A stretch of DNA of 64,000 bases from Cohnella laeviribosi DSM 21336 (GTDB lineage Bacteria > Bacillota > Bacilli > Paenibacillales > Paenibacillaceae), in assembly GCF_000378425.1 (NCBI RefSeq), contig NZ_KB899809.1, positions 1 through 64,000 on the forward strand. Direction: 5' to 3'. Below are positions 1 to 64,000 of the stretch, piece by piece (the stretch's first letter is position 1; each line of letters starts with the position of its first letter). The notes beneath the pieces are model-generated. The model had not been told where the DNA came from. It was given only the letters and a program-made list of their open reading frames with translations, and ran no database searches. A program made the position numbers and the translations under genes.

Positions 1-71
1 GAACTTTGTTATCTCGTCAATAACAATTTCCATTTTGAGGTGCTGAATTCCTTTTAATTATGCTCAAAACA

Positions 72-88
72 CCCTGACTTTTTCAGGG
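72..88 (-). terminator. possible hairpin terminator
   Basis: A six-pair stem (CCCTGA / TCAGGG) with a short T-rich loop lies about 90 bases downstream of the 44-aa ORF that ends at 176. Read on the minus strand it is followed only by a weak T-tract (TGTTTTG), so termination is uncertain. Nothing else was recognised between 1 and 175. Confidence 0.3.
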
Positions 89-175
89 GAAACTAAATAA
101 AAAATGACGGGATCGTAATTGAATTTGCCTCCGCATCGTACCCTCCTGGTCTCATCTTATTGTAATCGCGGCGCT

Positions 176-310
176 TTATTCCCCCCTATCCGTTTGCATG
201 ATTTCGATTCGATCGTTTGATTTTGGCGATTTAACCGATTTTGAAATACCAATCGACAACACGATGACCGCGATAATGACAAAGCCGAAAAATACGGAAG
301 CTTGCAGCAC
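176..310 (-). CDS. small single-span membrane protein, 44 aa
   Basis: The start is GTG at 310, with a GGAGG ribosome site about seven bases upstream. The product has a hydrophobic stretch from about residue 5 to 22 (VFFGFVIIAVIVLSIGI) followed by a polar, charged tail (KSVKSPKSNDRIEI...). That predicts one membrane span with a short tail. No family is recognised. It is the last gene of the minus-strand block and has its own promoter, whose -10 lies inside the dyad at 336-354. A similar dyad precedes the D,D-carboxypeptidase gene, so it may share a regulator, inferred to be the neighbouring BlaI-type repressor. A role in envelope stress is a guess from context only. Confidence 0.5.
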   Translation of the reverse strand: MLQASVFFGFVIIAVIVLSIGISKSVKSPKSNDRIEIMQTDRGE

Positions 311-335
311 AACAAAACCTCCATTTCTTCTATAA

Positions 336-354
336 AAACTACAGATTATAGTTT
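336..354 (-). promoter_or_regulatory. promoter with BlaI-like dyad operator
   Basis: The dyad AAACTA-N7-TAGTTT spans 19 bp. On the minus strand it contains a -10 TATAAT (345-350), and TTGGAT (368-373) lies exactly 17 bases upstream as a -35. A repressor bound here would cover the -10. Closely similar dyads occur at 10269-10287 and 20492-20510. The site reads toward the 44-aa membrane protein. BlaI/MecI-family operators are dyads of comparable size, and a blaI homologue lies 1 kb away; the assignment to it is inference. Confidence 0.55.
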
Positions 355-417
355 AAATGATGATGCAATCCAACGTCAACGAAGACGGTCCCGTTCCGAA
401 GGACACGTCTTCAACTG

Positions 418-1290
418 CTACACACAACCATAGATGAAGGTAGTTGTCATGATAACCAAAACCACTATGGAGGGTAACAATGTTTTTCTTTCAAAGAACG
501 GAACATTGATTATGGTTTGCGGATCGATTAACTGCTTTAGCCGGTAATTGACGGATTCGTTTGCGAAATGAACTGCATAAGCCTGAGGCTTAGCCGGATC
601 AATCTTCAACATCTTAAGCAGCACATGGGCAAGCTGAATCTCGCTCCCCATGCGAAATATTGCATATCGATCCGCAAGCAGTTCCATCCATACTTTATAA
701 TGATGGACCAGACCTTTGATCACCGGAAGAAAAGCAAGACATTCGGCGATAATCGACAATATTAAAATCTGTAAAGGATGGCGGTATTTATAATGGTACA
801 TTTCATGGAAAATAACGGATTCCAATTCTTGTTCGTTAAACATCTCAACGCTTCCGGTGGAAAGGAGAATCTTTGGCCGGAAGAATCCTGCGGTCATCGC
901 AATACATGCCGAGTCAGAAACGACCTCAATCCTAAGGTTTTCTTTCTTGTACTTTTCGCTAAAATATTCGGTCATTACAGGGTTGCTATTTGAGTCAACA
1001 TAGCACTTCCACCTCTTGTACGACCTCACCTGCTGTATAAGTTGCTTACCAAGCACCAACAATGAAAATAGAACAAATCCGTTAAGCAAAAGCTCCCACA
1101 GAAGATGATTTGAAAAAGAATCGACAATAACTGCCATGATCAATCGAAACAAATTGGGCTTCAGCGGAACGTCTTGAATTTGATGAACAACGTTATAACC
1201 CAATTGAACAATGACCGAAAACCCGAGAATGAAAATCCATAATAAAGCGACCTTGGGTTGTCCTGGAACTCTCCATGCTATACGACTCAT
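418..1290 (-). CDS. M56-family (BlaR1/MecR1-like) membrane metallopeptidase
   Basis: This is a 290-aa membrane zinc peptidase of the BlaR1/MecR1 group. It has hydrophobic segments near residues 14-32, 48-80 and 173-195, and a C-terminal one at about 272-288. The zinc motif HEMYH is at 162-166, with E203 in MELLADR as the probable third ligand. The family cleaves BlaI-type repressors on an envelope signal. This protein stops after the last span and lacks the large extracellular penicillin-binding sensor domain of true BlaR1, so its signal need not be a beta-lactam. Its ATG overlaps the stop of the BlaI-type gene, as expected for a blaI-blaR pair. Confidence 0.85.
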   Translation of the reverse strand: MSRIAWRVPGQPKVALLWIFILGFSVIVQLGYNVVHQIQDVPLKPNLFRLIMAVIVDSFSNHLLWELLLNGFVLFSLLVLGKQLIQQVRSYKRWKCYVDSNSNPVMTEYFSEKYKKENLRIEVVSDSACIAMTAGFFRPKILLSTGSVEMFNEQELESVIFHEMYHYKYRHPLQILILSIIAECLAFLPVIKGLVHHYKVWMELLADRYAIFRMGSEIQLAHVLLKMLKIDPAKPQAYAVHFANESVNYRLKQLIDPQTIINVPFFERKTLLPSIVVLVIMTTTFIYGCV

Positions 1291-1712
1291 GATCTTCTCT
1301 TCAATTCATTCAATTTTTGTTCAAGACGTTCAATTAATCCAGGGTCCGCTTTATCCAAATTATCAATCAGATGGCTGACCACGAGAGGGCCAAAGTCTTC
1401 AATCAATCCATCGGTTACGACTTTCGTTTGCTCCAAAATAAATTGTTCCTTATTCTGTGTTGGAGAAAACAAGGTTAACCTCGTTCTGCCTTTGCCCCTT
1501 GATTCTTTAATCAAGTGTCCTTTGTCTGCCAACCGAATCATGACAGTCATGACGGCATTCAAGGATATCGGGTTTTCACTATTCAATATTTCATGAACTT
1601 GCTTGATCGTAAGTTTCCCTTTTTCCCAGAGCACTTCCATAATTTTCGCTTCCAACGAGCCGAAAAAACGATGAAGTCCTTCCTCATTCAAGTGGATCGT
1701 CTTTACTTTCAA
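1287..1712 (-). CDS. BlaI/MecI/CopY-family repressor
   Basis: This 141-aa winged-helix repressor shows the family pattern: an N-terminal HTH (AKIMEVLWEKGKLTIKQVHEIL, then NAVMTVMIRLADKGHL) followed by a helical dimerisation and cleavage tail. Such repressors bind dyads as dimers and are inactivated when the partner M56 protease is activated. The partner gene overlaps it by four bases. Only 36 bases separate it from qoxD and no dyad was seen there, so it is probably transcribed with the qox genes. Candidate targets are the dyads at 336, 10269 and 20492. Confidence 0.88.
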   Translation of the reverse strand: MKVKTIHLNEEGLHRFFGSLEAKIMEVLWEKGKLTIKQVHEILNSENPISLNAVMTVMIRLADKGHLIKESRGKGRTRLTLFSPTQNKEQFILEQTKVVTDGLIEDFGPLVVSHLIDNLDKADPGLIERLEQKLNELKRRS

Positions 1713-1748
1713 TGCTTGTACCTCCTATCTCCGCCTTCATTCATTTTA

Positions 1749-2063
1749 TCATGAATGTCCCGCAGACATAACCCATACCGAACCCGCCGCCACGGTGATG
1801 GCAATGAAAACAGCGAAGAGAATCGTACCGGTCTGAATCCTTCCGTTTGAGGTCTCAGTGATATGCATAAACATGAGAAGCTGCAAGGCTGCTTGCAAGA
1901 ACGCAAAAATATAAATGACGTTCATGATCACTTTTGCAGGCAGTTCGGATTCAAATGCTACCCACACAGCGAGCAGCGTCAACACGATGGAGAACAGATA
2001 ACCCACAAAATGCTTGAAAGGAAAAGTTCGTTTATTTTGGACAGCAGCTTGCGGTTTAGCCAT
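1749..2063 (-). CDS. qoxD: cytochrome aa3 quinol oxidase subunit IV
   Basis: This 104-aa protein has three predicted spans and the subunit IV signature (KHFVGYLFSIVLTLLAVWVAF; FAFLQAALQLLMFMHITE). Subunit IV is a small structural subunit of the heme-copper menaquinol oxidase. Its start overlaps the end of qoxC by eight bases, showing translational coupling. I favour quinol-oxidase QoxD over the caa3 subunit CtaF because of the strong QoxD-like LQLLMFMH segment and the QoxB/C neighbours. Confidence 0.9.
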   Translation of the reverse strand: MAKPQAAVQNKRTFPFKHFVGYLFSIVLTLLAVWVAFESELPAKVIMNVIYIFAFLQAALQLLMFMHITETSNGRIQTGTILFAVFIAITVAAGSVWVMSAGHS

Positions 2064-2679
2064 GACTCATCACCATCCCTGACAAATAAACGCTAGTGAA
2101 AATAAAAATCCAAACGACATCAAGGAAATGCCAGTACAAGCTAGATATAAACACTTTGGCGGATGTTTCGGGAGTTAACCCTCTCTTCGCCAATTGAAGC
2201 ATAATAAGCCCGATCCAGCCAATGCCGAAAGCGACATGAACACCATGCGTTCCGGCCAGCACAAAAAAAGCAGACCAAAACGCGCTCGTTCCGATAGTTG
2301 CCCCTTCATGCACATACTGCATGAATTCATAAATCTCAAAGCCAAGGAACCCTGCTCCAAGCGCTAGCGTTAACCCAAGCCAAACGTAAATGCCCTTTAA
2401 ATTTCCGAGGCGCATTTGATGAATGGCTAATCCGCAAGTGAAGCTGCTGGTCAGCAGCAAAAAAGTCTGAGTCAACACGCCCTTCATTTCAAATAACTCT
2501 TGAGGAGTCGGGCCGCCGGCCGTTCTTCCTGTCAGAACCATATATGTGGCAAACAATGTGGAGAATAACGCGATCTCAGCACCGAGAAAAATCCAGAAAC
2601 CGAGAATGTTCAATTTACCCGTTTCAGACCTGTACTCCAAAGGAAGCCCTTCATGTGTCTGTTGATGCGCATTTCCCAT
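2056..2679 (-). CDS. qoxC: cytochrome aa3 quinol oxidase subunit III
   Basis: This subunit III protein has five predicted membrane spans. The conserved features are FWIFLGAEIALFSTLFATYMVL near the N-terminus and LAGTHGVHVAFGIGWI in the fourth span. The start is placed at ATG 2679 because GGGAGG lies nine bases upstream; the reading frame could be extended upstream to 2709 but lacks such a site. It lies 26 bases after qoxB and overlaps qoxD. Confidence 0.92.
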   Translation of the reverse strand: MGNAHQQTHEGLPLEYRSETGKLNILGFWIFLGAEIALFSTLFATYMVLTGRTAGGPTPQELFEMKGVLTQTFLLLTSSFTCGLAIHQMRLGNLKGIYVWLGLTLALGAGFLGFEIYEFMQYVHEGATIGTSAFWSAFFVLAGTHGVHVAFGIGWIGLIMLQLAKRGLTPETSAKVFISSLYWHFLDVVWIFIFTSVYLSGMVMSHG

Positions 2680-2705
2680 TTTTACAAACCTCCCTTGCTT
2701 TGAAA

Positions 2706-4646
2706 TCATTGTTTTATGCTTGATAGATCCCTCTTGATCTCTTCCACACTGACGTAATACCCTTTGTCACATTCCAAAGAACGAAGAATCATGATAACGA
2801 GAACGCCAACAGCTCCAACGATGCCCATCCAGAACCATTCGAAGACAAGACCAAATCCGCTGATAAAGAAAAAGACGGACATCATAAACGGTTTACCCGA
2901 ATGGCTTGGCATATGGATCGGCAAAATTGCATCATCTATCCTTTCTCTTTGTTTCTCTTTTTTCAATCTCCAAAAAGCATCTAATCCCGTTACTTTCGGA
3001 ATTACAGCAAAATTGTAATGAGGCGGTATCGCACCGTCGGTAGCCCACTCCAAAGTCCGACCATCCCATGGATCCCCCGACACTTCTGGCTTTTGACGAC
3101 GGATGCTGTAATAAATGTTGTAGACCAACAAGATGAAAGCGGCCCCCATCAAAAATGCGCCAATCGTTGCAACAAAGTTCAAGCTGAACCAGCCGCTCTC
3201 CGGATCATAGGTATAAATTCTTCTCGGCATACCGGCAAGCCCAAGGAAGTACATCGGCATGAAGCAAACGTTAAACCCAATCATGAACAACCAGAAGCAC
3301 CATTTGCCGATTTTTTCGTTCAACTTATGCCCGAACATCTTCGGATACCAGTAATGAAACCCGGCAAAGCAGGCGAATACGGTACCCGCAATCAAAACAT
3401 AATGGAAGTGCGCGACCAAAAAGTAAGTATTATGGTACTGATAATCCGCCGCAGCCATGGCCAGCATGACACCGGTCACGCCGCCAATGACAAAGTTTAC
3501 GATAAAACCGAGCGACCAGAGCATCGGGGTGGTAAACTGGATCCTCCCTTTATACATCGTAAACAGCCAGTTGAATATTTTGACTCCGGTCGGTATTCCT
3601 ATCGCCATCGTCGTAATTGAAAACACCGAGTTAACCAATGCGCCGGTACCCATCGTAAAGAAATGATGCACCCACACAAGAAAGCTCAATGCCGCGATTA
3701 TGATCATTGAATATACCATGGCTTTATATCCGAACAGAGTTTTCCGTGAAAATGTACTAATGATTTCCGAGAAAATGCCGAACGCCGGGAGAATAACGAT
3801 GTACACTTCCGGATGGCCCCACAACCAGAACAGGTTCGCCCAAAGCATGTCCAATCCTTCTCCGGACAAAGTGAAGAAATGGCTGCCGAAGAGACGGTCG
3901 AACGTCATTAGCGCAAGAGCAACTGTCAGGATAGGAAAGGCAAACACGATAATGATACTGGTTACCAGCGTAGACCAAGTAAAAATGGGCATCCGGAGCA
4001 AAGTCATTCCCGGTGCACGCATTTTTAAGATGGTAACAATGAAATTAATGCCGGTCAGCAAAGTCCCGATACCGGAAATTTGCAAACCAAGAAGATAATA
4101 GTTTTGTCCCGGTCCAGGACTAAGCTCATTGCTGGCAAGAGGCATGTAACTAGTCCATCCGGCAGATGGAGAGCCGCCGATGACAAAGGAAATATTAAAC
4201 AACATGGCTCCCATGAAGAAGGTCCAGAAGCTGACGGCATTTAAATAGGGATAAGCGACATCTCGTGCCCCAATTTGCAGCGGAACAACAACGTTCATTA
4301 GTCCGATCAGAAACGGCATCGCCATAAAAATAATCATGATCGTTCCATGCGTCGTAAAGATTTCGTTGTAATGCTGAGAGTTTAGAAATCCTGCGTTCGG
4401 AACTGCCAACTGGGTTCGCATTATAAGTGCGTCTACGCCGCCACGGAAAAGCATCAAGATGGCAGAGATCAAATACATTATCCCGATTTTCTTATGATCG
4501 ACAGTGGTAAGCCATTCCCTCCACAGCCAGCCCCACCTTTTGAAGTATGTCAATACGGACACGATCGCCAGCACCGTAACGGCTATCGCCACATCCGCTC
4601 CGTAAATAAGCGGATCGCCGGTGACAAAAAACTCATCCCACTTCAT
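2706..4646 (-). CDS. qoxB: cytochrome aa3 quinol oxidase subunit I
   Basis: This 646-aa catalytic subunit of a proton-pumping heme-copper menaquinol oxidase carries the expected heme and copper ligand regions: [11 protein letters not shown] (low-spin heme His), [14 protein letters not shown] (CuB His and cross-linked Tyr), VHHFFTMG (paired CuB His) and VAHFHYVLI (heme ligands). It is full length. It lies directly downstream of the surviving 3' end of qoxA, so the operon has lost its normal 5' gene and promoter. Confidence 0.95.
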
Positions 4647-4660
4647 ATGTCTTCCCCTCC

Positions 4661-4975
4661 TTAATGTGAACCCGTATGATTTTTCATGCTTTTGTCCATG
4701 CTGTTTTCATCCGGCAATTTGCCATTGGAATCGACTGTTCCTTTTGGTAGCTGCCCCAACCGTTCCCTTACGCGAATTGCATATTCGGGATCATTGACAT
4801 GATTTACCCATTCCAAGTGAGTCGATGAAAAGGTCATCTCGGCGGCATGTCCTTGCAGCATCAACTGGTCATATTGTTCTTTGGTTAGTTTGGGCGATGT
4901 TTTTTGAGTTTCCTGAACCCATTTGTTGAAATCCTCTTTTGAAACCGACTGGACTTTAAGCCCTTGCATTAAGTT
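4661..4975 (-). pseudogene. qoxA: qoxA 3' fragment (quinol oxidase subunit II, truncated)
   Basis: About 105 residues match the C-terminal soluble part of QoxA (VQSVSKEDFNKWVQ, LTKEQYDQLMLQG, MTFSSTHLEWV, DPEYAIRVRERL). The lipoprotein signal, both membrane helices and the N-terminal half of the cupredoxin domain are missing. Homology ends abruptly around 4973-4976, where a czcD-like coding sequence starts on the opposite strand. The open frame continues to 5008 only through antisense czcD sequence. Subunit II is normally essential, so this copy of the complex is probably non-functional unless qoxA exists elsewhere. Confidence 0.85.
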
Positions 4976-5691
4976 TGGTCGCCATGTGGATCGCCGCCAA
5001 ACCGGCATCTCCGAACAAAACTTATGGTTTCTATCGGTTTGAAATATTGTCAGCCCTCTTCAATGGGATCACCTTGTTTGTCATTTCGGGATTCATTATC
5101 TGGGAAGCATATCAACGATTTTCCGAACCGCCGACCGTCGCCAGCGGCTCCATGATGTTGATTGCCTCGATTGGTCTTCTGGCAAACTTCATTAGTGCAT
5201 GGGTATTGCTGAAGAAAAGCGATACCAAAGGAAATATCAACGTTCGCAGTGCATATTTACACATTATCGGCGATGCGCTTGGTTCTGTCGGCGCTATTAT
5301 TGCCGGATTGCTGATGCTACTCTTCTCATGGTACATAGCAGACCCGATTATTAGTGTTATCGTTGCTCTTCTGATTCTGAAAAGCGCTTGGCGTGTCATT
5401 AAGGACGCCATTCACATCCTGATGGAAGGATCCCCCATGGCCGTAGATTCATCGGAGGTTAAAAAAGCGATGCAACAAATCGATGGTGTACTTGACGTTC
5501 ATGATATGCATATTTGGTCCATTACATCCGGCCTGGACTCACTCAGCTGCCACTTGTTGATCGAGGAATCAAAAGATCACGAAGCAATATTGCGGCAAGC
5601 CGTTCACCTGATTGAGGAGCGTTTCAAAATTCTTCACTGTACCATCCAAGTGGAGAAGTCCGATTTGCATCACGGGAAACTGAAGGTATAG
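4975..5691 (+). pseudogene. 5'-truncated cation diffusion facilitator (CzcD-like)
   Basis: The 238 residues begin inside the family at the end of the second span (LVAMWIAAKPASPNKTYGFYRFEIL). They contain the NVRSAYLHIIGDALGS motif of the fifth span (HxxxD zinc site) and the cytoplasmic ferredoxin-like domain (DVHDMHIWSITSG). About 70 residues are absent, including the first metal-binding spans. The truncation point coincides with the qoxA breakpoint. The first codon is TTG with no ribosome site, so it is probably not expressed as a functional Zn/Cd/Co exporter. Confidence 0.82.
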
Positions 5692-5730
5692 TCTTCCAAT
5701 CCATCCAACGATAAAATCAATGCAAATGCC

Positions 5731-5775
5731 AAATGCCCTTGGCGACCCTATCAGAGATGCCAAGGGCATTTTTTT
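5731..5775. terminator. strong hairpin terminator
   Basis: A perfect 13-pair stem (AAATGCCCTTGGC / GCCAAGGGCATTT) is followed by a T-run on the plus strand, and A residues flank it for the reverse direction. It separates the convergent czcD fragment and ctaG remnant and may work both ways. Confidence 0.85.
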
Positions 5776-5793
5776 CGGTATCTTTGATTCGAT

Positions 5794-6733
5794 TCAGACA
5801 GCCCCCGCGGTATCGTTGAAACCGGGGTCATCTTCCCGGGCGCGCTCGTGCCGGTACCAGCGCATGAAAACAATGAAAAGTGCGCTAATGTTGATGAACT
5901 CCTGAAGCAGCTTCATCGCGATTGCGCCAAGTTGCTGATCCGCCTGTGCACTCATTAAGTTGAAGAACGCCGGCCCCCCTTGAAATTCTGCCAAAATAGC
6001 TGCGGTATCTCCGGAAACGCAAAATTGCATGGCCTGTGCCCATACGATGGGATTGATGTAAATCGCGAAAAGCGGTTCATTTGCAAAAATGATCAATACG
6101 CACGCCGGTGTCAGCAGCAAACCGTTCGCAAAAATGTACCCCAACCGACGAAGCGGTGTCAGAAAGTCCCATTCCTGCACGGGACATTGAATGTGCCACC
6201 AATTTAACATTGCAGAAACGAGGAGCACGAATGAAAAGACAGAATTCATTTTGTAATTGATCATGAACCAGTCATGAATGCTTGGCATGTGATAAAACGA
6301 GAAAAGCAGATTAAAAAGAAACAGTCCGATCAGAGGGTTCATCAACACGCGGAAAGGGCGCCAGAACGTCCTGCTAAACGCCCATCTCCACAGCCAATCG
6401 GGAATGCCGTAAATCAACATCGTCGGAACAATAAAATAAGATATTGCCATATTGACCATATGGAACGTAAACATGAGGTGACCAAGGAGACTGAGCGGCC
6501 CCCCCCATTGTCAAATATAATAGAACAACCGCGAGAAGAAATGAGATCTGTCTCTTCATCGATACCGGCGTGTTTCCCCTGAATCGCGATCTCCACGGAC
6601 CAACTACAAATGTATATAAAATGCCAATAGCCATCATCAGAACCAAAAACACTGGACTCCATAATTCGGTGAAGGAGAAATATTCCAATCCCAGCAATTT
6701 AGCAAGCCTCCTCCATAATCGAAAGAGGAGCAT
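5794..6733 (-). pseudogene. ctaG: ctaG-like cytochrome oxidase assembly factor, frameshifted
   Basis: Two frames together encode a caa3_CtaG-family membrane protein. The N-terminal part (6733 to about 6500) ends at YLTMGG. The C-terminal part resumes as PLSLLGHLMFTFHMVNMAISYF in another frame and runs to 5794. The break falls in a run of eight G (minus strand, 6499-6506). Seven G restores one continuous frame of about 310 residues, the usual family length. CtaG acts in copper-dependent oxidase maturation. The shift may be a true mutation, a phase-variable tract or a sequencing error. Confidence 0.8.
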
Positions 6734-6781
6734 AGCCCCTCCCTTCTTTGTTCCCTACTTTTCGCTTGACGTTGATATACT

Positions 6782-7237
6782 CTACGTAACTTCCTTTTTC
6801 ACCTTTCTCCATGAGCCTGCGAACAGGATGATACATCCGATGAAAATAAAGGAGTCCGCCATATTGAATATGGGATAGTCAATAAAATTGACTTCGATCA
6901 TATCCACCACTTCTCCTCTTGCGAGGCGATCAGTAAAATTTCCGAATGCTCCTCCTAAGACGAGCGATAAGCCGTACGCAGCCGTTTTGTTGCTCCGATG
7001 CACTTTTTGAAGGTAATAAATTAGGAACACAATCGCAACAACAGTGAATAAAACAAGAAACCATGTTTGGTTTTGTAGAATGCCAAAGGCAGCACCTCGA
7101 TTACGATGGGAAGTCAAAGAAATAATTCCATCTATCATTGAAATCGACTCGCCAACCCTCATGTTGCGAACGACGGCCCATTTAATCAATTGATCAATGA
7201 TATAAACAAACAATGACAGGAGATAAAAATACAGCAA
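6782..7237 (-). CDS. lspA: lipoprotein signal peptidase (signal peptidase II)
   Basis: This 151-aa inner-membrane aspartyl protease has four predicted spans. Conserved motifs are DQLIKW (15-20), NRGAAFG (46-52), GNFTDR with catalytic D103, and FNMADSFI with catalytic D128. It removes signal peptides from diacylglyceryl prolipoproteins. Its location outside a housekeeping ileS-lspA-rluD context, within a metal-resistance region, suggests an accessory second copy. Its start overlaps the end of the upstream small membrane protein gene. Confidence 0.93.
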   Translation of the reverse strand: MLYFYLLSLFVYIIDQLIKWAVVRNMRVGESISMIDGIISLTSHRNRGAAFGILQNQTWFLVLFTVVAIVFLIYYLQKVHRSNKTAAYGLSLVLGGAFGNFTDRLARGEVVDMIEVNFIDYPIFNMADSFIFIGCIILFAGSWRKVKKEVT

Positions 7238-7506
7238 AGTTCCTCCTCCTTCTTCCCATTCTCGCTGAATACTTGGTGCATCATGTACTTCTTTTCCATC
7301 CTCTCCCAGCGTTGACTTGCCAATATCGATCCGATGGTGGGAAAGATAAATAATCTCCCTATAAAATAGGGAATTGAAATTGTACCGTTAAATAAAAAAT
7401 CTGCCAATGAGAATAAAACGGTAAGAGACATGCCGATATAGATGACCCCATACCGAAGAACATATTTTTGCTTGCCTATTTTACGCTGTTGTTCCCATTT
7501 TTGCAC
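7186..7506 (-). CDS. unrecognised small membrane protein
   Basis: About 106 residues: a basic N-terminus (VQKWEQQRKIGKQK), two hydrophobic segments (YGVIYIGMSLTVLFSLADFLF and PYFIGRLFIFPTIGSILAS), then a charged stretch and a Cys-rich tail (LCCIFISCHCLF) that overlaps the lspA start. I do not recognise a family. A GTG at 7506 is the likely start, but the ribosome site is not convincing. IS insertion at 7533/7534 lies just upstream and probably removed the native promoter. The tail overlapping lspA may be out-of-gene readthrough if the true stop has been lost. Confidence 0.45.
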   Translation of the reverse strand: MQKWEQQRKIGKQKYVLRYGVIYIGMSLTVLFSLADFLFNGTISIPYFIGRLFIFPTIGSILASQRWERMEKKYMMHQVFSENGKKEEELCCIFISCHCLFISLIN

Positions 7507-7525
7507 AAATCTTTCACGTCTTTCA

Positions 7526-7533
7526 CCCCAACG
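7526..7533. repeat. target-site duplication, left copy
   Basis: CCCCAACG immediately precedes the left inverted repeat of the IS; the same eight bases follow the right inverted repeat at 8949-8956. Eight to nine bases is the usual duplication for IS256-family elements. Confidence 0.85.
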
Positions 7534-8948
7534 GATGATGTACAATAGTTTGTGTAACCAGAATTTGTGACCTGCAGGCGCAAAAAAAGTAGGGTATCTT
7601 GGAGTGTGCGTAAACCACAAGAAAGGAACCCTACTCATGACTACTATACACCAAGATATGCTCGCAGATCTATTTGAAAAACTTGTCACGCAGTTTATTA
7701 AAGAGAACCTGGAGTCCATCATGAAAGCTGAAATCAAAAGCTTCATGGAGAATGAACAAGAAAAGCCTAATAGTCGGAACGGATACTACCAGCGCTCTCT
7801 TCAGACCAAGTTCGGCACGATCGAGGATCTCCGTGTACCACGGGATCGGAACAGCGAGTTTCAAACGCATGTATTCGAACCTTACCAACGCCGAGATGGC
7901 TGGCTGGAAGAGGCGGTGATCCAAATGTACAAAGCCGGCATGGGCACGCGAGACGTCGCTCGCTTCATCGAGAGCATGTTTGGCAGCCACTATTCACCCA
8001 CGACCGTCAGCAACATTACCGTGACCGTGCTGGAGGATATCCAGCAATGGCAATCCAGGCCGCTGCAGAAGCGCTATGCTGTCCTCTACTTAGATGGCCT
8101 GTATGTGAAGCTGCGACGCAGCCGTGTCAGCGGTGAGGTCGTCTATTTTGCCATGGGCATTGATGAGGATGGCCACCGACAGATTCTCGGATTTTACGTG
8201 GGCGGTCAGGAGAGCGCCAACGGCTGGCGAGATGTCCTCAAAGACCTGTACAAGCGCGGTGCCCAAGAAGTCCTTCTCGGCGTGTTTGACGGCCTGCCCG
8301 GACTCGATGATGCGTTTCGAGAGGTGTACCCGAAAGCCGACGTCCAACACTGCATTGTACACAAGGTGCGCTCGACGTTCCCCAAGATTCGCGTGCAGGA
8401 TAAGACGGAGTTTCTGGATGATCTGAAAACGGTCTACCATGCACTCGATCATGAACTTGCCCTAGCTGCCTTCGACACGTTCAAGGACAAGTGGGGCAAG
8501 AAGTATCCGAAAGAAATTCAATCCTGGGAGGAGCAATTGGATACGCTGCTGACGTTTTACAAGTACCCGCCGCAAATTAAAAATGCCATCTATACATCAA
8601 ATCCAATCGAGCGAATGAACAAAGAATTTCGTAAGCGACTGAAGCCGATGAACAGCTTAACCAATATCGACGCGGTGGAGAAGATCATTTACCTCGACAT
8701 CATGGACTACAACGAGCGTTATGCTAACCGCGTCACTACTGGTTTCGGTCAGCCGGGTGTCAAGGAAAAGCTGGTACAGATGTTCGAGGAGCGTTATCCC
8801 ACGACTGCAACATCGGTGGAATAAAAAACCAGCGCCCCGCCTACGCTTGGGCTATGTTCGCCAAGGTGTCAGAACATTCAAACACTATGCGTTCACGCAA
8901 CCACTCCTGGATATATCTACTACGTTACACAAACTTCTTGACACTACC
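7534..8948 (+). mobile_element. IS256-family insertion sequence, complete
   Basis: The 1415-bp element has 25-bp imperfect inverted repeats (7534-7558 and 8924-8948; 18 of 25 positions match, with a perfect inner 12 bp, AGTTTGTGTAAC). Perfect 8-bp direct repeats flank it. It contains a single intact transposase gene. Intact ends, duplication and open frame suggest recent insertion. It sits between the D,D-carboxypeptidase gene and the small membrane protein/lspA pair and reads opposite to both. Confidence 0.92.
7637..8824 (+). CDS. IS256-family transposase
   Basis: This 395-aa Mutator-type (DDE) transposase has the family hallmarks NGYYQRSLQTKFGTIEDLRVPRDR, YLDGLYVKLR (first catalytic Asp), GVFDGLPGL (second Asp), DVQHCIVHKVR and YTSNPIERMNKEFRKR (containing the catalytic Glu). 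The start is ATG 7637, preceded by AAAGGAA. The frame has no interruption, so the element is potentially active. Confidence 0.95.
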   Translation: MTTIHQDMLADLFEKLVTQFIKENLESIMKAEIKSFMENEQEKPNSRNGYYQRSLQTKFGTIEDLRVPRDRNSEFQTHVFEPYQRRDGWLEEAVIQMYKAGMGTRDVARFIESMFGSHYSPTTVSNITVTVLEDIQQWQSRPLQKRYAVLYLDGLYVKLRRSRVSGEVVYFAMGIDEDGHRQILGFYVGGQESANGWRDVLKDLYKRGAQEVLLGVFDGLPGLDDAFREVYPKADVQHCIVHKVRSTFPKIRVQDKTEFLDDLKTVYHALDHELALAAFDTFKDKWGKKYPKEIQSWEEQLDTLLTFYKYPPQIKNAIYTSNPIERMNKEFRKRLKPMNSLTNIDAVEKIIYLDIMDYNERYANRVTTGFGQPGVKEKLVQMFEERYPTTATSVE

Positions 8949-8956
8949 CCCCAACG
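8949..8956. repeat. target-site duplication, right copy
   Basis: CCCCAACG directly abuts the right inverted repeat and matches the left copy at 7526-7533 exactly. Confidence 0.85.
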
Positions 8957-8991
8957 TTTTCTACAGGAAATAAGAATTACAGATTAAATTA

Positions 8992-10221
8992 TTATTCGTA
9001 ATAACGGTTTCGTTTCAGGGACTTCTTTTTCCTTCTGATGGCCAAAATCAGCATAAACATGAATGCAAGTTGCAAAAACCATACCCCTGTTATTGCTATT
9101 GTCCAGGGAGATTTCCTGTCAGGTGCAGACGTCTCCATAATTTTCATCGGAAGTTCCGACAAATCTGGAACCTGTTCCTGTTCCTGCTTAACCGGATACA
9201 ATGTGGCGATTGCTTCACTGGAAGAGATGAGCGGCGAGTTTTGAACATATAAACTTCCTTCATCGTCAACGGTTAAGACGGGATCAATTCCCTTATGAAG
9301 GGTAAGCCATATCGGCTCCTGTGAATAAAAAACCCTCTCTTTTTGGTTAATATTGAACGACTTCTGTTCACCCTTGGCCATAACGAGGCGAGATTCGAAA
9401 TTTTCAAACCCATAATCCAATAACTCGGTCATATCGGCGTAAAGTTCATTATTGGACGATGCTTTCAGAATGACGCCTATCAACTCGGTATCTCCTCTTC
9501 GAGCGGATGAAACCAATGTAAAACCAGCCGCGTTCGTATATCCATTCTTGATTCCGTTGGCCCCTTCATAACTCCAAAGCAACTTGTTGTGATTGACGAG
9601 CTCCGATTTCCATTCCTTCCCGGTCCATGGTTTCGTTTTGGTCGAGACGATTTGCCGGAACAGATCGTTTTTCATCGCATATTTTGCTATAAATGCCATG
9701 TCCCTTGCCGTCGTATAATGGTTAGGATCAGGCAAACCATGAGGATTTGTAAAATGGGTTTGCGTTACACCGACCTTGTCTCTAACAAACTCGTTCATCC
9801 GAATTGCAAATTGTTCTTTAGAACCATCGATGTACTCCGCTATTGCAGTGGCAGCATCATTGCCGGAATTGACAAGAAGCCCGTAGAGCAAATTCTCTAG
9901 CGTCACCTCTTCCCCTTCCGCCAAGAACACTCTTGTTCCTTCTTCATATCGAGCTTCTTTCGAAACTTTCACAGTATCTTTAATATTCGATGACTCAATC
10001 GCCACTATTCCCGTGGCGATTTTGGTGATGCTTGCTGGATATAACCGTGTATCCGCATTTTTCTCATAAAGTATAGTTCCAGTCTTTGCGTCAATCAGTA
10101 CGGCAGCTTCCCCTCGAACCCTGGGTTTTTCCTCACTCGCCGACACGGGTTCTATCAGAAAGAAAACGATCAAAATCGGAATGATAAACCGCCAAATTGC
10201 CATCATGTCTAGTCTGGTCAA
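8992..10221 (-). CDS. D-alanyl-D-alanine carboxypeptidase (S11, DacF/PBP5-like)
   Basis: This 409-aa penicillin-binding protein has a signal sequence (cleavage near VSA-SEE), the active-site SITK (64-67) and SGN (119-121). The third motif is KNG (225-227), where most homologues have KTG. A C-terminal membrane segment (WFLQLAFMFMLILAI) and a basic tail anchor it, more like a membrane-spanning end than the usual amphipathic helix. It trims the terminal D-Ala of peptidoglycan stem peptides. The start is TTG 10221, with AAGGTGA six bases upstream. The promoter region carries the dyad at 10269-10287, suggesting control by the BlaI-type repressor. Confidence 0.9.
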   Translation of the reverse strand: MTRLDMMAIWRFIIPILIVFFLIEPVSASEEKPRVRGEAAVLIDAKTGTILYEKNADTRLYPASITKIATGIVAIESSNIKDTVKVSKEARYEEGTRVFLAEGEEVTLENLLYGLLVNSGNDAATAIAEYIDGSKEQFAIRMNEFVRDKVGVTQTHFTNPHGLPDPNHYTTARDMAFIAKYAMKNDLFRQIVSTKTKPWTGKEWKSELVNHNKLLWSYEGANGIKNGYTNAAGFTLVSSARRGDTELIGVILKASSNNELYADMTELLDYGFENFESRLVMAKGEQKSFNINQKERVFYSQEPIWLTLHKGIDPVLTVDDEGSLYVQNSPLISSSEAIATLYPVKQEQEQVPDLSELPMKIMETSAPDRKSPWTIAITGVWFLQLAFMFMLILAIRRKKKSLKRNRYYE

Positions 10222-10268
10222 TAAAAGTCACCTTTTCATGGTGAAATCGAATTGTTGCTATCGCAAAT

Positions 10269-10287
10269 ATACTACAGATAATAGTTT
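10269..10287 (-). promoter_or_regulatory. BlaI-like dyad operator upstream of carboxypeptidase gene
   Basis: ATACTA-CAGATAA-TAGTTT differs from the site at 336-354 in only two or three of 19 positions. On the minus strand it includes TATTAT in the position that is the -10 at the first site. It lies about 50 bases upstream of the carboxypeptidase start. Confidence 0.55.
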
Positions 10288-10350
10288 AATATGCGTCATG
10301 ATTTAGCGTCAATCATCGTTACATTATTTCATCAATTGTTCATACGAGAT

Positions 10351-10390
10351 AAAAAAGCGAAGATCACCGACAATCGGAAATCTTCGCTTT
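10351..10390 (-). terminator. terminator of the oxidase-ZIP-tatA operon
   Basis: An 11-pair stem (AAAGCGAAGAT / ATCTTCGCTTT) with a 15-base loop is followed, on the minus strand, by six T residues. It lies about 60 bases downstream of the tatA stop. Confidence 0.88.
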
Positions 10391-10447
10391 GCGGCTCCAC
10401 ATTCAATATACCGCCGAGGCGTGGTGTTTTATTCGACAGTTATTGTT

Positions 10448-10633
10448 TCATTCAGCAGTTTCTTTCTTTGCAGGCAATTCATCTGGTTCCACAAGTTCTT
10501 TCGCGCCCGTTCTGAACTCACGGATTGTCGTTCCGATCGCCTTTCCCAATTGCGGCAACTTGGACGGACCAAAGAGCAACAACGCAATCAACACAAGCAG
10601 CAAGATTCCGGTCCAGCCTATATTTAAAGGCAT
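10448..10633 (-). CDS. tatA: Sec-independent translocase protein TatA
   Basis: This 61-aa protein has one N-terminal span (IGWTGILLLVLIALLLFGPSKLPQLG), the FGPSKLP hinge and an amphipathic helix (KAIGTTIREFRTGAKE). The start is ATG 10633, with GGAGGT seven bases upstream. It is the last gene of an operon whose first gene encodes a Tat-signal multicopper oxidase, so it probably supplies a dedicated translocation pore. No tatC is present in the window. Confidence 0.93.
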   Translation of the reverse strand: MPLNIGWTGILLLVLIALLLFGPSKLPQLGKAIGTTIREFRTGAKELVEPDELPAKKETAE

Positions 10634-10660
10634 TGAGAACACCTCCATCCATAAGTTTCA

Positions 10661-11851
10661 TTAATTCACCAGCAGCGCGGTTACATACATCAGCACAATT
10701 CCTAAGCTCAGGCTTGCGAAATTCAGCCAGGACACTGACGGCGCACGTGATTTGATCGCTTCCCTTACGATCATTTTACAAATGACATAGATTACTTGAG
10801 CGATCGCCCCGGCTCCGATACCGAAGAATAATGCCGCAAGCGTATCGTTAAATACGAATCCGCCCGTCCATGTTCCGATAATGGCAGGAGCTCCTCCGAG
10901 TACGGCCAGACTCAAAAATGTCTTCCAGGTAGGACGATCTTTGAGCAAAGGCGCTGCAATCCCGATCCCTTCCGTGATATTATGAAGCGTGAAACCGATG
11001 ATCAAGAAGGTTCCGAGCGCTGCTTCACCTGCAGCAAAGGCGGCTCCGATCGCCAATCCTTCCCCTAAGTTGTGAAGGCCAATCCCTCCGGCAATTTTAT
11101 AAGCGACTTGTTTCCCCGTTCCGCCACCCTTCCGTTCATTGGCCTGGTCGACGGCCAGCAGGAACAAGAAACTTAAAAGCGCCCCAAACCATACCAAACC
11201 AGTGCCTTGAAATACGCCCGGCGCTTCCGCCCCCAATTCGAATCCTTCTTCGAAAGTATCGACCACCAGGAAGAACAACAGCCCGACTGTAAAAGCCAAA
11301 ATCGCTTGAATGCCCCGATCTGAAAATCGTCGCATAAAGGGGAACCAAAGAAGCCCTAGTCCTACAGGGACGACACCGACATAAAAACCAATCAGCGCAT
11401 ATTGAGCAAATCGGGCCGCGTCCGGTTCCGGCGTCTTGGCTGCCACGGGGACTTCACCTGAGAAGATTAATCCATTCGTTGTAATCAGCTTGATTTCATA
11501 AGGATCGCCTTCAACCCAACCATAGGGGATCGTAATTTCCGTTTGACCCAACCGTCCTATGGTCGGGCTCGGATGGAAGGCGGCATCCCAGAAAGAGTCA
11601 TTGACAAGGACTTGGGCTATGGTGACTTCCTCGGGCCCCGAGTTAAGGACTTTGACTGTAAAACCTTCGTCGGTCAGAATGATTTTTTGAACATCGAGCG
11701 TTTCAATGGGTGCAACCGGTTCATCTTTTATACCGGTTCCCAGGTTCGAAATTAAATAAATAATAACTGCAAGAAGCACCAATGGGACGATGCCCCATAC
11801 CCAACCTGCTCTCAACGGTTTCTTCGTCGATGAAATGACTTCCGTACGCAT
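10661..11851 (-). CDS. ZIP-family metal transporter with extracytoplasmic domain
   Basis: The 396-aa protein starts with one span (residues 18-36) and a beta-rich domain of about 120 residues (ILTDEGFTVKVLNSGPEEVTIAQVLVN...) outside the membrane. Eight ZIP spans follow, with both metal-site motifs: HNLGEG in GIGLHNLGEGLAIGAAFAAGE and HNITEG in GFTLHNITEGIGIA. ZIP proteins move divalent metals into the cytoplasm. The N-terminal domain and operon position next to a multicopper oxidase and an MntR site suggest manganese or iron handling; the substrate is not proven. Confidence 0.88.
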   Translation of the reverse strand: MRTEVISSTKKPLRAGWVWGIVPLVLLAVIIYLISNLGTGIKDEPVAPIETLDVQKIILTDEGFTVKVLNSGPEEVTIAQVLVNDSFWDAAFHPSPTIGRLGQTEITIPYGWVEGDPYEIKLITTNGLIFSGEVPVAAKTPEPDAARFAQYALIGFYVGVVPVGLGLLWFPFMRRFSDRGIQAILAFTVGLLFFLVVDTFEEGFELGAEAPGVFQGTGLVWFGALLSFLFLLAVDQANERKGGGTGKQVAYKIAGGIGLHNLGEGLAIGAAFAAGEAALGTFLIIGFTLHNITEGIGIAAPLLKDRPTWKTFLSLAVLGGAPAIIGTWTGGFVFNDTLAALFFGIGAGAIAQVIYVICKMIVREAIKSRAPSVSWLNFASLSLGIVLMYVTALLVN

Positions 11852-11868
11852 TCCTCAATCCCCCTTTC

Positions 11869-12915
11869 TTATCGTTTCGCTTCAAAAAAGCCCATCCAAC
11901 CGAGTTCCGCAAATTCGCTTTGATGCGCGTGGAACATGTACTTGCCCGGCTCCGGGAACACCATTTCCAAAATGCCCCGTTGGCCCTGACATTGCATAAT
12001 GGTATCCGTTATTACGGGTCTTGCTTCAGGATCCGCTCCAACTTCATAATATTTGAAAATATTCGCGTGAAGATGAAAGGAGTTTATCAGGTCGAATTCG
12101 GTGAAATTGCTTAAATAGATCCTAACGAGTTCGCCGACTTTGACTTCAATCGGCCATGCCTGATAGGCAAATGCGTAACCATTGACGGTATACACTTCGT
12201 TTTCGCCGTCTAAGTCCAAATCATAACCATTCATGACCATATTCAACTCGCGCGCCGGTTTTCTGGGTGTTTTCGGATCGATGATGAAGTTGCCGTACAG
12301 TCCCTTATGAATGTGTTTGGCAAGCGGCGGAATGTGGCAATGATAAACGTGCATCCCTGCCGGCTTCGCTTCAAATTCGTAAATAAATTCTGTTCCGGAC
12401 GGAACCGGTTCAATCCCGTCCATGTTGGTCGGGTGAATCCCATGGAAATGGATGGAGTGCGGATGAACGGACCCGTTCCAAAATTTCACCCGAACGATAT
12501 CTCCTTCCGTACAACGAATTGTAGGACCCGGGATCGTTCCGTTATAGGCCCATCCCGCAAACTTGATCCCTTTGGCAATTTCCACTTCGGTATCCATGGC
12601 GACAAGTTCATACTCCCGGACCGTTTTCCCGTCTGCCCGTGTACTCACTTTTCCATAATCGAATTGTGTGAGGGCCTTCATGGCCGCTTCCAGCCCCCGG
12701 GTTTTCTCCGTGCCCGGATTATAACCGTGTGCCATCGTCTGGTGCTTTTGTTGCTGCAGCGCAGAATGAACCTCATGTTTCTCCATGGCGCTTGCGGTTC
12801 TCCCAAACCAGGTTCCGGGGTTCAGCAGGCTGCTTCCCAATATTCCCAGAGCTCCAGCCGCTCCCCATTTTAATACTTCCCTCCGGGAAACAAGACGTTT
12901 CGGACCAAGTGCCAT
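11869..12915 (-). CDS. Tat-exported two-domain multicopper oxidase
   Basis: The protein of about 348 aa has a twin-arginine signal (SRREVLKWGAAGALGILGSSLL). Two cupredoxin domains carry the copper motifs HSIHFHG, HVYHCHI, NSFHLHANIF and HAHQSEFAELGWMG. Two-domain enzymes act as oligomers that oxidise metals or other substrates. ATG 12915 is preceded by AAGGTG at six bases; GTG 12924 is an alternative. It heads an operon with ZIP and tatA, and an MntR-box-like site overlaps its leader. Oxidation of Mn(II) or another divalent metal before ZIP transport is an attractive inference. Confidence 0.9.
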   Translation of the reverse strand: MALGPKRLVSRREVLKWGAAGALGILGSSLLNPGTWFGRTASAMEKHEVHSALQQQKHQTMAHGYNPGTEKTRGLEAAMKALTQFDYGKVSTRADGKTVREYELVAMDTEVEIAKGIKFAGWAYNGTIPGPTIRCTEGDIVRVKFWNGSVHPHSIHFHGIHPTNMDGIEPVPSGTEFIYEFEAKPAGMHVYHCHIPPLAKHIHKGLYGNFIIDPKTPRKPARELNMVMNGYDLDLDGENEVYTVNGYAFAYQAWPIEVKVGELVRIYLSNFTEFDLINSFHLHANIFKYYEVGADPEARPVITDTIMQCQGQRGILEMVFPEPGKYMFHAHQSEFAELGWMGFFEAKR

Positions 12916-12932
12916 TACCTTCACCTTCCATT

Positions 12933-12948
12933 ATTGTCTTAAGGAAAT
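12933..12948 (-). promoter_or_regulatory. putative MntR box
   Basis: ATTGTCTTAAGGAAAT matches 13 of 16 positions of the Bacillus MntR operator as I remember it (TTTGCCTTAAGGAAAC). It lies 18 bases before the multicopper oxidase start, in the divergent region shared with mntR. A weaker copy (TTTGCCTTGCGCAAG) follows at about 12953-12967. Confidence 0.6.
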
Positions 12949-13008
12949 AAAGTTTGCCTTGCGCAAGTTTTTCGAGAAAAAAATATGGTGTGGTCAAAGG
13001 ACAAAATG

Positions 13009-13022
13009 TTGCACTTGTGCAA
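13009..13022. promoter_or_regulatory. perfect 14-bp palindrome in divergent promoter region
   Basis: TTGCACTTGTGCAA is self-complementary apart from the two central bases and is flanked by partly symmetric sequence (ATG...ACAT). It lies midway between the multicopper oxidase and mntR genes and may bind a second regulator. No function can be assigned. Confidence 0.4.
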
Positions 13023-13066
13023 AACATTGTTCATAATAAATATATGATACCCTTTCTTTTTTGTAA

Positions 13067-13094
13067 ACCACTTTTTTAATACCACTTTTTTAAT
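13067..13094 (+). repeat. tandem 14-bp duplication upstream of mntR
   Basis: ACCACTTTTTTAAT occurs twice in exact tandem, ending 18 bases before the mntR start. It may alter spacing in the mntR promoter or leader. Confidence 0.7.
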
Positions 13095-13112
13095 ACCGAA
13101 GGATGGTTGAAA

Positions 13113-13571
13113 ATGCGGAAACCGAACATGGAAGATCTTTTGGAAAAAATCCATCTGCTAACGGAGACGAAAGGCTATGCCAGAGTCGTTGATATCGCGG
13201 ATCGACTAAAAGTCAGCCCATCTAATGTAACCCGCATGATTCAAAAACTGGATGAGCGCGGGTATGCCAAATACGAAAAATACCGCGGCATCACCCTGAC
13301 TTCCAGAGGAAGTGCCATCGCCAAGGAAATGATCCGCAAACATCAATTGTTAGAGGAGTTTCTTCGAGTGATCGGCGTAGCCGAGGAATATATTTACGCG
13401 GATGTGGAAGGATTGGAACACCATATAAGCGGAAATACAGCATTTTGCATTTCGACTGTCGTCCGTTTTTTCGAACAGCATCCGGAAATAAGAAAAACGT
13501 TTCATCAGTACCGTCTCGCGCAACAATTGCGCCAAATTCCTCATCATAATCATTCTGCGCCTAACATATGA
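13113..13571 (+). CDS. mntR: manganese-responsive DtxR-family regulator MntR
   Basis: This regulator of about 152 aa has a winged helix (ARVVDIADRLKVSPSNVTRMIQKL) and an MntR-type dimerisation domain. All Mn-site residues are recognisable: MED and LLEK in the first helix, RKHQLLEEF, and DVEGLEHH. It lacks the SH3-like domain of DtxR, as MntR does. Mn(II)-bound MntR represses uptake genes. ATG 13113 is preferred over an upstream TTG. It is divergent from the multicopper oxidase-ZIP-tatA operon, which carries an MntR-box-like site. Confidence 0.92.
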   Translation: MRKPNMEDLLEKIHLLTETKGYARVVDIADRLKVSPSNVTRMIQKLDERGYAKYEKYRGITLTSRGSAIAKEMIRKHQLLEEFLRVIGVAEEYIYADVEGLEHHISGNTAFCISTVVRFFEQHPEIRKTFHQYRLAQQLRQIPHHNHSAPNI

Positions 13572-13597
13572 ATAAATGCTCATTCAATAAATGATAT

Positions 13598-13646
13598 TTG
13601 ACAAAATCGACCTGTCAGGATTATTATATGAACAAACATTCATATA
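13598..13646 (+). promoter_or_regulatory. cadA promoter with SmtB/CadC-type operator
   Basis: TTGACA (13598-13603) and TATTAT (13623-13628) form a candidate promoter with a long 19-base spacer. ATATGAA-N6-TTCATAT (13627-13646) is a perfect dyad of the SmtB/CadC operator type overlapping the -10 and start site. A second half-conserved dyad (TGAAT...ATTCA, 13569-13586) overlaps the end of mntR. The convergent ArsR/SmtB-type gene at 15817 is the likely regulator. Confidence 0.7.
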
Positions 13647-13668
13647 TTTCCGAAGCGGGGAATGAAAG

Positions 13669-15774
13669 ATGAAGGAATATCGGGTAAAGGGGCTTTCTTG
13701 CGGAAATTGCGCTCAAATGTTGGAACACCAGATTCAGCAGTTGGAAAACGGAGAAACAGCCAAGCTAAGTTTTAACTCGGGCAAGCTTCTGGTGGATGAA
13801 AGGGTTCCCCTATCCGAAGTTAAAGAAATTTTAAAGACCGACGGCGCATATCTCGTAGATGAAAGCGATCATCATGATGAGCACACAGAGCATGATCATG
13901 ACGCACATGACCACAGTCATGGCAATAAAAAAATGTACCTTATGCTTGGCACATCGGCGTTATTGTATGCGCTGGCTCTTACATTGGACGTTCAAGTCGC
14001 TGCGTCAACCTTGATATTATTATATCTGACCGCAACAGCGATCAGCGGTTACACCACCTTTATCCGTGGTTTGAAAAACTTGTTGCGATTGAAATTCAAC
14101 ATCGATACGTTGATGACTATTGCCTTGATTGGCGCCATTTCCATCGGCGAGTGGAAGGAAGCAACTCTTGTCGCGATTTTGTTCGGTCTGAATGAATTGC
14201 TCGAAGGATTGGGCATGGAAAAGGCCCGCCGTTCTATGGAGTCCTTGTTGAAGGTAGCCCCGAAAGAAGCCACCAAACTGGAGAACGGCAATGAAATCAC
14301 CGTTCCCATCGCAAAATTGGCGGTTAACGATATTGTAATCGTGAAACCGGGAGAAAAGATTCCTTCCGACGGTCAAGTCATCAGCGGCAAAAGCTCCGTA
14401 AACGAGGCTGCCATTACCGGCGAGTCCCTTCCCGTCGACAAATCTGAAGGCGATCCTGTATTCGGCGGCAGCATCAATAATGAAGGCGTTCTGCACATAC
14501 GTATTGAAAAAGCGTACGAAGACTCTTCCCTTGCCAAAATTCTTCATTTAGTCGAGGAAGCGCAAGAGACCAAGACACCGACGGAGCTTTTTATCAATAA
14601 ATTCGCCAAGTATTATACACCGCTTATCATGATTGTAGCTGCCTTGGTCATGGTGGTTCCTCCCCTGCTGTTTGACGGTGATTGGAGCTCATGGCTGTAT
14701 CAAGGACTTGCGGTTCTGATCGTAGGATGTCCTTGCGCTTTGATCCTCTCCTCCCCGATCGCAATCGTATCGGGTATTGCCCGAAACGCGCGAAACGGAA
14801 TCTTGATCAAAGGCGGCGTGTTTTTGGAGCAGTTGGGAAAACTCGATACGCTTGCTTTTGACAAAACGGGGACACTAACAAAAGGCGAGCCGTATGTCGA
14901 ACAAACGATCGTGTACGATGAATCCAAGTTTTTTGAAGTCGCTGCGGCTATCGAGAAGTCTTCTTCCCATCCGCTCGCCAAGGCAATCATGAAGGAGATG
15001 TCCCGCAGGGGAATCGAAGCCAAGAGCGCGGATCAGATCGAAACGGTATCCGGGCGCGGTATAGTCGCCACCTATGAAGGAGCAAAATATTGGTTAGGCA
15101 ATGAAAAAAGCATGGGGCACCTAAACATTCCCGAAACGGTTCAATCCTCCATTCAACAGTTGAAAGAGCAAGGCCTTACCCTCGTTCTTGTCGCCGATGA
15201 TAATCAAGTGCTCGGAATGTTTGGAATCGCGGATGAAATTCGTGAAGAAAGCCGAAGCGTCATCACCCAGCTTCATCGCATCGGGATTAAACGTACCGTC
15301 ATGCTGACCGGCGACCACCATAAAACGGCCGAGAAGGTCGCAAATGCTGTGGGCGTCTCAGAATATTACAGCGATTTGCTGCCGGAAGATAAAGTTGCCA
15401 AGGTGAAAGAACTGGCGGATCAAGGCGTTGTGGGCATGATTGGCGACGGAATCAACGATGCTCCTGCCCTCGCGACTGCGCAACTCGGAATTGCCATGGG
15501 CAAGGGAACGGATAGCGCTATTGAAACAGCAGATATCGTACTGATGCAGGATCATTTGGGTAAACTTCCCGAAGCCGTCACTGTCGGCCGCAGAGTGAAT
15601 CGCATTATCCGGTTCAACATTGCGGTATCTTTGGGATTAAAACTTTTGGCGCTGCTCTTGACCATCCCCGGCTGGCTTACGTTATGGATAGCTATCCTTT
15701 CGGATATGGGGGCTACGATTTTCGTAACCCTGGTCAGTTTAACGATTCTGATCCAAAAGAAAAACCAACCGTGA
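13669..15774 (+). CDS. cadA: P1B-type Cd/Zn/Pb-exporting ATPase
   Basis: This 701-aa pump has an N-terminal heavy-metal domain (GLSCGNCAQ, C11/C14). A His/Asp-rich linker of about 20 residues (DHHDEHTEHDHDAHDHSHG) follows, then the P1B core: TGE in AAITGESLP, CPC at 354-356, phosphorylated DKTGT at 398, HP in SSSHPLAKA and GDGINDAPAL. The CPC with the C-terminal DMGAT region indicates group P1B-2 (Zn, Cd, Pb, Co). The His-rich linker may buffer metal. It is followed by a shared terminator and a convergent regulator. Confidence 0.94.
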   Translation: MKEYRVKGLSCGNCAQMLEHQIQQLENGETAKLSFNSGKLLVDERVPLSEVKEILKTDGAYLVDESDHHDEHTEHDHDAHDHSHGNKKMYLMLGTSALLYALALTLDVQVAASTLILLYLTATAISGYTTFIRGLKNLLRLKFNIDTLMTIALIGAISIGEWKEATLVAILFGLNELLEGLGMEKARRSMESLLKVAPKEATKLENGNEITVPIAKLAVNDIVIVKPGEKIPSDGQVISGKSSVNEAAITGESLPVDKSEGDPVFGGSINNEGVLHIRIEKAYEDSSLAKILHLVEEAQETKTPTELFINKFAKYYTPLIMIVAALVMVVPPLLFDGDWSSWLYQGLAVLIVGCPCALILSSPIAIVSGIARNARNGILIKGGVFLEQLGKLDTLAFDKTGTLTKGEPYVEQTIVYDESKFFEVAAAIEKSSSHPLAKAIMKEMSRRGIEAKSADQIETVSGRGIVATYEGAKYWLGNEKSMGHLNIPETVQSSIQQLKEQGLTLVLVADDNQVLGMFGIADEIREESRSVITQLHRIGIKRTVMLTGDHHKTAEKVANAVGVSEYYSDLLPEDKVAKVKELADQGVVGMIGDGINDAPALATAQLGIAMGKGTDSAIETADIVLMQDHLGKLPEAVTVGRRVNRIIRFNIAVSLGLKLLALLLTIPGWLTLWIAILSDMGATIFVTLVSLTILIQKKNQP

Positions 15775-15782
15775 AGAAGGAA

Positions 15783-15807
15783 AAGGAGCCGCTTGAAACG
15801 GCTCCTT
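15783..15807. terminator. bidirectional terminator between cadA and its regulator
   Basis: An eight-pair stem (AAGGAGCC / GGCTCCTT) lies between the convergent cadA and SmtB-type genes. T-rich tracts follow on both strands (CTTCTTGATTT and TTTTCCTTCTT). Confidence 0.8.
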
Positions 15808-15816
15808 CTTCTTGAT

Positions 15817-16182
15817 TTATTGATGTTTCAGATGTTGCAACGTCTGAACGAATATTTCCTCGATATGCGAATCGTCCAACGAATAATACACGGTTTTTCC
15901 GGATTTTCTTCTTTTTACGATTCTAAGATTTCGAAGGTAGCGCAACTGATGGGAGATGGCCGATTGCCCCATTTCCAGAAGAACGGACAAATCGTGCACA
16001 CATAATTCCTTTTGCAATAGAGCTCCGATCAGTTGAACCCGTGTTGGATCGCTTAGCGCCTTATAAAGCTCCGCAAGCTCCAAAGCGGTTGGTTTGTCCA
16101 CCATCCTTTCTTTTATCGATGTCAAATCAACCTCCGATCCCACACAATATTCATCACATTCCTCAGCGGTTATTTTCTCCAT
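15817..16182 (-). CDS. ArsR/SmtB-family metal sensor (CadC/CzrA-like)
   Basis: This 121-aa winged-helix repressor has an N-terminal CDEYC pair and an ELCVHDL alpha-3 motif with one Cys (CadC has ELCVCDL). A complete C-terminal alpha-5 zinc site follows the pattern D-x-H-x10-H-x2-H (DSHIEEIFVQTLQHLKH). It therefore combines parts of the CadC Cys site with the SmtB/CzrA alpha-5 site and probably senses Zn and/or Cd. It converges on cadA, whose promoter carries a matching dyad. Confidence 0.88.
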   Translation of the reverse strand: MEKITAEECDEYCVGSEVDLTSIKERMVDKPTALELAELYKALSDPTRVQLIGALLQKELCVHDLSVLLEMGQSAISHQLRYLRNLRIVKRRKSGKTVYYSLDDSHIEEIFVQTLQHLKHQ

Positions 16183-16263
16183 TTGCCATCACCCTTCATT
16201 CATTTCCGTACTCTTATTGTCACCCATTATAACAAAGAATGCATTTTTTCGGAAAGATAACGA

Positions 16264-17331
16264 TTAAGAGACCGAAATGAGGGCTGCTGCAAACGCCGCA
16301 ATGACAAATAATATACCGCTTAGAAAAGCTCCAAACCCGGTGTGCCTTCTAAAACTTTGGACCATCAACAGCAAGGAAAGTAGCGCAAACGCCAGAAATA
16401 ACCAAGACATCGGCTGGATCGTAAACTGCAACATATGATCAGGTTCAAAATTACCCGGATGCAAGAAACGAAAGACTGGAGAAACGGGGTTTTCCCTTAA
16501 AGTTTCCGATACATTATGAGGCGCGGCTTGTTGATTCATAAATCCGGTAACTGAATAAATCAAAAGGACCAGCGCACCTTCTTTTTTCGCCCAACCTCTT
16601 GGCTCGAAAGTACGATCATTTGCTATTTTCCTCTTCATCCACCAACCATTAAAGAAAGCGAAGCAGAGCAACGGAATGATCAACAGATGCTTGATGAGCA
16701 GCGCTTGTCCATACGGCAGCATCCAGGATTGAACATATTCAGGCGCAACCGAAACGGTCAGTATAAAACCGGACGCAAAGATCACAGACATCGAAAGTAT
16801 GGCCATGGGATGAAACCAAGATAAAAAGGAAGCCCATCGTGATGATGGCAAAAACCAGCCTGCAACGAGAAGTGTTCCCGCCCATACGGAAACGGCATAA
16901 AAATGCAGCGTGTGCGATGCAAATCCAATCCATTCATACAAGGACGCTACGTGACTGGACCAACCCTGAGCAGCCATCAACGCCGTGATCAGGATGACGC
17001 TGGAGATCCAAGCTTTGTCGTTTTTTTCGGGTTCTCCAAAACAAATGATCAGGATCAGCAAAACGCCGAACAGAAGAGTCCATAAGTAAGCCTTTCCTTC
17101 TGTAAATTGCATCATTACATTCCGAAACGTCAATCCGAATCCGATGTCTTCCGCAAAAAACATGACAATGCGTAAAACCGGAAAAAAAGCCAGTACACTA
17201 ATCCCGATTGCAGATAACAACAATACTTTTCGAGGAATCGCGATGGATGGAACGAATCGAACAAGAAGCAACCATCCGGTGATGATTGCAAAGCACAAGT
17301 ACAGAGGCGGTTCGGCCAGCCAGTACCACAT
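16264..17331 (-). CDS. copD: CopD-family copper membrane protein
   Basis: The product of about 355 aa has eight or nine predicted spans, with conserved His positions in HFYAVSVWAGTLLVAGW and ALLIKHLLIIPLL. Family members take part in copper movement across the membrane with CopC. The start ATG 17331 overlaps the copC stop by one base (TAATG). In Bacillus YcnJ these two domains are one polypeptide; here they are separate genes. Confidence 0.86.
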   Translation of the reverse strand: MWYWLAEPPLYLCFAIITGWLLLVRFVPSIAIPRKVLLLSAIGISVLAFFPVLRIVMFFAEDIGFGLTFRNVMMQFTEGKAYLWTLLFGVLLILIICFGEPEKNDKAWISSVILITALMAAQGWSSHVASLYEWIGFASHTLHFYAVSVWAGTLLVAGWFLPSSRWASFLSWFHPMAILSMSVIFASGFILTVSVAPEYVQSWMLPYGQALLIKHLLIIPLLCFAFFNGWWMKRKIANDRTFEPRGWAKKEGALVLLIYSVTGFMNQQAAPHNVSETLRENPVSPVFRFLHPGNFEPDHMLQFTIQPMSWLFLAFALLSLLLMVQSFRRHTGFGAFLSGILFVIAAFAAALISVS

Positions 17332-17912
17332 TACGATTTTTTCCTCCGGGCTATCGCGATGGATACTATGATCAGTCCGGCCACGATAGCGCTCGCAATA
17401 ATCCAAGAATTGTTGTTTGCCTTCGGTTTTTCTGGTTGTGATTCTGTCACTGAGGCGCTTTTTTCCTCGGATGGACTCGCTGAAGGAGGAATGGCCGATG
17501 TAGCCGGTGAAGGCGAAACGGATGGAACAGGTTCCGGTTTTTCTGTTGGAGATTGCATTTCCACGTTAAAAGTATAAGAACCGTTAATGGGATGTCCGTC
17601 GCGCCCGACGATTTTCCAGTTCACGGTGTAAGAGCCCGAAGATAGCGGCTTTTTGAGCTTCCCTTTCATTTGTTCCTTCTCGATTTGAATGTCCGACACA
17701 GCGTATGAATTCCCATCTTGGTCTTTGACCTCAAAGGAACTGAGCGGTTCCACTTCTGTGTTAAAGACCATCAAAATTTCGGACACTTCGTCTCGAACGA
17801 CTTCATTTGCAGCCGGTGAAGATGATGTTAATTTAGTATGCGCAAATACGCTATTGGGAAAACCAACAATAGACAACAGCAATATAACAGGTATGAGTTC
17901 TTTTCTTTTCAA
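17331..17912 (-). CDS. copC: CopC-domain extracytoplasmic copper-binding protein
   Basis: The 193-aa protein has a signal peptide ending in VFA, so the mature chain would begin with HTKLTSSSP; an N-terminal His is the Cu(II) ligand in CopC. The beta-barrel domain includes VNWKIVGRDGHPINGSYTF with a second His ligand. A Pro/Ser-rich linker and a C-terminal span (WIIASAIVAGLIIVSIAIA) with a basic end anchor it. The start is TTG. It is translationally coupled to copD. Confidence 0.88.
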   Translation of the reverse strand: MKRKELIPVILLLSIVGFPNSVFAHTKLTSSSPAANEVVRDEVSEILMVFNTEVEPLSSFEVKDQDGNSYAVSDIQIEKEQMKGKLKKPLSSGSYTVNWKIVGRDGHPINGSYTFNVEMQSPTEKPEPVPSVSPSPATSAIPPSASPSEEKSASVTESQPEKPKANNNSWIIASAIVAGLIIVSIAIARRKKS

Positions 17913-18068
17913 AGCGATCCGCCTTTCGCCAATTATTCAACATTAATTATAACAGCAGCTTTAATTATTAATGGGTACGACTTTGTGAACAATGCACATA
18001 TGTTCATCCCATCATATGAAAGTGGTGATATAATAAGACTAAAATATGTTTAAGGAGTGGCTGTTGCG

Positions 18069-18548
18069 GTGAAAAACCGTTCTCTTTTGTTTGGCGTCAT
18101 CATAGTCACATTATTTGTTTTATCTGCTTGCGGTAATAACAAATCGGAACATGCTCAGCATCGGGCGGAAAATGGGGATTTGCAGGAAACAACCGCTTCC
18201 CTCAAAGATCTCCCCAGCTTCTTGGATGATTTGCCTAAACAAATCCAGACCGCTTATCAAACAGCAGCCGACGTTAAAGATGTACTTCCTTGGATCCCAT
18301 GTTATTGCGGATGCGGTGAAAGCGCCGGGCATAAAAGCAATTTAAATTGCTTTATTAAGGAAATCAAAGAAGATGGTTCTGTCATTTGGGATGATCACGG
18401 AACCCGTTGCGGCGTTTGTATGGAAACCGCCATGATTACTTCGCAAATGGTGAATGAGAAGAAATCAACAAAAGAAATCCGGACTTATATCGATCAACTT
18501 TATCAAACCGGTTACGCTAAACCGACGCCAACTCCATTCCCGGCATAA
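18069..18548 (+). CDS. PCYCGC-motif lipoprotein
   Basis: The product of about 159 aa has a lipobox (FVLSAC). Its domain contains the diagnostic PCYCGCGESAGHKSNLNCFI and a second Cys group (HGTRCGVCMETA), six or more Cys likely binding metal. The molecular function of this Firmicutes family is not established to my knowledge. GTG 18069 is favoured, with AAGGAG about 11 bases upstream. It lies beside copC and a CzcO-like flavoprotein, suggesting an extracytoplasmic metal role. Confidence 0.85.
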   Translation: MKNRSLLFGVIIVTLFVLSACGNNKSEHAQHRAENGDLQETTASLKDLPSFLDDLPKQIQTAYQTAADVKDVLPWIPCYCGCGESAGHKSNLNCFIKEIKEDGSVIWDDHGTRCGVCMETAMITSQMVNEKKSTKEIRTYIDQLYQTGYAKPTPTPFPA

Positions 18549-18555
18549 ATGGCTG

Positions 18556-19608
18556 CTATCTCAATATATGCTTAACAATGTAGGCTGCATCTTCCCCGAC
18601 TCCGCCAATTAGTGCAGAGCCTCTTCGGTATTGCCATGGCAGTCCCAAAAAGAATAGTCCGGGAACAGGACTTACTCCGCGATCATGCACTGGCATACTT
18701 TTGTGATCCAATACATGTGGTATGTGAATCCAACTATAATCTCGAATAAAACCAGTTGCCCAAATGACATTTTTTATTTGCAATCGGGTATGATCCCGAA
18801 AGATGGCGATGTCAGAGGCAATGTTCTCTGTTCTTGCTCTTAAACGGACTTTACCTTGACGAAACCTATCCCGCAGTTCATAACCGAAGATCGGATCGCC
18901 CATCTTTTTGAGCCGTTTGCCAATGGCAGAGTTTACTCTGGCCCTAAGTATACCTGTTTTTTGAAACCACCAAAAAATGCTCTTCCCGAACAACTCCAAT
19001 GGCATGAACTTCAGCTGATGCCCAAGTGATAATGCAACTTCCGTTTGATCCGATAATTCAACTGCAATTTGTGCCCCGGAGTTGCCAGCTCCCACAATCA
19101 GTACCTGCCCCTCTTGAAGTTGCAGTGGATTGCGATATTCCGATGTATGGAGTTGTCGAACTTCTTGCGAAATATTTGTTGAAAAATAAGGAATAAAAGG
19201 TTTTTGGAACGGACCTGTCGCAATAATGACCTTTTGAGCCAAATAGTCGCCTTTATTCGTAGTAACTTTGAACCCAAAAGCACTTTTCTTGAGCATTAAG
19301 ATTTCTGTATTCACTTGGATTGGCAGACTAAAATGGATCGAGTATTGTTCTAAATAATCAGCAATCTCGTCCTTGGAAGCATAACCGTCAGGATCTCCTT
19401 TTAGTAATAATCCAGGCAGTGAACTATACCATCTTGGTGTAAACAGAACGAGCGAATCGTACCGTTTTCTCCAGCTATCTCCCACTGCTTTCCCTTTTTC
19501 AAGGATAAGAAAAGAAACCTTTGCCTGCTTTAAGTAATACCCGGCAGCCAGCCCGGCTTGTCCGCCTCCAATAATGATAACTTCAAATTCTTGCTGCAAC
19601 ATAAACAC
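18556..19608 (-). CDS. CzcO-like flavin-dependent monooxygenase
   Basis: This protein of about 350 aa has two Rossmann motifs: FAD-binding IIIGGGQAGLAAGYYL near the N-terminus and NADPH-binding VLIVGAGNSGAQIAVEL at mid-chain. An ATG motif (IWATGFIRDY) lies near the C-terminus. This is the class B monooxygenase-like group often found with metal or arsenic resistance genes (CzcO, ArsO). The start is either GTG 19608 or ATG 19602. A second member of the same group lies at 25912-26967. Its substrate cannot be told from sequence. Confidence 0.85.
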   Translation of the reverse strand: MFMLQQEFEVIIIGGGQAGLAAGYYLKQAKVSFLILEKGKAVGDSWRKRYDSLVLFTPRWYSSLPGLLLKGDPDGYASKDEIADYLEQYSIHFSLPIQVNTEILMLKKSAFGFKVTTNKGDYLAQKVIIATGPFQKPFIPYFSTNISQEVRQLHTSEYRNPLQLQEGQVLIVGAGNSGAQIAVELSDQTEVALSLGHQLKFMPLELFGKSIFWWFQKTGILRARVNSAIGKRLKKMGDPIFGYELRDRFRQGKVRLRARTENIASDIAIFRDHTRLQIKNVIWATGFIRDYSWIHIPHVLDHKSMPVHDRGVSPVPGLFFLGLPWQYRRGSALIGGVGEDAAYIVKHILR

Positions 19609-19651
19609 CCGCTTTGCTTAAACGTAATATTTACAGTGCAAAAGTCCGTGA

Positions 19652-20383
19652 TCAAATAAACAAATCCTTTTGCACTTCGAGCTTATATCCGATCCCCCAC
19701 ACAGTCGTAATCATGGCGGCAGCTTCCGGCGATATCCGGTTCAGTTTCTCTCTGACGCGTTTAATATGAGTATCAACCGTACGAATATCGCCGAAAAAAT
19801 CATATTTCCATACGTCTCTTAAGAGTTCTTCGCGTGAGAACACTTTATCCGGCGAGCTAGCCAAAAAATGTAACAGATCGTATTCTTTAGGCGTAAAATT
19901 GACCTCTTGGCCCCTGGCTGTAACCCGACGGGCGTCATGTTCGATAATCAGATGGGGGAAAACGATTTTGTTATTGCCGAAAAAGAAATCCTTAGATACA
20001 AACGCTGTGGCAGAAGATCGCCTCAAAATCGCTTTTATCCGGGAAACCACTTCGCGCGGACTAAACGGCTTGACGACGTAATCGTCCGCCCCTGCCTCAA
20101 AGCCTTGTACGCGATTCACTTCATCGCCTTTGGCTGTAAGTATAAGGACCGGTGTCGCTTTTTGTTGACGCAGACGCGCACATACCTCGATCCCGTCGAT
20201 CCTTGAAAGCAAGAGGTCAAGTATGATTAAATCATAATCATATTGAATTGCTTTTTGAAGAGCAGTCCCCCCGTCTTCGGCTTCTTCAATGGAGTAACCC
20301 TCCTTCTCCAGATACAATCGCAAAAGACGGCGAATACGCTCTTCGTCATCAACAACCAAAATACGATTTCCGAACTCACTCAT
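19652..20383 (-). CDS. ResD-like OmpR-family response regulator
   Basis: The product of about 243 aa has a receiver domain (RILVVDDEERIRRLLRLYL, phospho-Asp in YDLIILDLLL, KPFSPREVV). An OmpR winged helix follows (FTPKEYDLLHFLASSPDKVFSREELL, FFGDIRTVDTHIKRVREKLN). The closest family in memory is ResD. The start is ATG 20383, with AAGGAGG upstream. No sensor kinase gene is adjacent, so it is an orphan here. A BlaI-like dyad lies 110 bases upstream. Confidence 0.9.
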   Translation of the reverse strand: MSEFGNRILVVDDEERIRRLLRLYLEKEGYSIEEAEDGGTALQKAIQYDYDLIILDLLLSRIDGIEVCARLRQQKATPVLILTAKGDEVNRVQGFEAGADDYVVKPFSPREVVSRIKAILRRSSATAFVSKDFFFGNNKIVFPHLIIEHDARRVTARGQEVNFTPKEYDLLHFLASSPDKVFSREELLRDVWKYDFFGDIRTVDTHIKRVREKLNRISPEAAAMITTVWGIGYKLEVQKDLFI

Positions 20384-20491
20384 ATGAAGTCCGCTCCTCC
20401 TTGAAGAGATGACCCCTTTTTCCCTCTGGTGCAGTACATCTTTTGAGTAAATTCCCTTCGGATACCTATGCTTTAATTCTATATTCATAAA

Positions 20492-20510
20492 AAACTATGA
20501 GCCATAGTTT
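20492..20510 (-). promoter_or_regulatory. BlaI-like dyad upstream of ResD-like gene
   Basis: AAACTAT-GAGCC-ATAGTTT is a perfect 19-bp dyad with the same arms and arm spacing as those at 336 and 10269, but a different centre. On the minus strand TTGTCA lies just upstream as a possible -35. Apart from this and the terminator below, nothing was recognised between 20384 and 20737. Confidence 0.5.
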
Positions 20511-20644
20511 AATTTGACAATATAATGACATGTTTAGTCTCTTAGAATGAAGCGAAACACTAGAATTCGGAATACTGACGCAATCTGTGAATTACATCGA
20601 CCGAGGACGATCCCTTCCTTTCGTCATGTTTCAGAAAAACAAAA

Positions 20645-20680
20645 AAAGACACTACCCCGAACTCGTAGTATCTTCTGGAT
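20645..20680 (-). terminator. terminator of the ars operon
   Basis: An imperfect stem (AGATACTAC / GTAGTGTCT) is followed by seven T on the minus strand. It lies just beyond the phosphatase remnant that ends the minus-strand ars genes. Confidence 0.7.
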
Positions 20681-20737
20681 GACTGTAAGTAACCCGGCTT
20701 TCATTGTATAAATTCATGCAGAAGAGTCGCTCAGAAA

Positions 20738-21188
20738 CTAAGACTCGGAGTCCTCTCCAAACAATTTCTTCAATGCTTCTTTTTGCACCGGCTGGAGATT
20801 GATGACCGGGCGAATACTCTTTGCTTTAGACTCGGCTTCTTCAATAGAGTCACATACCCCTAAAGCAAGCAACGTTCAAACAGCCACTGTCCCCGTTCTT
20901 CCTTTTCCTCCGCCGCAGTGGAATGCCACTTTTTTCCCTTGTCTATATGCATGTACGACTTTATCGATTGCCTGTTTGAACAAAACTTCTTGGGTCTGAG
21001 GATCATTATCGCCTAATGAAATTTGGATCCACTCCGCATTTGCAGACGGGTATGCATTCTGTCGCTTCTCCGCGCAAGTCGACGATAAAATCGACATTTT
21101 CCTGCTTTACCATGGCTTCGACATCTGCAGCTCCACCGAAAAATATTTTGTTTTCATGTAAAGACTGGTAGGTTTTTTCTAGTGTCAT
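20738..21188 (-). pseudogene. dual-specificity protein phosphatase-like gene, broken
   Basis: The N-terminal part starts at 21188 (MTLEKTYQSLHENKIFFGGAADV, FIVDLRGEATE). It shifts frame near 21060 and continues as AYPSANAEWIQISLGDND to the active-site loop FHCGGGKGRTGT (C-x5-R type). An in-frame TGA follows after VAV, and the remaining frame (TLLALGVCDSIEEAESKAKSIRP...) runs to a stop at 20738. One frameshift and one nonsense codon make it a pseudogene. Intact versions in ars operons would be tyrosine phosphatase-like proteins; their arsenic role is unclear. Confidence 0.78.
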
Positions 21189-21207
21189 GAACGATTTCAT
21201 CCTTTGG

Positions 21208-21681
21208 TCAGCATTTATTTTTCTGAAAAGAACCAAACTCAATAAATGTCGGTTCAGTAGGCGGAGTGCAGCAAAGGGATAAATCGCGCGGCTCGCTGGC
21301 AGATTCGAATTCCGAATCCTCTTTCGTGTAAAAAATCTCCCAGGCGTTCCCGTCCGGATCATAGACCCATACTTTATCCTGCACCGCGTAGCAGCACGTA
21401 GTGTTCATTTCGTCGATGAGCAACAAACCGGACTGCCGCAGCCGTTTCCCCATCGCCAGCACTTCTTCGGTATTGTCGACTTGAAAGCCGAGGTGATTAA
21501 GCACGCCCTTTTTCTCGAAAGGACGGACATTCAAAGAGAAATGCAGGGCCGGATAATCCAGCTCAAATTTCGCATAATTGTCTTTAACTTTCGTCGGTTC
21601 CGCCCCAAAAAAGCTACGGTAAAAAGCCAATGATTTCTGTAAATCGGTACAGTTGACAGCAACATGCATACGTTTAATCAT
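21208..21681 (-). CDS. arsI: organoarsenical C-As lyase ArsI (VOC fold)
   Basis: This 157-aa vicinal-oxygen-chelate protein carries the ArsI As-binding pair C96-C97 (MNTTCCYAV) and likely Fe(II) ligands H6, H63 and E115 (GNAWEIFY). ArsI cleaves methyl groups from trivalent methylarsenicals and aromatic arsenicals. A C-terminal extension with CCTPP may add thiol ligands. It lies between two pseudogenes in the ars operon. CadI-type proteins are the near relatives; the Cys pair position favours ArsI. Confidence 0.88.
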   Translation of the reverse strand: MIKRMHVAVNCTDLQKSLAFYRSFFGAEPTKVKDNYAKFELDYPALHFSLNVRPFEKKGVLNHLGFQVDNTEEVLAMGKRLRQSGLLLIDEMNTTCCYAVQDKVWVYDPDGNAWEIFYTKEDSEFESASEPRDLSLCCTPPTEPTFIEFGSFQKNKC

Positions 21682-21702
21682 TTTTGTTCCCTCCTGCTTG
21701 TT

Positions 21703-21981
<279 letters not shown>

Positions 21982-21998
21982 GCTTCACTCCCCTTAAC

Positions 21999-22814
21999 TT
22001 ATTTACCTTCGACTGCAAACTGCTTAATTCTTTCTTCGATCTGATCCCGCACACGCTGAAATACTTTCCATTTTTCTTCATCTGTGCCTATGGCCTTAGC
22101 CGGATCATCAAATCCCCAATGAAACCGGGTAACGTGCGGCGGTGTGATCGGGCATTTATCGTTGGCGTCCCCGCAAAGCGTTATGACGTAATCCGCTTTG
22201 TTCAAAATCTCCGGATTAATCACATCCGACGTTTGTTTGGAGATGTCAACCCCTTTTTCCGCCATTGCTTTGACGGCGTTGGGATTCAGACCATGCGCTT
22301 CAATGCCCGCGCTGTACACTTCGTACTTGTCACCGAGATATTTTTTTCCAAATCCTTCTGCCATCTGGCTGCGGCATGAATTACCGGTACATAAAAAGTA
22401 AACAATTTTTTTTGCCATGACATGAGCACTCCCCTGTTTGTTTGAAATTGGACTTCCGTTTATTTTTACCATATCCTCGACTTTCTGGAATAACTCCGGA
22501 AGAGAGAAGGGTTTTCTAAGAAACTGAATGTTCTCGATGCACGAGCAATCTTCTTCCTTCATGCTGGTTGTGACAAATAAAATCGGAGTGAGAATTACCT
22601 TTTGCCCGATCGTTTGACATAAGCCAAGACCGTTTTCTCCCCATAACTGGACACTTATAATCAGCAAATCATATTCAACGTCATGGACGTACTTCAAAAA
22701 CAGTTGGTGGTTCTCAAAGCAATCGATTCTATACTCTCGTTGTTCCAGATTGTAACAGAGCAAGATCGCATGCGACGGCTCATCTTCTATAAGAGCAATG
22801 CGTTGGGTCACCAT
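21999..22814 (-). CDS. arsC: receiver-domain/arsenate reductase fusion (ArsC, thioredoxin-type)
   Basis: The 271-aa open frame starts with AGGTGA six bases before ATG 22814. Residues 1-117 are a response-regulator receiver: acidic E10/D11, T82/T83 and K101 are kept, but the phospho-acceptor position holds Ser (S54 in [10 protein letters not shown]). Residues 133-271 are a complete LMW-phosphatase-type ArsC with C10, C15, C82 and C89 in ArsC numbering ([19 protein letters not shown]). The linker SNKQGSAHV is a translated GGGGAG ribosome site, so ArsC (ATG 22418) is probably also made alone. The trxB partner next door is broken. Confidence 0.88.
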
Positions 22815-22835
22815 AAAAACTCACCTGACTCTCCG

Positions 22836-23894
22836 TCAGGATATTGTTTTAGGTTGGAAATACTTCCGCTGAAACCACAAAGCTACGTTGACCAAGGCAA
22901 TCATGACTGGCACTTCCACCAAGGGACCAATGACAGCTGCGAAAGCTGCGTCCGAATGAATACCGAAAACCCCTACTGCTACGGCAATAGCCAGCTCGAA
23001 GTTATTGCTTGCAGCCGTGAAGGCGAGTGTCGACGTGACCGGATAATTCGCTCCCGATTTTTTTCCCATATAGAAAGAAATCAAAAACATCACCACAAAG
23101 TAAATCAACAGCGGGATCGCGATCCGGACCACATCGAGCGGCAATTGAACAATGGTATCGCCTTTTAACGAGAACATGACGATAATGGTAAATAATAAGG
23201 CAATCAGGGTAATGGGGCTGATTTTCGGAATAAAGACTTTTTCATACCAGGAACGTCCCTTTGCTTTCACTAATGTGAAACGGGTGATCATGCCCGCCAG
23301 GAACGGAATGCCTAAATAAATAAACACGCTTTTTGCCACTTCGGACATCGTAATGTCGACAACCATACCTTGCAGGCCGAACCACCCCGGTAAGATCGTC
23401 ACAAAAATATACGTGTAAACGGAGTAAAACAACACTTGAAAAATCGAGTTGAAAGCGACCAACCCCGCGGCGTATTCGGTATCTCCTTTACACAAATCGT
23501 TCCAAACAATGACCATCGCAATACAACGAGCCAACCCGATCATAATGAGCCCGACCATATATTCGGGATATCCCCGCAAAAAGACGATCGCAAGGACGAA
23601 CATGAAAATCGGGCCGATGACCCAGTTTTGCACAAGGGAAAGCCTTAATATTTTTCCGTTCCGGAACACGCGCCCCAACTCTTCGTAACGCACCTTCGCT
23701 AGAGGAGGATACATCATCAGAATCAGACCGATCGCAATGGGAATGGACGTCGTTCCCACTTGAAACTGATCAAGAAACGAAACGAAATTCGGAAACAGAG
23801 AGCCTGTTCCAATTCCGACAGCCATCGCGGCAAAAATCCACAAAGTCAAATACCGGTCCAGAAAGGATAATTGTTTTCCAGCCTTTTCACTCAT
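22836..23894 (-). CDS. acr3: arsenite exporter, ACR3 family
   Basis: The 352-aa membrane protein has ten predicted spans. It carries the ACR3 signature Cys in [15 protein letters not shown] and the conserved [16 protein letters not shown]. It exports As(III) (and perhaps Sb(III)) driven by membrane potential or protons. It follows arsR after 18 bases and precedes the receiver-ArsC fusion by 21 bases, forming arsR-acr3-arsC. Confidence 0.95.
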
Positions 23895-23912
23895 TTCTTT
23901 TACCCCTTTTGT

Positions 23913-24236
23913 TTACTCGCATCTGACCAACAGCCCCTGCTTTTCCAATTCCTTTAACTTCTCGGACAAATCGGGCAAATGGTTTAAAGCAAAACCGGTT
24001 TCCTCCAATTTCTTCTCATTCAACGAATAAAACACCCATTGACTTTTGCGCGTCTCATGGACCAGTTCGGCCGTTTTAAGACGACTCAAATGCCTGGATA
24101 TGGCCGGTTGGGAAATATTAAATATGGGAACCAGTTCACAGACGCAGCAATCGCGCGTACGCAATAACGAGATGATTTTCAACCGGGTCGGATCAGCAAG
24201 AGCTTTCAGCGTATCGGCCAATTTGTCGAATTCCAT
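23913..24236 (-). CDS. arsR: arsenical-responsive repressor ArsR
   Basis: This 107-aa winged-helix repressor has the As(III) site in the recognition-proximal helix (RDCCVCELVP; the CxC plus an extra Cys match the ELCVCDL-type trithiolate). The HTH is ISQPAISRHLSRLKTAELV. A C-terminal Cys (VRCE) is present. It autoregulates the arsR-acr3-arsC operon; a dyad lies just upstream. Confidence 0.93.
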   Translation of the reverse strand: MEFDKLADTLKALADPTRLKIISLLRTRDCCVCELVPIFNISQPAISRHLSRLKTAELVHETRKSQWVFYSLNEKKLEETGFALNHLPDLSEKLKELEKQGLLVRCE

Positions 24237-24269
24237 GGCCGCCTGTTCACCTCAAAATGAAATAGTTAT

Positions 24270-24285
24270 ATAACCATATTGTTAT
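24270..24285 (-). promoter_or_regulatory. candidate ArsR operator
   Basis: ATAAC-N6-GTTAT lies in an AT-rich promoter region 34 bases upstream of arsR. On the minus strand a TTGACT about 25 bases further upstream can act as a -35. The dyad type fits ArsR-family operators. Confidence 0.5.
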
Positions 24286-24368
24286 TTATATATGCAAAAA
24301 AGTCAATGCCTTCACTTAAAATGATATCCGGCGGGATCAGATTTTTTAGAACGATTGAACAAAAATGA

Positions 24369-24390
24369 AGCCGGCGCATTACTGCCGGCT
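24369..24390 (-). terminator. arsM terminator
   Basis: A seven-pair GC stem (AGCCGGC / GCCGGCT) lies just after the arsM stop. It is followed on the minus strand by TCATTTTTG. Confidence 0.75.
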
Positions 24391-24400
24391 CCTATATACT

Positions 24401-25195
24401 TTAGGCTTTTACCCCTTTAATGATCGCAGATGCGATGTAGTCTTCAATTTTAGCTCCGGGCAACCAATCTTTAATAAATGCTCTCGACTCGTCCTTCGTT
24501 TCAATCGTAACCTGGGTAAAACCGCTTTGTTCCAAGATCATCTTCAACTCATCAATAGGTGAGGCTCCCGAAATGCAACCGGAGTACAATGCATCCAGAT
24601 CATTTTTGATTTCAGCCGGCAGCTCTGCATTCAACACAACATCGGATATGGCGAGCCGACCCCCTGATTTCAGCACACGAAATGCTTCCCTAAACACCTG
24701 CGGCTTATCCGGTGACAAATTGATTACACAATTTGAAATGATGACATCAACTGACTGATCGGCTACCGGCAAGTGTTCGATTTCCCCTAACCGAAACTCT
24801 GTATTGGAAAAACCGCCCTTTGACGCATTTGCACGGGCTTTGCTAATCATTTCCGGAGTCATATCCACGCCAATGACCCGGCCTGTTTCTCCAACCTGAC
24901 GAGAAGCCAAAAAACAGTCGAAACCGCCGCCGCTTCCCAAGTCCAATACGACTTCACCAGGCTTTAACTCCGCGATAGCCTGCGGATTTCCACAACCAAG
25001 GCCGAGATTCGAACCCTCGGGAACGACGGACAACTCTTCGGTTGAGTACCCCAGTTTGGATGAAATCTCGGTTGGTGAGTCACAACATGCAGAAGACGTC
25101 GAACAGCAAGTCCCCGAATTCGATTCCTGCAGAGCAATTTGCTTATAACGGCTTCGGACATTTTGTCGGATTTGGTCTTTTGTAAGATCGCTCAT
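24401..25195 (-). CDS. arsM: arsenite S-adenosylmethionine methyltransferase
   Basis: The 264-aa enzyme has a SAM-binding motif (VVLDLGSGGGFDCF, GVDMTPEMI). It also has the As(III) cysteines C68 (GLGCGNP) and C207 (LYSGCISGASP), plus two N-terminal Cys pairs (TCCSTSSACCDS). ArsM methylates As(III) to mono-, di- and trimethyl species. A GGAGGT site precedes its ATG. It is in the same direction as the upstream sigZ, with a 78-bp gap. Confidence 0.94.
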   Translation of the reverse strand: MSDLTKDQIRQNVRSRYKQIALQESNSGTCCSTSSACCDSPTEISSKLGYSTEELSVVPEGSNLGLGCGNPQAIAELKPGEVVLDLGSGGGFDCFLASRQVGETGRVIGVDMTPEMISKARANASKGGFSNTEFRLGEIEHLPVADQSVDVIISNCVINLSPDKPQVFREAFRVLKSGGRLAISDVVLNAELPAEIKNDLDALYSGCISGASPIDELKMILEQSGFTQVTIETKDESRAFIKDWLPGAKIEDYIASAIIKGVKA

Positions 25196-25273
25196 CGTTT
25201 ATACCTCCAGAGTAATATTAAAGTTCGTTGCGTAAAGGAAGACGATGAATTGTTCAAAGAGACGCAAAACATT

Positions 25274-25834
25274 CTAATTTCTTTCACAGGAATTGCATGT
25301 GCAGGTTGGATTTTTTTCTCTGTAGTCCAGAATATTCCCGTAACGATCTAACTCCAGGTGACAACAAGCAGAAATGAGCTCTTTTAATTTTTGTCTCCCC
25401 CGTTGAACCCTTGATTTGGCACCTGAAAATGAAATGCCCAATTTCTCGCTCAGGTCCTTTTGCGATAGACCTTCAAGCTCGGTTAATTCGATGGCCTCTC
25501 GGTATTTTTCCGGCAATTGACGAATCATCGGCCGCAAGCAATTGGCAAGCTCCTTGTTTAAATTCATATTGTCCGGCTCATTTGATTCAGGTAGTTCTTC
25601 AGGCAACTCTACGATCGGTTTATCTTTACGATAATAATCGATAATGGAATGTCTGGTGATTTGATAAATCCACGGTTGAAGTTTTTGTTCGTCTCGAAGA
25701 CTATCCATCTTGGTGTATATTTTCAGAAAAACATCCTGCAATATATCTTCGACCTCATGCGCCCGATGGGTTCGGCGGAATATAAATGTTTTGAGCGGCT
25801 CGCGAAATGTACTCCATAAAGCCTCGATTTCCAT
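25274..25834 (-). CDS. sigZ: ECF-type sigma factor SigZ
   Basis: The product of about 186 aa has sigma-70 region 2 (HEVEDILQDVFLKIY, LQPWIYQITRHSIIDYYR) and region 4 (PEKYREAIELTELEGLSQKDLSEKLGISFSGAKSRVQRGRQKL). The SigZ-specific Cys-containing tail (SACCHLELDRYGNILDY, NPTCTCNSC) is also present. ATG 25834 has GGAGGT eight bases upstream. No anti-sigma gene is adjacent. The tail cysteines and position before arsM suggest that it responds to thiol-reactive metalloids (inference). Confidence 0.88.
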   Translation of the reverse strand: MEIEALWSTFREPLKTFIFRRTHRAHEVEDILQDVFLKIYTKMDSLRDEQKLQPWIYQITRHSIIDYYRKDKPIVELPEELPESNEPDNMNLNKELANCLRPMIRQLPEKYREAIELTELEGLSQKDLSEKLGISFSGAKSRVQRGRQKLKELISACCHLELDRYGNILDYREKNPTCTCNSCERN

Positions 25835-25911
25835 ACAATGCAACCTCCAATTGTGTGTTTCTTCCTAAGTACAAGGACGTGGCCATTCAAAAAAGGACGC
25901 AAAGACATCGT

Positions 25912-26967
25912 TTATCTCAAATGACGGATCAATTTTCGCACCACAAATTTTGCGTCAGGACCGACTCCCCTTAAGGTTGCGGAAGCAATCGACCGTTGAC
26001 CTTCGAGACCTACGTAATAAAGTCCGGGAACTGTCGTACTTATCCCTGCCGACTGTAAAGGCCTCCCTTCAGAGTCTAGTGCACCAATATTTCTTAAAAA
26101 GGCAAGATTAGGACGGTATCCAGTAGCAAAAATGACTGTGTCTACCTGCTCTTTTGTCCCATTCGGCCAAATCACGCCTTCCGTATAAAAAGAAGTGAAC
26201 ATTTGCTTTTGATCCGGCTTGCCTGCCGCTAGACGCTCTTTGTATTGACCTAAATCAATGACCGAACTCGAACTTGGCGCATTTTTGCCAAATCGCCAGA
26301 ATGGAAACGTGTCTAAACCAATCACTCTAATCCAAAAATGCAAATCTTGACCCCATACCCTTTGTCTCTTTAACTGAACGGGCCGCAGTACTGCTAGAGA
26401 CGTCTTACTCACCTCAGCCAATTCGATGGCAATTTGAACGGCAGAATTTCCACGCCCGACAACCACCACCCTTTGATTCCTAAACCGTTCCGGATTGCGG
26501 TATTCGGAGGAATGGAGGATATTGCCCTGAAACTCCTCTTGTCCCTTTATCGCGGGCGTAAATGGATGATGAAAGGACCCCGTAGCGTTAATGACTGTTC
26601 TGCTTTGATACTTTTCACCGGAAATTGTTCGAATCATGAATGCTTCGCCGGTTTTCTCAACAGACTCTACACGCTGATTTGTAATGACCGGCAATCTAAA
26701 TTGTTTGACGTACTCCTGCAAATAACGAATGACTTCATCTCTCAGCGGATAACGATCGCCATCCCCTGGGATCTTCATGCCAGGCAACGATGAAAACCGC
26801 GCTGGAGAAAACAATTTAAGACTGTCATAATATTTGGGCCATGATCCGAGGGCTTGCTCGTTCGCTTCCAAAATTAAAAACCGCAGCCCTTTCTTTTGTA
26901 AGTGATACCCTGAGGCAAGACCAGCCTGACCTCCCCCGATGACGATTGTATCCCATACATCCTCCAT
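25912..26967 (-). CDS. CzcO/ArsO-like flavin-dependent monooxygenase
   Basis: The 351-aa protein has the FAD motif TIVIGGGQAGLASGYHL, the NADPH motif VVVVGRGNSAVQIAIEL and the C-terminal IFATGYRPN. It is related to, but clearly different from, the protein at 18556-19608. ATG 26967 has AGGAGG upstream. Two TTGCA-N3-TGCAA dyads lie between its start and the upstream MarR gene. A role in detoxifying an arsenical or related compound is inferred from the neighbours. Confidence 0.85.
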   Translation of the reverse strand: MEDVWDTIVIGGGQAGLASGYHLQKKGLRFLILEANEQALGSWPKYYDSLKLFSPARFSSLPGMKIPGDGDRYPLRDEVIRYLQEYVKQFRLPVITNQRVESVEKTGEAFMIRTISGEKYQSRTVINATGSFHHPFTPAIKGQEEFQGNILHSSEYRNPERFRNQRVVVVGRGNSAVQIAIELAEVSKTSLAVLRPVQLKRQRVWGQDLHFWIRVIGLDTFPFWRFGKNAPSSSSVIDLGQYKERLAAGKPDQKQMFTSFYTEGVIWPNGTKEQVDTVIFATGYRPNLAFLRNIGALDSEGRPLQSAGISTTVPGLYYVGLEGQRSIASATLRGVGPDAKFVVRKLIRHLR

Positions 26968-26989
26968 ACCAATTCCTCCTTGACTTTAC

Positions 26990-27031
26990 TTGCAAATTGC
27001 AAGTATAAGATATTTTATTTGCAAACTGCAA
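26990..27031 (-). promoter_or_regulatory. two TTGCA-N3-TGCAA dyads (MarR operator candidates)
   Basis: TTGCAAATTGCAA (26990-27002, within a perfect 15-bp palindrome) and TTGCAAACTGCAA (27019-27031) lie 29 bases apart, just upstream of the flavoprotein gene. A third copy at 27545-27557 precedes marR. Repetition at both promoters argues for autoregulated control by the MarR protein. Confidence 0.7.
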
Positions 27032-27069
27032 ATATATTACAAAACAACAGGGTAATGATTCTCCCGTTG

Positions 27070-27507
27070 TTAACTGCAACAAACCCCTGTTTTCTCCATA
27101 CTCGCATTCAGTAACTTTAAGGAACGAATGACGGTTTCTTTCTCAAACTCATTCATATGAAAAAAAATTTGAGTCAAGTAATCTTGAACCTGCTGCTCAA
27201 TCGCTGCCGCAACAAATTTACCTTCTGTGGTCAGTTCCAATATATATACCCTTCGATCTTGATCGGAAGGCGATTTCTTCACGAGCTTTTTCCGGATCAA
27301 CGATTGAACTTGTCGGCTGAATGTTGTAATGTCCATTCCTAAAGTTTCCGCAATTTGTTGCATAGACGGATGATGCTGTCGATCAATCTCATAAAGAATG
27401 TGGCTCTGAATTAAGGAGACGTCCACTCCGCCAACCGAGCAACAATTTTTGTTCAAAAAACCAAAACGTCGAGTAATCAATTGGAGTACATGGCGTACAT
27501 CTTCCAT
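27070..27507 (-). CDS. MarR-family regulator with paired cysteines
   Basis: The product of about 145 aa has a winged helix (SMQQIAETLGMDITTFSRQVQSLIRKKLVKKSPSDQDRRVY). Cys pairs are present at both ends (C22-C23 in KNCCSVGG; C143-C144 in GVCCS). In a MarR dimer the two ends can lie close together, so a thiol site for As(III) or a related metalloid is plausible. ATG 27507 has GGAGGTG six bases upstream. It shares a dyad motif with the downstream flavoprotein promoter. Confidence 0.87.
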   Translation of the reverse strand: MEDVRHVLQLITRRFGFLNKNCCSVGGVDVSLIQSHILYEIDRQHHPSMQQIAETLGMDITTFSRQVQSLIRKKLVKKSPSDQDRRVYILELTTEGKFVAAAIEQQVQDYLTQIFFHMNEFEKETVIRSLKLLNASMEKTGVCCS

Positions 27508-27544
27508 CGCATTCACCTCCATATTATCGTTATACAATTTTTAT

Positions 27545-27557
27545 TTGCATTTTGCAA
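27545..27557 (-). promoter_or_regulatory. TTGCA-N3-TGCAA dyad upstream of marR
   Basis: TTGCATTTTGCAA is the third copy of the dyad and lies 37 bases before the marR start, consistent with autoregulation. Confidence 0.65.
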
Positions 27558-28752
27558 CTATATTTTATATAAGTTAACACTAGTTGCCAGTATCAAATTT
27601 CGGCAACAGCTGGTACGATCACACATCAAACCCACACGACTTTGCCCACCTTGTTTTGGGGAGCTCTTTCTGGTTGCGCACGACAAGCGCGACGTTTCTG
27701 TACCTTGCGAGGAAACTCGAATTGACTTACCCGACCGCGTGGCTGTTGCTTGCACCGGCCCCCCGAAAAATAAAGCTATTATGACAAAGGGAGCTCTGTG
27801 TGAGAGTTAATCCGCCCCAAATAATTGATCAGAACACAACGCGGACAAGGCATCTAGAAACCCTTATATTTGTCTATTGCATTGATTAGTTTCCGTCAGT
27901 GTCCGACCCTCCAGCACGGACCGCCGTAAGCTTAAACGGAGCCGTATGGGTGATGTTCTTCTCCGATTCATGCTGCACATTCGGGTTTGCTTCAAGTTTC
28001 CTCATGTCTTCTTCAGTAAATAAAGTTCATCATGACGCTTGACTGTTGATTTCACGAACGTTATGATCGACCTGTCAGCCTCGTATATCTCGTAAAAATC
28101 AGGTGCATATATCTTTTTCCGCGCATAACCTTTAAGTGCCTGGTTCGTATATCTTGGCTGAAAAAATCCAAGTTATGCGAGGACAAAGCGACAAAAGCGA
28201 AGTGGGGAAATCGCGAAAAGCCTTATGGGACAAGGGTTTCAAGCATTTCTGAAGGGATAAAAAATGGCTCGCATAATGCAGTGTTAGCAGTAGTAACTGA
28301 CTTCTTGAATTCTCCCAAGCAACCAAACGAATTACCTAATGAAAAGGATCCTTTCATTGCTCTTTTACCTTCAAGTCGTTTTTCGGACTCACTTGAGTCT
28401 ACTTTTTTCTCGGTTATTTCTGCTAACGTTTCCGTATTTACGAGCTCGAGAGGCTTAAGGCGACAACGTCGCCGGGTGGCTTCGCCAAAATAGGATTTAT
28501 GCTATGTAGCATAGATGACATGGAGTTATATACTTTTAGACAGACCGGCTATCGCTTGCGATACAAGTCAGATACTTTTTAAAGCCTCTAATTTGCATTT
28601 TAAGCCATTTTGACTATCCAAGTTGTAAAATATATAGTTGGAGATAGGTGTTGTTTAAGAACGTGTCTGAGCGGTTCTGTGAGAGTTTTAACGCCGAATG
28701 GGTTTGAAGAACTTCTCTGAACGACATAAATTTTATTTTAGGAGGGAACAAC
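27558..28752. other. gene-poor scar region with remnants
   Basis: No intact gene is evident in about 1.2 kb. It holds a transposase-type HTH fragment (27886-28020), a 9-bp inverted repeat (TTATGCGAG 28173-28181, CTCGCATAA 28268-28276) and a small palindrome (ATGCTATGTAGCAT, about 28499-28512). A segment at 27600-27800 has mixed open frames that I could not assign. It lies at the right end of the resistance region and may be an old integration or deletion junction. Confidence 0.5.
27886..28020 (-). pseudogene. IS3-type HTH (OrfA-like) fragment
   Basis: About 45 codons read LFTEEDMRKLEANPNVQ..., SEKNITHTAPFKLTAVRAGGSD, resembling the N-terminus of HTH-domain proteins that precede IS3-family transposases (from memory: LEANPNVQHV..ITY..EFK). 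It has no start codon and ends at an early stop. No DDE part is nearby. Confidence 0.5.
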
Positions 28753-29124
28753 ATGGAAGTTTTTGCGAAATATTTAGCAGGTATCGATAACCCCGACCAC
28801 CGCGACCGAACAGAGGAAATTTTGGCGTGGGTTGTAAATAAATTCCCGAATTTGGAACCGCAAATCAAGTGGAATACGCCAATGTTTTCCGATCACGGCA
28901 CATTTATCATCGGCTTTTCCACAGCGAAGCATCATTTGAGCGTTTCACCCGAAGAAGTAGGCATTGCGCACTTTGCCGATGACATTGCACAAGCTGGCTA
29001 CAGCGCTACCAAAGGCTTGTTTCGAATTCCGTGGAATGAGCCGGTAAATTACGAATTGCTTGAGAAAATAATTGAATTTAATATTCAGGATAAAGCAAAC
29101 TGTTCAACTTTTTGGCGGAAATAA
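28753..29124 (+). CDS. fra: frataxin-like iron chaperone Fra (YdhG/DUF1801)
   Basis: The 123-aa protein matches the Bacillus YdhG/Fra pattern throughout: [65 protein letters not shown] and the C-terminal [10 protein letters not shown]. Fra is reported as an intracellular iron chaperone for Fe-S and heme assembly. AGGAGGG precedes ATG 28753. It stands alone between the scar region and the GC-richer segment. Confidence 0.9.
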
Positions 29125-29220
29125 AAAAATAGGATAGCCCTTAGAAAGCCTGTGAGGGCTTCTTAGGGATTGAGATCATGTTTTAGTTATTCCGTTATAG
29201 AGCGCGATTGTAGAGTAACA

Positions 29221-29264
29221 AAAAGCCCAATTTCTCAGTATTGAATTTGAGAAATCGGGCTTTT
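29221..29264. terminator. bidirectional terminator at the composition boundary
   Basis: A long stem (AAAAGCCCAATTTCTCA / TGAGAAATCGGGCTTTT, one mismatch) has A/T runs on both sides and follows fra. A second weaker hairpin (CCCTTAGAAAGCC / GGGCTTCTTAGGG) lies at about 29138-29168. The rest of 29125-29466 holds nothing recognisable. Confidence 0.75.
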
Positions 29265-29466
29265 AATTATTGGCATTTTCTAAGCGTTGTAAATCTGCAT
29301 GTTCCTGACCTTACGCTACCCCTATTAAAGTTTGTATATAATGAATATTGCCGACAAGTTTCTTCATTTCACCTTTTTGATAATAGGTGAATTGTAGAGT
29401 AATGTTATCGCTTGATTAGAGTTGGTCCTGCGTACATATGGAATTTGTCCAGATGGCGGAAAGGAT

Positions 29467-30477
29467 TTATTCGAAGCTGATTTGCACTTTCATTAGATCG
29501 GCCGCTTTGCCGCGCGCGAAAAACGCCGGGACGTCTTCCAACCGAATCACCTCGGAAATGAGCGGCGCCGTGTTGAAGCGTCCCGCCGCCATCCAATTCA
29601 AAGCCGGCTTGTACGTATGATTGATGGCCATCGAGCCTACCAATTTCCAATCCATGTGGTAAATGTCGAACGGGCTGATGTTGATGGTGGCCCCTCGCGG
29701 TGCGACGCCGAATTGAAGATGGGTTCCTTTGGGCGCCAAATATTGAAACTGGGATTCGATAACCGAAGGGATTCCCGTCGCATCGATCACGGCATCGAAT
29801 CCGTTATGCCCTTTACGGCTTGCAAGCCGCTCCGCGATTTCCGCGCTCAGGTACGTATGGGTGGCCCCGTTTTGCTTGGCTAAATCCAGCTTGTTCTGGG
29901 CAACGTCGACGACGGCGAGCTCGCCCGCGCCAGCGTGAGAGAGAGCTTGAATCAGAAGCTGGCCCATGCTTCCGGCCCCGAACAGCAGCACGCTTTGCCC
30001 CACCTTTAGTTCCAGCTGGTTCATGCCGTGCACGACGCAAGCGATCGGCTCGATAAAGGCCCCCTCGGAGAACGGCATGCCTTCCGGCATCAAAAACACC
30101 GTTTCCTCCGGAACCTTGACATACTCGGCCATTGCCCCGTTCTCCGTATCGCCGGTCGCTTTCCAGTCCACGCAGTGGTTGCCTCTGCCGCTCAGGCAAT
30201 AGTCGCATTTTCCGCAGAAAATCGAAGGATCCACGGCAACTCGGTCGCCCGCTTTAAACCGGGTGACGCCTTCTCCGACTTCGTGAACGACACCGGAAAA
30301 TTCATGACCGGGAATTAACGGATATTTCGGCAAAAATGTCCCTTGGTAAATATGCAAATCCGTCCCGCAAATGCCGCACCGTTTCACTTGAATCGTGACC
30401 TCGCGTGGTCCCGGCTTCGGATAGGGAACGTCCTTCACGACCGCGTTTCTGGGCGATTCGATGACAAGCGCTTTCAT
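29467..30477 (-). CDS. zinc-dependent medium-chain dehydrogenase (sugar/polyol type)
   Basis: The 336-aa protein has the catalytic-zinc region CGICGTDLHIYQG and GHEFSGVV. Four Cys of the structural zinc are present (CGKCDYCLSGRGNHC), as is the NAD(P) Rossmann segment VLLFGAGSMGQLLIQ. The C-terminal SPFDIYHMDWKLVGS is typical of the sorbitol/threonine-dehydrogenase group. It oxidises an alcohol or polyol; the substrate is unknown. It lies 12 bases after a second dehydrogenase gene, forming a two-gene operon. Confidence 0.88.
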   Translation of the reverse strand: MKALVIESPRNAVVKDVPYPKPGPREVTIQVKRCGICGTDLHIYQGTFLPKYPLIPGHEFSGVVHEVGEGVTRFKAGDRVAVDPSIFCGKCDYCLSGRGNHCVDWKATGDTENGAMAEYVKVPEETVFLMPEGMPFSEGAFIEPIACVVHGMNQLELKVGQSVLLFGAGSMGQLLIQALSHAGAGELAVVDVAQNKLDLAKQNGATHTYLSAEIAERLASRKGHNGFDAVIDATGIPSVIESQFQYLAPKGTHLQFGVAPRGATINISPFDIYHMDWKLVGSMAINHTYKPALNWMAAGRFNTAPLISEVIRLEDVPAFFARGKAADLMKVQISFE

Positions 30478-30489
30478 TTTTCCTCCTCC

Positions 30490-31500
30490 TTAGTCCAAAA
30501 AGCTGTCGTCAAAGATAACATGAGCTTTGGCTTTTCTTCTGGGCCCTTGCTTAAGCACCCACTGACAGGCTTCCTCTAATGTCAGCCGGTCGCCCAACAG
30601 CAGCCTCGCATCCACCGCTCCCGATTTCAGCAGCGCCAGAGCGCGATCCAGCGTTTTCGGACCGACGTAGCTCGCCACAATTTGCAATTCTTTTCGAAAC
30701 ATCGTTTCGGGCTTCAACGTTACCGTATCCCAGGGGTTCATGACGCCGTACAGCAGCAGCTTGCCGCCGGGCGCCAGCGCGTTGAACGCGGGTTCGAAAG
30801 CCGTCTTCGACCCGGAAGCTTCGATGGCCAGATCCACTTCCAACCCGTCCATCGCTTCTTCCTGCGTCATAATGCGGGTGGCTCCGGCCCTTAGCGCCAG
30901 TTCGCGATGATCCGCATGGTGGCTGATGCCGACGATCGTTTCCTGCCCCATTGCTTTCAGGCACTGAATCATCATAATGCCTGCGGTGCCCAGCCCCCAT
31001 ACCGCCGCTCTCGTGCCAAGCTGAAGATTGACCCGATCAAGCGCATGCACGACGCAGGACAACGGCTCGCCCAGGATGGCGTGTACCGGAGACAATCCCG
31101 ATGGCAGCGGCGTCGCCAGCTCTGCGGGAACCGCCACATAAGGAGCCAGCCCGCCATCCCTCGTGACGCCGACCGCCTGGGCGTTAACGCACAGGTTGGG
31201 TCTTCCGGCGCGGCACTGCGCGCAACTGTGGCAGGCCAGATTCGGATCGACGCAAACGGCTGTGCCGACTGCCACATGAGCAACGCCTTCCCCCACTGCC
31301 TCGACCACACCCGCCAGTTCGTGGCCCAACACAATGCCGGGCGTGCCGTGATAGCTTCCGTCCGCAATGTGACGGTCCGTCCCGCACAGTCCGGCGGCGG
31401 CAACCTTGATCAGAACTTCTCCCGGCTTCGCCTCCGGTACGGGTCGATCGGCTACCCGAACCTCGCCCGGCCGCTCATAGACCAATGCTCTCAAGCGCAT
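30490..31500 (-). CDS. zinc-dependent medium-chain dehydrogenase
   Basis: The product of about 336 aa has the catalytic-zinc region GLCGTDRHIADG, GHELAGVV, a structural-zinc Cys cluster (CHSCAQCRAGRPNLC) and the Rossmann segment AAVWGLGTAGIMMIQ. GGAGGAG abuts ATG 31500; TTG 31494 has better spacing. It is paired with the similar downstream gene at 29467, suggesting sequential oxidation and reduction in a polyol pathway. A LacI-type dyad lies 40 bases upstream. Confidence 0.86.
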   Translation of the reverse strand: MRLRALVYERPGEVRVADRPVPEAKPGEVLIKVAAAGLCGTDRHIADGSYHGTPGIVLGHELAGVVEAVGEGVAHVAVGTAVCVDPNLACHSCAQCRAGRPNLCVNAQAVGVTRDGGLAPYVAVPAELATPLPSGLSPVHAILGEPLSCVVHALDRVNLQLGTRAAVWGLGTAGIMMIQCLKAMGQETIVGISHHADHRELALRAGATRIMTQEEAMDGLEVDLAIEASGSKTAFEPAFNALAPGGKLLLYGVMNPWDTVTLKPETMFRKELQIVASYVGPKTLDRALALLKSGAVDARLLLGDRLTLEEACQWVLKQGPRRKAKAHVIFDDSFLD

Positions 31501-31540
31501 CTCCTCCAACCGGAATATCGTCAAATCCCATCCCCAAGCC

Positions 31541-31555
31541 TGTAAAGCGATTACA
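31541..31555 (-). promoter_or_regulatory. LacI-type dyad operator candidate
   Basis: TGTAA-AGCGA-TTACA is a perfect dyad with a central CG, the shape used by LacI/GalR-family regulators and similar to cre sites. It lies just upstream of the two-dehydrogenase operon. No LacI-family gene is in the window. Confidence 0.45.
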
Positions 31556-31703
31556 ATTTTTCGTTTTTAAAGGAAATCTCCTCCTTGAAACGCCTCAATA
31601 TGTTTTAATATAACATTTTATTTTTATTTCCAACAAAATTATACCGCCCGGCGAATGCAAAGTCTACACCGGAATAAACGCCGATTAATCTTGCAAACCA
31701 TAT

Positions 31704-32789
31704 TCAGGAAGGATCCGCATTCGGGATACGATTTCGAATCGCCTCAACCGCCTTGCGCACGGTTTCCTCCACCACGACAGCCGCCGGCACAGGCTTCACC
31801 AAGCGCAATCCCTGCCCGGCCCAGAGGGACATGTACTCCGGACGGTTTGCTTTGGCGGCCGCCTGGCGAATGTCGCGCGTGAGCGCGTTTTGAATCGGAT
31901 AGGGCGGCACGTTCCCTGGGTAAGAAGACATTCTCTTCATGAAGGTTGTCATCAGTCCGCGGGCGGCTTTGCCGGAATACATGGCGGTAATGGCCGTCTG
32001 TTCTTCTGTTGCGGCCTCCAGCGCTTTTTTGTAGGCGGGATGCGCGCCGCTCTCCGGGCTCGCGATAAACGCGGTGCCCATCTGCACGCCGTCCGCGCCG
32101 AGCATGAGGCAGGCGGCGAGTCCTCTCCCGTCCATGGTGCCTCCGGCTGCGATGACGGGAATAGAGATCGCATCCGCCACCTGCGGAACCAGGGCCAAGG
32201 TGCCGATGAGCGCGGTTTCCGCCTTGTCCGCGAACGTCCCCCGATGCCCGCCGGCTTCGCTGCCCTGCGCCACAACAGCGTCAACGCCCGCATCCTCCAA
32301 AGCCAATGCCTCTTTCACCGTGGTCGCCGTTCCGATCGTATAGATGCCTGCCTGCTTGAGCCGCCGCATGACAGCCGAGTCCGGAATGCCGAACGTAAAA
32401 CTGAATACAGGCACCTTCAGCTCGATGACGGCGTCGAGTTGCTCATGAAAAGGCTCCGCCGCTTTCGCGATTTCGGGGGAGTTCGGGATGCCGAGCTCAT
32501 TGCGAAACGTGTCGAGGGTTCGATTCATCGCTTGAATATCTTCAACGTTCTCCTGATAGCTTTCGGGGATAAACAAGTTTACGGCAAACGGCCGATCGGT
32601 ATGGCGGCGAATGGTTTCCACCGCGAACCGGATTTGCTCTGCGCTCATGTAGCCCGCGCCGAGTGTGCCAAGTCCGCCCGCGTTCGATACCGCGGCTACC
32701 AGCTCAGGCGTGGTGACGCCCCCGGCCATACCGGCCTGTATAATGGGATATGCGATCTTCAACCGTTCGGTCAGACGCGTACGCAACAT
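31704..32789 (-). CDS. nitronate monooxygenase-family flavoprotein
   Basis: This TIM-barrel FMN protein of about 361 aa has PIIQAGMAGGVTTPELVAAVSNAGGLGTLGAG near the N-terminus, VVAQGSEAGGHRG (the FMN-site GSEAGGH motif), PVIAAGGTMDGRG and GADGVQMGTAF. The family oxidises alkyl nitronates or reduces quinones and enoyl compounds. ATG 32789 is chosen because homology starts there, with GGAAGGGG upstream. It is a single gene between the dehydrogenases and an MFS gene. Confidence 0.9.
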   Translation of the reverse strand: MLRTRLTERLKIAYPIIQAGMAGGVTTPELVAAVSNAGGLGTLGAGYMSAEQIRFAVETIRRHTDRPFAVNLFIPESYQENVEDIQAMNRTLDTFRNELGIPNSPEIAKAAEPFHEQLDAVIELKVPVFSFTFGIPDSAVMRRLKQAGIYTIGTATTVKEALALEDAGVDAVVAQGSEAGGHRGTFADKAETALIGTLALVPQVADAISIPVIAAGGTMDGRGLAACLMLGADGVQMGTAFIASPESGAHPAYKKALEAATEEQTAITAMYSGKAARGLMTTFMKRMSSYPGNVPPYPIQNALTRDIRQAAAKANRPEYMSLWAGQGLRLVKPVPAAVVVEETVRKAVEAIRNRIPNADPS

Positions 32790-32969
32790 GTTGCCGCAAC
32801 CCCTTCCAAATGATTTCTGGCGTATTGAGAAAATAACACCTTCGGTTCCGATAGGGTCAAAAGAGCCGTGATTCCTAACCAATAACCCAATGTCGCAAAA
32901 CCATTCCAACTTGTCACGGCAAAGCGTCGGGAAAGGACTGCCGCGTGGAGATAAACGGCCTGTTCCTCC

Positions 32970-34193
32970 TCATCCGGAATGAACGTGAGGCCTGCCTCCT
33001 TTGGATTTCAGGGCCGAGCCGATTTTGACGGACAACCCCATCGTCAGCAGGCTTCCCGCGCATGCGAACAACCAGTTGTAGCGGTACCCGAAGCTGTCGG
33101 CAATATAGCCTGCGGCTAGAGGGATCAAGAAACCAAACAGCGAGCCGACGGCGTACATGGCGGAAATATACGTCGCTCTTCTCTCGCTTGGGATGACGTC
33201 GTGCACCCATACGGACGCTGCGCTGCTATCGAGGCCGAGACCGAATTCGATCAGGCAAGCCCCGATATAAAAAGCGATTACCGTCGTGCTGAATGCCATC
33301 GTTAGCGAACCCAATGCAATAAAGGTTTGACTGATAATGGAAACGCTGACGCCATCCAAACGCTGCAGGATTATCCCCGCCAGAAAGTTCCCTCCTGCTA
33401 ACACAAGCATAAAAACAGCCATCGTGACGCCAAGATAGGCCGCGGGCAATTGCAACTCCTTGATCATGTATAGTTGCCAAATGATAACGAACGTTTGAAA
33501 GGCAATTCGTGCCGCAGCGGCGCGGAACATCAGCATCCGGAGAAAAGGCTCCTTCATCAGATCAACGGTATTGCGAACGACGGCCCTGCCAAACGAAATA
33601 TGCTTGTCGCCATAGTTTTCTTGCAGCCAGAATAGCAGCACGGCACCTGCGGCCATGGCGAGAGATCCGGCGAGCAGCAAGGGAAACGAAGGGTGGTCGG
33701 CCACAAGCTTGGAGCATAATAAGGCGACCGCCGCCCCGATCATCAGGGAAGCGGCATCGGCTCTCGGGAAAACTTTGGCTTTTAGATCCGGCTTCCCCTC
33801 TTTGGACAACTCGTCGACCAGCCACGCTTGCGGCGTTCCGCTGATCAGGGAAATACCGGCAGCCCAAAACACAATACTGACGACAAACCAAGCCTGAATA
33901 TCGGCTTGAACGAAGGCCAGCAAGCCGATTGCCCAGATCGCGAAGCCGAATACCATCGCTCGCTTTCGCCCGAATTTATCGGCTAGGTTGCCGGTCGGAT
34001 AGTCGAATAAACTTAATGCCAGCGATGCAGCCGCCAATACTTGTCCGACCTGAAAGGAAGTAAGCCCCTTTTCGCTCATATGAGCGACGTATACGGTGCC
34101 GTATAGCTTATCAATACAGGTATAGAGCAAAATAATGAAATAATATTTTAGAACCGTTGCATTCGGCCTCTTCCTCCCAACGATACGCCCCAT
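32970..34193 (-). CDS. MFS transporter
   Basis: The 407-aa protein has 12 predicted spans. The MFS loop motif DYPTGNLADKFGRKRAM lies between spans 2 and 3, and a related one (VHDVIPSERRATYISA) follows in the second half. It is probably an efflux permease. It is divergent from the modified-peptide cluster starting at 34481, so it might export or give immunity to that product, although operon evidence is lacking. Confidence 0.82.
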   Translation of the reverse strand: MGRIVGRKRPNATVLKYYFIILLYTCIDKLYGTVYVAHMSEKGLTSFQVGQVLAAASLALSLFDYPTGNLADKFGRKRAMVFGFAIWAIGLLAFVQADIQAWFVVSIVFWAAGISLISGTPQAWLVDELSKEGKPDLKAKVFPRADAASLMIGAAVALLCSKLVADHPSFPLLLAGSLAMAAGAVLLFWLQENYGDKHISFGRAVVRNTVDLMKEPFLRMLMFRAAAARIAFQTFVIIWQLYMIKELQLPAAYLGVTMAVFMLVLAGGNFLAGIILQRLDGVSVSIISQTFIALGSLTMAFSTTVIAFYIGACLIEFGLGLDSSAASVWVHDVIPSERRATYISAMYAVGSLFGFLIPLAAGYIADSFGYRYNWLFACAGSLLTMGLSVKIGSALKSKGGRPHVHSG

Positions 34194-34480
34194 CGGTTTG
34201 CTCCCCCTTCACGCTTCGTTCCTCCATGCGATTATTTTAGCCAAACTCTTTCTATGCTTCCATCCTATTCTACCAAATGGTTCGGCAACCGGCGCCGGAC
34301 GAGGGCCGGCAAGGGTTCCCGCAGCAACGGCCGCCTCATCCGCTTTACGAAAATCCTGTTGTAGGTATTTGGAGGAGTAACAAGAGCGGATGGGTTTTCA
34401 TAAATTGAATGTGTAGTTTGTCGAAATGAGTGGTGATTTCCCCAGCGTAATTTCATTAAATAAGCGGAGGTTATAAACAA

Positions 34481-34744
34481 TTGGATCATTTCAAAAAAGA
34501 ACTGAAAAAGCTGAAAGTCTCTGAATTTCATGCGGGAGAGGCGACGCCTTGGGATCATCAAGCCCCGCATGAATCCGATCCGGCCCGGTTATGCGTTGGC
34601 CTTTGCGTCGGTTCTTGCTTTGTCCAATGTTTCAACTGCTTCCGATGTCAGAACTGTTTCCGGTGCCAAAACTGTTTCCGGTGCCAAAACTGTTTCCAAT
34701 GCCAAAATTGCTTTCAATGCCAAAATTGTGCCCGCTGCCGGTAG
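34481..34744 (+). CDS. heterocycloanthracin/sonorensin-type TOMM precursor peptide
   Basis: The 87-aa peptide starts at TTG 34481 with GGAGG ten bases upstream. Its leader (MDHFKKELKKLKVSEFHAGE, then TPWDHQ) resembles the heterocycloanthracin leader. The core from about residue 37 is Cys-rich: CVGLCVGSCFVQCF followed by six hexapeptide repeats of the NCFRCQ/NCFQCQ type. Cysteines would be cyclised to thiazoles by the YcaO enzyme downstream and oxidised by the SagB-type enzyme. The usual Gly is replaced by Phe, Arg, Gln and Asn between the cysteines, which is unusual. A hairpin follows before the maturation genes. Confidence 0.88.
   Translation: MDHFKKELKKLKVSEFHAGEATPWDHQAPHESDPARLCVGLCVGSCFVQCFNCFRCQNCFRCQNCFRCQNCFQCQNCFQCQNCARCR
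34634..34741 (+). repeat. six tandem 18-bp repeats encoding the peptide core
   Basis: Six in-frame units of 18 bp each encode N-C-[FA]-[RQ]-C-[QR]. Units two and three are nearly identical, and the outer ones have drifted. The array ends one codon before the stop. Copy-number change would lengthen or shorten the core without breaking the frame. Confidence 0.88.
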
Positions 34745-34781
34745 TGATGCCGCAAACGAGAAAAAACCGATTGCAAAAGTC

Positions 34782-34815
34782 ATAGCTCGGCATGCAACCG
34801 GGCTATTTCTTTTTT
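34782..34815 (+). terminator. hairpin between precursor and maturation genes
   Basis: A nine-pair stem (ATAGCTCGG / CCGGGCTAT, one mismatch) is followed by a T-rich run. A leaky terminator here would give more precursor than enzyme transcript, a common arrangement for ribosomal peptides. Confidence 0.75.
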
Positions 34816-34932
34816 ATGGGCTATCTGAGCCCTTCTCTACAAGATCAGGCAAAAGGGACAAATAGCCGTACATAGGATTACAGTGGAAAGCAATGCGCAG
34901 ATTGGAGAACGGCCCACGTAAGGAGGAGTATC

Positions 34933-36903
34933 ATGACGAATTTGCATCCTTCCATGCGTTTGAAGGTGAAAAGCGACACGTTTTTTCTCCCGGATCCCAA
35001 CGGCAGCGTTTATTTTCGGAACAATCGGGTCTCTTTCCGCATGGAGGGCGATTCGATCGACCAGTGGATTGAAACCTTGATACCGGCGTTCAATGGAGAG
35101 CACACGCTGGAAGAGCTGACCGACGGATTGCCGGACGAATATCGGGTCCGGGTGTACGAAATCGCGCAAGCCTTGTACCGAAACGGCTTTGTCCGGGACG
35201 TGAGCCGGGATCGTCCGCATCGGCTGCGAGATGACGTTCTCCAAAAATACGCATCACAAATTGAATTTCTGGACAGCTTCGGGGATTCGGGCGCGTACCG
35301 CTTTCAATCCTATCGTCAGGCGAACGTGTTGGCGGTCGGCTCCGGCCCGTTTTTTGTCTCGTTGGCGGCGGCGCTGCTGGAATCCGGATTGCCGAAGTTC
35401 CGCATGCTGATTACGGATGCGGTGCCGACCAACCGGCAGCGGTTGGCGGAACTGGCGATGCATGCCCGGCAAACGGACCCCGAGGTGGCTGTGGAAGAGA
35501 TCGTCCTGCGGAAGAACGGAGCGGAATCTTGGCGGGAGACGGTGCAGCCGTATGATGCGATTTTATATGTGTCGCAGAAGGACGACGTTGAGGAACTGCG
35601 GGTGCTGAACGCGGTTTGCCGGGAGGAGAAAAAGCTGCTGCTCCCCGCCCTTTGTCTGCGGCAGGCGGGGCTGGCGGGCCCGCTGGTCCATCCGGACGAT
35701 GAGGGATGCTGGGAATCGGCGCTGCGCCGCATACACTCGTCCGCGCTGAACAAAGACCCGCAGCTGCACGCCTTCTCTCCCGCAGCCGGGGCGATGCTGG
35801 CGAACGTGATCGTGTTCGAATTGTTGAAAACGGTCGCGGGAGTGAACGAATCCGAACGAAAGAACAAATTCTTTCTGCTTGATCTGGAGACGCTGGAAGG
35901 AACCTGGCATTCATTCTTCCCCCATCCGCTGGCGGGCGGACGTGCGGCGGCCGAATGGGTCGAAGATGTCGAGCAGCGGCTGGAGCGGAGTTCGGGCCAA
36001 AGAGAGCCCCATGGATTGCTTCCCTTCTTCAGTAGGCTGACATCGGCCGAATCGGGGATCTTCCACCTTTGGGAAGAGGGGGAATTGAAGCAGCTTCCGT
36101 TGGCCCAATGCCGCGTTCAGCCGACCGACCCGCTGTCGGAAGGGCCTGCCGAGCTGCTGCCGGAGGAGATCCGCGCAGGTTTGACGCACGAGGAGGCGCG
36201 GCGGGAAGCGGGGTTGGCCGGAATTGAAGCGTACGTGTCGCGGATGGCCGGTCTGCTCATGACGCCTCTCCCCTCCCGCCCGGGCGAAAAGGGAAATCCG
36301 GTCGAAATCCGGGAATTTGTCGGCGTCGGAGCGGGCGAGACGGTGGCGGAAGGCATTGGCCGCGCCCTGCTGGCATGCTTGGCCGAAGAGCTGCGCAAGC
36401 GGCTGGCGGATCGGCCGCCTTCCGTCCTTCCGGTGCGGCTGGACGAGGTGGAAGACGAACGCTGCCGGTTTTATTTGCAGGCATTGACCACGCTGCGGGG
36501 CTCGCCGCCTTTGATCGGCTGGGGAACGGAAGTGAACGGCTTTCCGGTGGCGTGGGTCGGTTCGAACGGGAGCTGGCATGGCAGCGTGGGCTTGAATCGG
36601 ACATTGGCGCTCAGGGAGGCGCTGCTGCAAGCGCTGCTGAAAGCGCAGAACGAAGCGGCTGGACCCGCAACGCATACGCTGGAGGTTTCGTCCGTGCGGA
36701 CGGAAGAACCAGAGGCTCTGCCAAGCCCTGCGATCCCCTCGCATGAAGAGGCGTTCGGCACGGAAGATCTGCTGACCGCCCTGCAGATCCTGAAGCGGAG
36801 CGGCAAGCGACTTCGGGTCCTCGATCTGGCGCAGGAACCGTTCTTGAAAGAGGGACTGGCGGGCGTGTTTGGCGTGCTGCTGCGAGAGGAGGAAGCCCGA
36901 TGA
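34933..36903 (+). CDS. thiazole-containing bacteriocin maturation protein (ThiF/E1-like)
   Basis: The 656-aa protein starts at ATG 34933 behind AAGGAGGAG. It matches the 'putative thiazole-containing bacteriocin maturation protein' family. An N-terminal region (about 1-90) resembles the leader-recognition winged helix of ocin-ThiF proteins, then an E1/ThiF-like Rossmann core follows (VLAVGSGPFFVSLAAALLESG). The C-terminal half is alpha/beta sequence specific to this family. It likely binds the leader peptide and delivers it to the cyclodehydratase. Its stop overlaps the YcaO start by four bases. Confidence 0.85.
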   Translation: MTNLHPSMRLKVKSDTFFLPDPNGSVYFRNNRVSFRMEGDSIDQWIETLIPAFNGEHTLEELTDGLPDEYRVRVYEIAQALYRNGFVRDVSRDRPHRLRDDVLQKYASQIEFLDSFGDSGAYRFQSYRQANVLAVGSGPFFVSLAAALLESGLPKFRMLITDAVPTNRQRLAELAMHARQTDPEVAVEEIVLRKNGAESWRETVQPYDAILYVSQKDDVEELRVLNAVCREEKKLLLPALCLRQAGLAGPLVHPDDEGCWESALRRIHSSALNKDPQLHAFSPAAGAMLANVIVFELLKTVAGVNESERKNKFFLLDLETLEGTWHSFFPHPLAGGRAAAEWVEDVEQRLERSSGQREPHGLLPFFSRLTSAESGIFHLWEEGELKQLPLAQCRVQPTDPLSEGPAELLPEEIRAGLTHEEARREAGLAGIEAYVSRMAGLLMTPLPSRPGEKGNPVEIREFVGVGAGETVAEGIGRALLACLAEELRKRLADRPPSVLPVRLDEVEDERCRFYLQALTTLRGSPPLIGWGTEVNGFPVAWVGSNGSWHGSVGLNRTLALREALLQALLKAQNEAAGPATHTLEVSSVRTEEPEALPSPAIPSHEEAFGTEDLLTALQILKRSGKRLRVLDLAQEPFLKEGLAGVFGVLLREEEAR

Positions 36904-38843
36904 ACGCGGTTGTGCTGGTTGTCGGAGAAGGGCTGCTGGCGGACTTCGTGTGCACGGAGCTGTCCGCCCTGTATCGGGTAATTCATCAACCCGATTTTAA
37001 GGAACAGGGACCGGCAACGGCGGATTTGGCTTTGGTGCTGCACGATTCCTGGCAGCCCTCCGTTCCTCGCATGGCGGAGGAGGTTTTTCAGCCAAGCGGA
37101 ATCCCGTGGCTGCGCGGCTTTGTCTCATTGGGCGAAGGCGTTGTCGGGCCGTTGGTGCGCCCGGGCGCGCCGGGATGCTCGCGCTGTGCGGATATGCGGC
37201 GCCTGATGGCGGGACGCGACCGCAGGGAGATGCGGGAGCTGCAACAGCGGCTGGCGGCGCGCGGGGAAACGCCGCGCGACGCCTGGGCGTCGCGTACGGC
37301 GCTTTGGCAGATGGCCCATTTGCTTGTGGAGGAGGCGCAGCGGATCTTGCAAGGCGGCCGGGCCCGCACGGAAGAACGGGTGTTCTTGATCAACCTGAAT
37401 ACGCTGAAGAGCTCGCTTCACTTCTTTTTGCCGGATCCGCTGTGTCCGGTCTGCGGCCGATTGCCCGAAGATTCGCCGGCAGCCGCGCGAATTTCATTGC
37501 AGCCAAGTCCGAAGATCAACGCCGACAGTTACCGCTGCCGTCCCATGGATGATCTGAAGAACGTTCTGGCCGCGTCTTATCTGGATTACCGGACGGGCTT
37601 ATTGAACGGGAAAATGCACGACCTTGTGTCGCCGTTTGCCGATGTGAGCGTGAATTTGCCGTTGTTTGCGGGGGACGAATCGTCCGCAGGCCGGACCCAT
37701 TCCTATGCGGAAAGCGAGTCGACCGCCATTTTGGAAGCTTTGGAACGGTACTGCGGTTTGGCTCCCCGCGGCAAGCGGACGGTAGTCCGCGACAGTTACC
37801 GCAATCTGGAAGATCAAGCGCTCAACCCCGTCAAGGTCGGCTTGTACGCCAAGGAACAGTATGCGCGGCCGGGATTTCCGTTCGCGCCGTTTGACCCCGA
37901 CCGCCCGATCGATTGGGTATGGGGCTACTCGTTTTTGCAGGAGCGCCCGATTCTCGTTCCGGAGTTGCTCGCCTATTACAGCCTGAGCTGCGGGGAGGGC
38001 TTTGTCTATGAAACGTCCAACGGATGCGCGTTGGGCGGAAGCCTGGAGGAAGCGATTTTTTACGGCATATTGGAAGTGGTGGAGCGCGATGCGTTCCTGA
38101 TGACCTGGTACGCGCGGCTGCCTCTCCCCCGCCTCGACCTCGATTCCGCCGGCGACCGCGAGCTGCGGCTGATGGCCGAACGGTTGCAGGCGGTGACGGG
38201 ATACGAAGTCCATTTGTTTAATGCGACGATGGAGAACGGAATTCCAAGCGTTTGGACCATCGCGAAAAACCGAAAAACGAAAGGGGTCAATCTCATCTGT
38301 GCGGCCGGATCCCATCCGGACCCGGTACGGGCGGTCAAAAGCTCGCTTCACGAATTGGCCGCCATGCTGCTGACGTTCGAAGAGAAATTCGAGTCAAACC
38401 GCAAGACGTATGAGCAAATGCTCCACGATCCGTTCCGGGTACGTCAAATGGAAGACCATTCGATGCTGTACGGGTTGCCGCAAGCGGAGGAACGCCTGCA
38501 ATTTTTGCTGGAAAACAATCGTCCGTTGCGGACGTTTGCCGAGGAATTCGGATCGAAAGCGCGGCATGCCGACCTGACCGATGATCTGAGAGACCTTCTC
38601 CGGGCGTTCCGCCGGCTGAACCTTGAAGTCATCGTCGTGGACCAGACGACGCCGGAAACCCGGCGAAACGGTCTGTATTGCGTGAAAGTGCTGATTCCGG
38701 GGATGCTGCCGATGACGTTCGGATATCACCTTACCCGCTTGACAGGGCTGGAAAGGGTATTGCGGGTACCGGCGCAGCTTGGGTATGCGAAGGAGCAGCT
38801 GACGCCGGAACAGCTCAATCCGCATCCGCATCCGTTTCCGTAA
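36900..38843 (+). CDS. YcaO cyclodehydratase with fused leader-binding domain
   Basis: The 647-aa protein has an N-terminal ThiF-like/zinc domain (CSRCADMRR and CPVCGR supply four Cys). The YcaO domain follows from about residue 200: SAGRTHSYAESESTAILEALERYCG (ATP/Mg motif) and SNGCALGGSLEEAIFYGILEVVERDAF. The C-terminus is NPHPHPFP, the PxPxP end important for YcaO cyclodehydratases. It uses ATP to convert Cys (and Ser/Thr) into azolines on the precursor. It is coupled to the preceding gene by a four-base overlap. Confidence 0.92.
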   Translation: MNAVVLVVGEGLLADFVCTELSALYRVIHQPDFKEQGPATADLALVLHDSWQPSVPRMAEEVFQPSGIPWLRGFVSLGEGVVGPLVRPGAPGCSRCADMRRLMAGRDRREMRELQQRLAARGETPRDAWASRTALWQMAHLLVEEAQRILQGGRARTEERVFLINLNTLKSSLHFFLPDPLCPVCGRLPEDSPAAARISLQPSPKINADSYRCRPMDDLKNVLAASYLDYRTGLLNGKMHDLVSPFADVSVNLPLFAGDESSAGRTHSYAESESTAILEALERYCGLAPRGKRTVVRDSYRNLEDQALNPVKVGLYAKEQYARPGFPFAPFDPDRPIDWVWGYSFLQERPILVPELLAYYSLSCGEGFVYETSNGCALGGSLEEAIFYGILEVVERDAFLMTWYARLPLPRLDLDSAGDRELRLMAERLQAVTGYEVHLFNATMENGIPSVWTIAKNRKTKGVNLICAAGSHPDPVRAVKSSLHELAAMLLTFEEKFESNRKTYEQMLHDPFRVRQMEDHSMLYGLPQAEERLQFLLENNRPLRTFAEEFGSKARHADLTDDLRDLLRAFRRLNLEVIVVDQTTPETRRNGLYCVKVLIPGMLPMTFGYHLTRLTGLERVLRVPAQLGYAKEQLTPEQLNPHPHPFP

Positions 38844-38868
38844 GCCGCGTCAAGGAGGAGGCAGAAAG

Positions 38869-40449
38869 ATGAATCTGGAGGCATTTCTGCACGATCTGCA
38901 TTTTGAAGCCGACAGGGCCAGACCGCCGGACTGGGAGGTGGATTGGACGGATGCGCCGCTCCCGTATAAGCTTTACCGCGGCTTGCCTGCGGTCCCGCTT
39001 TCGTTGGAGGTGCCGCTGTCGCTGGAAGAACGGAAAGCGCCCGCCGCCCCCGGCCTGCGCGGAATCGGTCATTTTCTCTGGTACGTGTTCGGGTACACTC
39101 AATTCTACCAGTCGGTGTTCGCCGGGGACGCCGCGGAACAAGAAGCGGCTGCAATGCAGATGTGCCGGCGCTTTGTTCCCTCCGGCGGGGCGTTGTATCC
39201 GAACGAATTGTACGTGTATCTGAAGATAGAGGATTTGCCTGCGGGCGTGTATCATTATGATGCGGCCCGCCACCGCTTGGTGCTGTTGCGCGAAGGCCAT
39301 TTCGATTCCTATCTGGCACGCGCGCTCGGCAACCGATGCGACGTGTCGGCTTGGTTCGGCGCGGTGTTTGTGTCAACCCTGTTTTGGAAAAATTTCTTTA
39401 AGTACCATAACTTCGCCTACCGGCTGCAAGGGCTGGACGCCGGCGTGCTGATCGGGCAGCTGTTGGAAACGGCGAAACGGTTTGGTTTCGCGTCGGGCGT
39501 TTACTTCCAATTTCTCGACCGGGCCGTCAACCATCTGCTCGGGCTATCCGAACGGGAGGAGAGCGTGTATGCGGTGATTCCGCTGTCGGCGGAGCCTTCG
39601 ACCGCTTGGTTTGCCGACAGGCCGGACGATGCGAGGGAGATCGACGACGCCGAATTGTGCCGGGAGCTGTCAGCGGTTCGGCACGAGCACTACGTCCGGT
39701 CGCGCAAGGTCGCAGCGTATCCGATGCTGATCCGGATGAACGAAGCGTCCATGCTGGCCTCGACGCGATCGTTCCGGCAGCTCCGGGAGGAAAAAAACGT
39801 TGACGAGGAAGGCCGGGCGGTAGCTCTGCCCCGCGTGAAGCGGTTGTCGTACGATCTGGCGTCGGCCTGCCGCAAGCGGTTTTCACCGGAAGCGGATTTT
39901 GTCCGGGGCCATGTAAGCCAATCGCAGCTAGCCGCTCTGTTGCAGGAGGCGACGGCTTCCTTTTGGTATCGGAACGATTTGGATGGAGCGCATGAGCAGC
40001 CGGGCTGCCGCGTCTCGCTGTATGGCTGTCTGCACGGCGTGGAAGGTATTCCGGACGGCGCCTACCATTATGACAGCGACGCCAATGCCTTGCGGCGGAT
40101 ACGTCCCGGCGATCACCGGTTCCGGCTGCAACAAGCCATGTCTTTGCACAATATCAATTTGTTTCAAATACCGCTTTGCCTGCATGTGGCGGGGGACCGA
40201 AATCACCTGATCACGGAACTGGGGTACCGAGGCTATCGCATCCAGCAGATGGAAGCGGGCATGCTCGTGCAACGTTTGCTGTTGGCGGCGTCCGCCATCG
40301 GGATGGGGGGACATCCGCTCCTCGGATTTGACACGAACTCGTGCGACGAGATCTACAATCTGGCTCCGCAAGGGAAAACCAGCCTGATCCAAATCCCGGT
40401 CGGGCCCTATCGTCCTCGCCCCCGGCTGGGGGGAAGCTTGCATGGCTAG
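38869..40449 (+). CDS. SagB-type azoline dehydrogenase, two nitroreductase-like domains
   Basis: The 526-aa protein contains two nitroreductase-like halves, each with YPNELYVYL/VSLYGCLHGVEGIPDGAYHYD-type segments (GVYHYD near 125; GAYHYD near 400). FMN-dependent SagB-type enzymes oxidise azolines to aromatic thiazoles or oxazoles. GGAGG precedes ATG 38869. It completes the precursor/ThiF-like/YcaO/SagB gene set. No peptidase or ABC exporter is adjacent. Confidence 0.9.
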   Translation: MNLEAFLHDLHFEADRARPPDWEVDWTDAPLPYKLYRGLPAVPLSLEVPLSLEERKAPAAPGLRGIGHFLWYVFGYTQFYQSVFAGDAAEQEAAAMQMCRRFVPSGGALYPNELYVYLKIEDLPAGVYHYDAARHRLVLLREGHFDSYLARALGNRCDVSAWFGAVFVSTLFWKNFFKYHNFAYRLQGLDAGVLIGQLLETAKRFGFASGVYFQFLDRAVNHLLGLSEREESVYAVIPLSAEPSTAWFADRPDDAREIDDAELCRELSAVRHEHYVRSRKVAAYPMLIRMNEASMLASTRSFRQLREEKNVDEEGRAVALPRVKRLSYDLASACRKRFSPEADFVRGHVSQSQLAALLQEATASFWYRNDLDGAHEQPGCRVSLYGCLHGVEGIPDGAYHYDSDANALRRIRPGDHRFRLQQAMSLHNINLFQIPLCLHVAGDRNHLITELGYRGYRIQQMEAGMLVQRLLLAASAIGMGGHPLLGFDTNSCDEIYNLAPQGKTSLIQIPVGPYRPRPRLGGSLHG

Positions 40450-40603
40450 GCGCGAAAAAGGCGAAAAGCGTCCGCCCCTCCCCCGTTATTTGCGGAATCT
40501 TCCTTGATCTATGCTCATGCACAGACCGTACGATGATCCATTCATACTCTAATCATGTGATGAACAATCACACAACACCGAAAAGAAAACAGGAGGTGAT
40601 TCC

Positions 40604-40717
40604 ATGAGCTATCCTGTTGGCGGTTACGGAGGCGGCGGCCTCCGTGCCGCTGCATTCGTTCTCGTGCTTTTCATTCTGCTGGTCATTATCCTGAGAGCGG
40701 GAATCGGTATTTTCTAA
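40604..40717 (+). CDS. YjcZ-family small sporulation protein
   Basis: This 37-aa peptide (MSYPVGGYGGGGLRAAAF, then a hydrophobic VLVLFILLVIILRAGIGIF) has the Gly/Tyr-rich head and single hydrophobic tail of YjcZ-type proteins. AGGAGGTGAT lies just before ATG 40604. Such proteins are typically made in sporulation, which supports a spore-forming host. It is too short for most gene finders. Confidence 0.85.
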   Translation: MSYPVGGYGGGGLRAAAFVLVLFILLVIILRAGIGIF

Positions 40718-40742
40718 GCCATCCAAATCTTTATTTTATTCC

Positions 40743-40777
40743 CATCAGCTCAATCGAGCGCGATGGGCTTTTTTTAT
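40743..40777 (+). terminator. terminator of the yjcZ-like gene
   Basis: CCCATC / GATGGG closes a 15-base loop and is followed by CTTTTTTT. It lies 26 bases after the yjcZ-like stop. Confidence 0.8.
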
Positions 40778-40816
40778 TTCGGCTCCGGCATCCCCTGCCG
40801 GCACGGCGCCGGCCGC

Positions 40817-42961
40817 TTATTGGAGCCATCGCGGCGCCCACCAATTCCATTTGCCAAGCCATTTCATCAAGGCTGGAACCAGCACCATCCGGATGACGGT
40901 GGCATCGATGAAGATCGCCGCGGCAATGCCGATCCCCAACTGCTTGACCCCGGCTACTTCGCCGAAGGCAAACGGCCCGGTGACCGCAATCATGATCGCC
41001 GCTGCCGAGGTGATGATTCTGCCGGTCGAGGACAGGCCGGCCCGAATCGCATGGTCGTTATCGTGTGTCTGCCTGTAGGCCTCATAAATCCGCGAGACAA
41101 GGAACACGCCATAATCCATGCTGATGCCCCAAACAAGCCCGAAAATAAAGACAGGGATCATAATGGCGATGCTGCCCGGCTCCATTCCCAAGCGTCCCTC
41201 TTCGAAGATCCAGGACAGAATCCCGAACGCCGCCCCCAGGCTCAGCAGATTCATCGCCATGAGTTTGACCGGGAGGAGAACGGATCGGAAGGCGGCAATC
41301 AGCACCATGAATTGGGTGGCGAAGATGAACAGAAGAACATCCTTGAGGTTTGGAAAAATGGCGTCGAATACTTCCTGCTGGTACTTCGCTTCTCCTCCCA
41401 ACAGGAAACGGATCCGGGAGGACTCCCCCTCCTGCTCCAAGCGCCTGAGCCAATCCGTCGCTTCCTTCGATGACGGGCTTCCTTTTATCGTCACCTGAAG
41501 GAGCATCCGATTTTCGTTCACAAATGGTTTAATCGCCGGTTCATCCTTCTCTCTTAATACCGGACTTGGAAGCAAAAGGCTTGCCTGTTCGGGCGGCATT
41601 CGCAAGCCGGAAAAAACGGAATCCACCCGCAGCACGTTCGGGTCGCGCTCCAATCGCTGCGTGAACGCATACGCCTGCAACCAGTCCTCTTTATGCCAAC
41701 GATGCGAATTTCCCTGGATGACGATGTACACTAGCGAAGCCGAAGGGGAAACGAAATGGGCCTGATAGGCCTCTGCAGCTACTCGGGAAGCGTAGCCGGG
41801 CGGCAACGAAGCGGCATCCGGAATGGCTACTTTCATTTTGCTTAAGGGCAGAAAACAACCGATTAACAAGAACGATGCCAACAGCCCCATGCGGACGGGT
41901 CTCTTCATCACATAGCGCGCCCAGGCGTGCCACACCGTCGTTTTCCCGTTTGCGGACACCGGCTTGCTTTCCGCTTGAATGGACGGCCACAACACCGTCA
42001 ACAGAGCCGGAACCAACGTTAAAGCCGTAAGCGCCGAGACCGTCAAGACCGCCATCGCTCCCATCGCGACCGTACGAAAGATAGGCAGCGGAATGAACAG
42101 CGTCCCCAGCAAGCCGAGAAAAACGCAAGCAGCGGAAAATAAAACGGCTCTTCCGGCCGTCTGCATGGTTGTCTCCAATGCTTGTTCTACGGCGGCATGC
42201 GCCGATTCTTCGCGAAACCGGCTGACCAGCATTAAGGCAAAATCGATGCTCAAAGCCAGTCCCACCATGGGAATGACATTCAGCACAAAGTTCGACAGCT
42301 CGACCTTCGTCCCCAGCCAAGCCATGATTCCCATCGTTCCGATCACCCCGATCACGCCAACGGCAATGGGAATCAGAGCGGAAACGAATCCGCCGAAAGC
42401 CAGCCATAAAATAAGAAAAGCAACCGGGATGCCCAGCCGTTCCGCCTTTCTCAGATCATGTCCGCTGGCTCGGTTCACGTCCGCTTGGACGGCGGATTTC
42501 CCGGTGATGTTCACCGAAATGCCGCCGCTCTTCGGCAGCCGTCTTTGCATTTCATCAAGCACCGGCTCCATCTCATAAGGGCGTTGCTCGAACCCCAGAA
42601 GCGCATAGGCGTAATTCTGTCGCATCATCCCTTCCCGTTCGAGCGGAGAGACGACTTCGCTCAGCCCGCCGATTCCTTGCAGCCGAAACAGCGTTTGGCC
42701 GATAAAGCGCCGAAATTGCGCCTCGGTTACGGGCTGCTTTTTTTCAAAAACAAGAATGACGGGGTCCTCGGGGATGTGAAAATCGGCAGACAGCATTTGT
42801 TGGACTTTGGCATAGGCTCCGTCCGGGGTTAAACCGTGATCCTTAAGAACGCCGGGCAGCTTCGGGGCGTAAAAGCCGAAGAAGAGCAGGAACAAGACCC
42901 AAAACAAGATGATGGTTTTCGGGTATCGCAAAGAGATGACGGCAAGCTTGCGGTAGCCCAT
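40817..42961 (-). CDS. MMPL-family RND exporter
   Basis: The product of about 714 aa has two repeats, each with a span, an extracytoplasmic domain and a bundle of five spans (12 in all). It carries MMPL motifs such as GLALSIDFALMLVSRFREE and ISMDYGVFLVSRIYEAY, with proton-relay Asp/Tyr. ATG 42961 has GAGGAG at better spacing than ATG 42967. It ends the type III PKS operon and probably exports the lipid-like polyketide product; MmpL proteins export lipids in actinobacteria. Confidence 0.9.
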   Translation of the reverse strand: MGYRKLAVISLRYPKTIILFWVLFLLFFGFYAPKLPGVLKDHGLTPDGAYAKVQQMLSADFHIPEDPVILVFEKKQPVTEAQFRRFIGQTLFRLQGIGGLSEVVSPLEREGMMRQNYAYALLGFEQRPYEMEPVLDEMQRRLPKSGGISVNITGKSAVQADVNRASGHDLRKAERLGIPVAFLILWLAFGGFVSALIPIAVGVIGVIGTMGIMAWLGTKVELSNFVLNVIPMVGLALSIDFALMLVSRFREESAHAAVEQALETTMQTAGRAVLFSAACVFLGLLGTLFIPLPIFRTVAMGAMAVLTVSALTALTLVPALLTVLWPSIQAESKPVSANGKTTVWHAWARYVMKRPVRMGLLASFLLIGCFLPLSKMKVAIPDAASLPPGYASRVAAEAYQAHFVSPSASLVYIVIQGNSHRWHKEDWLQAYAFTQRLERDPNVLRVDSVFSGLRMPPEQASLLLPSPVLREKDEPAIKPFVNENRMLLQVTIKGSPSSKEATDWLRRLEQEGESSRIRFLLGGEAKYQQEVFDAIFPNLKDVLLFIFATQFMVLIAAFRSVLLPVKLMAMNLLSLGAAFGILSWIFEEGRLGMEPGSIAIMIPVFIFGLVWGISMDYGVFLVSRIYEAYRQTHDNDHAIRAGLSSTGRIITSAAAIMIAVTGPFAFGEVAGVKQLGIGIAAAIFIDATVIRMVLVPALMKWLGKWNWWAPRWLQ

Positions 42962-42989
42962 GACCATGCTCCTCTGTACGGCGGTTTGA

Positions 42990-44135
42990 TTACAAATCGG
43001 ATTCTTTTAACCGGGTCGCTTGAACCAATCGGAACGCCCATTCCGGTGCGAGGCGCCCGATGGCCGGAAGAAGCCGGGGCATGACCGGCACGCCGACCAG
43101 CCATTGCAGAAATCGTCCCCACCGCAAGGGACCCTTGAATTCCCGCCGAATGGATCGGGCGTATTCGTGCTCCCACCGGGAAAGCGAAATCTCCCCGCGC
43201 AAATAGCTGTCGGCCAAGGACCCGCACAATTGGGCCGAACGCAGCGCCATCGACATGCCGTCGCCGCAAAGCGGCGGAATCAGGAGCGCCGCATCTCCCG
43301 CATGGGGAATCGAATCCCAAACGACCGGCTTGCGGTGGAAATCGATCGGGGCGACTGCCGCCTGCGTGCCGGGAACCGGAACGGCAAACGCCAGCTTTTG
43401 CCCAAGCTTCGGATTGCGGCGGACCGCGGCCTCGATCATGTCCAAGATCGTTTTTTCCGCATGGGAAAAAGCGTTCCGCGCCAGCAGCGCCGCAACGTTG
43501 ACGAGTCCGCCTTCAATGGGGGAAACGCCCAAGTATCCGCCGGGAAAAAAATAGAGCTCGACGACCGGCTCCGGCGCTACCCCTGCAAAATGGGATTTCA
43601 CGCCCACATACCGGTTCCTTGCGGCCCCCTTGCGGCGATGGCCCGGAAGCCCGGAGCGGCGGTTGGCTCCCCACGCGGCAATGACGGCTCGCGCATGATA
43701 GATTTGACTTTCCTTCCCCTGCCTCGTCTCGATGACATATCCCTCTCCATCGGGATAAACGGACGTTGCCGTCGCCGCGGTCTGCACGTGTACGCCTGAT
43801 TTTTGCGCCGCGCGGTGGAGAGCCAAGTCCAGCGCGTAACGGCTTACCCCCAAAGCAATCCCGGGCAAAGGAATTTCCAGAGGCCGTTCTTGGCCGAAGA
43901 ACAGGCGCGCCCGTTCGATCAAGCTGGGCTGAAGCGACGCCACCGTCTCTTGCAAGCCCAGCGCATGCAGCATCCGTTGGGATTCCGGGGAAAGAAATTC
44001 TCCGCAAACCTTATGGCGGGGGAACGTTTGGCGGTCGATCAACACCGTCTCCCATCCTTTATCCGCCAACGCTTTGGCCACACTGCTGCCGGCGACTCCC
44101 GCCCCTAGAACCGCCACATCCCGCAAGCGCCCCAT
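42990..44135 (-). CDS. FAD-dependent oxidoreductase (geranylgeranyl reductase/monooxygenase-like)
   Basis: The product of about 381 aa has VAVLGAGVAGSSVAKALADKG (FAD motif), RHKVCGEFLSPES and a DAALLIPPLCGDGMSMALRSA segment (second FAD motif), typical of the geranylgeranyl-reductase/hydroxylase group. ATG 44135 lies a few bases after the methyltransferase stop. In the type III PKS operon it likely hydroxylates or reduces the polyketide or its quinol form. Confidence 0.86.
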   Translation of the reverse strand: MGRLRDVAVLGAGVAGSSVAKALADKGWETVLIDRQTFPRHKVCGEFLSPESQRMLHALGLQETVASLQPSLIERARLFFGQERPLEIPLPGIALGVSRYALDLALHRAAQKSGVHVQTAATATSVYPDGEGYVIETRQGKESQIYHARAVIAAWGANRRSGLPGHRRKGAARNRYVGVKSHFAGVAPEPVVELYFFPGGYLGVSPIEGGLVNVAALLARNAFSHAEKTILDMIEAAVRRNPKLGQKLAFAVPVPGTQAAVAPIDFHRKPVVWDSIPHAGDAALLIPPLCGDGMSMALRSAQLCGSLADSYLRGEISLSRWEHEYARSIRREFKGPLRWGRFLQWLVGVPVMPRLLPAIGRLAPEWAFRLVQATRLKESDL

Positions 44136-44140
44136 CGTCC

Positions 44141-44881
44141 TCAACTCCGCTGTTTGAATTCGGCCCCGTTTTTCCGAATGACGACGACATACCGAAACAA
44201 AGGTCTCCAATTATAGAATTTTCCGGATAGGCCCAGCGACTTCCCGAGAGCGTTCCAATCCTCCGCGCGAAAACCCTTCGCCACCGACAAAGGGCCGTCG
44301 TTTCGAATATACCGGTTGTTTGAAACGATTCGCGTCGCAAGCCATACCGCGGCCCAAGGCATCCAATGCCGGTGAATGTCGTTGATCACAACGCCTAACC
44401 GGGATGCGTTGAGCATGCGTTCGACCGCGCCGGGCAGCTCGTCCGCGGCAAAATGATGGACAAACTGCGTCCCCGTGATCACATCCGCGCAAGCTTCCGG
44501 CAGCGCGAACAAATCGCTTCTCATCACCCGTACTCGCGGTTCGCGGCGATAGAACCGTCTCGCCTCTTCGCAAGCTTCTTCCGTAATGTCCGCCAAGGTA
44601 AGGCTAAGCTCGATCCGGTTCGCATCCGCCCACCGCAGAAGACGCCGGTTCACGTCCCCGGACCCCGATCCGATATCCAGAACGGAGAAGCGCTTCGGCT
44701 TGCCCGCTTCCGTCCACAATCGCCGCACTCCGTAAAGAGTAGGCGCGGCGGCCCCGAAGATCCGGTTCAGCCTGCGGAGATGCCGCAAAGCCTTGCGAAG
44801 CTCGGGTCCCCCCTTCGAGAAGTCATCCATCATTTCGGGCTCTTCGGCCCGCTGCCGCAGGCTTCTAAACACATACGCCAC
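44141..44881 (-). CDS. class I SAM-dependent methyltransferase (PKS-associated)
   Basis: This methyltransferase of about 246 aa has the SAM loop FSVLDIGSGSGDVNRRLL and an N-terminal EEPEMMDDFSKGGPELRKALRHLRRLNRIFG region typical of type III PKS-linked methyltransferases. GTG 44881 is chosen because GGAGGAG lies seven bases upstream, inside the end of the PKS gene, so the two genes overlap by 17 bases. It may methylate the alkylpyrone or resorcinol product, as BpsB does in Bacillus. Confidence 0.87.
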   Translation of the reverse strand: MAYVFRSLRQRAEEPEMMDDFSKGGPELRKALRHLRRLNRIFGAAAPTLYGVRRLWTEAGKPKRFSVLDIGSGSGDVNRRLLRWADANRIELSLTLADITEEACEEARRFYRREPRVRVMRSDLFALPEACADVITGTQFVHHFAADELPGAVERMLNASRLGVVINDIHRHWMPWAAVWLATRIVSNNRYIRNDGPLSVAKGFRAEDWNALGKSLGLSGKFYNWRPLFRYVVVIRKNGAEFKQRS

Positions 44882-46016
44882 CTGCCGGCTCCTCCAGCAA
44901 AACGACGGATGGAAGATAGGCGATCTTGGCCATTTCAACGGTTAAGCCGGGGCCGAACGCCAAGGAGATGCCGTTCACCGGTCCGGAGCCGGAGGCGCTT
45001 AATTCCCGCTTCATCTCGTTAAGCACGAATAGGATCGTAGCCGAGGATACGTTGCCGTAATGACGAAGGATGGCCCGGCTGGGACGGGTTTGCTCGTCGG
45101 TAAGCCCCAACGCGTCTTGCAGCGCATCGACAATTCCCCGGCCTCCGGGATGAATCGCCCATAGATCCGGCTTCGCGCCGCCGTTTAAGATCCGCTCGAT
45201 TTCTTCGGGAACCCATCTGCCGATCAGCTTCGGAATATCCGGGGAAAGATAGAGATCGAAGCCGTGATTGCCGACTTCCCAGACCATCTCTTCGGCATAG
45301 TCCGGCAGGAGAACGGAATAGTCCTGGTCCAACCGAAAGATTTCCTTATCGTGCGGCCTGGCGGAACCCACAACGCAGGCGGAGGCTCCGTCGCCGAAGA
45401 AAGAAGCGGCAAACAGGGCCTCGCGCCCGCCGGAAGGTTGAATATGAAGCGTGCACAACTCCACGCAGACCACCAATACTTTGGCGTCCGGATTAGCCGA
45501 CACGATCTGCCGCGACAGGCAGATGGCCTTCAACCCGGCAGCGCATCCCAGGAAGTTCAGCGGAATCCGATTCACATCGGCAGCCAGCCCCAATTGTCGG
45601 ACCAAAGCCGCATCCATCCCCGGAAGAAATTGCCCCGTACAGCTAACGGTGATCAGGTGCGTAATGTCGGCAGCATCCGTTGCTCCATCCCGTAAAGCTT
45701 TTCTCGCGGCTTGAAGCCCTAATGGAACAGACTCCCGTTTATACGTCGCCATCCGTTCGGCGGTTGTCGGAACGTCTTCCCTCGGCAGGCTCGGAAAATA
45801 GCGGCATTCGGAGGCGGATTCAAGCAGGTTCGGTTCACAGGTATAGCGCGTCTCCACTCCGCATTGCTTGAATATTCGCCTGGCCCAGCGCGCGGAGTCG
45901 GGATTTCCCTGCAAGGCTTCCGTCAATCTTCGTGAGGTATCCTCCTGATCGATCCGAAAACGCGGAACGGCCGTCCCTATTCCCAGGATTGCGATGATTG
46001 GCGCCGCATGTTCCAT
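44865..46016 (-). CDS. type III polyketide synthase (chalcone/stilbene synthase family)
   Basis: This thiolase-fold enzyme of about 383 aa has catalytic Cys in LNFLGCAAGLKAI, His in WAIHPGGRGIVDA and Asn in HYGNVSSATILF. CoA-linked type III PKSs extend fatty-acyl starters with malonyl-CoA into alkylpyrones or alkylresorcinols. It is similar in context to BpsA. ATG 46016 is preferred over 46025 for ribosome-site spacing. It heads the operon PKS-methyltransferase-FAD oxidoreductase-MMPL exporter. Confidence 0.93.
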   Translation of the reverse strand: MEHAAPIIAILGIGTAVPRFRIDQEDTSRRLTEALQGNPDSARWARRIFKQCGVETRYTCEPNLLESASECRYFPSLPREDVPTTAERMATYKRESVPLGLQAARKALRDGATDAADITHLITVSCTGQFLPGMDAALVRQLGLAADVNRIPLNFLGCAAGLKAICLSRQIVSANPDAKVLVVCVELCTLHIQPSGGREALFAASFFGDGASACVVGSARPHDKEIFRLDQDYSVLLPDYAEEMVWEVGNHGFDLYLSPDIPKLIGRWVPEEIERILNGGAKPDLWAIHPGGRGIVDALQDALGLTDEQTRPSRAILRHYGNVSSATILFVLNEMKRELSASGSGPVNGISLAFGPGLTVEMAKIAYLPSVVLLEEPAGGVCV

Positions 46017-46119
46017 TCCCTGCATCCTTCCTCTCGTACCCTATTTAAACATCCATCATATCGGACATGTATCCGGCCTTTAATCATGTTTATGGGTACA
46101 AGCTGCGCAATATGACAGC

Positions 46120-46159
46120 AAAAAAGCAGCCCCTGCGGCCTGAGCCGCTTAGGCTGCTT
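46120..46159 (-). terminator. terminator of the Rieske oxidoreductase gene
   Basis: AAGCAGCC / GGCTGCTT, with an inner GCGGC / GCCGC stem, is followed by TTTTTT on the minus strand. It lies just after the stop at 46165 and before the PKS operon. Confidence 0.88.
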
Positions 46160-46164
46160 ATGGG

Positions 46165-47673
46165 TCACAAGATTTTTAAAGGCTTTTTGGCCGGTCCTTC
46201 AAGCACTTCCCCTTTGTATGAAAATCTTGATCCGTGGCATGGGCAGTCCCACGTTCGTTCTCCATCGTTCCATTCGACTTCGCATCCCATGTGCGTGCAG
46301 GTCGTATCGACGATATGCAGCCCGCCTTGCGGATCGCGGTACGCGCCCGCTCTTTTTCCATTGACGCTGACGACCGCTCCTTCATCGTTGCCCAATTCCT
46401 CGGGTTTCTTGCGAACCATTTCCAGCTTTCCGGCAATCAAATGTTTCGCCACATCCGCATTTTGCACGAGGAGCGTTTTCAGGCCCGGATCGGCATGGAA
46501 TCGGGACGGCGTAAAGAGCGATTGGTAGGGGCTTTCTTGCCCTGCGATCAGCTTTTCGATCAACAGCGCCGCTGCCGTTCCGGTGGTCATGCCCCATTTC
46601 TTATATCCGGTAGCCACCAGAACCTGCGGCGCATCGGCGGCGATGGGCCCGATGAACGGGAGCTTGTCCAACGTAGTCAAGTCTTGAGCGGACCAGCGGT
46701 AACGAATTTCCTTCAGGCCGAAATGTTCCTCCCCGAACGCTTGCAGCGCTTCATAATGCTTGATCGTGGGAATCCCTTGTCCCGTCTTGTGGTTCTCGCC
46801 CCCGATCAAAACGAGGGTTTCTCCATTTGCCGTCACCGACCGAAGCGAACGTTTCGGGTCTTCGGCGCTTATATACATGCCGCCGGGATAGGCTTTTTCG
46901 GTTTTGACCCCGAGCACGTAAGACCGTTCGGCGTACATTCTGGCAAAGTAAAAGCCCCATCCGTCCTGAAAGGGAAAATGGGAGCAGGACACGATATGGC
47001 TGCAGACGATCTTATGCCCCTCGCTTGTCACGACAGCCGGGGGGTTCCCTTTTTCCACGCTTACGGCTGTTGTGTGTTCATAGATTTGACCGCCTTGTCC
47101 GGTTACCTGTCGGATCAACGTCTTCAGATAGGGAACCGGATTGAACCGGGCCTGGTCATGCATGACAATGGCGGCTTGGGTCCGAAACGGCAAAGGCGTC
47201 TGTTCCACGTACGCTCCGGGGATCCCCAGCTTCTCATACGCTGCAAGTTCGGCGGTCAATTTGGCCGCATATTTGTCGGAATTCGTGTAAATATACGCGT
47301 CTTCCTCGGCAAAATCGCAATCGATTCGAAGCTCCCGCACCGTTTGCTTAATGAATTGCATGGCCTCCCGGTTGGCTTCGTAATAGAGCCTTGTTTGTTC
47401 CCGGCCGAAGTGCGAAAGAAATTCGTCATAAATCAGGTCGTGCTGCGCGGTAATCTTGGCCGTTGTATGGCCTGTCGTTCCGTTCAGGATGTTTCCGGCT
47501 TCGACGATCGCGACCTTGAGTCCTTGCTTGGAAAGCAGATAAGCGGTCGTGATTCCGGATATTCCCGCTCCGACGATCGCTACATCCGCCTTGATGTCTT
47601 GCGTAAGCTTCGGAAAATTCGGAAGGCTCTCAGACGTAAGCCAATACGATTCCGGAAATGGTGGAAGGACCAT
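46165..47673 (-). CDS. FAD-dependent oxidoreductase with C-terminal Rieske domain (YhfW-like)
   Basis: The 502-aa protein has a DAO-type FAD domain (ADVAIVGAGISGITTAYLLSKQG; TGHTTAKITAQHD). From about residue 425 it has a Rieske [2Fe-2S] domain with CTHMGC and CPCHGSRF ligands. The arrangement matches Bacillus YhfW. The substrate is unknown. It is transcribed alone on the minus strand, ending in a strong terminator. Confidence 0.9.
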   Translation of the reverse strand: MVLPPFPESYWLTSESLPNFPKLTQDIKADVAIVGAGISGITTAYLLSKQGLKVAIVEAGNILNGTTGHTTAKITAQHDLIYDEFLSHFGREQTRLYYEANREAMQFIKQTVRELRIDCDFAEEDAYIYTNSDKYAAKLTAELAAYEKLGIPGAYVEQTPLPFRTQAAIVMHDQARFNPVPYLKTLIRQVTGQGGQIYEHTTAVSVEKGNPPAVVTSEGHKIVCSHIVSCSHFPFQDGWGFYFARMYAERSYVLGVKTEKAYPGGMYISAEDPKRSLRSVTANGETLVLIGGENHKTGQGIPTIKHYEALQAFGEEHFGLKEIRYRWSAQDLTTLDKLPFIGPIAADAPQVLVATGYKKWGMTTGTAAALLIEKLIAGQESPYQSLFTPSRFHADPGLKTLLVQNADVAKHLIAGKLEMVRKKPEELGNDEGAVVSVNGKRAGAYRDPQGGLHIVDTTCTHMGCEVEWNDGERTWDCPCHGSRFSYKGEVLEGPAKKPLKIL

Positions 47674-48037
47674 TGCGCGATCTCTTTCCCTTCAGACGTT
47701 TTTATGGATAATATAACCATTCCGGCTTTTTTCTATACGGGAACGAAGGATTTGGCGAGAAGGCGCAGCGGGAATGACATTGGCGGATTGCGGATTTACT
47801 TTCCTTCCCCAGCTTTAAAAGAGTCTTATTGCCGATACGGTGATCTCTATCTTTAACAATATAACCTTAATTCTGATTTTCTTGATTCCCGTTATCGTTT
47901 TACCTTTGCCTCGGCTCTGCGAATTACCGCCGCCGATACAGCATGGGTCGGCAATGCAAACGCGGGCGGAACAAATTTAGGCTTGTAAAATATGCCTTAT
48001 GGATATACAATTACCCTTAAAACCGCCATAAATGATA
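47674..48037. other. intergenic region without a clear gene
   Basis: No supported gene lies between the Rieske oxidoreductase and the T-box leader. A short open stretch from 47992 (MPYGYTITLKTA...) faintly recalls the start of DUF302 proteins but breaks down within about 25 codons, so it may be a remnant. Confidence 0.4.
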
Positions 48038-48293
48038 AATTCGATGAAGAGAACCAGTACGTCAAACCGCCCGTTCCGACAGAGAGTTGGGGTTGCTGAG
48101 AGCCAACGTTCGGGCCTTGACCGAAAGCCGTCTCCGAGAAGCAGACCGAAACCGCTTAGGGAGTAGACTCTGCCGCATGTCCGGCGTTAACAGGACCGCG
48201 TATTGATGGATACGTAGCGAGTGTCACCTTCTGCAGGTGAAACTAGGGTGGTAACACGGGTATCAACTCGTCCCTTATTGGGGCGAGTTTTTT
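48038..48293 (+). promoter_or_regulatory. T-box riboswitch leader with terminator
   Basis: T-box elements are in order: AGTA (48056-48059), ACAGAGAG with the GNTG-type terminal part of stem I, a CGAAAGCCG specifier-loop segment, a stem III (TCACCT / AGGTGA), the T-box core AGGGTGGTAACACGG (48245-48259), and a terminator (AACTCGTCCC / GGGGCGAGTT, 48265-48289) with a T-run. The specifier is either GCC (Ala) if a purine must follow it, or AGC (Ser) directly after GAA. It controls the aminotransferase gene that starts 30 bases later, by sensing uncharged tRNA. Confidence 0.88.
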
Positions 48294-48324
48294 ATTTTCA
48301 CGGCACTTTGGGAGGGATCGAAAC

Positions 48325-49506
48325 ATGAGGAAGAGCTTTTCTTTAAACGATCTGATGAATCCGGAAGTAAAAGCCATTCCCCCTTCGGGTATCCGCAAAT
48401 TTTTCGATATGGCGAGCGCGGGACAGGATGTGATCTCCCTCGGCGTCGGGGAACCCGACTTCGTTACGCCGGAGCCCATTCGCGCAGCATGTATCCGCGC
48501 TTTGGAACAAGGACGGACGACGTACACTTCGAATGCGGGACTGTTGGAGCTGCGGGAAGCCATCTCGGCGTATTTGCAGTCGAGTTTTCAACTGAACTAT
48601 TCGCCGGAACATGAAATCTTGGTAACCGTAGGCGGCAGCGAAGCGATCGATCTCGTGCTGCGGGCGCTGTTGACGCCGGGAGACGAGGTGCTCGTTACGG
48701 TTCCCACCTATATCGCGTATTCGCCGATCGTCCGGCTTAACGGCGGCCATGCGGTGGAGGTGGAAACGTTCGCCGAAGACGGCTTCAAGCTTAGGGCGGA
48801 TGTGCTGAAGAGCAAAATCACGCCGCGATCCAAGGTGCTGGTCGTCAACTTCCCCAACAACCCCACCGGCGCAGTCATGACCGAGGAGGATTGGCGGCCG
48901 ATCGCCGAGTTGGTTGAACGGCACAATCTGATTGTGGTCTCGGATGAGATTTATGCTGAAATGACCTACAACGGAAAACACAAAAGCGTCGCTTCCTTGC
49001 CGGGCATGATCGGCAGAACGGTGCTGATCAGCGGATTTTCCAAGGCGTTCGCCATGACCGGCTGGAGGGTCGGGTACGTTTGCGCGGGACGCGAACTGAT
49101 TGCGGCGATGCTGAAAATTCACCAGTACACGGTATTGTGCGCCCCGACCCTCAGCCAGTTTGCCGCAGTGCAGGCGCTCCGGAGCTGCATGCAGGAAAAA
49201 GACGCCATGGTCGACTCCTTTGCGCAGCGCCGCCGTTTCTTTGTCCAGGGGCTGCGCGAACTCGGCTTGGCCTGTCACGAACCGCTCGGCGCTTTTTACG
49301 CTTTTCCGTCCGTTGCGTCCACCGGCCTGTCCTCGGAAGCCTTCGCCCAGAGACTGCTTCATGAAGCGAAGGTCGCGGTCGTTCCCGGCCATGTGTTCGG
49401 TCAAGGTGGAGAAGGCTACATCCGGTGCTCCTACGCCGCATCCGTTCAACAGCTAACCGAAGCGCTGAACCGCATGGAACGATTTTTAAAGACCTTGCCG
49501 TTGTAA
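48325..49506 (+). CDS. PLP-dependent class I/II aminotransferase (T-box controlled)
   Basis: This 393-aa fold-type I aminotransferase has NFPNNPTGAVM, the PLP-lysine segment SGFSKAFAMTGWRVGY and the family start PPSGIRKFFDMA. It belongs to the PatA/AspB-like group. Its T-box leader indicates amino-acid-specific regulation, probably Ala or Ser, suggesting a role in synthesis of that amino acid. GGGAGG precedes ATG 48325. It converges on the KamA gene with only a few bases between the stops. Confidence 0.9.
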   Translation: MRKSFSLNDLMNPEVKAIPPSGIRKFFDMASAGQDVISLGVGEPDFVTPEPIRAACIRALEQGRTTYTSNAGLLELREAISAYLQSSFQLNYSPEHEILVTVGGSEAIDLVLRALLTPGDEVLVTVPTYIAYSPIVRLNGGHAVEVETFAEDGFKLRADVLKSKITPRSKVLVVNFPNNPTGAVMTEEDWRPIAELVERHNLIVVSDEIYAEMTYNGKHKSVASLPGMIGRTVLISGFSKAFAMTGWRVGYVCAGRELIAAMLKIHQYTVLCAPTLSQFAAVQALRSCMQEKDAMVDSFAQRRRFFVQGLRELGLACHEPLGAFYAFPSVASTGLSSEAFAQRLLHEAKVAVVPGHVFGQGGEGYIRCSYAASVQQLTEALNRMERFLKTLPL

Positions 49507-49509
49507 AGA

Positions 49510-50676
49510 TTATCGGCTGGTGACCGGGACTTCGGAAATTTCGTTGACGGAGACGACGGCGTCCGTTTTCTTGGCCGGTTTGCTCCAGTATTTCTCGTTG
49601 CCCGGCAAATCGTCGAACCAGGCGGCGTCGTCCGGGCAATCGAGAATCATAAACCGGCCGTACCGCTCTTCGTCCCGCGATTGATGATATTTCAGGTAGG
49701 CTTTGCCGTTTTCGACGGCTAAAATTTCGATTTTGCCGGACGTATGGCTCATCGCCAGCCGCACGCGCTTGCCGAGACCGGACGTGCGGGCTTTCGCCTC
49801 TTCGACGATGCGATACACTTGAGCAAGCGGCAGCACGAATTCCCGGTTTCCGGCGACGGGCCGGTTCACGAAGAAATAGTACGGCGTAACGCCAGCCCAG
49901 GACAAGCGGTCCAGCAGCTCGCCAAGCGCGGCGGGATCGTCGTTGATCCCTCTTAAGATCGGCGTCTGGTTGACGACGATCGCTCCCGCGTCTTGCAGCG
50001 CCTTCAGGGCGCGCAGCGCTTCCTTTGTCAACTCGCGCGGATGGTTGATATGCGCCATGACGTACACTCTTTTTTCCGGAACGGACACTTCCCGGATCGT
50101 CTCAAGCAGCGCCTCGTCTTCGTAAATGCGCATGGGGTTGAATACGGGGATTTTGGAACCGAGCCGAATGATCTGCACATGCTCGATGTCCCGCAATTTG
50201 AGCAAAATGGAGCGAAGCTTGGGCGTGCCCAGAATCAGGCTGTCTCCGCCCGTCAGCAAGACGTTGTTGATTTCCGGATGCTCCGCAATATAAGCGAGCC
50301 CGGGCTCGACGTTGGAGACCGCTTCCTTCACGTCGTTGCGGAACAAGCGCTTGCGGAAGCAATAGCGGCAATACGCGCCGCATACTTCCGATACGATCAG
50401 CAAAGCGGTCGTCTTGTATTTGTGCTGGCAGCCCGGCACGACGTAATTCGTGTCTTCGTCCGAAGCGTCCCACCGGCCGTATTCGAGCAGCTCACCTTCG
50501 TTCGGAATCACCAGCTTGCGGATCGGATCGTTCGGGTCGTTCCAATCGATCAGTCCAAGGTAATAGTCGTTGACGCGAAAAACGAATTTGTCGGTAATCG
50601 GTTTGAGTTTTTCCCGTTCCTCCGCCGGAATGTCCGCAATTTTGCCGATATCGGTAATATACTTGGGTTGTGCCAT
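49510..50676 (-). CDS. KamA-family radical SAM aminomutase
   Basis: The 388-aa enzyme has the radical SAM triad C99-x3-C103-x2-C106 (VCGAYCRYCFRKR). The SAM and PLP regions VLLTGGDSLILGT and AMSHTSGKIEIL are conserved. KamA-family enzymes make beta-amino acids (lysine or glutamate 2,3-aminomutase). The length is nearer to the Bacillus YodO/EAM group than to clostridial lysine aminomutase; substrate choice needs testing. It is preceded by a c-di-AMP-type riboswitch and terminators, which fits synthesis of an osmolyte such as beta-lysine or beta-glutamate. Confidence 0.9.
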   Translation of the reverse strand: MAQPKYITDIGKIADIPAEEREKLKPITDKFVFRVNDYYLGLIDWNDPNDPIRKLVIPNEGELLEYGRWDASDEDTNYVVPGCQHKYKTTALLIVSEVCGAYCRYCFRKRLFRNDVKEAVSNVEPGLAYIAEHPEINNVLLTGGDSLILGTPKLRSILLKLRDIEHVQIIRLGSKIPVFNPMRIYEDEALLETIREVSVPEKRVYVMAHINHPRELTKEALRALKALQDAGAIVVNQTPILRGINDDPAALGELLDRLSWAGVTPYYFFVNRPVAGNREFVLPLAQVYRIVEEAKARTSGLGKRVRLAMSHTSGKIEILAVENGKAYLKYHQSRDEERYGRFMILDCPDDAAWFDDLPGNEKYWSKPAKKTDAVVSVNEISEVPVTSR

Positions 50677-50756
50677 CGTTTACCTCCTCAAGATATGATG
50701 ACGATCGGTTTGCGCCGCCGGGAAGCGAACCTCTCCCCTCCTTTCGATTTGAACGC

Positions 50757-50827
50757 AAAAAAGACCCGGCGCACGCCTTAAGCGTGTCGGCAGGGCCCCT
50801 GCAACAAAAAAGACCCTGCAACGGGTC
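50757..50827 (-). terminator. tandem terminators downstream of the riboswitch
   Basis: Read on the minus strand, GACCCGTTGCAGGGTC with TTTTTT (50806-50827) is followed by a larger hairpin (GCCGACACGC / GCGTGCGCCGG) with TTTTTT (50757-50795). Both precede the kamA start. They form the expression platform of the riboswitch at 50862-50984, and readthrough is needed for kamA expression. Confidence 0.8.
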
Positions 50828-50861
50828 AAAGAGAAACCGATGATTTATCCGTTGACCCATC

Positions 50862-50984
50862 CAAAGCTGACGAGGTTAGCTGACGGACTCGGGATAGATG
50901 GTTCCCTTCGCGCCGCATAAACGGCACGATTCGCCCCAAAAGATGGTTCCCCCGCTTCCCGGACAAGACCGGGAATTAAGCTTG
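50862..50984 (-). promoter_or_regulatory. c-di-AMP riboswitch (ydaO/yuaA type)
   Basis: On the minus strand the leader has the conserved ydaO blocks in order: GCTTAATTCCCGG, a CCGGGAAGCGGGGGAACC block, TTTTGGGGCGAATCG, GAAGGGAACCATCTATCCCGAG and GTCAGCTAACCTCGTCAGC. The class binds c-di-AMP and typically terminates transcription when the ligand is bound. Here it lies upstream of tandem terminators and kamA. Its location and order are directly visible; the class comes from family knowledge. Confidence 0.88.
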
Positions 50985-50989
50985 TTATA

Positions 50990-51018
50990 ATACTATTCCA
51001 ATAATATAGAATTGTCAA
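50990..51018 (-). promoter_or_regulatory. sigma-A-type promoter of the riboswitch-kamA transcript
   Basis: On the minus strand TTGACA (51013-51018) and TAGTAT (50990-50995) are separated by exactly 17 bases, placing transcription start just before the riboswitch aptamer. Confidence 0.75.
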
Positions 51019-51031
51019 ATAATTTTGTGCT

Positions 51032-51814
51032 TTAGAGCCGCGAATAGGCTTTGCGCTTGTGAAGCGAGACCGAACGGTACGAAGCCGCCAGCCGCTTGCG
51101 CCTTGCGTCCGTCAACGCGGAGGCGGCTGTGTGCAGGCTTTTGTTCAGCGTTTTGCGCAGCGTGTAGCTGCCCGGATAGCGGGAGGCGATGAAATTGCCG
51201 TAGGTCTCGAACTCGGAGAATGCGAACTGCCGCTTTTTGTTCATGCTGCGGAGAATGGCTTTATACCAGCGGATGCCGTGCTTTTGTTCGATCGTCCGTT
51301 TCAAATGGGCGACCTTCGCTTTTTCGAACAGCATATAATGCGCCACGAACGAGACGCGCGCGACCGGCCTGCTCCCCATCAATTTGCGGTACGTGCGGAA
51401 ATATTCGGGCTGGCTCCAGCTTCTGCAGTAGAAAACCGTCTTGCGGTCCGGCGTCCGGAAAACATGCGGGCGGATCAGCACGGTATCCGCGTCGATCACG
51501 AGGTAGTATTGGCCGGAAGCCAACTTGTCTCCGCCCAGCTTGAGCAATTGCTGAAACAGCCAGCCGGAACGTTCCCAACGGGCCGAGCGGTAGCGGATAT
51601 GCTTTTTGGCGATGGGCAGGACGGCGTTCTCGTTAACGAAGACGCATTTTTTGCGCGAACAAAGCGCTCGCATCCGCTTCGTGTCCGGGGCGACGATCAT
51701 GATCTTGCGGATCGGATGTTTGACCATGCGCCGAACGCTGTCGATGACATGCGGAAGCGTACCGAGATCCTTCTCGATCGCGGGTATGATCACATCGATT
51801 GCAGGAAGGGCCAT
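51032..51814 (-). CDS. glycosyltransferase-like protein (DUF6492 type)
   Basis: The 260-aa protein has an N-terminal GT-A-like start (IDVIIPAIEKDLGTLPHVIDSVR), a DxD-type metal motif in YYLVIDADTVLI and an FSEFETYGNF segment, typical of DUF6492 putative glycosyltransferases. The C-terminus is rich in Arg and Lys. The acceptor is unknown. It stands alone upstream of the kamA promoter. Confidence 0.75.
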   Translation of the reverse strand: MALPAIDVIIPAIEKDLGTLPHVIDSVRRMVKHPIRKIMIVAPDTKRMRALCSRKKCVFVNENAVLPIAKKHIRYRSARWERSGWLFQQLLKLGGDKLASGQYYLVIDADTVLIRPHVFRTPDRKTVFYCRSWSQPEYFRTYRKLMGSRPVARVSFVAHYMLFEKAKVAHLKRTIEQKHGIRWYKAILRSMNKKRQFAFSEFETYGNFIASRYPGSYTLRKTLNKSLHTAASALTDARRKRLAASYRSVSLHKRKAYSRL

Positions 51815-51892
51815 CTCTTCATCTCCGTCGTCAGGAATTTTTGCAATATTCTATGGCCCTGCCCGAAGATCGGTTCGCCCCTCTGCAGCTTT

Positions 51893-52294
51893 CTATCCCT
51901 TTCTGGACATGCCGTATCGATCAGGATAGACAAGCTTAAACCCATGTTTTTGATAAAAATGAACGTTTGCTACATCTGCCATCACGATCACATCGGCATC
52001 TTTGGGCGCGTTTTGATCCAGATATCCCAAAAGCTCGCGCATAATTATCTCGTCGATTCCATTATCCTGATGCTGCGGATCGACCATGAGATCAACGATT
52101 TGAAAGCAGCAGCCCCCATCGCCGACGATTCTGCCCATTCCCACAAGCTTTGAAGCTTCGTCTTGTACGGATACGGAAAAAATCGAATTCCCCAAAGCCG
52201 TTTCCGCCGCCGAACCGTCGATGGAAGGAAGGCCCGCGGCGGTTCTCAAATCCAAGTATTCCTTTGTTTCCGGTGCTTTGTGCGCTAGGTTCAT
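51893..52294 (-). CDS. GNAT-family N-acetyltransferase
   Basis: The product of about 133 aa has the GNAT core VDLMVDPQHQDNGIDEIIMRELLGYL (acetyl-CoA region, weak Q-x-x-G-x) and a terminal FYQKHGFKLVYPDRYGM typical of the family. ATG 52294 has AAGGAG upstream and is preferred over 52330. The substrate is unknown. Confidence 0.85.
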   Translation of the reverse strand: MNLAHKAPETKEYLDLRTAAGLPSIDGSAAETALGNSIFSVSVQDEASKLVGMGRIVGDGGCCFQIVDLMVDPQHQDNGIDEIIMRELLGYLDQNAPKDADVIVMADVANVHFYQKHGFKLVYPDRYGMSRKG

Positions 52295-52408
52295 CTTGAT
52301 CTCCTTTTTAGGCAAAATGAAATGGCGCAAGACCCTCTCGGCCGGGAGGAAGATCCTGCACCATCCAGTCGTTCCGGCGCCCGCTCGCGCTGCGAATGGC
52401 TACCGCCT

Positions 52409-52673
52409 TTATACCCTTCTTAAAACTAGCTCTGTAAACGGATTGATTTCCGGTATCGGTTCGTCGAGCGGAAAATATCGAAGTTCAAGTCCTTCATCGT
52501 CATGGATGGTTGGCGTTCCTTCGACATCGACGGCTTCGTAAACGGCCATGGTTCCCCAATCCAGACTGTCCGTCCGCTTTTGCAGCAACAGATGGTCATG
52601 TTCGTTAAAAAACAAGCACGCACGCGCCGACCAGGATCAAGGGCCGCGAACCGACGAGCTTTCTCAAGTCCAT
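52409..52673 (-). pseudogene. NUDIX hydrolase, frameshifted and internally deleted
   Basis: The N-terminal part (MDLRKLVGSRPLILVGACVLVF) shifts frame in a run of six T, then continues as NEHDHLLLQKRTDSLDWGT. The part carrying the Nudix box is missing, and the sequence resumes at MAVYEAVDVEGTPTIHDDEGLELRYFPLDE. Without the box it cannot be catalytic. It is a pseudogene next to the MerR-type gene. Confidence 0.78.
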
Positions 52674-52701
52674 GATCTATCCCATGGGATTCTCCTCGAT
52701 T

Positions 52702-53463
52702 TTAGGATGCGAATCCGTTTTTCTCTAAATAGGACTCGGCCGCCGCGCACAAATAATAAGCCAAGCCCGTTTGCCGTTCTTCGAGCATGCGAAGATGGAA
52801 ATCGTCATGAAGGAAAAAACGGGTTTGCGCCGCAAAATCGGCGACGGATATCCGATGTCCGTGCTCGTTCAAAAATTCAAGGTGGCTGCGAATGAGTTCC
52901 CGGACTTGCTCGTCACAATGCTTTACACCCGTTTTCAAAGCCTTTGCCATTTGGGTCATGAACGTTATGGCTTCCGCTGCCTGTTCGTTCATTTCCGGAA
53001 CCTGAATCCGGGCATCCTCCAGAAGGTCGTAATCATACGTTTCTTTCAAATACTCATTCTGCTCCCGCAGCGCTTCTTTCCACTCTTCCTCGCTTTCGAA
53101 ACCTTTGAACATCTCCTTATGATTCATCGGTTCTCCTTTCTCCATGCAATCCATGGATTTCTTCAATGTCTCCATGATTTGTTCCAATCTTTGCTTGCGC
53201 GCAAGCAACAGCTCGGCTTGCTGCGATAAAATGGACAAGCGATCCGGTTCGCCGCTCAACAGTTCCTTAATCTTTTCCAACGGAAAATCCAATTCCCGAT
53301 AGAACCGAATTTGCTGCAAACGTTCCAACTCTTTTTCGCCATACAACCGATATCCGGCTTCGCTGATCGCGTATGGCACAAGGAGACCGATTTTGTGGTA
53401 ATGATGGAGCGTTTTGATCGTTACCTTGGACATTGACGCGACCTCTTTCACCGTATAAAGCAT
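52702..53463 (-). CDS. MerR-family regulator with TipAS-type ligand domain
   Basis: The 253-aa protein has a MerR DNA-binding head (YTVKEVASMSKVTIKTLHHYHKIGLLVPYAISEAGYRLY) and a long coiled-coil dimer helix. A C-terminal TipAS-like domain (about 130-253) includes FGFESEEEWKEAL-like segments and HDDFHLRMLEERQTGLAYYLCAAAESY. TipAL-type proteins bind antibiotics and activate their own and efflux promoters. The ATG lies behind a promoter with a 19-bp spacer (53489-53519), so it is probably self-activating. Confidence 0.9.
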   Translation of the reverse strand: MLYTVKEVASMSKVTIKTLHHYHKIGLLVPYAISEAGYRLYGEKELERLQQIRFYRELDFPLEKIKELLSGEPDRLSILSQQAELLLARKQRLEQIMETLKKSMDCMEKGEPMNHKEMFKGFESEEEWKEALREQNEYLKETYDYDLLEDARIQVPEMNEQAAEAITFMTQMAKALKTGVKHCDEQVRELIRSHLEFLNEHGHRISVADFAAQTRFFLHDDFHLRMLEERQTGLAYYLCAAAESYLEKNGFAS

Positions 53464-53488
53464 TGGAACATCACTCCCTTCGACAGCA

Positions 53489-53519
53489 AGCGTAACCCCT
53501 CCCCTTAGGGGAGACTCAA
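53489..53519 (-). promoter_or_regulatory. MerR-type promoter of the regulator gene
   Basis: On the minus strand TTGAGT (53514-53519), a 19-base spacer and TACGCT (53489-53494) frame the dyad CTCCCCTAAGGGGAG. The long 19-base spacing is the hallmark of MerR-activated promoters. Confidence 0.75.
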
Positions 53520-53537
53520 GACATGCGTTCCAAAGAT

Positions 53538-53568
53538 TTGACTCTCCCCTTACAGGAGGGACTACGAT
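53538..53568 (+). promoter_or_regulatory. MerR-type promoter of the MFS gene
   Basis: TTGACT (53538-53543), a 19-base spacer with the dyad CTCCCCTTACAGGAGGG and TACGAT (53563-53568) lie just upstream of the MFS gene at 53604. The geometry and dyad match the divergent regulator promoter. Confidence 0.78.
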
Positions 53569-53603
53569 GAGTCCGAACTAAATTTGGGGAGGAATCCAAA
53601 TCG

Positions 53604-54524
53604 ATGCCGCGTTTCATTCTGCTGCTCAAAAACCGCTTCGTGTACACGATCCTGCTTTCCAATTTGTTTTCGCAATTGGGAATATGGATTCGCAATTTTG
53701 CCGTTCTCTTGTACGTGATGGAAAAGTCAAATGCCGACGCGTTTGCCGTTTCCATGATTTCCGTTGCCGAGTATGCTCCTATTTTTGTTCTTTCTTTCAT
53801 CGGCGGCGTGTTCGCGGACCGATGGCGTCCAAAAAGAACGATCGTTTGGTGTGAATGCTTAAGCACATTTTCGGTTTTTATCGTTTTTCTCCTGCTTGAT
53901 GCCGGTTCGTGGACGGCCGTTTTTTTCGCAACCTTGAGTTCCTCGATTTTTTCGCAGTTTGCTCAGCCTTCCGGAATGAAGCTGTTTAAGATCCATGTTT
54001 CGGATGAAGATGCTCCGATCTGCATGTCTGTTTTGCAAACCCTTTTTTCCATCTTTATGCTTGCAGGCCCGGTGCTCGGAACGTTTGTTTATCGGCAGTT
54101 CGGAATTGAACTCGCGATATTATGGACCGGCGCCTCTTTTCTGTTATCCGCTCTTGCCATGCTTTTTCTGCCGGCCGATCGGCAGCAAGTTTCGGACAAG
54201 ACGCAGGATCAAACCTCATTGCTTCACGAAATGGCAGAGGGCATTCGTTATGTCATGGCGGGATTGGTCGTCAATGGCTGCGGCATCCTGATCGCCGGCT
54301 TTTCCACCAACCTGTGGCTGTTGATGCCTGTTCAATTTATCATTGCGCTTCTTCAGCCAGCCATTTTTATCGGAAACCATGCATTGGTCATGAAACATAC
54401 CGAACAGGAATATGTCGGCCGGGTTACAGGGATTCGCACCCCGGTTATGACGGGAGCCATGCTCTTGGCGATGAGTTCGGCCGGTGTGTTAAAAAATATT
54501 CTTTCACTTCTTTATCGAAGATAA
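53604..54524 (+). pseudogene. shortened MFS efflux transporter (probably defective)
   Basis: The 306-residue frame starts normally (MPRFILLLKNRFVYTILLSNLFSQLGIWIRNFAVLLYVM; GGVFADRWRPKRTIVW). A jump near residue 215 (GIRYVMA directly to GLVVNGCGILIAGFS) loses about 90 residues, and the end is also short. Intact relatives are about 400 aa with 10-12 spans. It probably lost function through an in-frame deletion, although its promoter under MerR control is intact. Confidence 0.7.
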
Positions 54525-54528
54525 AGTA

Positions 54529-54555
54529 AAAAACGCAGCCTTCATCGGGCTGCGT
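54529..54555 (-). terminator. terminator of the ABC sugar-transport genes
   Basis: ACGCAGCC / GGGCTGCGT with a short loop is followed on the minus strand by TTTTTTAC. It lies between the convergent MFS gene and the permease gene. Confidence 0.85.
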
Positions 54556-54598
54556 CACTTTGGAAATCTGAAAATAAAAAGGTCTTTGGCAAACGGAC

Positions 54599-55426
54599 TT
54601 ATTCACCTTTCAAACCGGAAAGGGTTACGCCCCGAACAAACAAGTCTTGCGCCAGCAAGAACAAAATGATGATTGGAGCGATACTGATCGTGGTACCGGC
54701 CATCAATACCGGCCAATCCGTTGAGTAAAGACCTTGCATGGTTGCCAAACCGAGGGTCAAAGTCATTTTTTCTGTCGTATTCAGAAAAATAAGCGGATTA
54801 TAAAAATCGTTCCACACCCCTATGCATATGAAGATGCCGAGCGTCGCCATCGCGGGTTTGGAAAGCGGAACAAATATTCGCCAATAAATGCCGAACGGAT
54901 TGCATCCGTCGATTTTTGCCGCTTCTTCAAGCGCAGCGGGGATCGTTAAGAAGAATTGTCTCATCAGGAAGGTTCCAAATGCCGAAACCATGCCGGGCAA
55001 TATCAGCGACCAATGTGTGTCGATCAACCCATAAGTTCTCATCATGAAAAAGTTCGGGATAATCGTCACTTGGGCAGGAATGATAATGGTGGCTAAATAC
55101 AACGCAAATAAGGAATCGCGGGCTCTAAACCGAAGACGCGCAAACACGTATCCGGCCATCGAACTGGTCACTAGTTGACAAACCACAGTGATCGCCGTAA
55201 TTTTTAGCGTATTAAGAAAAAATTGAAAGAACGGATAGCGATCCGATACTTTCAAATAGTTCGTCCAAAGGATTTTCTCACCGAATAATTTAGGAGGGAA
55301 AGTAAAGACTTCATGAATGGCTTTTAAAGAAGTGGAAACCGTCCAAATAAACGGGAATAGCATGATTGCCGATCCAATGATTAAGACCATATGGGAAGCG
55401 ACCCTGAACCCGACATGCTGTTTCAC
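54599..55426 (-). CDS. carbohydrate ABC transporter permease (MalG-type)
   Basis: The 275-aa permease has six predicted spans and the cytoplasmic EAA loop EEAAKIDGCNPFGIYWRIFVPLSKPA. It is the distal gene of the minus-strand transporter operon (binding protein, MalF-type, MalG-type). It probably imports an oligosaccharide such as arabino-oligosaccharides, inferred from the neighbouring GH127 enzyme. No ATPase gene is adjacent; a shared MsmX-type ATPase is likely. Confidence 0.92.
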   Translation of the reverse strand: MKQHVGFRVASHMVLIIGSAIMLFPFIWTVSTSLKAIHEVFTFPPKLFGEKILWTNYLKVSDRYPFFQFFLNTLKITAITVVCQLVTSSMAGYVFARLRFRARDSLFALYLATIIIPAQVTIIPNFFMMRTYGLIDTHWSLILPGMVSAFGTFLMRQFFLTIPAALEEAAKIDGCNPFGIYWRIFVPLSKPAMATLGIFICIGVWNDFYNPLIFLNTTEKMTLTLGLATMQGLYSTDWPVLMAGTTISIAPIIILFLLAQDLFVRGVTLSGLKGE

Positions 55427-55439
55427 TGAATTGACCTCC

Positions 55440-56315
55440 CTAATACATACTCCATTTTTTCTGACGGGCGAACTGAATCAAGGTAACGATTAATACCAGG
55501 AAGAATAAAATATATGCCATAGCGCTAGCATATCCTATGTCAAGATATTGGAATGCGGTCTGATAGATGTAGTGTACGAGTACAGAAGTTGCTCTTGCCG
55601 GTCCGCCTTGTGTCATCAGATAAACGGCATCGAATACTTGGAACGATCCGATAATGGACGTTACCGTAACGAAGAATGTCGTCGGTGACAGCAACGGGAC
55701 CGTAATATGCCAAAATTTCGTATACCATTTAGCCCCGTCAATATCGGCTGCTTCATAATAACTTTCCGATATTCCTTGCAAACCGGCTAAAAAAATCAAC
55801 ATATTGTAACCGAGATTCTTCCAAACACTGGTCAAGATGATCGCCGGCATCGCCCAAACCGAACTTGTTAGCCAGGACGGTCCGTCGATGCCAAACCAGC
55901 TTAGAAAATAATTTAACAAACCAAAATCGGGATTATATATCCACTGCCAAATCACGGCAACCGCTACGAAAGAAGAGATGACCGGCATGAAGAACGCGGC
56001 CCGATAAAATCGCATGAATTTCAGCTTCTGGTTTAAAAAAACGGCCAATAACAAGGACATCATAATACCGAGAGGAACGCTTACCACACTGTAATACAGG
56101 GTATTCCACAAAACCTTACGAAAAATATCATCCTGAAACAAGGTCTTATAATTAGCTAATCCTACCCATTTCATATCGCCGGCCATATCCCAATCCGTAA
56201 AACTGATGTAGAAAGTACCCAGAACCGGGAACATAATAAAAATAAAAAAACCTAATAAGTTGGGGAGCAGCAAAAGGAATGCCCAGGTTCCATCTTTGTG
56301 TAATAACCGCTTCAT
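55440..56315 (-). CDS. carbohydrate ABC transporter permease (MalF/UgpA-type)
   Basis: This permease of about 291 aa has six predicted spans and an EAA loop (YYEAADIDGAKWYTKFWHITVPLLSPTTFF). ATG 56315 with GAGGTG upstream is preferred over the longer frame to 56405. It lies 13 bases before the MalG-type gene and after the binding-protein gene, from which a hairpin separates it. Confidence 0.91.
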   Translation of the reverse strand: MKRLLHKDGTWAFLLLLPNLLGFFIFIMFPVLGTFYISFTDWDMAGDMKWVGLANYKTLFQDDIFRKVLWNTLYYSVVSVPLGIMMSLLLAVFLNQKLKFMRFYRAAFFMPVISSFVAVAVIWQWIYNPDFGLLNYFLSWFGIDGPSWLTSSVWAMPAIILTSVWKNLGYNMLIFLAGLQGISESYYEAADIDGAKWYTKFWHITVPLLSPTTFFVTVTSIIGSFQVFDAVYLMTQGGPARATSVLVHYIYQTAFQYLDIGYASAMAYILFFLVLIVTLIQFARQKKWSMY

Positions 56316-56334
56316 GTCATCACCTCGGAGATAC

Positions 56335-56358
56335 AGCCCCCGGGATACCCAGGGGCCC
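56335..56358. other. hairpin between binding-protein and permease genes
   Basis: GCCCC / GGGGC-type pairing around GGGATACCC forms a strong stem. On the plus strand it is followed by a long T-run, and on the minus strand by TGTATC. In the minus-strand transcript it may stabilise the binding-protein part or attenuate the permease genes. Confidence 0.5.
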
Positions 56359-56379
56359 GTTTTTTTTTTCATTGCAACG

Positions 56380-57744
56380 TTATTTCTGTTCCGCCAACAC
56401 TTCATTTGTCATCTTTTCGATATTTTGCACGGTCGTCTTTACATCCTGGTTGATCAGGAAGTACTTATCGAGTTCCGCAGTCGTGTTCTCGTTGATTTTT
56501 TGCGCCCCTGCACCAAGCGTAGCGTAGGGGTACACTTTTGCGTTCATAAAGTAAGGTACCAAATCTTTGAAGCCTTCCGGATGAACACCTTCGGTCAGCC
56601 ATTTATTAATGCCCTCTTCGCTGTAGAGTGAAACTCGGTTCGGCATCCAAAGCCCGGCTTTAACGTTCTGCAATTGATAGTCCTCGGAAGACAGGAATTT
56701 GATCAGTTTCCACGCTTCATCCGGATGCTTCGTATGAGCCGACGCTACATGCAAATGCGCTTGACCATGCGTGACGGCCTCTTTAAATTTCGGCAAGACA
56801 GCGACCCCGACGGGGAACTTCAAATTGGACAGTTCTTGCAACGCCCAAGAACCGTCGATCAACATCGCGATTTTTCCCGTTTGGAGCATCTGAGCCGGAC
56901 TCATGCCGGCATTGGACAGCAATTTCGCTTCCGGGCTGACTCCTTCCTTCACACGTAAATCTTTGATCGCTTCCAACACTTCAATTACTTCCGGCGTATT
57001 GATTGCGGATTTCGTTCCGTCTTCGTTGAACCAATTTCCACCATTAGACATGACCAAAGCCAATGTCATGTAGTAGTTCTCGGCACCATACACACCATGT
57101 TGAATGACTTTATCTCCGTCTTTTATCGTCAGCTTTTTCGCCGCATCGACAAATTCCTGCCAAGTCCATGCTTGATTCGGATCGCTTGGCGGGTAGGCAA
57201 GATTGGCTTTATCGAACAATTCTTTGTTATAAAAGAGTACAGGCGATACCGTGCAGGATTCGATGCCGTAGAACTTTCCATCCACCTGGCTGATTTCCAC
57301 TGCGGACGGAATCATATCATCCATACTGAAATCCGATTCGACATAGGAGGTAATATCCAATAGTTGATTGCGTTTCACGAAGTCGCGATAGTAATCGCTC
57401 TGCAGGAAGAAGACGTCCGGCGCTTCATTGGCCGTAAGCAGCGTCTGCATCTTCGTTACATAGTTCGTACCGTTTGGCAGGGTCGTGTATTCGACTTTGA
57501 TGTTTGGATTTTGCTGCATGAACAATTCGAGGCCCTTCTTCACGCTTTCTGTTTCAAGAGGGCTAACTTCCCAACCCATGAATTTGAGCGTCACCTGTTC
57601 GCCAGAACTGCTGTCTGAGGCGGGATTGTTTGAAGAGCTTGACGTCCCCGAATGGCTTGCGTTGTTGTTTCCCGAACAGGCGGAAACAAGCAGCATCAAG
57701 ACAAGCCATACCGCAACAGCGCCTTGCCAAGTCTTTCTTTTCAT
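56380..57744 (-). CDS. sugar ABC transporter substrate-binding lipoprotein
   Basis: The 454-aa protein has a lipobox (LVSACSGN), a Ser/Asn-rich linker and a family 1 solute-binding fold (KFMGWEVSPLETESVKKGLELF; EDGTKSAINTPEVIEVLEAIKDL; HPDEAWKLIKFLSSEDY). It binds a carbohydrate and passes it to the permeases. A possible cre site overlaps its leader. It is related to the anchored protein at 57889-59280. Confidence 0.92.
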   Translation of the reverse strand: MKRKTWQGAVAVWLVLMLLVSACSGNNNASHSGTSSSSNNPASDSSSGEQVTLKFMGWEVSPLETESVKKGLELFMQQNPNIKVEYTTLPNGTNYVTKMQTLLTANEAPDVFFLQSDYYRDFVKRNQLLDITSYVESDFSMDDMIPSAVEISQVDGKFYGIESCTVSPVLFYNKELFDKANLAYPPSDPNQAWTWQEFVDAAKKLTIKDGDKVIQHGVYGAENYYMTLALVMSNGGNWFNEDGTKSAINTPEVIEVLEAIKDLRVKEGVSPEAKLLSNAGMSPAQMLQTGKIAMLIDGSWALQELSNLKFPVGVAVLPKFKEAVTHGQAHLHVASAHTKHPDEAWKLIKFLSSEDYQLQNVKAGLWMPNRVSLYSEEGINKWLTEGVHPEGFKDLVPYFMNAKVYPYATLGAGAQKINENTTAELDKYFLINQDVKTTVQNIEKMTNEVLAEQK

Positions 57745-57765
57745 GTTTTAAACCTCCCTCAAGTA

Positions 57766-57782
57766 ATCGAAGCGCTTTCAAC
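57766..57782 (-). promoter_or_regulatory. possible cre (CcpA) site
   Basis: On the minus strand TTGAAAGCGCTTCGAT has the central GAAAGCGCTT of the cre consensus but two mismatches in the right arm. It lies 22 bases before the binding-protein gene, where it would allow catabolite repression of the sugar system. Confidence 0.45.
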
Positions 57783-57851
57783 TTCGATATCTAATATACC
57801 TTCAAGAAACGGCCGAAAAATTGTAACAAATTTTGATCCTTGTAGATTTTT

Positions 57852-57884
57852 TAAAAAAAAGAAAACGGAGTAAACCCGTCTCCG
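57852..57884 (-). terminator. terminator after the anchored binding protein gene
   Basis: CGGAG / CTCCG with a nine-base loop is followed on the minus strand by TTTTCTTTTTTTT. It separates the regulatory operon from the ABC genes. Confidence 0.8.
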
Positions 57885-57888
57885 CTTC

Positions 57889-59280
57889 CTATGTTCCGTC
57901 AGTCCTATTTTGTTCGAATACCGGTTTCAATCGATCCGAGATTTCGTCCAGAGCCTCACTGGCCGTTTTGTCTCCAAGCCAAACCGGATATAAACCTTTG
58001 GTGACCGTCGGGTACACCTCGGCTTGATTTTTCAGGTAATAACCGACGCCGGGCACGCCATTTTCGATCAGTTGCCTCATCATCGCATTTTTGAAGCCCG
58101 GAGGATGCGCGCGGGGATTGGAATCCACCCATCTGGCGATCAGTTCGGGATCGGTATACCATTTTTTTAGCACCGGCATCCATAAACCATCCGAGTATAA
58201 TTCAAGCGCCTTTTCCGGATCGGTCAGCCACTTGAACAAAAGCCAAGCCTCGTCCGGGTGTTTGGAGGATTTAAAAATGACCGTTGCTCCCGCTAAACTA
58301 ACCGTTATGCTCTTTTTCAGTTTAGGCAGAACACCGATATCAAAATCAACGCTTGCTCTTCCAAGATCAAGATTGATCCACTGCCCGTCAATGATCATAG
58401 CGGCCAACCCGGACTGCAAGGCAACACTCAACGCAGGCATCGATTTCGAATCAAATGGAGAAGGGGCTACATGGTGCACATTCATCAGATCGGCCAATTT
58501 CTGAATGGCTTCCGCCGACTCCGGACTATTCAGTATGAAACGGTTCCCGTCCGGCGTGACCCAGTCGCCGCCGTTGCTGAATATAAAATTATTTAAAGGC
58601 TCCGACCAGGTTTCGAACATAACGCCGTATTGAACGATGTTGTTCCTGTCGAATTGCGGATGATGCGCGTTGCGTCCATTTCGATCCAGGGTCAGCGTCT
58701 TGGCCGCTGCCACAAACTGCTCCCAAGTCCATGCTTCCTCGCTCCTGGATGGCGGGGCCGGAACGCCGGCTTTATCCAACAAGTCCCTCCGGTAAAACAA
58801 ACCAAAACATTCGCCCGCCGTGCTCATTCCCCATGCAAAATTCGGGTCTCGCCCGTACCAGATGTAGTCCAAGAAATCTTCCTTCTTGACAGTCGGGTCT
58901 TTTTCTAAAAATTCATATATATTATGAAGCTTATCTTGCTTATCAAATTGCTCTCCCAAATCGGTTGTCATGTACGCGATATCCGGCTCCTCGTTCAACA
59001 CGGACATCGCCTTCAGCTTGGTGTTGTAATCCAAATTAGGAAGCTGAACGCTTTCAACCGTGATCCACGGATACATTTGCATGAATTTATCTAAAGTACT
59101 CTCAATCGCTTTTTTCTCTTCGAGCGATCCCCAATATGTAAATCTTAACGAAACGCGATTTCGCTGTTCTGTCATTGCCGGATTGGCATGTTCATCCCGT
59201 TTTCCCCAAAAAAAGAGAACCCCTACGAAGAGGCCAATGACCAGGATACCCGCTAACAACAGTACGTACCTGTTCTTCAT
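57889..59280 (-). CDS. membrane-anchored solute-binding-like protein
   Basis: The 463-aa protein begins with one uncleaved-type span (VLLLAGILVIGLFVGVLFFWG) and no lipobox Cys. A family 1 sugar-binding fold follows (FTYWGSLEEKKAIESTLDKFM; SSKHPDEAWLLFKWLTDPEKAL). Its start overlaps the kinase stop (ATGA). Binding proteins genetically coupled to YesM-type kinases are often accessory sensors; here it probably presents the sugar to the kinase rather than to the permease. Confidence 0.85.
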   Translation of the reverse strand: MKNRYVLLLAGILVIGLFVGVLFFWGKRDEHANPAMTEQRNRVSLRFTYWGSLEEKKAIESTLDKFMQMYPWITVESVQLPNLDYNTKLKAMSVLNEEPDIAYMTTDLGEQFDKQDKLHNIYEFLEKDPTVKKEDFLDYIWYGRDPNFAWGMSTAGECFGLFYRRDLLDKAGVPAPPSRSEEAWTWEQFVAAAKTLTLDRNGRNAHHPQFDRNNIVQYGVMFETWSEPLNNFIFSNGGDWVTPDGNRFILNSPESAEAIQKLADLMNVHHVAPSPFDSKSMPALSVALQSGLAAMIIDGQWINLDLGRASVDFDIGVLPKLKKSITVSLAGATVIFKSSKHPDEAWLLFKWLTDPEKALELYSDGLWMPVLKKWYTDPELIARWVDSNPRAHPPGFKNAMMRQLIENGVPGVGYYLKNQAEVYPTVTKGLYPVWLGDKTASEALDEISDRLKPVFEQNRTDGT

Positions 59281-61130
59281 CCCGCTTCCTCCCTTTTAAC
59301 AATTTCCAGAGGCATTCGAACGGTGACAGTGGTTCCCTCGCCGGGTGCGGATTGAACGGTTACGCCGTAATTTTCGCCGTAGATGGCTTGAATTCGCCGG
59401 TACACATTGTTTAGGCCCACACTGCCCCCGTTCTGGTTCATCAGCCGTTCGACCTGATCGCGGGTCATCCCCTTCCCATTATCCTGTACAATAAAAACAC
59501 GGACATGATGTTCGATATAACACTTTATGGTTAGCTTCCCCTTCCTGTCTAAGCGTTCGAATCCGTGAATAAGCGCATTCTCGATAATAGGCTGCAAGAA
59601 AAATTTCGGGACCGTCGTTTGCAAAAGAACGGGATCTACATCGAACTCAATCGTGAATTTTCCTTCAAACCGCTTGGTCATGATCGAAATATAGCTCTTT
59701 AGGTAAGTAAAATCCTCTTCAAATGTAACAAGGTTGTCTTTCTTGACGATATATTTCATCATGTACGACAAACCTGTAATCAGCTCGCTAATCTCGTCCT
59801 CTCCCTTTTCCAGGGAAATCAGACTGATTAAATTCAAAGTATTGTGCATAAAGTGAGGATCCAATTGCAAATTCAGCGATTTGATTTCCGCTTCTTTCTC
59901 GCGGATTTTGATGCCATAGTTCTCTTCGATCAATTTCTGGATTTTATCGTTCATGTCGTTGAACTTACGCATCAGCACTCTGAATTCAAAGCTACCGTGC
60001 TCTTTGAATTTGACTTGAAATTTCCCTTCCCCCGTAATCAAAATCGCCCGAATCATCGTCCGAATCGGATGCGTGATAATGCCGGACAAATAGGAAGATA
60101 AGCCAATAAAAAGCAGCGTTAATACCCCCGCCGATATCAGCATATTGCGTATATAAGTGCTGATGATCGGATCTAGCAGCTCGTTCGGCGGTATAACGGC
60201 AATCGTGTACCATCCGGTAATGGAGGATTGGTCGAAACTAACGACCCTCTGTTTTCCTTCAATCTCCAGCATGTCAACGCCTGTTTTCTCCGTCACAACT
60301 TTGCGCAGATCAGGCCAGCCCACTCGCTCGGTCAGCCATTGTTGGTCCCGGTGCGAAATTACCCTTCCGGAATCGTCGATTACGAAATAAAAGCTTCCTT
60401 CCGTAGGCAAGCTTCCTGTAAAGACATTTGTAAATAATGATTCTTTAAAATTGACAATCAAGACCGGATTTTCTACTGACGAATTGAAGGCCGATTCGTT
60501 TCTGGGAAAAGGAATATTGATTTTGCAAACGGCGGATAACAAGTATTTATAATCGATCTCAGTGTTCCTTAAGTAATCGACATTAAACATCTCCGAGAAA
60601 TTATAAGTCGGGATCCATACGATACGTCCGTCCCCGGCGTAAGCAGCATCGAACAATGCGCTTTCCCGAAAAGCGCCTTTCGGGATGAAGTTTTTTCCAT
60701 GTTCACTGTTGGAAGAAGAATCCTGCCCGAATGTGAAATAGGTAGTGGCCAATTGAACCGAATAGATGTCTTGAGACTGAGCGAAATATTTATTTAGAAT
60801 CTTGGTGATCCTTAAATCCGCATCCAAAATCTGCTCTCGGTTCCCGGGATCGATGCCGGCGAAAATCGTCTTGAAATCGGGATCCTCCGCAAACGCGATG
60901 ATCATCTCCCTGACCCTGGAGAGTTTCGAATCGATGATCTCATTATTTTTCCTGACGATCGTATATGCGTCTTTTTTCGCCATGTCCATGATCGTATCTT
61001 TTCCGAGATTATAGTAACTCACGCTGAATAGAACGATAGGAACCGTGATTAAAATGATATAACTTATGATCAGCTTGGTTTGCAAACGGCTATTCCGAAT
61101 CGCATTTATGAGCGAAGCTAGCATATTCAT
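59277..61130 (-). CDS. YesM-type sensor histidine kinase
   Basis: The 617-aa kinase has a first span (LIISYILITVPIVLFSVSYY), an extracytoplasmic dCache-like sensor (about 35-290), a second span (MLISAGVLTLLFIGLSSYL) and a HAMP region. The His_kinase domain has the phospho-His in LQLDPHFMHNTLNLI. The ATPase region contains QPIIENALIHGF (N box) and DNGKGM (G box). It overlaps the regulator gene upstream and the anchored binding protein downstream by four bases each, forming a signalling operon. Confidence 0.92.
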   Translation of the reverse strand: MNMLASLINAIRNSRLQTKLIISYIILITVPIVLFSVSYYNLGKDTIMDMAKKDAYTIVRKNNEIIDSKLSRVREMIIAFAEDPDFKTIFAGIDPGNREQILDADLRITKILNKYFAQSQDIYSVQLATTYFTFGQDSSSNSEHGKNFIPKGAFRESALFDAAYAGDGRIVWIPTYNFSEMFNVDYLRNTEIDYKYLLSAVCKINIPFPRNESAFNSSVENPVLIVNFKESLFTNVFTGSLPTEGSFYFVIDDSGRVISHRDQQWLTERVGWPDLRKVVTEKTGVDMLEIEGKQRVVSFDQSSITGWYTIAVIPPNELLDPIISTYIRNMLISAGVLTLLFIGLSSYLSGIITHPIRTMIRAILITGEGKFQVKFKEHGSFEFRVLMRKFNDMNDKIQKLIEENYGIKIREKEAEIKSLNLQLDPHFMHNTLNLISLISLEKGEDEISELITGLSYMMKYIVKKDNLVTFEEDFTYLKSYISIMTKRFEGKFTIEFDVDPVLLQTTVPKFFLQPIIENALIHGFERLDRKGKLTIKCYIEHHVRVFIVQDNGKGMTRDQVERLMNQNGGSVGLNNVYRRIQAIYGENYGVTVQSAPGEGTTVTVRMPLEIVKREEAG

Positions 61131-62695
61131 CCTGTCTTCACGCTTCCCGACGATTGCCTGAACGTATTCGGGGTTATGCCCGTTTCCCGTTTGAATACTT
61201 TGTTAAAGTATGCAGCGTCATGAAATCCTACCTTGAGCGCAATATCGGAAATTTTGTCGTCGGTTTCGAGCAGCAGCCGCTTGGCTTTCGAGATTCGCAA
61301 ACGAATCAAGAATTCGGAAAAACCGATGCCCATATGAGTTTTAAAAAAATTACTGCAATAGGACGGGCTAAGACGCAATTGCCGTGCCATAGAATCCAGC
61401 GAAATATCGTCCATGTAGTGCTGTTCCAGATACTCGATACAATGTCTGACAAGAGCGGCATTTTTGTTGTTCTGCAATTCCAGAACCGCATCGGACCACT
61501 TCAAGAGAAACTCCTTTACCGCATATTGGACGGATTGAATGTCTTCGCAAGAAGCGATTCTCGTCTTCATCTTCTGCTCGTCATCGGATAAGGCCGATTC
61601 GGACAGTATGCCTTTTAATTGCATGCCGATTCGCATGACAAAGTGGATCAAATCCGTCTTTAAGACATCCGGGTCGGGAAACGGCGCTTTGGAAACCTGT
61701 TTGAACATCGACATGACCGTTTCGGATACCAGTCTCCAGTCAGAAGCGCGAATCGCTCGCAAGAGAATCTCTTCTTTTCCTATGAGTAAAGACGAAGTGC
61801 TTTGGACAAAAGGACTTGTCATTTGAAAAGGAATAAGGGAGTTCGAAAAATAATAGAATCTATGCCGCAATGCGATCTTCGCTTGGCCATACGCCTGTTG
61901 AATATTTGAAACAGAGAGTGCCATCTGGTCACTAATTCCAACCGCGAGCCGAAACGTAAATTTGTCTTCGATTTTCTCTAGGAAAAGCTGAAGGCCTTTA
62001 TTCATATGGGTCAAATGAATTCCTGTTAGAGGAGAACGCAATCCAACCAAGGCTACCCATTCACGGGAGGGTGTCTTGATTATAAAAATCACTTTCGCTT
62101 CAAGTCCTCTAAGCTGCTCATCCAATTCCCGTCTCAAAACATCATTGACCTGCACGGAACATTCGGGTGTACGATCAGAACCGAAAGCGAGCACAATGCC
62201 AAAGCCTTGTTCCTGCAAGATTTGGCCGATATCGGTTTCCATCTGGTTGGTTAATTGTCCCGAAAGCAGCATCTGAAACAGGTGATCCCGATAGACGGAA
62301 GATTTTAAACGCAGGTCTGCTTCTTTAGCCAGCGCATTCTCGATTAGACCCAGAATATGCTTGATCTCTTGAAGGCCAATCGGTTTTACCAGATAATCAA
62401 GAACGCCATGGCGCAAGGCATCTCGTGCATACTGAAATTCGCCGTAACCTGTCAGTAAAACCATCTTAATGTGCGGCATCCGCTCGGCGATTCGCTTTAC
62501 AAGTTCGATCCCATCCATTCCCGGCATTCGAATATCTGTAATCACCGCATCGATGTCCACTGACTCGAGGACATTCCATGCGGACTTCCCGTCGAATGCT
62601 TCATAAACCACGTAATTCTCCCGAAATCTCTTAATCACGCCGGCGAGAGAATGTACTTGCCGAGGTTCGTCGTCAATAATCAGCAGAGATACCAT
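61127..62695 (-). CDS. YesN-type AraC-family response regulator
   Basis: The product of about 522 aa has a receiver domain (LLIIDDEPRQ; phospho-Asp in DAVITDIRMPGMDGIE; KPIG) and a middle linker. The C-terminal AraC DNA-binding domain has two HTH units (YMDDISLDSMARQLRLSPSYCSNFFKTHMG; KISDIALKVGFHDAAYFNKVFKRETGITPNTFR). ATG 62695 is favoured; a TTG at 62713 is possible. It heads the regulator-kinase-binding protein operon and probably activates the ABC genes and GH127 gene. Confidence 0.92.
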   Translation of the reverse strand: MVSLLIIDDEPRQVHSLAGVIKRFRENYVVYEAFDGKSAWNVLESVDIDAVITDIRMPGMDGIELVKRIAERMPHIKMVLLTGYGEFQYARDALRHGVLDYLVKPIGLQEIKHILGLIENALAKEADLRLKSSVYRDHLFQMLLSGQLTNQMETDIGQILQEQGFGIVLAFGSDRTPECSVQVNDVLRRELDEQLRGLEAKVIFIIKTPSREWVALVGLRSPLTGIHLTHMNKGLQLFLEKIEDKFTFRLAVGISDQMALSVSNIQQAYGQAKIALRHRFYYFSNSLIPFQMTSPFVQSTSSLLIGKEEILLRAIRASDWRLVSETVMSMFKQVSKAPFPDPDVLKTDLIHFVMRIGMQLKGILSESALSDDEQKMKTRIASCEDIQSVQYAVKEFLLKWSDAVLELQNNKNAALVRHCIEYLEQHYMDDISLDSMARQLRLSPSYCSNFFKTHMGIGFSEFLIRLRISKAKRLLLETDDKISDIALKVGFHDAAYFNKVFKRETGITPNTFRQSSGSVKTG

Positions 62696-62950
62696 GAGCT
62701 TCACTTCTCCCAAATGAGTATGCTTTACAGAATGTAATCGCTTCCGATTTGCGAGGAGAACGTGCCTTGCTCGCTTGATTTATGATTATACAGGATTTTT
62801 ACGGAATCCGGTTTCATCGTTGAATCCAAACACCCGTCTGATAAAGCGGTTTCAAAAACCAATGTAGCACCTTTTCGATATACGGGGATTGAAGAATATT
62901 TTAAATCTTGTACTATTTTTTGCCCCCTTCCATTCTGTTTAAAAAGTAAA

Positions 62951-62974
62951 GCCTTCTTCACATTCGAAGAAGGC
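62951..62974 (-). terminator. terminator of the GH127 gene
   Basis: GCCTTCTTC / GAAGAAGGC with a six-base loop is followed on the minus strand by TTTACTTTTT. The remaining sequence down to 62700 is leader for the YesN gene, with a TATAAT on the minus strand (62785-62790). Confidence 0.85.
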
Positions 62975-62986
62975 TGTAAATTCAGA

Positions 62987-64000
62987 TTAGGCTTCTTCAA
63001 CCCAGACTTTCATCTCCCCGACACCGCGATTGGCCCAAGCGAAGTACGGAATGAACGTCGCGTTAACCTTTTCCAGCGTATACTTTGCTTCCCGTTTGTA
63101 TAACGCATCTCCCCAATTATCCGTATTTCGCCTCAAAGCGGTCGCTTTTATGGCAACCATTCCGTCTATTGGACGGTTGGTTTCCTCAAGCGAGAACTCC
63201 GCATCTTTCGGAAGAAGCAGATGATGCAGATTCGCCCCATTGTCCGCTTCTTCCAAGCAATATACAAGCGGCCCCCGTTGAATGGCAACCTTCCCGGCCG
63301 TATGACGGATTAACGGATGGCCATACACGCGGTTTATCGGCATAGACAACGTCAAGTCCACCTGATCGCCCGATTTCCATTTGCGACTCAGCCTGATATA
63401 ACCATCGGTTGTGAGATCCTTAACGGGCTCAAGAACGCCATTCACGTAAACCTCCGCATGATCGCACCATTCCGGGATGCGAAGCGCCAATGTCGCCGTA
63501 GTCTCCGAATCCGTACCGACAGTAAAGCGAATTTTCCCGTTCCAGGGATATTCGGTTTCTTGTTCCAATACAAAGCGAGTACCGTCGATGTCGATTTCCG
63601 CCATTCCCCCGATGTATAAGTGAGTATATATGGTTCTTCCTTGAACGGTATAGATATACTGTCCCAAAGAGGCCAAAAGACGGGCTACATTAGGCGGACA
63701 ACAAGCGCAGCCGAACCAGGGCTGCCGCTCCGGCTTTACGTGGTGGTAGATATGGTTTGCCGTACAGACATGCGGGTTCACCTCAAGCGGATTGACGTAA
63801 AAGAATCGTTTCCCGTCGCGCGACATACCGCCGACTACTGTATTATAAAGCGCTCTTTCCAGCACGTCCGCGTATTGACTCTTGGGCTCCAGCATCAGCA
63901 TGCGGTACGCAAAGAAAATTAAGCCGATGGACGCGCAAGTTTCCGCATAAGCCGTATCATTCGGCAGATCATAGTCTGTGGTAAATGCTTCACCCCGGCT
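62987..64000 (-). CDS. glycoside hydrolase family 127 (beta-L-arabinofuranosidase-like), partial
   Basis: The frame runs off the right edge, so only the C-terminal 337 residues are present. At the left end of this fragment (63902-64000) it reads SRGEAFTTDYDLPNDTAYAETCASIGLIFF. The Cys-containing zinc region PWFGCACCPPNVARLLASLGQYIYT and the ETCAS segment match the Cys/Glu metal-nucleophile site of GH127. These enzymes release L-arabinofuranose from beta-linked oligosaccharides. The transporter and two-component genes beside it fit uptake of such sugars. Confidence 0.9.
   Translation of the reverse strand, partial: SRGEAFTTDYDLPNDTAYAETCASIGLIFFAYRMLMLEPKSQYADVLERALYNTVVGGMSRDGKRFFYVNPLEVNPHVCTANHIYHHVKPERQPWFGCACCPPNVARLLASLGQYIYTVQGRTIYTHLYIGGMAEIDIDGTRFVLEQETEYPWNGKIRFTVGTDSETTATLALRIPEWCDHAEVYVNGVLEPVKDLTTDGYIRLSRKWKSGDQVDLTLSMPINRVYGHPLIRHTAGKVAIQRGPLVYCLEEADNGANLHHLLLPKDAEFSLEETNRPIDGMVAIKATALRRNTDNWGDALYKREAKYTLEKVNATFIPYFAWANRGVGEMKVWVEEA

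Follow-up and report, generated by a model that had tools for sequence, protein, structure and literature searches.

We found that the genes of a thiazole-peptide cluster in Cohnella laeviribosi DSM 21336 are preceded by two conserved promoter architectures that look like sporulation promoters, one before the precursor gene and one before the enzyme operon. In our judgement the mother cell probably operates this heterocycloanthracin-family azole-peptide system while the spore forms. The promoters speak for a link with sporulation, and the peptide could be part of the spore programme rather than a secreted antibiotic. Heterocycloanthracins have been filed as bacteriocins since 2009, and the cluster itself is of a known type; what is new is the spore-type promoter pair before its genes. 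The window, i.e. the whole stretch of DNA that was analysed, comprises 64,000 nucleotides, and the following features were located in it.

34362-34366, + strand: TAGGT, a GerE-like box (TRGGY), 13 nt upstream of the promoter AC (from the sequence)
34379-34402, + strand: AACAAGAGCGGATGGGTTTTCATA, −35 and −10 of the candidate sigma-K-type precursor promoter, AC-N17-CATA (genome search, de novo motif)
34481-34744, + strand: precursor of the heterocycloanthracin/sonorensin family, 87 aa, TTG start (TIGR03601, 53.1 bits, cut-off 35)
34634-34741, + strand: core repeat of six NC[FA][RQ]C units, residues 52-87 (translation)
34782-34806, + strand: terminator-like hairpin between the precursor and the F gene
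34856-34874, + strand: GGACAAATAGCCGTACATA, SpoIIID-like box and −10, candidate sigma-E-type promoter of the F operon with AAA as its −35 triplet
34933-36903, + strand: F protein (ocin-ThiF-like), the presumed leader-binding partner (TIGR03693, 747 bits, cut-off 561.9)
36900-38843, + strand: fused C + YcaO cyclodehydratase with the C-terminus PHPHPFP (TIGR03604, 446.4 bits; TIGR03882, 163.8 bits)
38869-40449, + strand: double-domain SagB-type azoline dehydrogenase, the B protein (TIGR03605, 207.8 bits, cut-off 78.4)
40604-40717, + strand: tiny one-helix membrane peptide ORF, possibly associated, 155 nt downstream of sagB (sequence only)

All four genes (precursor, F, C + YcaO, SagB) are complete within positions 34481-40449 of the window, and each scores above its curated NCBIfam cut-off, which is 219.25 bits for TIGR03604 and 36.9 bits for TIGR03882 in the case of the cyclodehydratase. 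An earlier note on this DNA had described a precursor, a ThiF-like protein, a YcaO protein and a double-domain SagB protein as complete, contiguous members of a thiazole/oxazole-modified peptide (TOMM) cluster; the open reading frames and the curated models for all four genes agree with it. The precursor, which scored 47.6 bits with TIGR03601 in the whole-genome search, has GCGGAGG (34464-34470) ahead of its TTG start and an N-terminus, MDHFKKELKKL..., that resembles the leaders of its relatives. Residues 11-90 of the F protein match PbtF (structure 8t19, E 4.6e-7). Both TIGR03882 and TIGR03604 lie on one protein, the fused C + YcaO, whose solved relatives are the TruD and LynD structures. The dehydrogenase has two SagB/nitroreductase stretches by NCBIfam and Pfam and matches 3eo7 and McbC in structure.

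The 4.48-Mb genome contains a single TIGR03601 match and a single YcaO match, while homologues of the leader and the F protein occur in many genera; for these reasons the cluster is more than a chance arrangement. It is an ordinary, complete member of the widespread Bacillus-type thiazole-peptide family. The Rfam scan of 34195-40760 gave no family at gathering score, and the search for precursor relatives in viral contigs gave two pattern matches and zero relatives.

The core is where the earlier note had seen novelty. Recounting of the translation agrees with its six NC[FA][RQ]C units, and the precursor holds 16 Cys, the last 13 of which follow one another at an exact period of three (Cys-Xaa-Xaa). 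According to the available text of Haft 2009 (PMC2674419), Cys-Xaa-Xaa repeats with varying residues are what defines the family, and Cys-Gly-Gly and Cys-Trp-Ser members were already contrasted there. We therefore took a census of 169 distinct precursors, drawn from genomes and from 80 named loci (78 with a precursor). At least three NC[FA][RQ]C units were present in 17 of them, the window's counted, and at least three NCx[RQHN]C units in 51; Marinithermofilum abyssi (L063/L207) has nine NC[FA][RQ]C units in a core very similar to the one studied here, and other relatives carry (NCH)n, (CHH)n and (CS)n cores. Hence the idea of an unusual core, unlike heterocycloanthracin and sonorensin units, did not hold, the precursor being above the TIGR03601 cut-off and the same units recurring in that census. 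The bulky and charged residues between Cys are indeed present; they are common across the 169 precursors and not distinctive, so that the core is one more variant. The note had also proposed a comparison of core repeats across genomes, and this turned up similar cores elsewhere rather than a singular one. That the core marks a separate class of azole peptides, as the note had it, is thus very improbable and is refuted at the family level by the TIGR03601 model together with the census, even if the exact core letters were not noticed among the other precursors listed.

We also compared 60 regions of 10.5-19 kb around these clusters. The broadly shared genes were F (60 regions), B (59) and CD (58); 58 of the 60 regions have them arranged as F-D-B, and no exporter, peptidase or immunity gene was broadly common to the 60 regions beyond these three enzymes. 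The next ORF clusters (at least 70 aa) were found in 20 regions (precursor ORFs) and then in at most 11. In the available text of Cox 2015 (PMC4603692), the same three enzymes are given for all clusters. The lack of a peptidase and an exporter, which the earlier note had pointed out, is therefore borne out and is the family norm.

Several neighbours were noted in passing. Upstream of the small ORF at 40604-40717 there is its own AC (40525)-N16-CATACTCTA (40543). We take this ORF to be YjcZ-like; it had no Pfam family at E 0.1 and one NCBIfam match far below the cut-off. As a constant neighbour it was rejected, since such an ORF occurred in 5 of 140 loci scanned, the window among them, and lies outside the core set. 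Further along, on the minus strand (40817-46025), an MMPL transporter, an FAD oxidoreductase and a methyltransferase stand in a row by Pfam, with a further ORF that is presumably a type III PKS by its look; this row is perhaps an alkylpyrone-type cluster. In five of 20 family regions examined by eye (L124, L125, L127, L129, L131), a His/Pro/Tyr-rich repetitive protein is encoded convergently with the dehydrogenase gene. The three of these five proteins that were scanned had no NCBIfam family over the cut-off; the protein looks like a coat-type low-complexity protein.

The precursor promoter element was first spotted by eye in the upstream regions of 49 precursors. De novo search of 108 precursor upstreams returned the motif CAGTAACAAtAGCG, mostly followed by TTCATA. 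The combination T[AG]GG[CT] followed by AC-N16/17-CATA was present in 42 of the 108 (shuffles: mean 0.6, maximum 3), and the strict CATANNNTA form in only 14 (shuffles: mean 0.8). Study of the misses revealed an AGTAGCA variant, in place of AGTAACA, in Neobacillus and others, and the pattern was widened to G[GT]RRC[AC]-N16-CATA. This form was found in 121 of 169 distinct precursor upstreams, leaving 48 without it, against 9 of 638 control ORFs of the same regions; at the other cluster genes it was found in 2 of 60 upstreams for F and in none of 117 for D/B. As the DNA ahead of many control ORFs is itself coding, the comparison was repeated with 296 intergenic controls of the same G+C content (0.407 vs 0.401), and the contrast held (7/296). 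When the box was demanded as well (TRGGY + RCA-N16-CATA), the counts were 91/169 for precursors, 8/638 for control ORFs and 7/296 for intergenic controls, and T[AG]GG[CT] then AC-N16/17-CATA gave 81/169 against 9/639 control ORFs of the same regions. The distance between AC and CATA was 17 nt in 94 of 103. Both the precursor and the F patterns were designed and widened on the same data, from loci that share descent, and as they were made and widened after the data had been seen, these pattern counts are not formal p-values.

It was possible to trace the element across taxa. With a gap of 15-17 and 420 nt searched, the named set has it in 74 of 80 precursors and 24 of 27 genus labels, and together with the GerE-like box in 66 precursors and 19 genus labels. 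In the genus Cohnella it is found in seven of nine precursors, being absent from L002 (Cohnella luojiensis) and L005. Precursors lying away from the enzymes (on another contig, at least 40 kb distant, or in G560, which had no F match) carry it in 10 of 17 cases. In the family to which Aneurinibacillus belongs, the genomes G560 and G570 each gave six precursor matches, several of which have a copy of the element to themselves; no F gene match was found in G560.

The long form, AACANNAGCGGA-N5-12-TTCATA, has one match in the whole 4.48-Mb genome, namely the promoter, and its reversed control has none. Among 295 family genomes there were 40 matches (reversed pattern, 9). When positions were compared by eye, 28 of them were seen to precede an F gene by 0.5-0.7 kb in its orientation, and all 28 have an inner gap of 6-7 nt. 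Genomes not used for making the pattern account for 14 of these 28, and 11 of the 12 remaining matches have other inner gaps. The exact long form is absent from the F-bearing genomes G014, G020 and G032 of the same genus, and from G004, whose F match is below the cut-off.

Sigma-A, E, G/F, H and B patterns stayed within the shuffle range at the 108 precursor upstreams. The AGCGGA part of the element, which is almost exclusive to these precursors, is unexplained by sigma-K or GerE and may be the site of another regulator. In a permissive scan of the interval from promoter to precursor for a small, conserved membrane ORF, 72 of 170 upstreams showed some hydrophobic stretch; overall this was unconvincing. 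Five loci (L057, L060, L067, L177, L186) show a possible short hydrophobic peptide there (e.g. ..VVFLIIFVLFFL..), which is broken or missing in other loci.

Which sigma factor could read this promoter? The layout of sigma-K promoters is AC-N16/17-CATA, the GerE consensus is TRGGY, and dpaA is a sigma-K-dependent gene of the mother cell. We took the dpaA upstreams from 30 genomes, this strain's own included, as a positive control, and 28 could be placed. All 28 contain AC-N16-18-CATA (64/296 in intergenic controls), with a spacing of 17 nt in 29 of 32 matches, and 20 of the 28 have a TRGGC box between −35 and −10. The precursor promoter therefore shares with dpaA both AC-N17-CATA and a TRGGC/TRGGY box, but differs in the position of the box, which in dpaA lies between −35 and −10 and at the precursor upstream of −35. 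GerE bound at the dpaA site might repress, whereas a GerE-like box upstream of −35, as at the precursor, would suit activation. The 17 nt between AC and CATA also fit the promoter described in the available text of Eichenberger et al. 2004 (PMC517825), with a 5-nt −35, a 10-nt −10 and 15±1 nt between them. The precursor promoter has the sigma-K/GerE architecture, and it looks like a sigma-K-type promoter with a GerE-like box, the identities of sigma factor and regulator being putative.

Both factors were sought in the genome. The sigK gene is over the cut-off in one open frame, and gerE is split, with matches to residues 5-51 and 43-73 about 11 kb apart on one strand. The two pieces lie outside the window (G000, contig C3:191639-203203; L283) with sugar-transport-like genes between them, and a 536-aa ORF (L283:1298-2908), by eye a large serine recombinase, adjoins the 3′ part. 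In layout the split resembles the gin element in gerE of B. cereus ATCC10987, as far as it is described in the available text of PMC5595907.

The F operon is separated from the precursor by the terminator-like hairpin listed above; the region holds 14 such sites against a shuffle mean of 9.2, which is weak evidence alone. Before F we detected the conserved element CATrAGGGACAAATAGCnGTACATAAGAT. The core of the SpoIIID consensus is GGACAR, and sigma-E promoters resemble ATA-N17-CATA. The pattern GGACAR-N3-14-CATA was found in 76 of 120 F upstreams, and after removal of duplicates in 66 of 109, so that 43 distinct upstreams lack it; shuffles of the F upstreams gave a mean of 0.5 and a maximum of 3, and the controls 3 of 647 ORFs, 2 of 296 intergenic regions and 1 of 170 precursor upstreams. 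Between GGACAR and CATA, 59 of the 66 have an inner gap of 9 nt, and 48 of these 59 have ATA or ATG at a distance of 17 nt ahead of CATA. In the window the family-wide element is present with AAA where ATA or ATG is usual; the positive control, dpaA, covers the sigma-K class. The F operon thus looks as if it has its own sigma-E/SpoIIID-like promoter, the factors being named from motif resemblance.

The occurrence of the family points in the same direction. The F model TIGR03693 matched 83 of 398 class genomes, 61 of them over the cut-off, and SpoIVA is present in 268 of the 398. Compared by eye, all 61 genomes with F over the cut-off have SpoIVA, as do 81 of all 83; the two exceptions (G557, G740) are weak partial matches. 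Most SpoIVA genomes have no F. This co-occurrence fits a spore function, and it is partly confounded by phylogeny, as the lineages are not independent.

Enzymes early and precursor late, both in the mother cell, is the simplest reading of the two promoters. In the early mother cell, RNA polymerase with sigma-E, together with SpoIIID, would make F, the fused cyclodehydratase and the dehydrogenase, and later sigma-K with GerE would make the precursor. F would bind the leader, the cyclodehydratase would close Cys residues into thiazolines, and the SagB enzyme would oxidise these to thiazoles, at up to 16 Cys in this strain. The product would then be deposited on the spore or released when the cell lyses. 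Since it would be made in a cell about to lyse, an exporter, a peptidase and an immunity gene would not be needed in the cluster, and the two conserved promoters, provided that they have been read correctly, would account for a family without them. If so, the product is to be expected in late sporulation, in mother cells or spores and not in the supernatants of growing cells, and the function of the family becomes directly testable in many harmless spore formers. For the family across Bacillales we incline, with more reserve than for the present cluster, to a mother-cell product with sigma-E/SpoIIID enzymes and a sigma-K/GerE precursor, acting as a spore-coat or a lysis-released spore-protection molecule. 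The literature covered (titles and abstract openings, with subscription papers thinly represented) gave no link between the family and a sporulation promoter.

A rival reading would be a plain bacteriocin secreted by growing or stationary cells to kill competitors, cleaved and transported out by proteins whose genes lie elsewhere, and driven by an unknown stationary-phase regulator. The family name speaks for it, as does sonorensin, reported as a killing peptide in the available text of PMC4544038, and such genes are up in B. cereus biofilm cells according to the part of PMC6962202 at hand. Variable cores and multiple paralogues would fit an arms race, and the near specificity of AGCGGA to these precursors would suit a separate regulator. 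However, no exporter, peptidase or immunity gene is broadly common to the 60 regions, the sigma-A pattern is not in excess at the precursor, the CATA of the −10 and the 17-nt spacing match dpaA, and the F operon promoter resembles the sigma-E/SpoIIID type. We consider the secreted bacteriocin unlikely. The earlier note had raised a possible new antibacterial product; antibacterial activity is no requirement of the family model, and the promoters speak for a role in sporulation.

Mother-cell production leaves two fates for the product, and in one of them the azole peptide would be a structural component of the spore coat or spore surface. This form of the preferred explanation is a real possibility that we hold tentatively, at somewhat less than even chance. 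It would explain repeat cores of very different chemistry, rich in His, Ser or Gly; the (NCH)n, (CHH)n and (CS)n cores look low-complexity and coat-like, and less like a target-tuned drug. In B. subtilis, coat genes make up a large share of the sigma-E genes that depend on SpoIIID (10/25, the authors' unpublished data, in the available text of PMC517825). Because of the His-, Ser- and Gly-rich cores of the relatives, we lean slightly to the coat over an antibiotic freed by lysis.

Among known systems, thiopeptide clusters (thiocillin, thiostrepton) likewise have an F-dependent fused cyclodehydratase, and the F protein and fused cyclodehydratase of the present family group with theirs in the available text of PMC4603692. 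They differ by having a dehydratase and a pyridine synthase, neither of which was seen among the ten proteins encoded at 31704-44938 (Pfam) or among the genes common to the 60 regions. The closest counterpart is the heterocycloanthracin/sonorensin family (TIGR03601; HCA group), with the same leader, Cys-Xaa-Xaa core, F protein, fused cyclodehydratase and B protein, and likewise with no further broadly conserved genes. Unlike in most B. cereus clusters, as far as the available part of PMC4603692 describes them, the precursor here adjoins its enzymes, and within the family this precursor is set apart by its own core letters, NCFRCQ/NCFQCQ.
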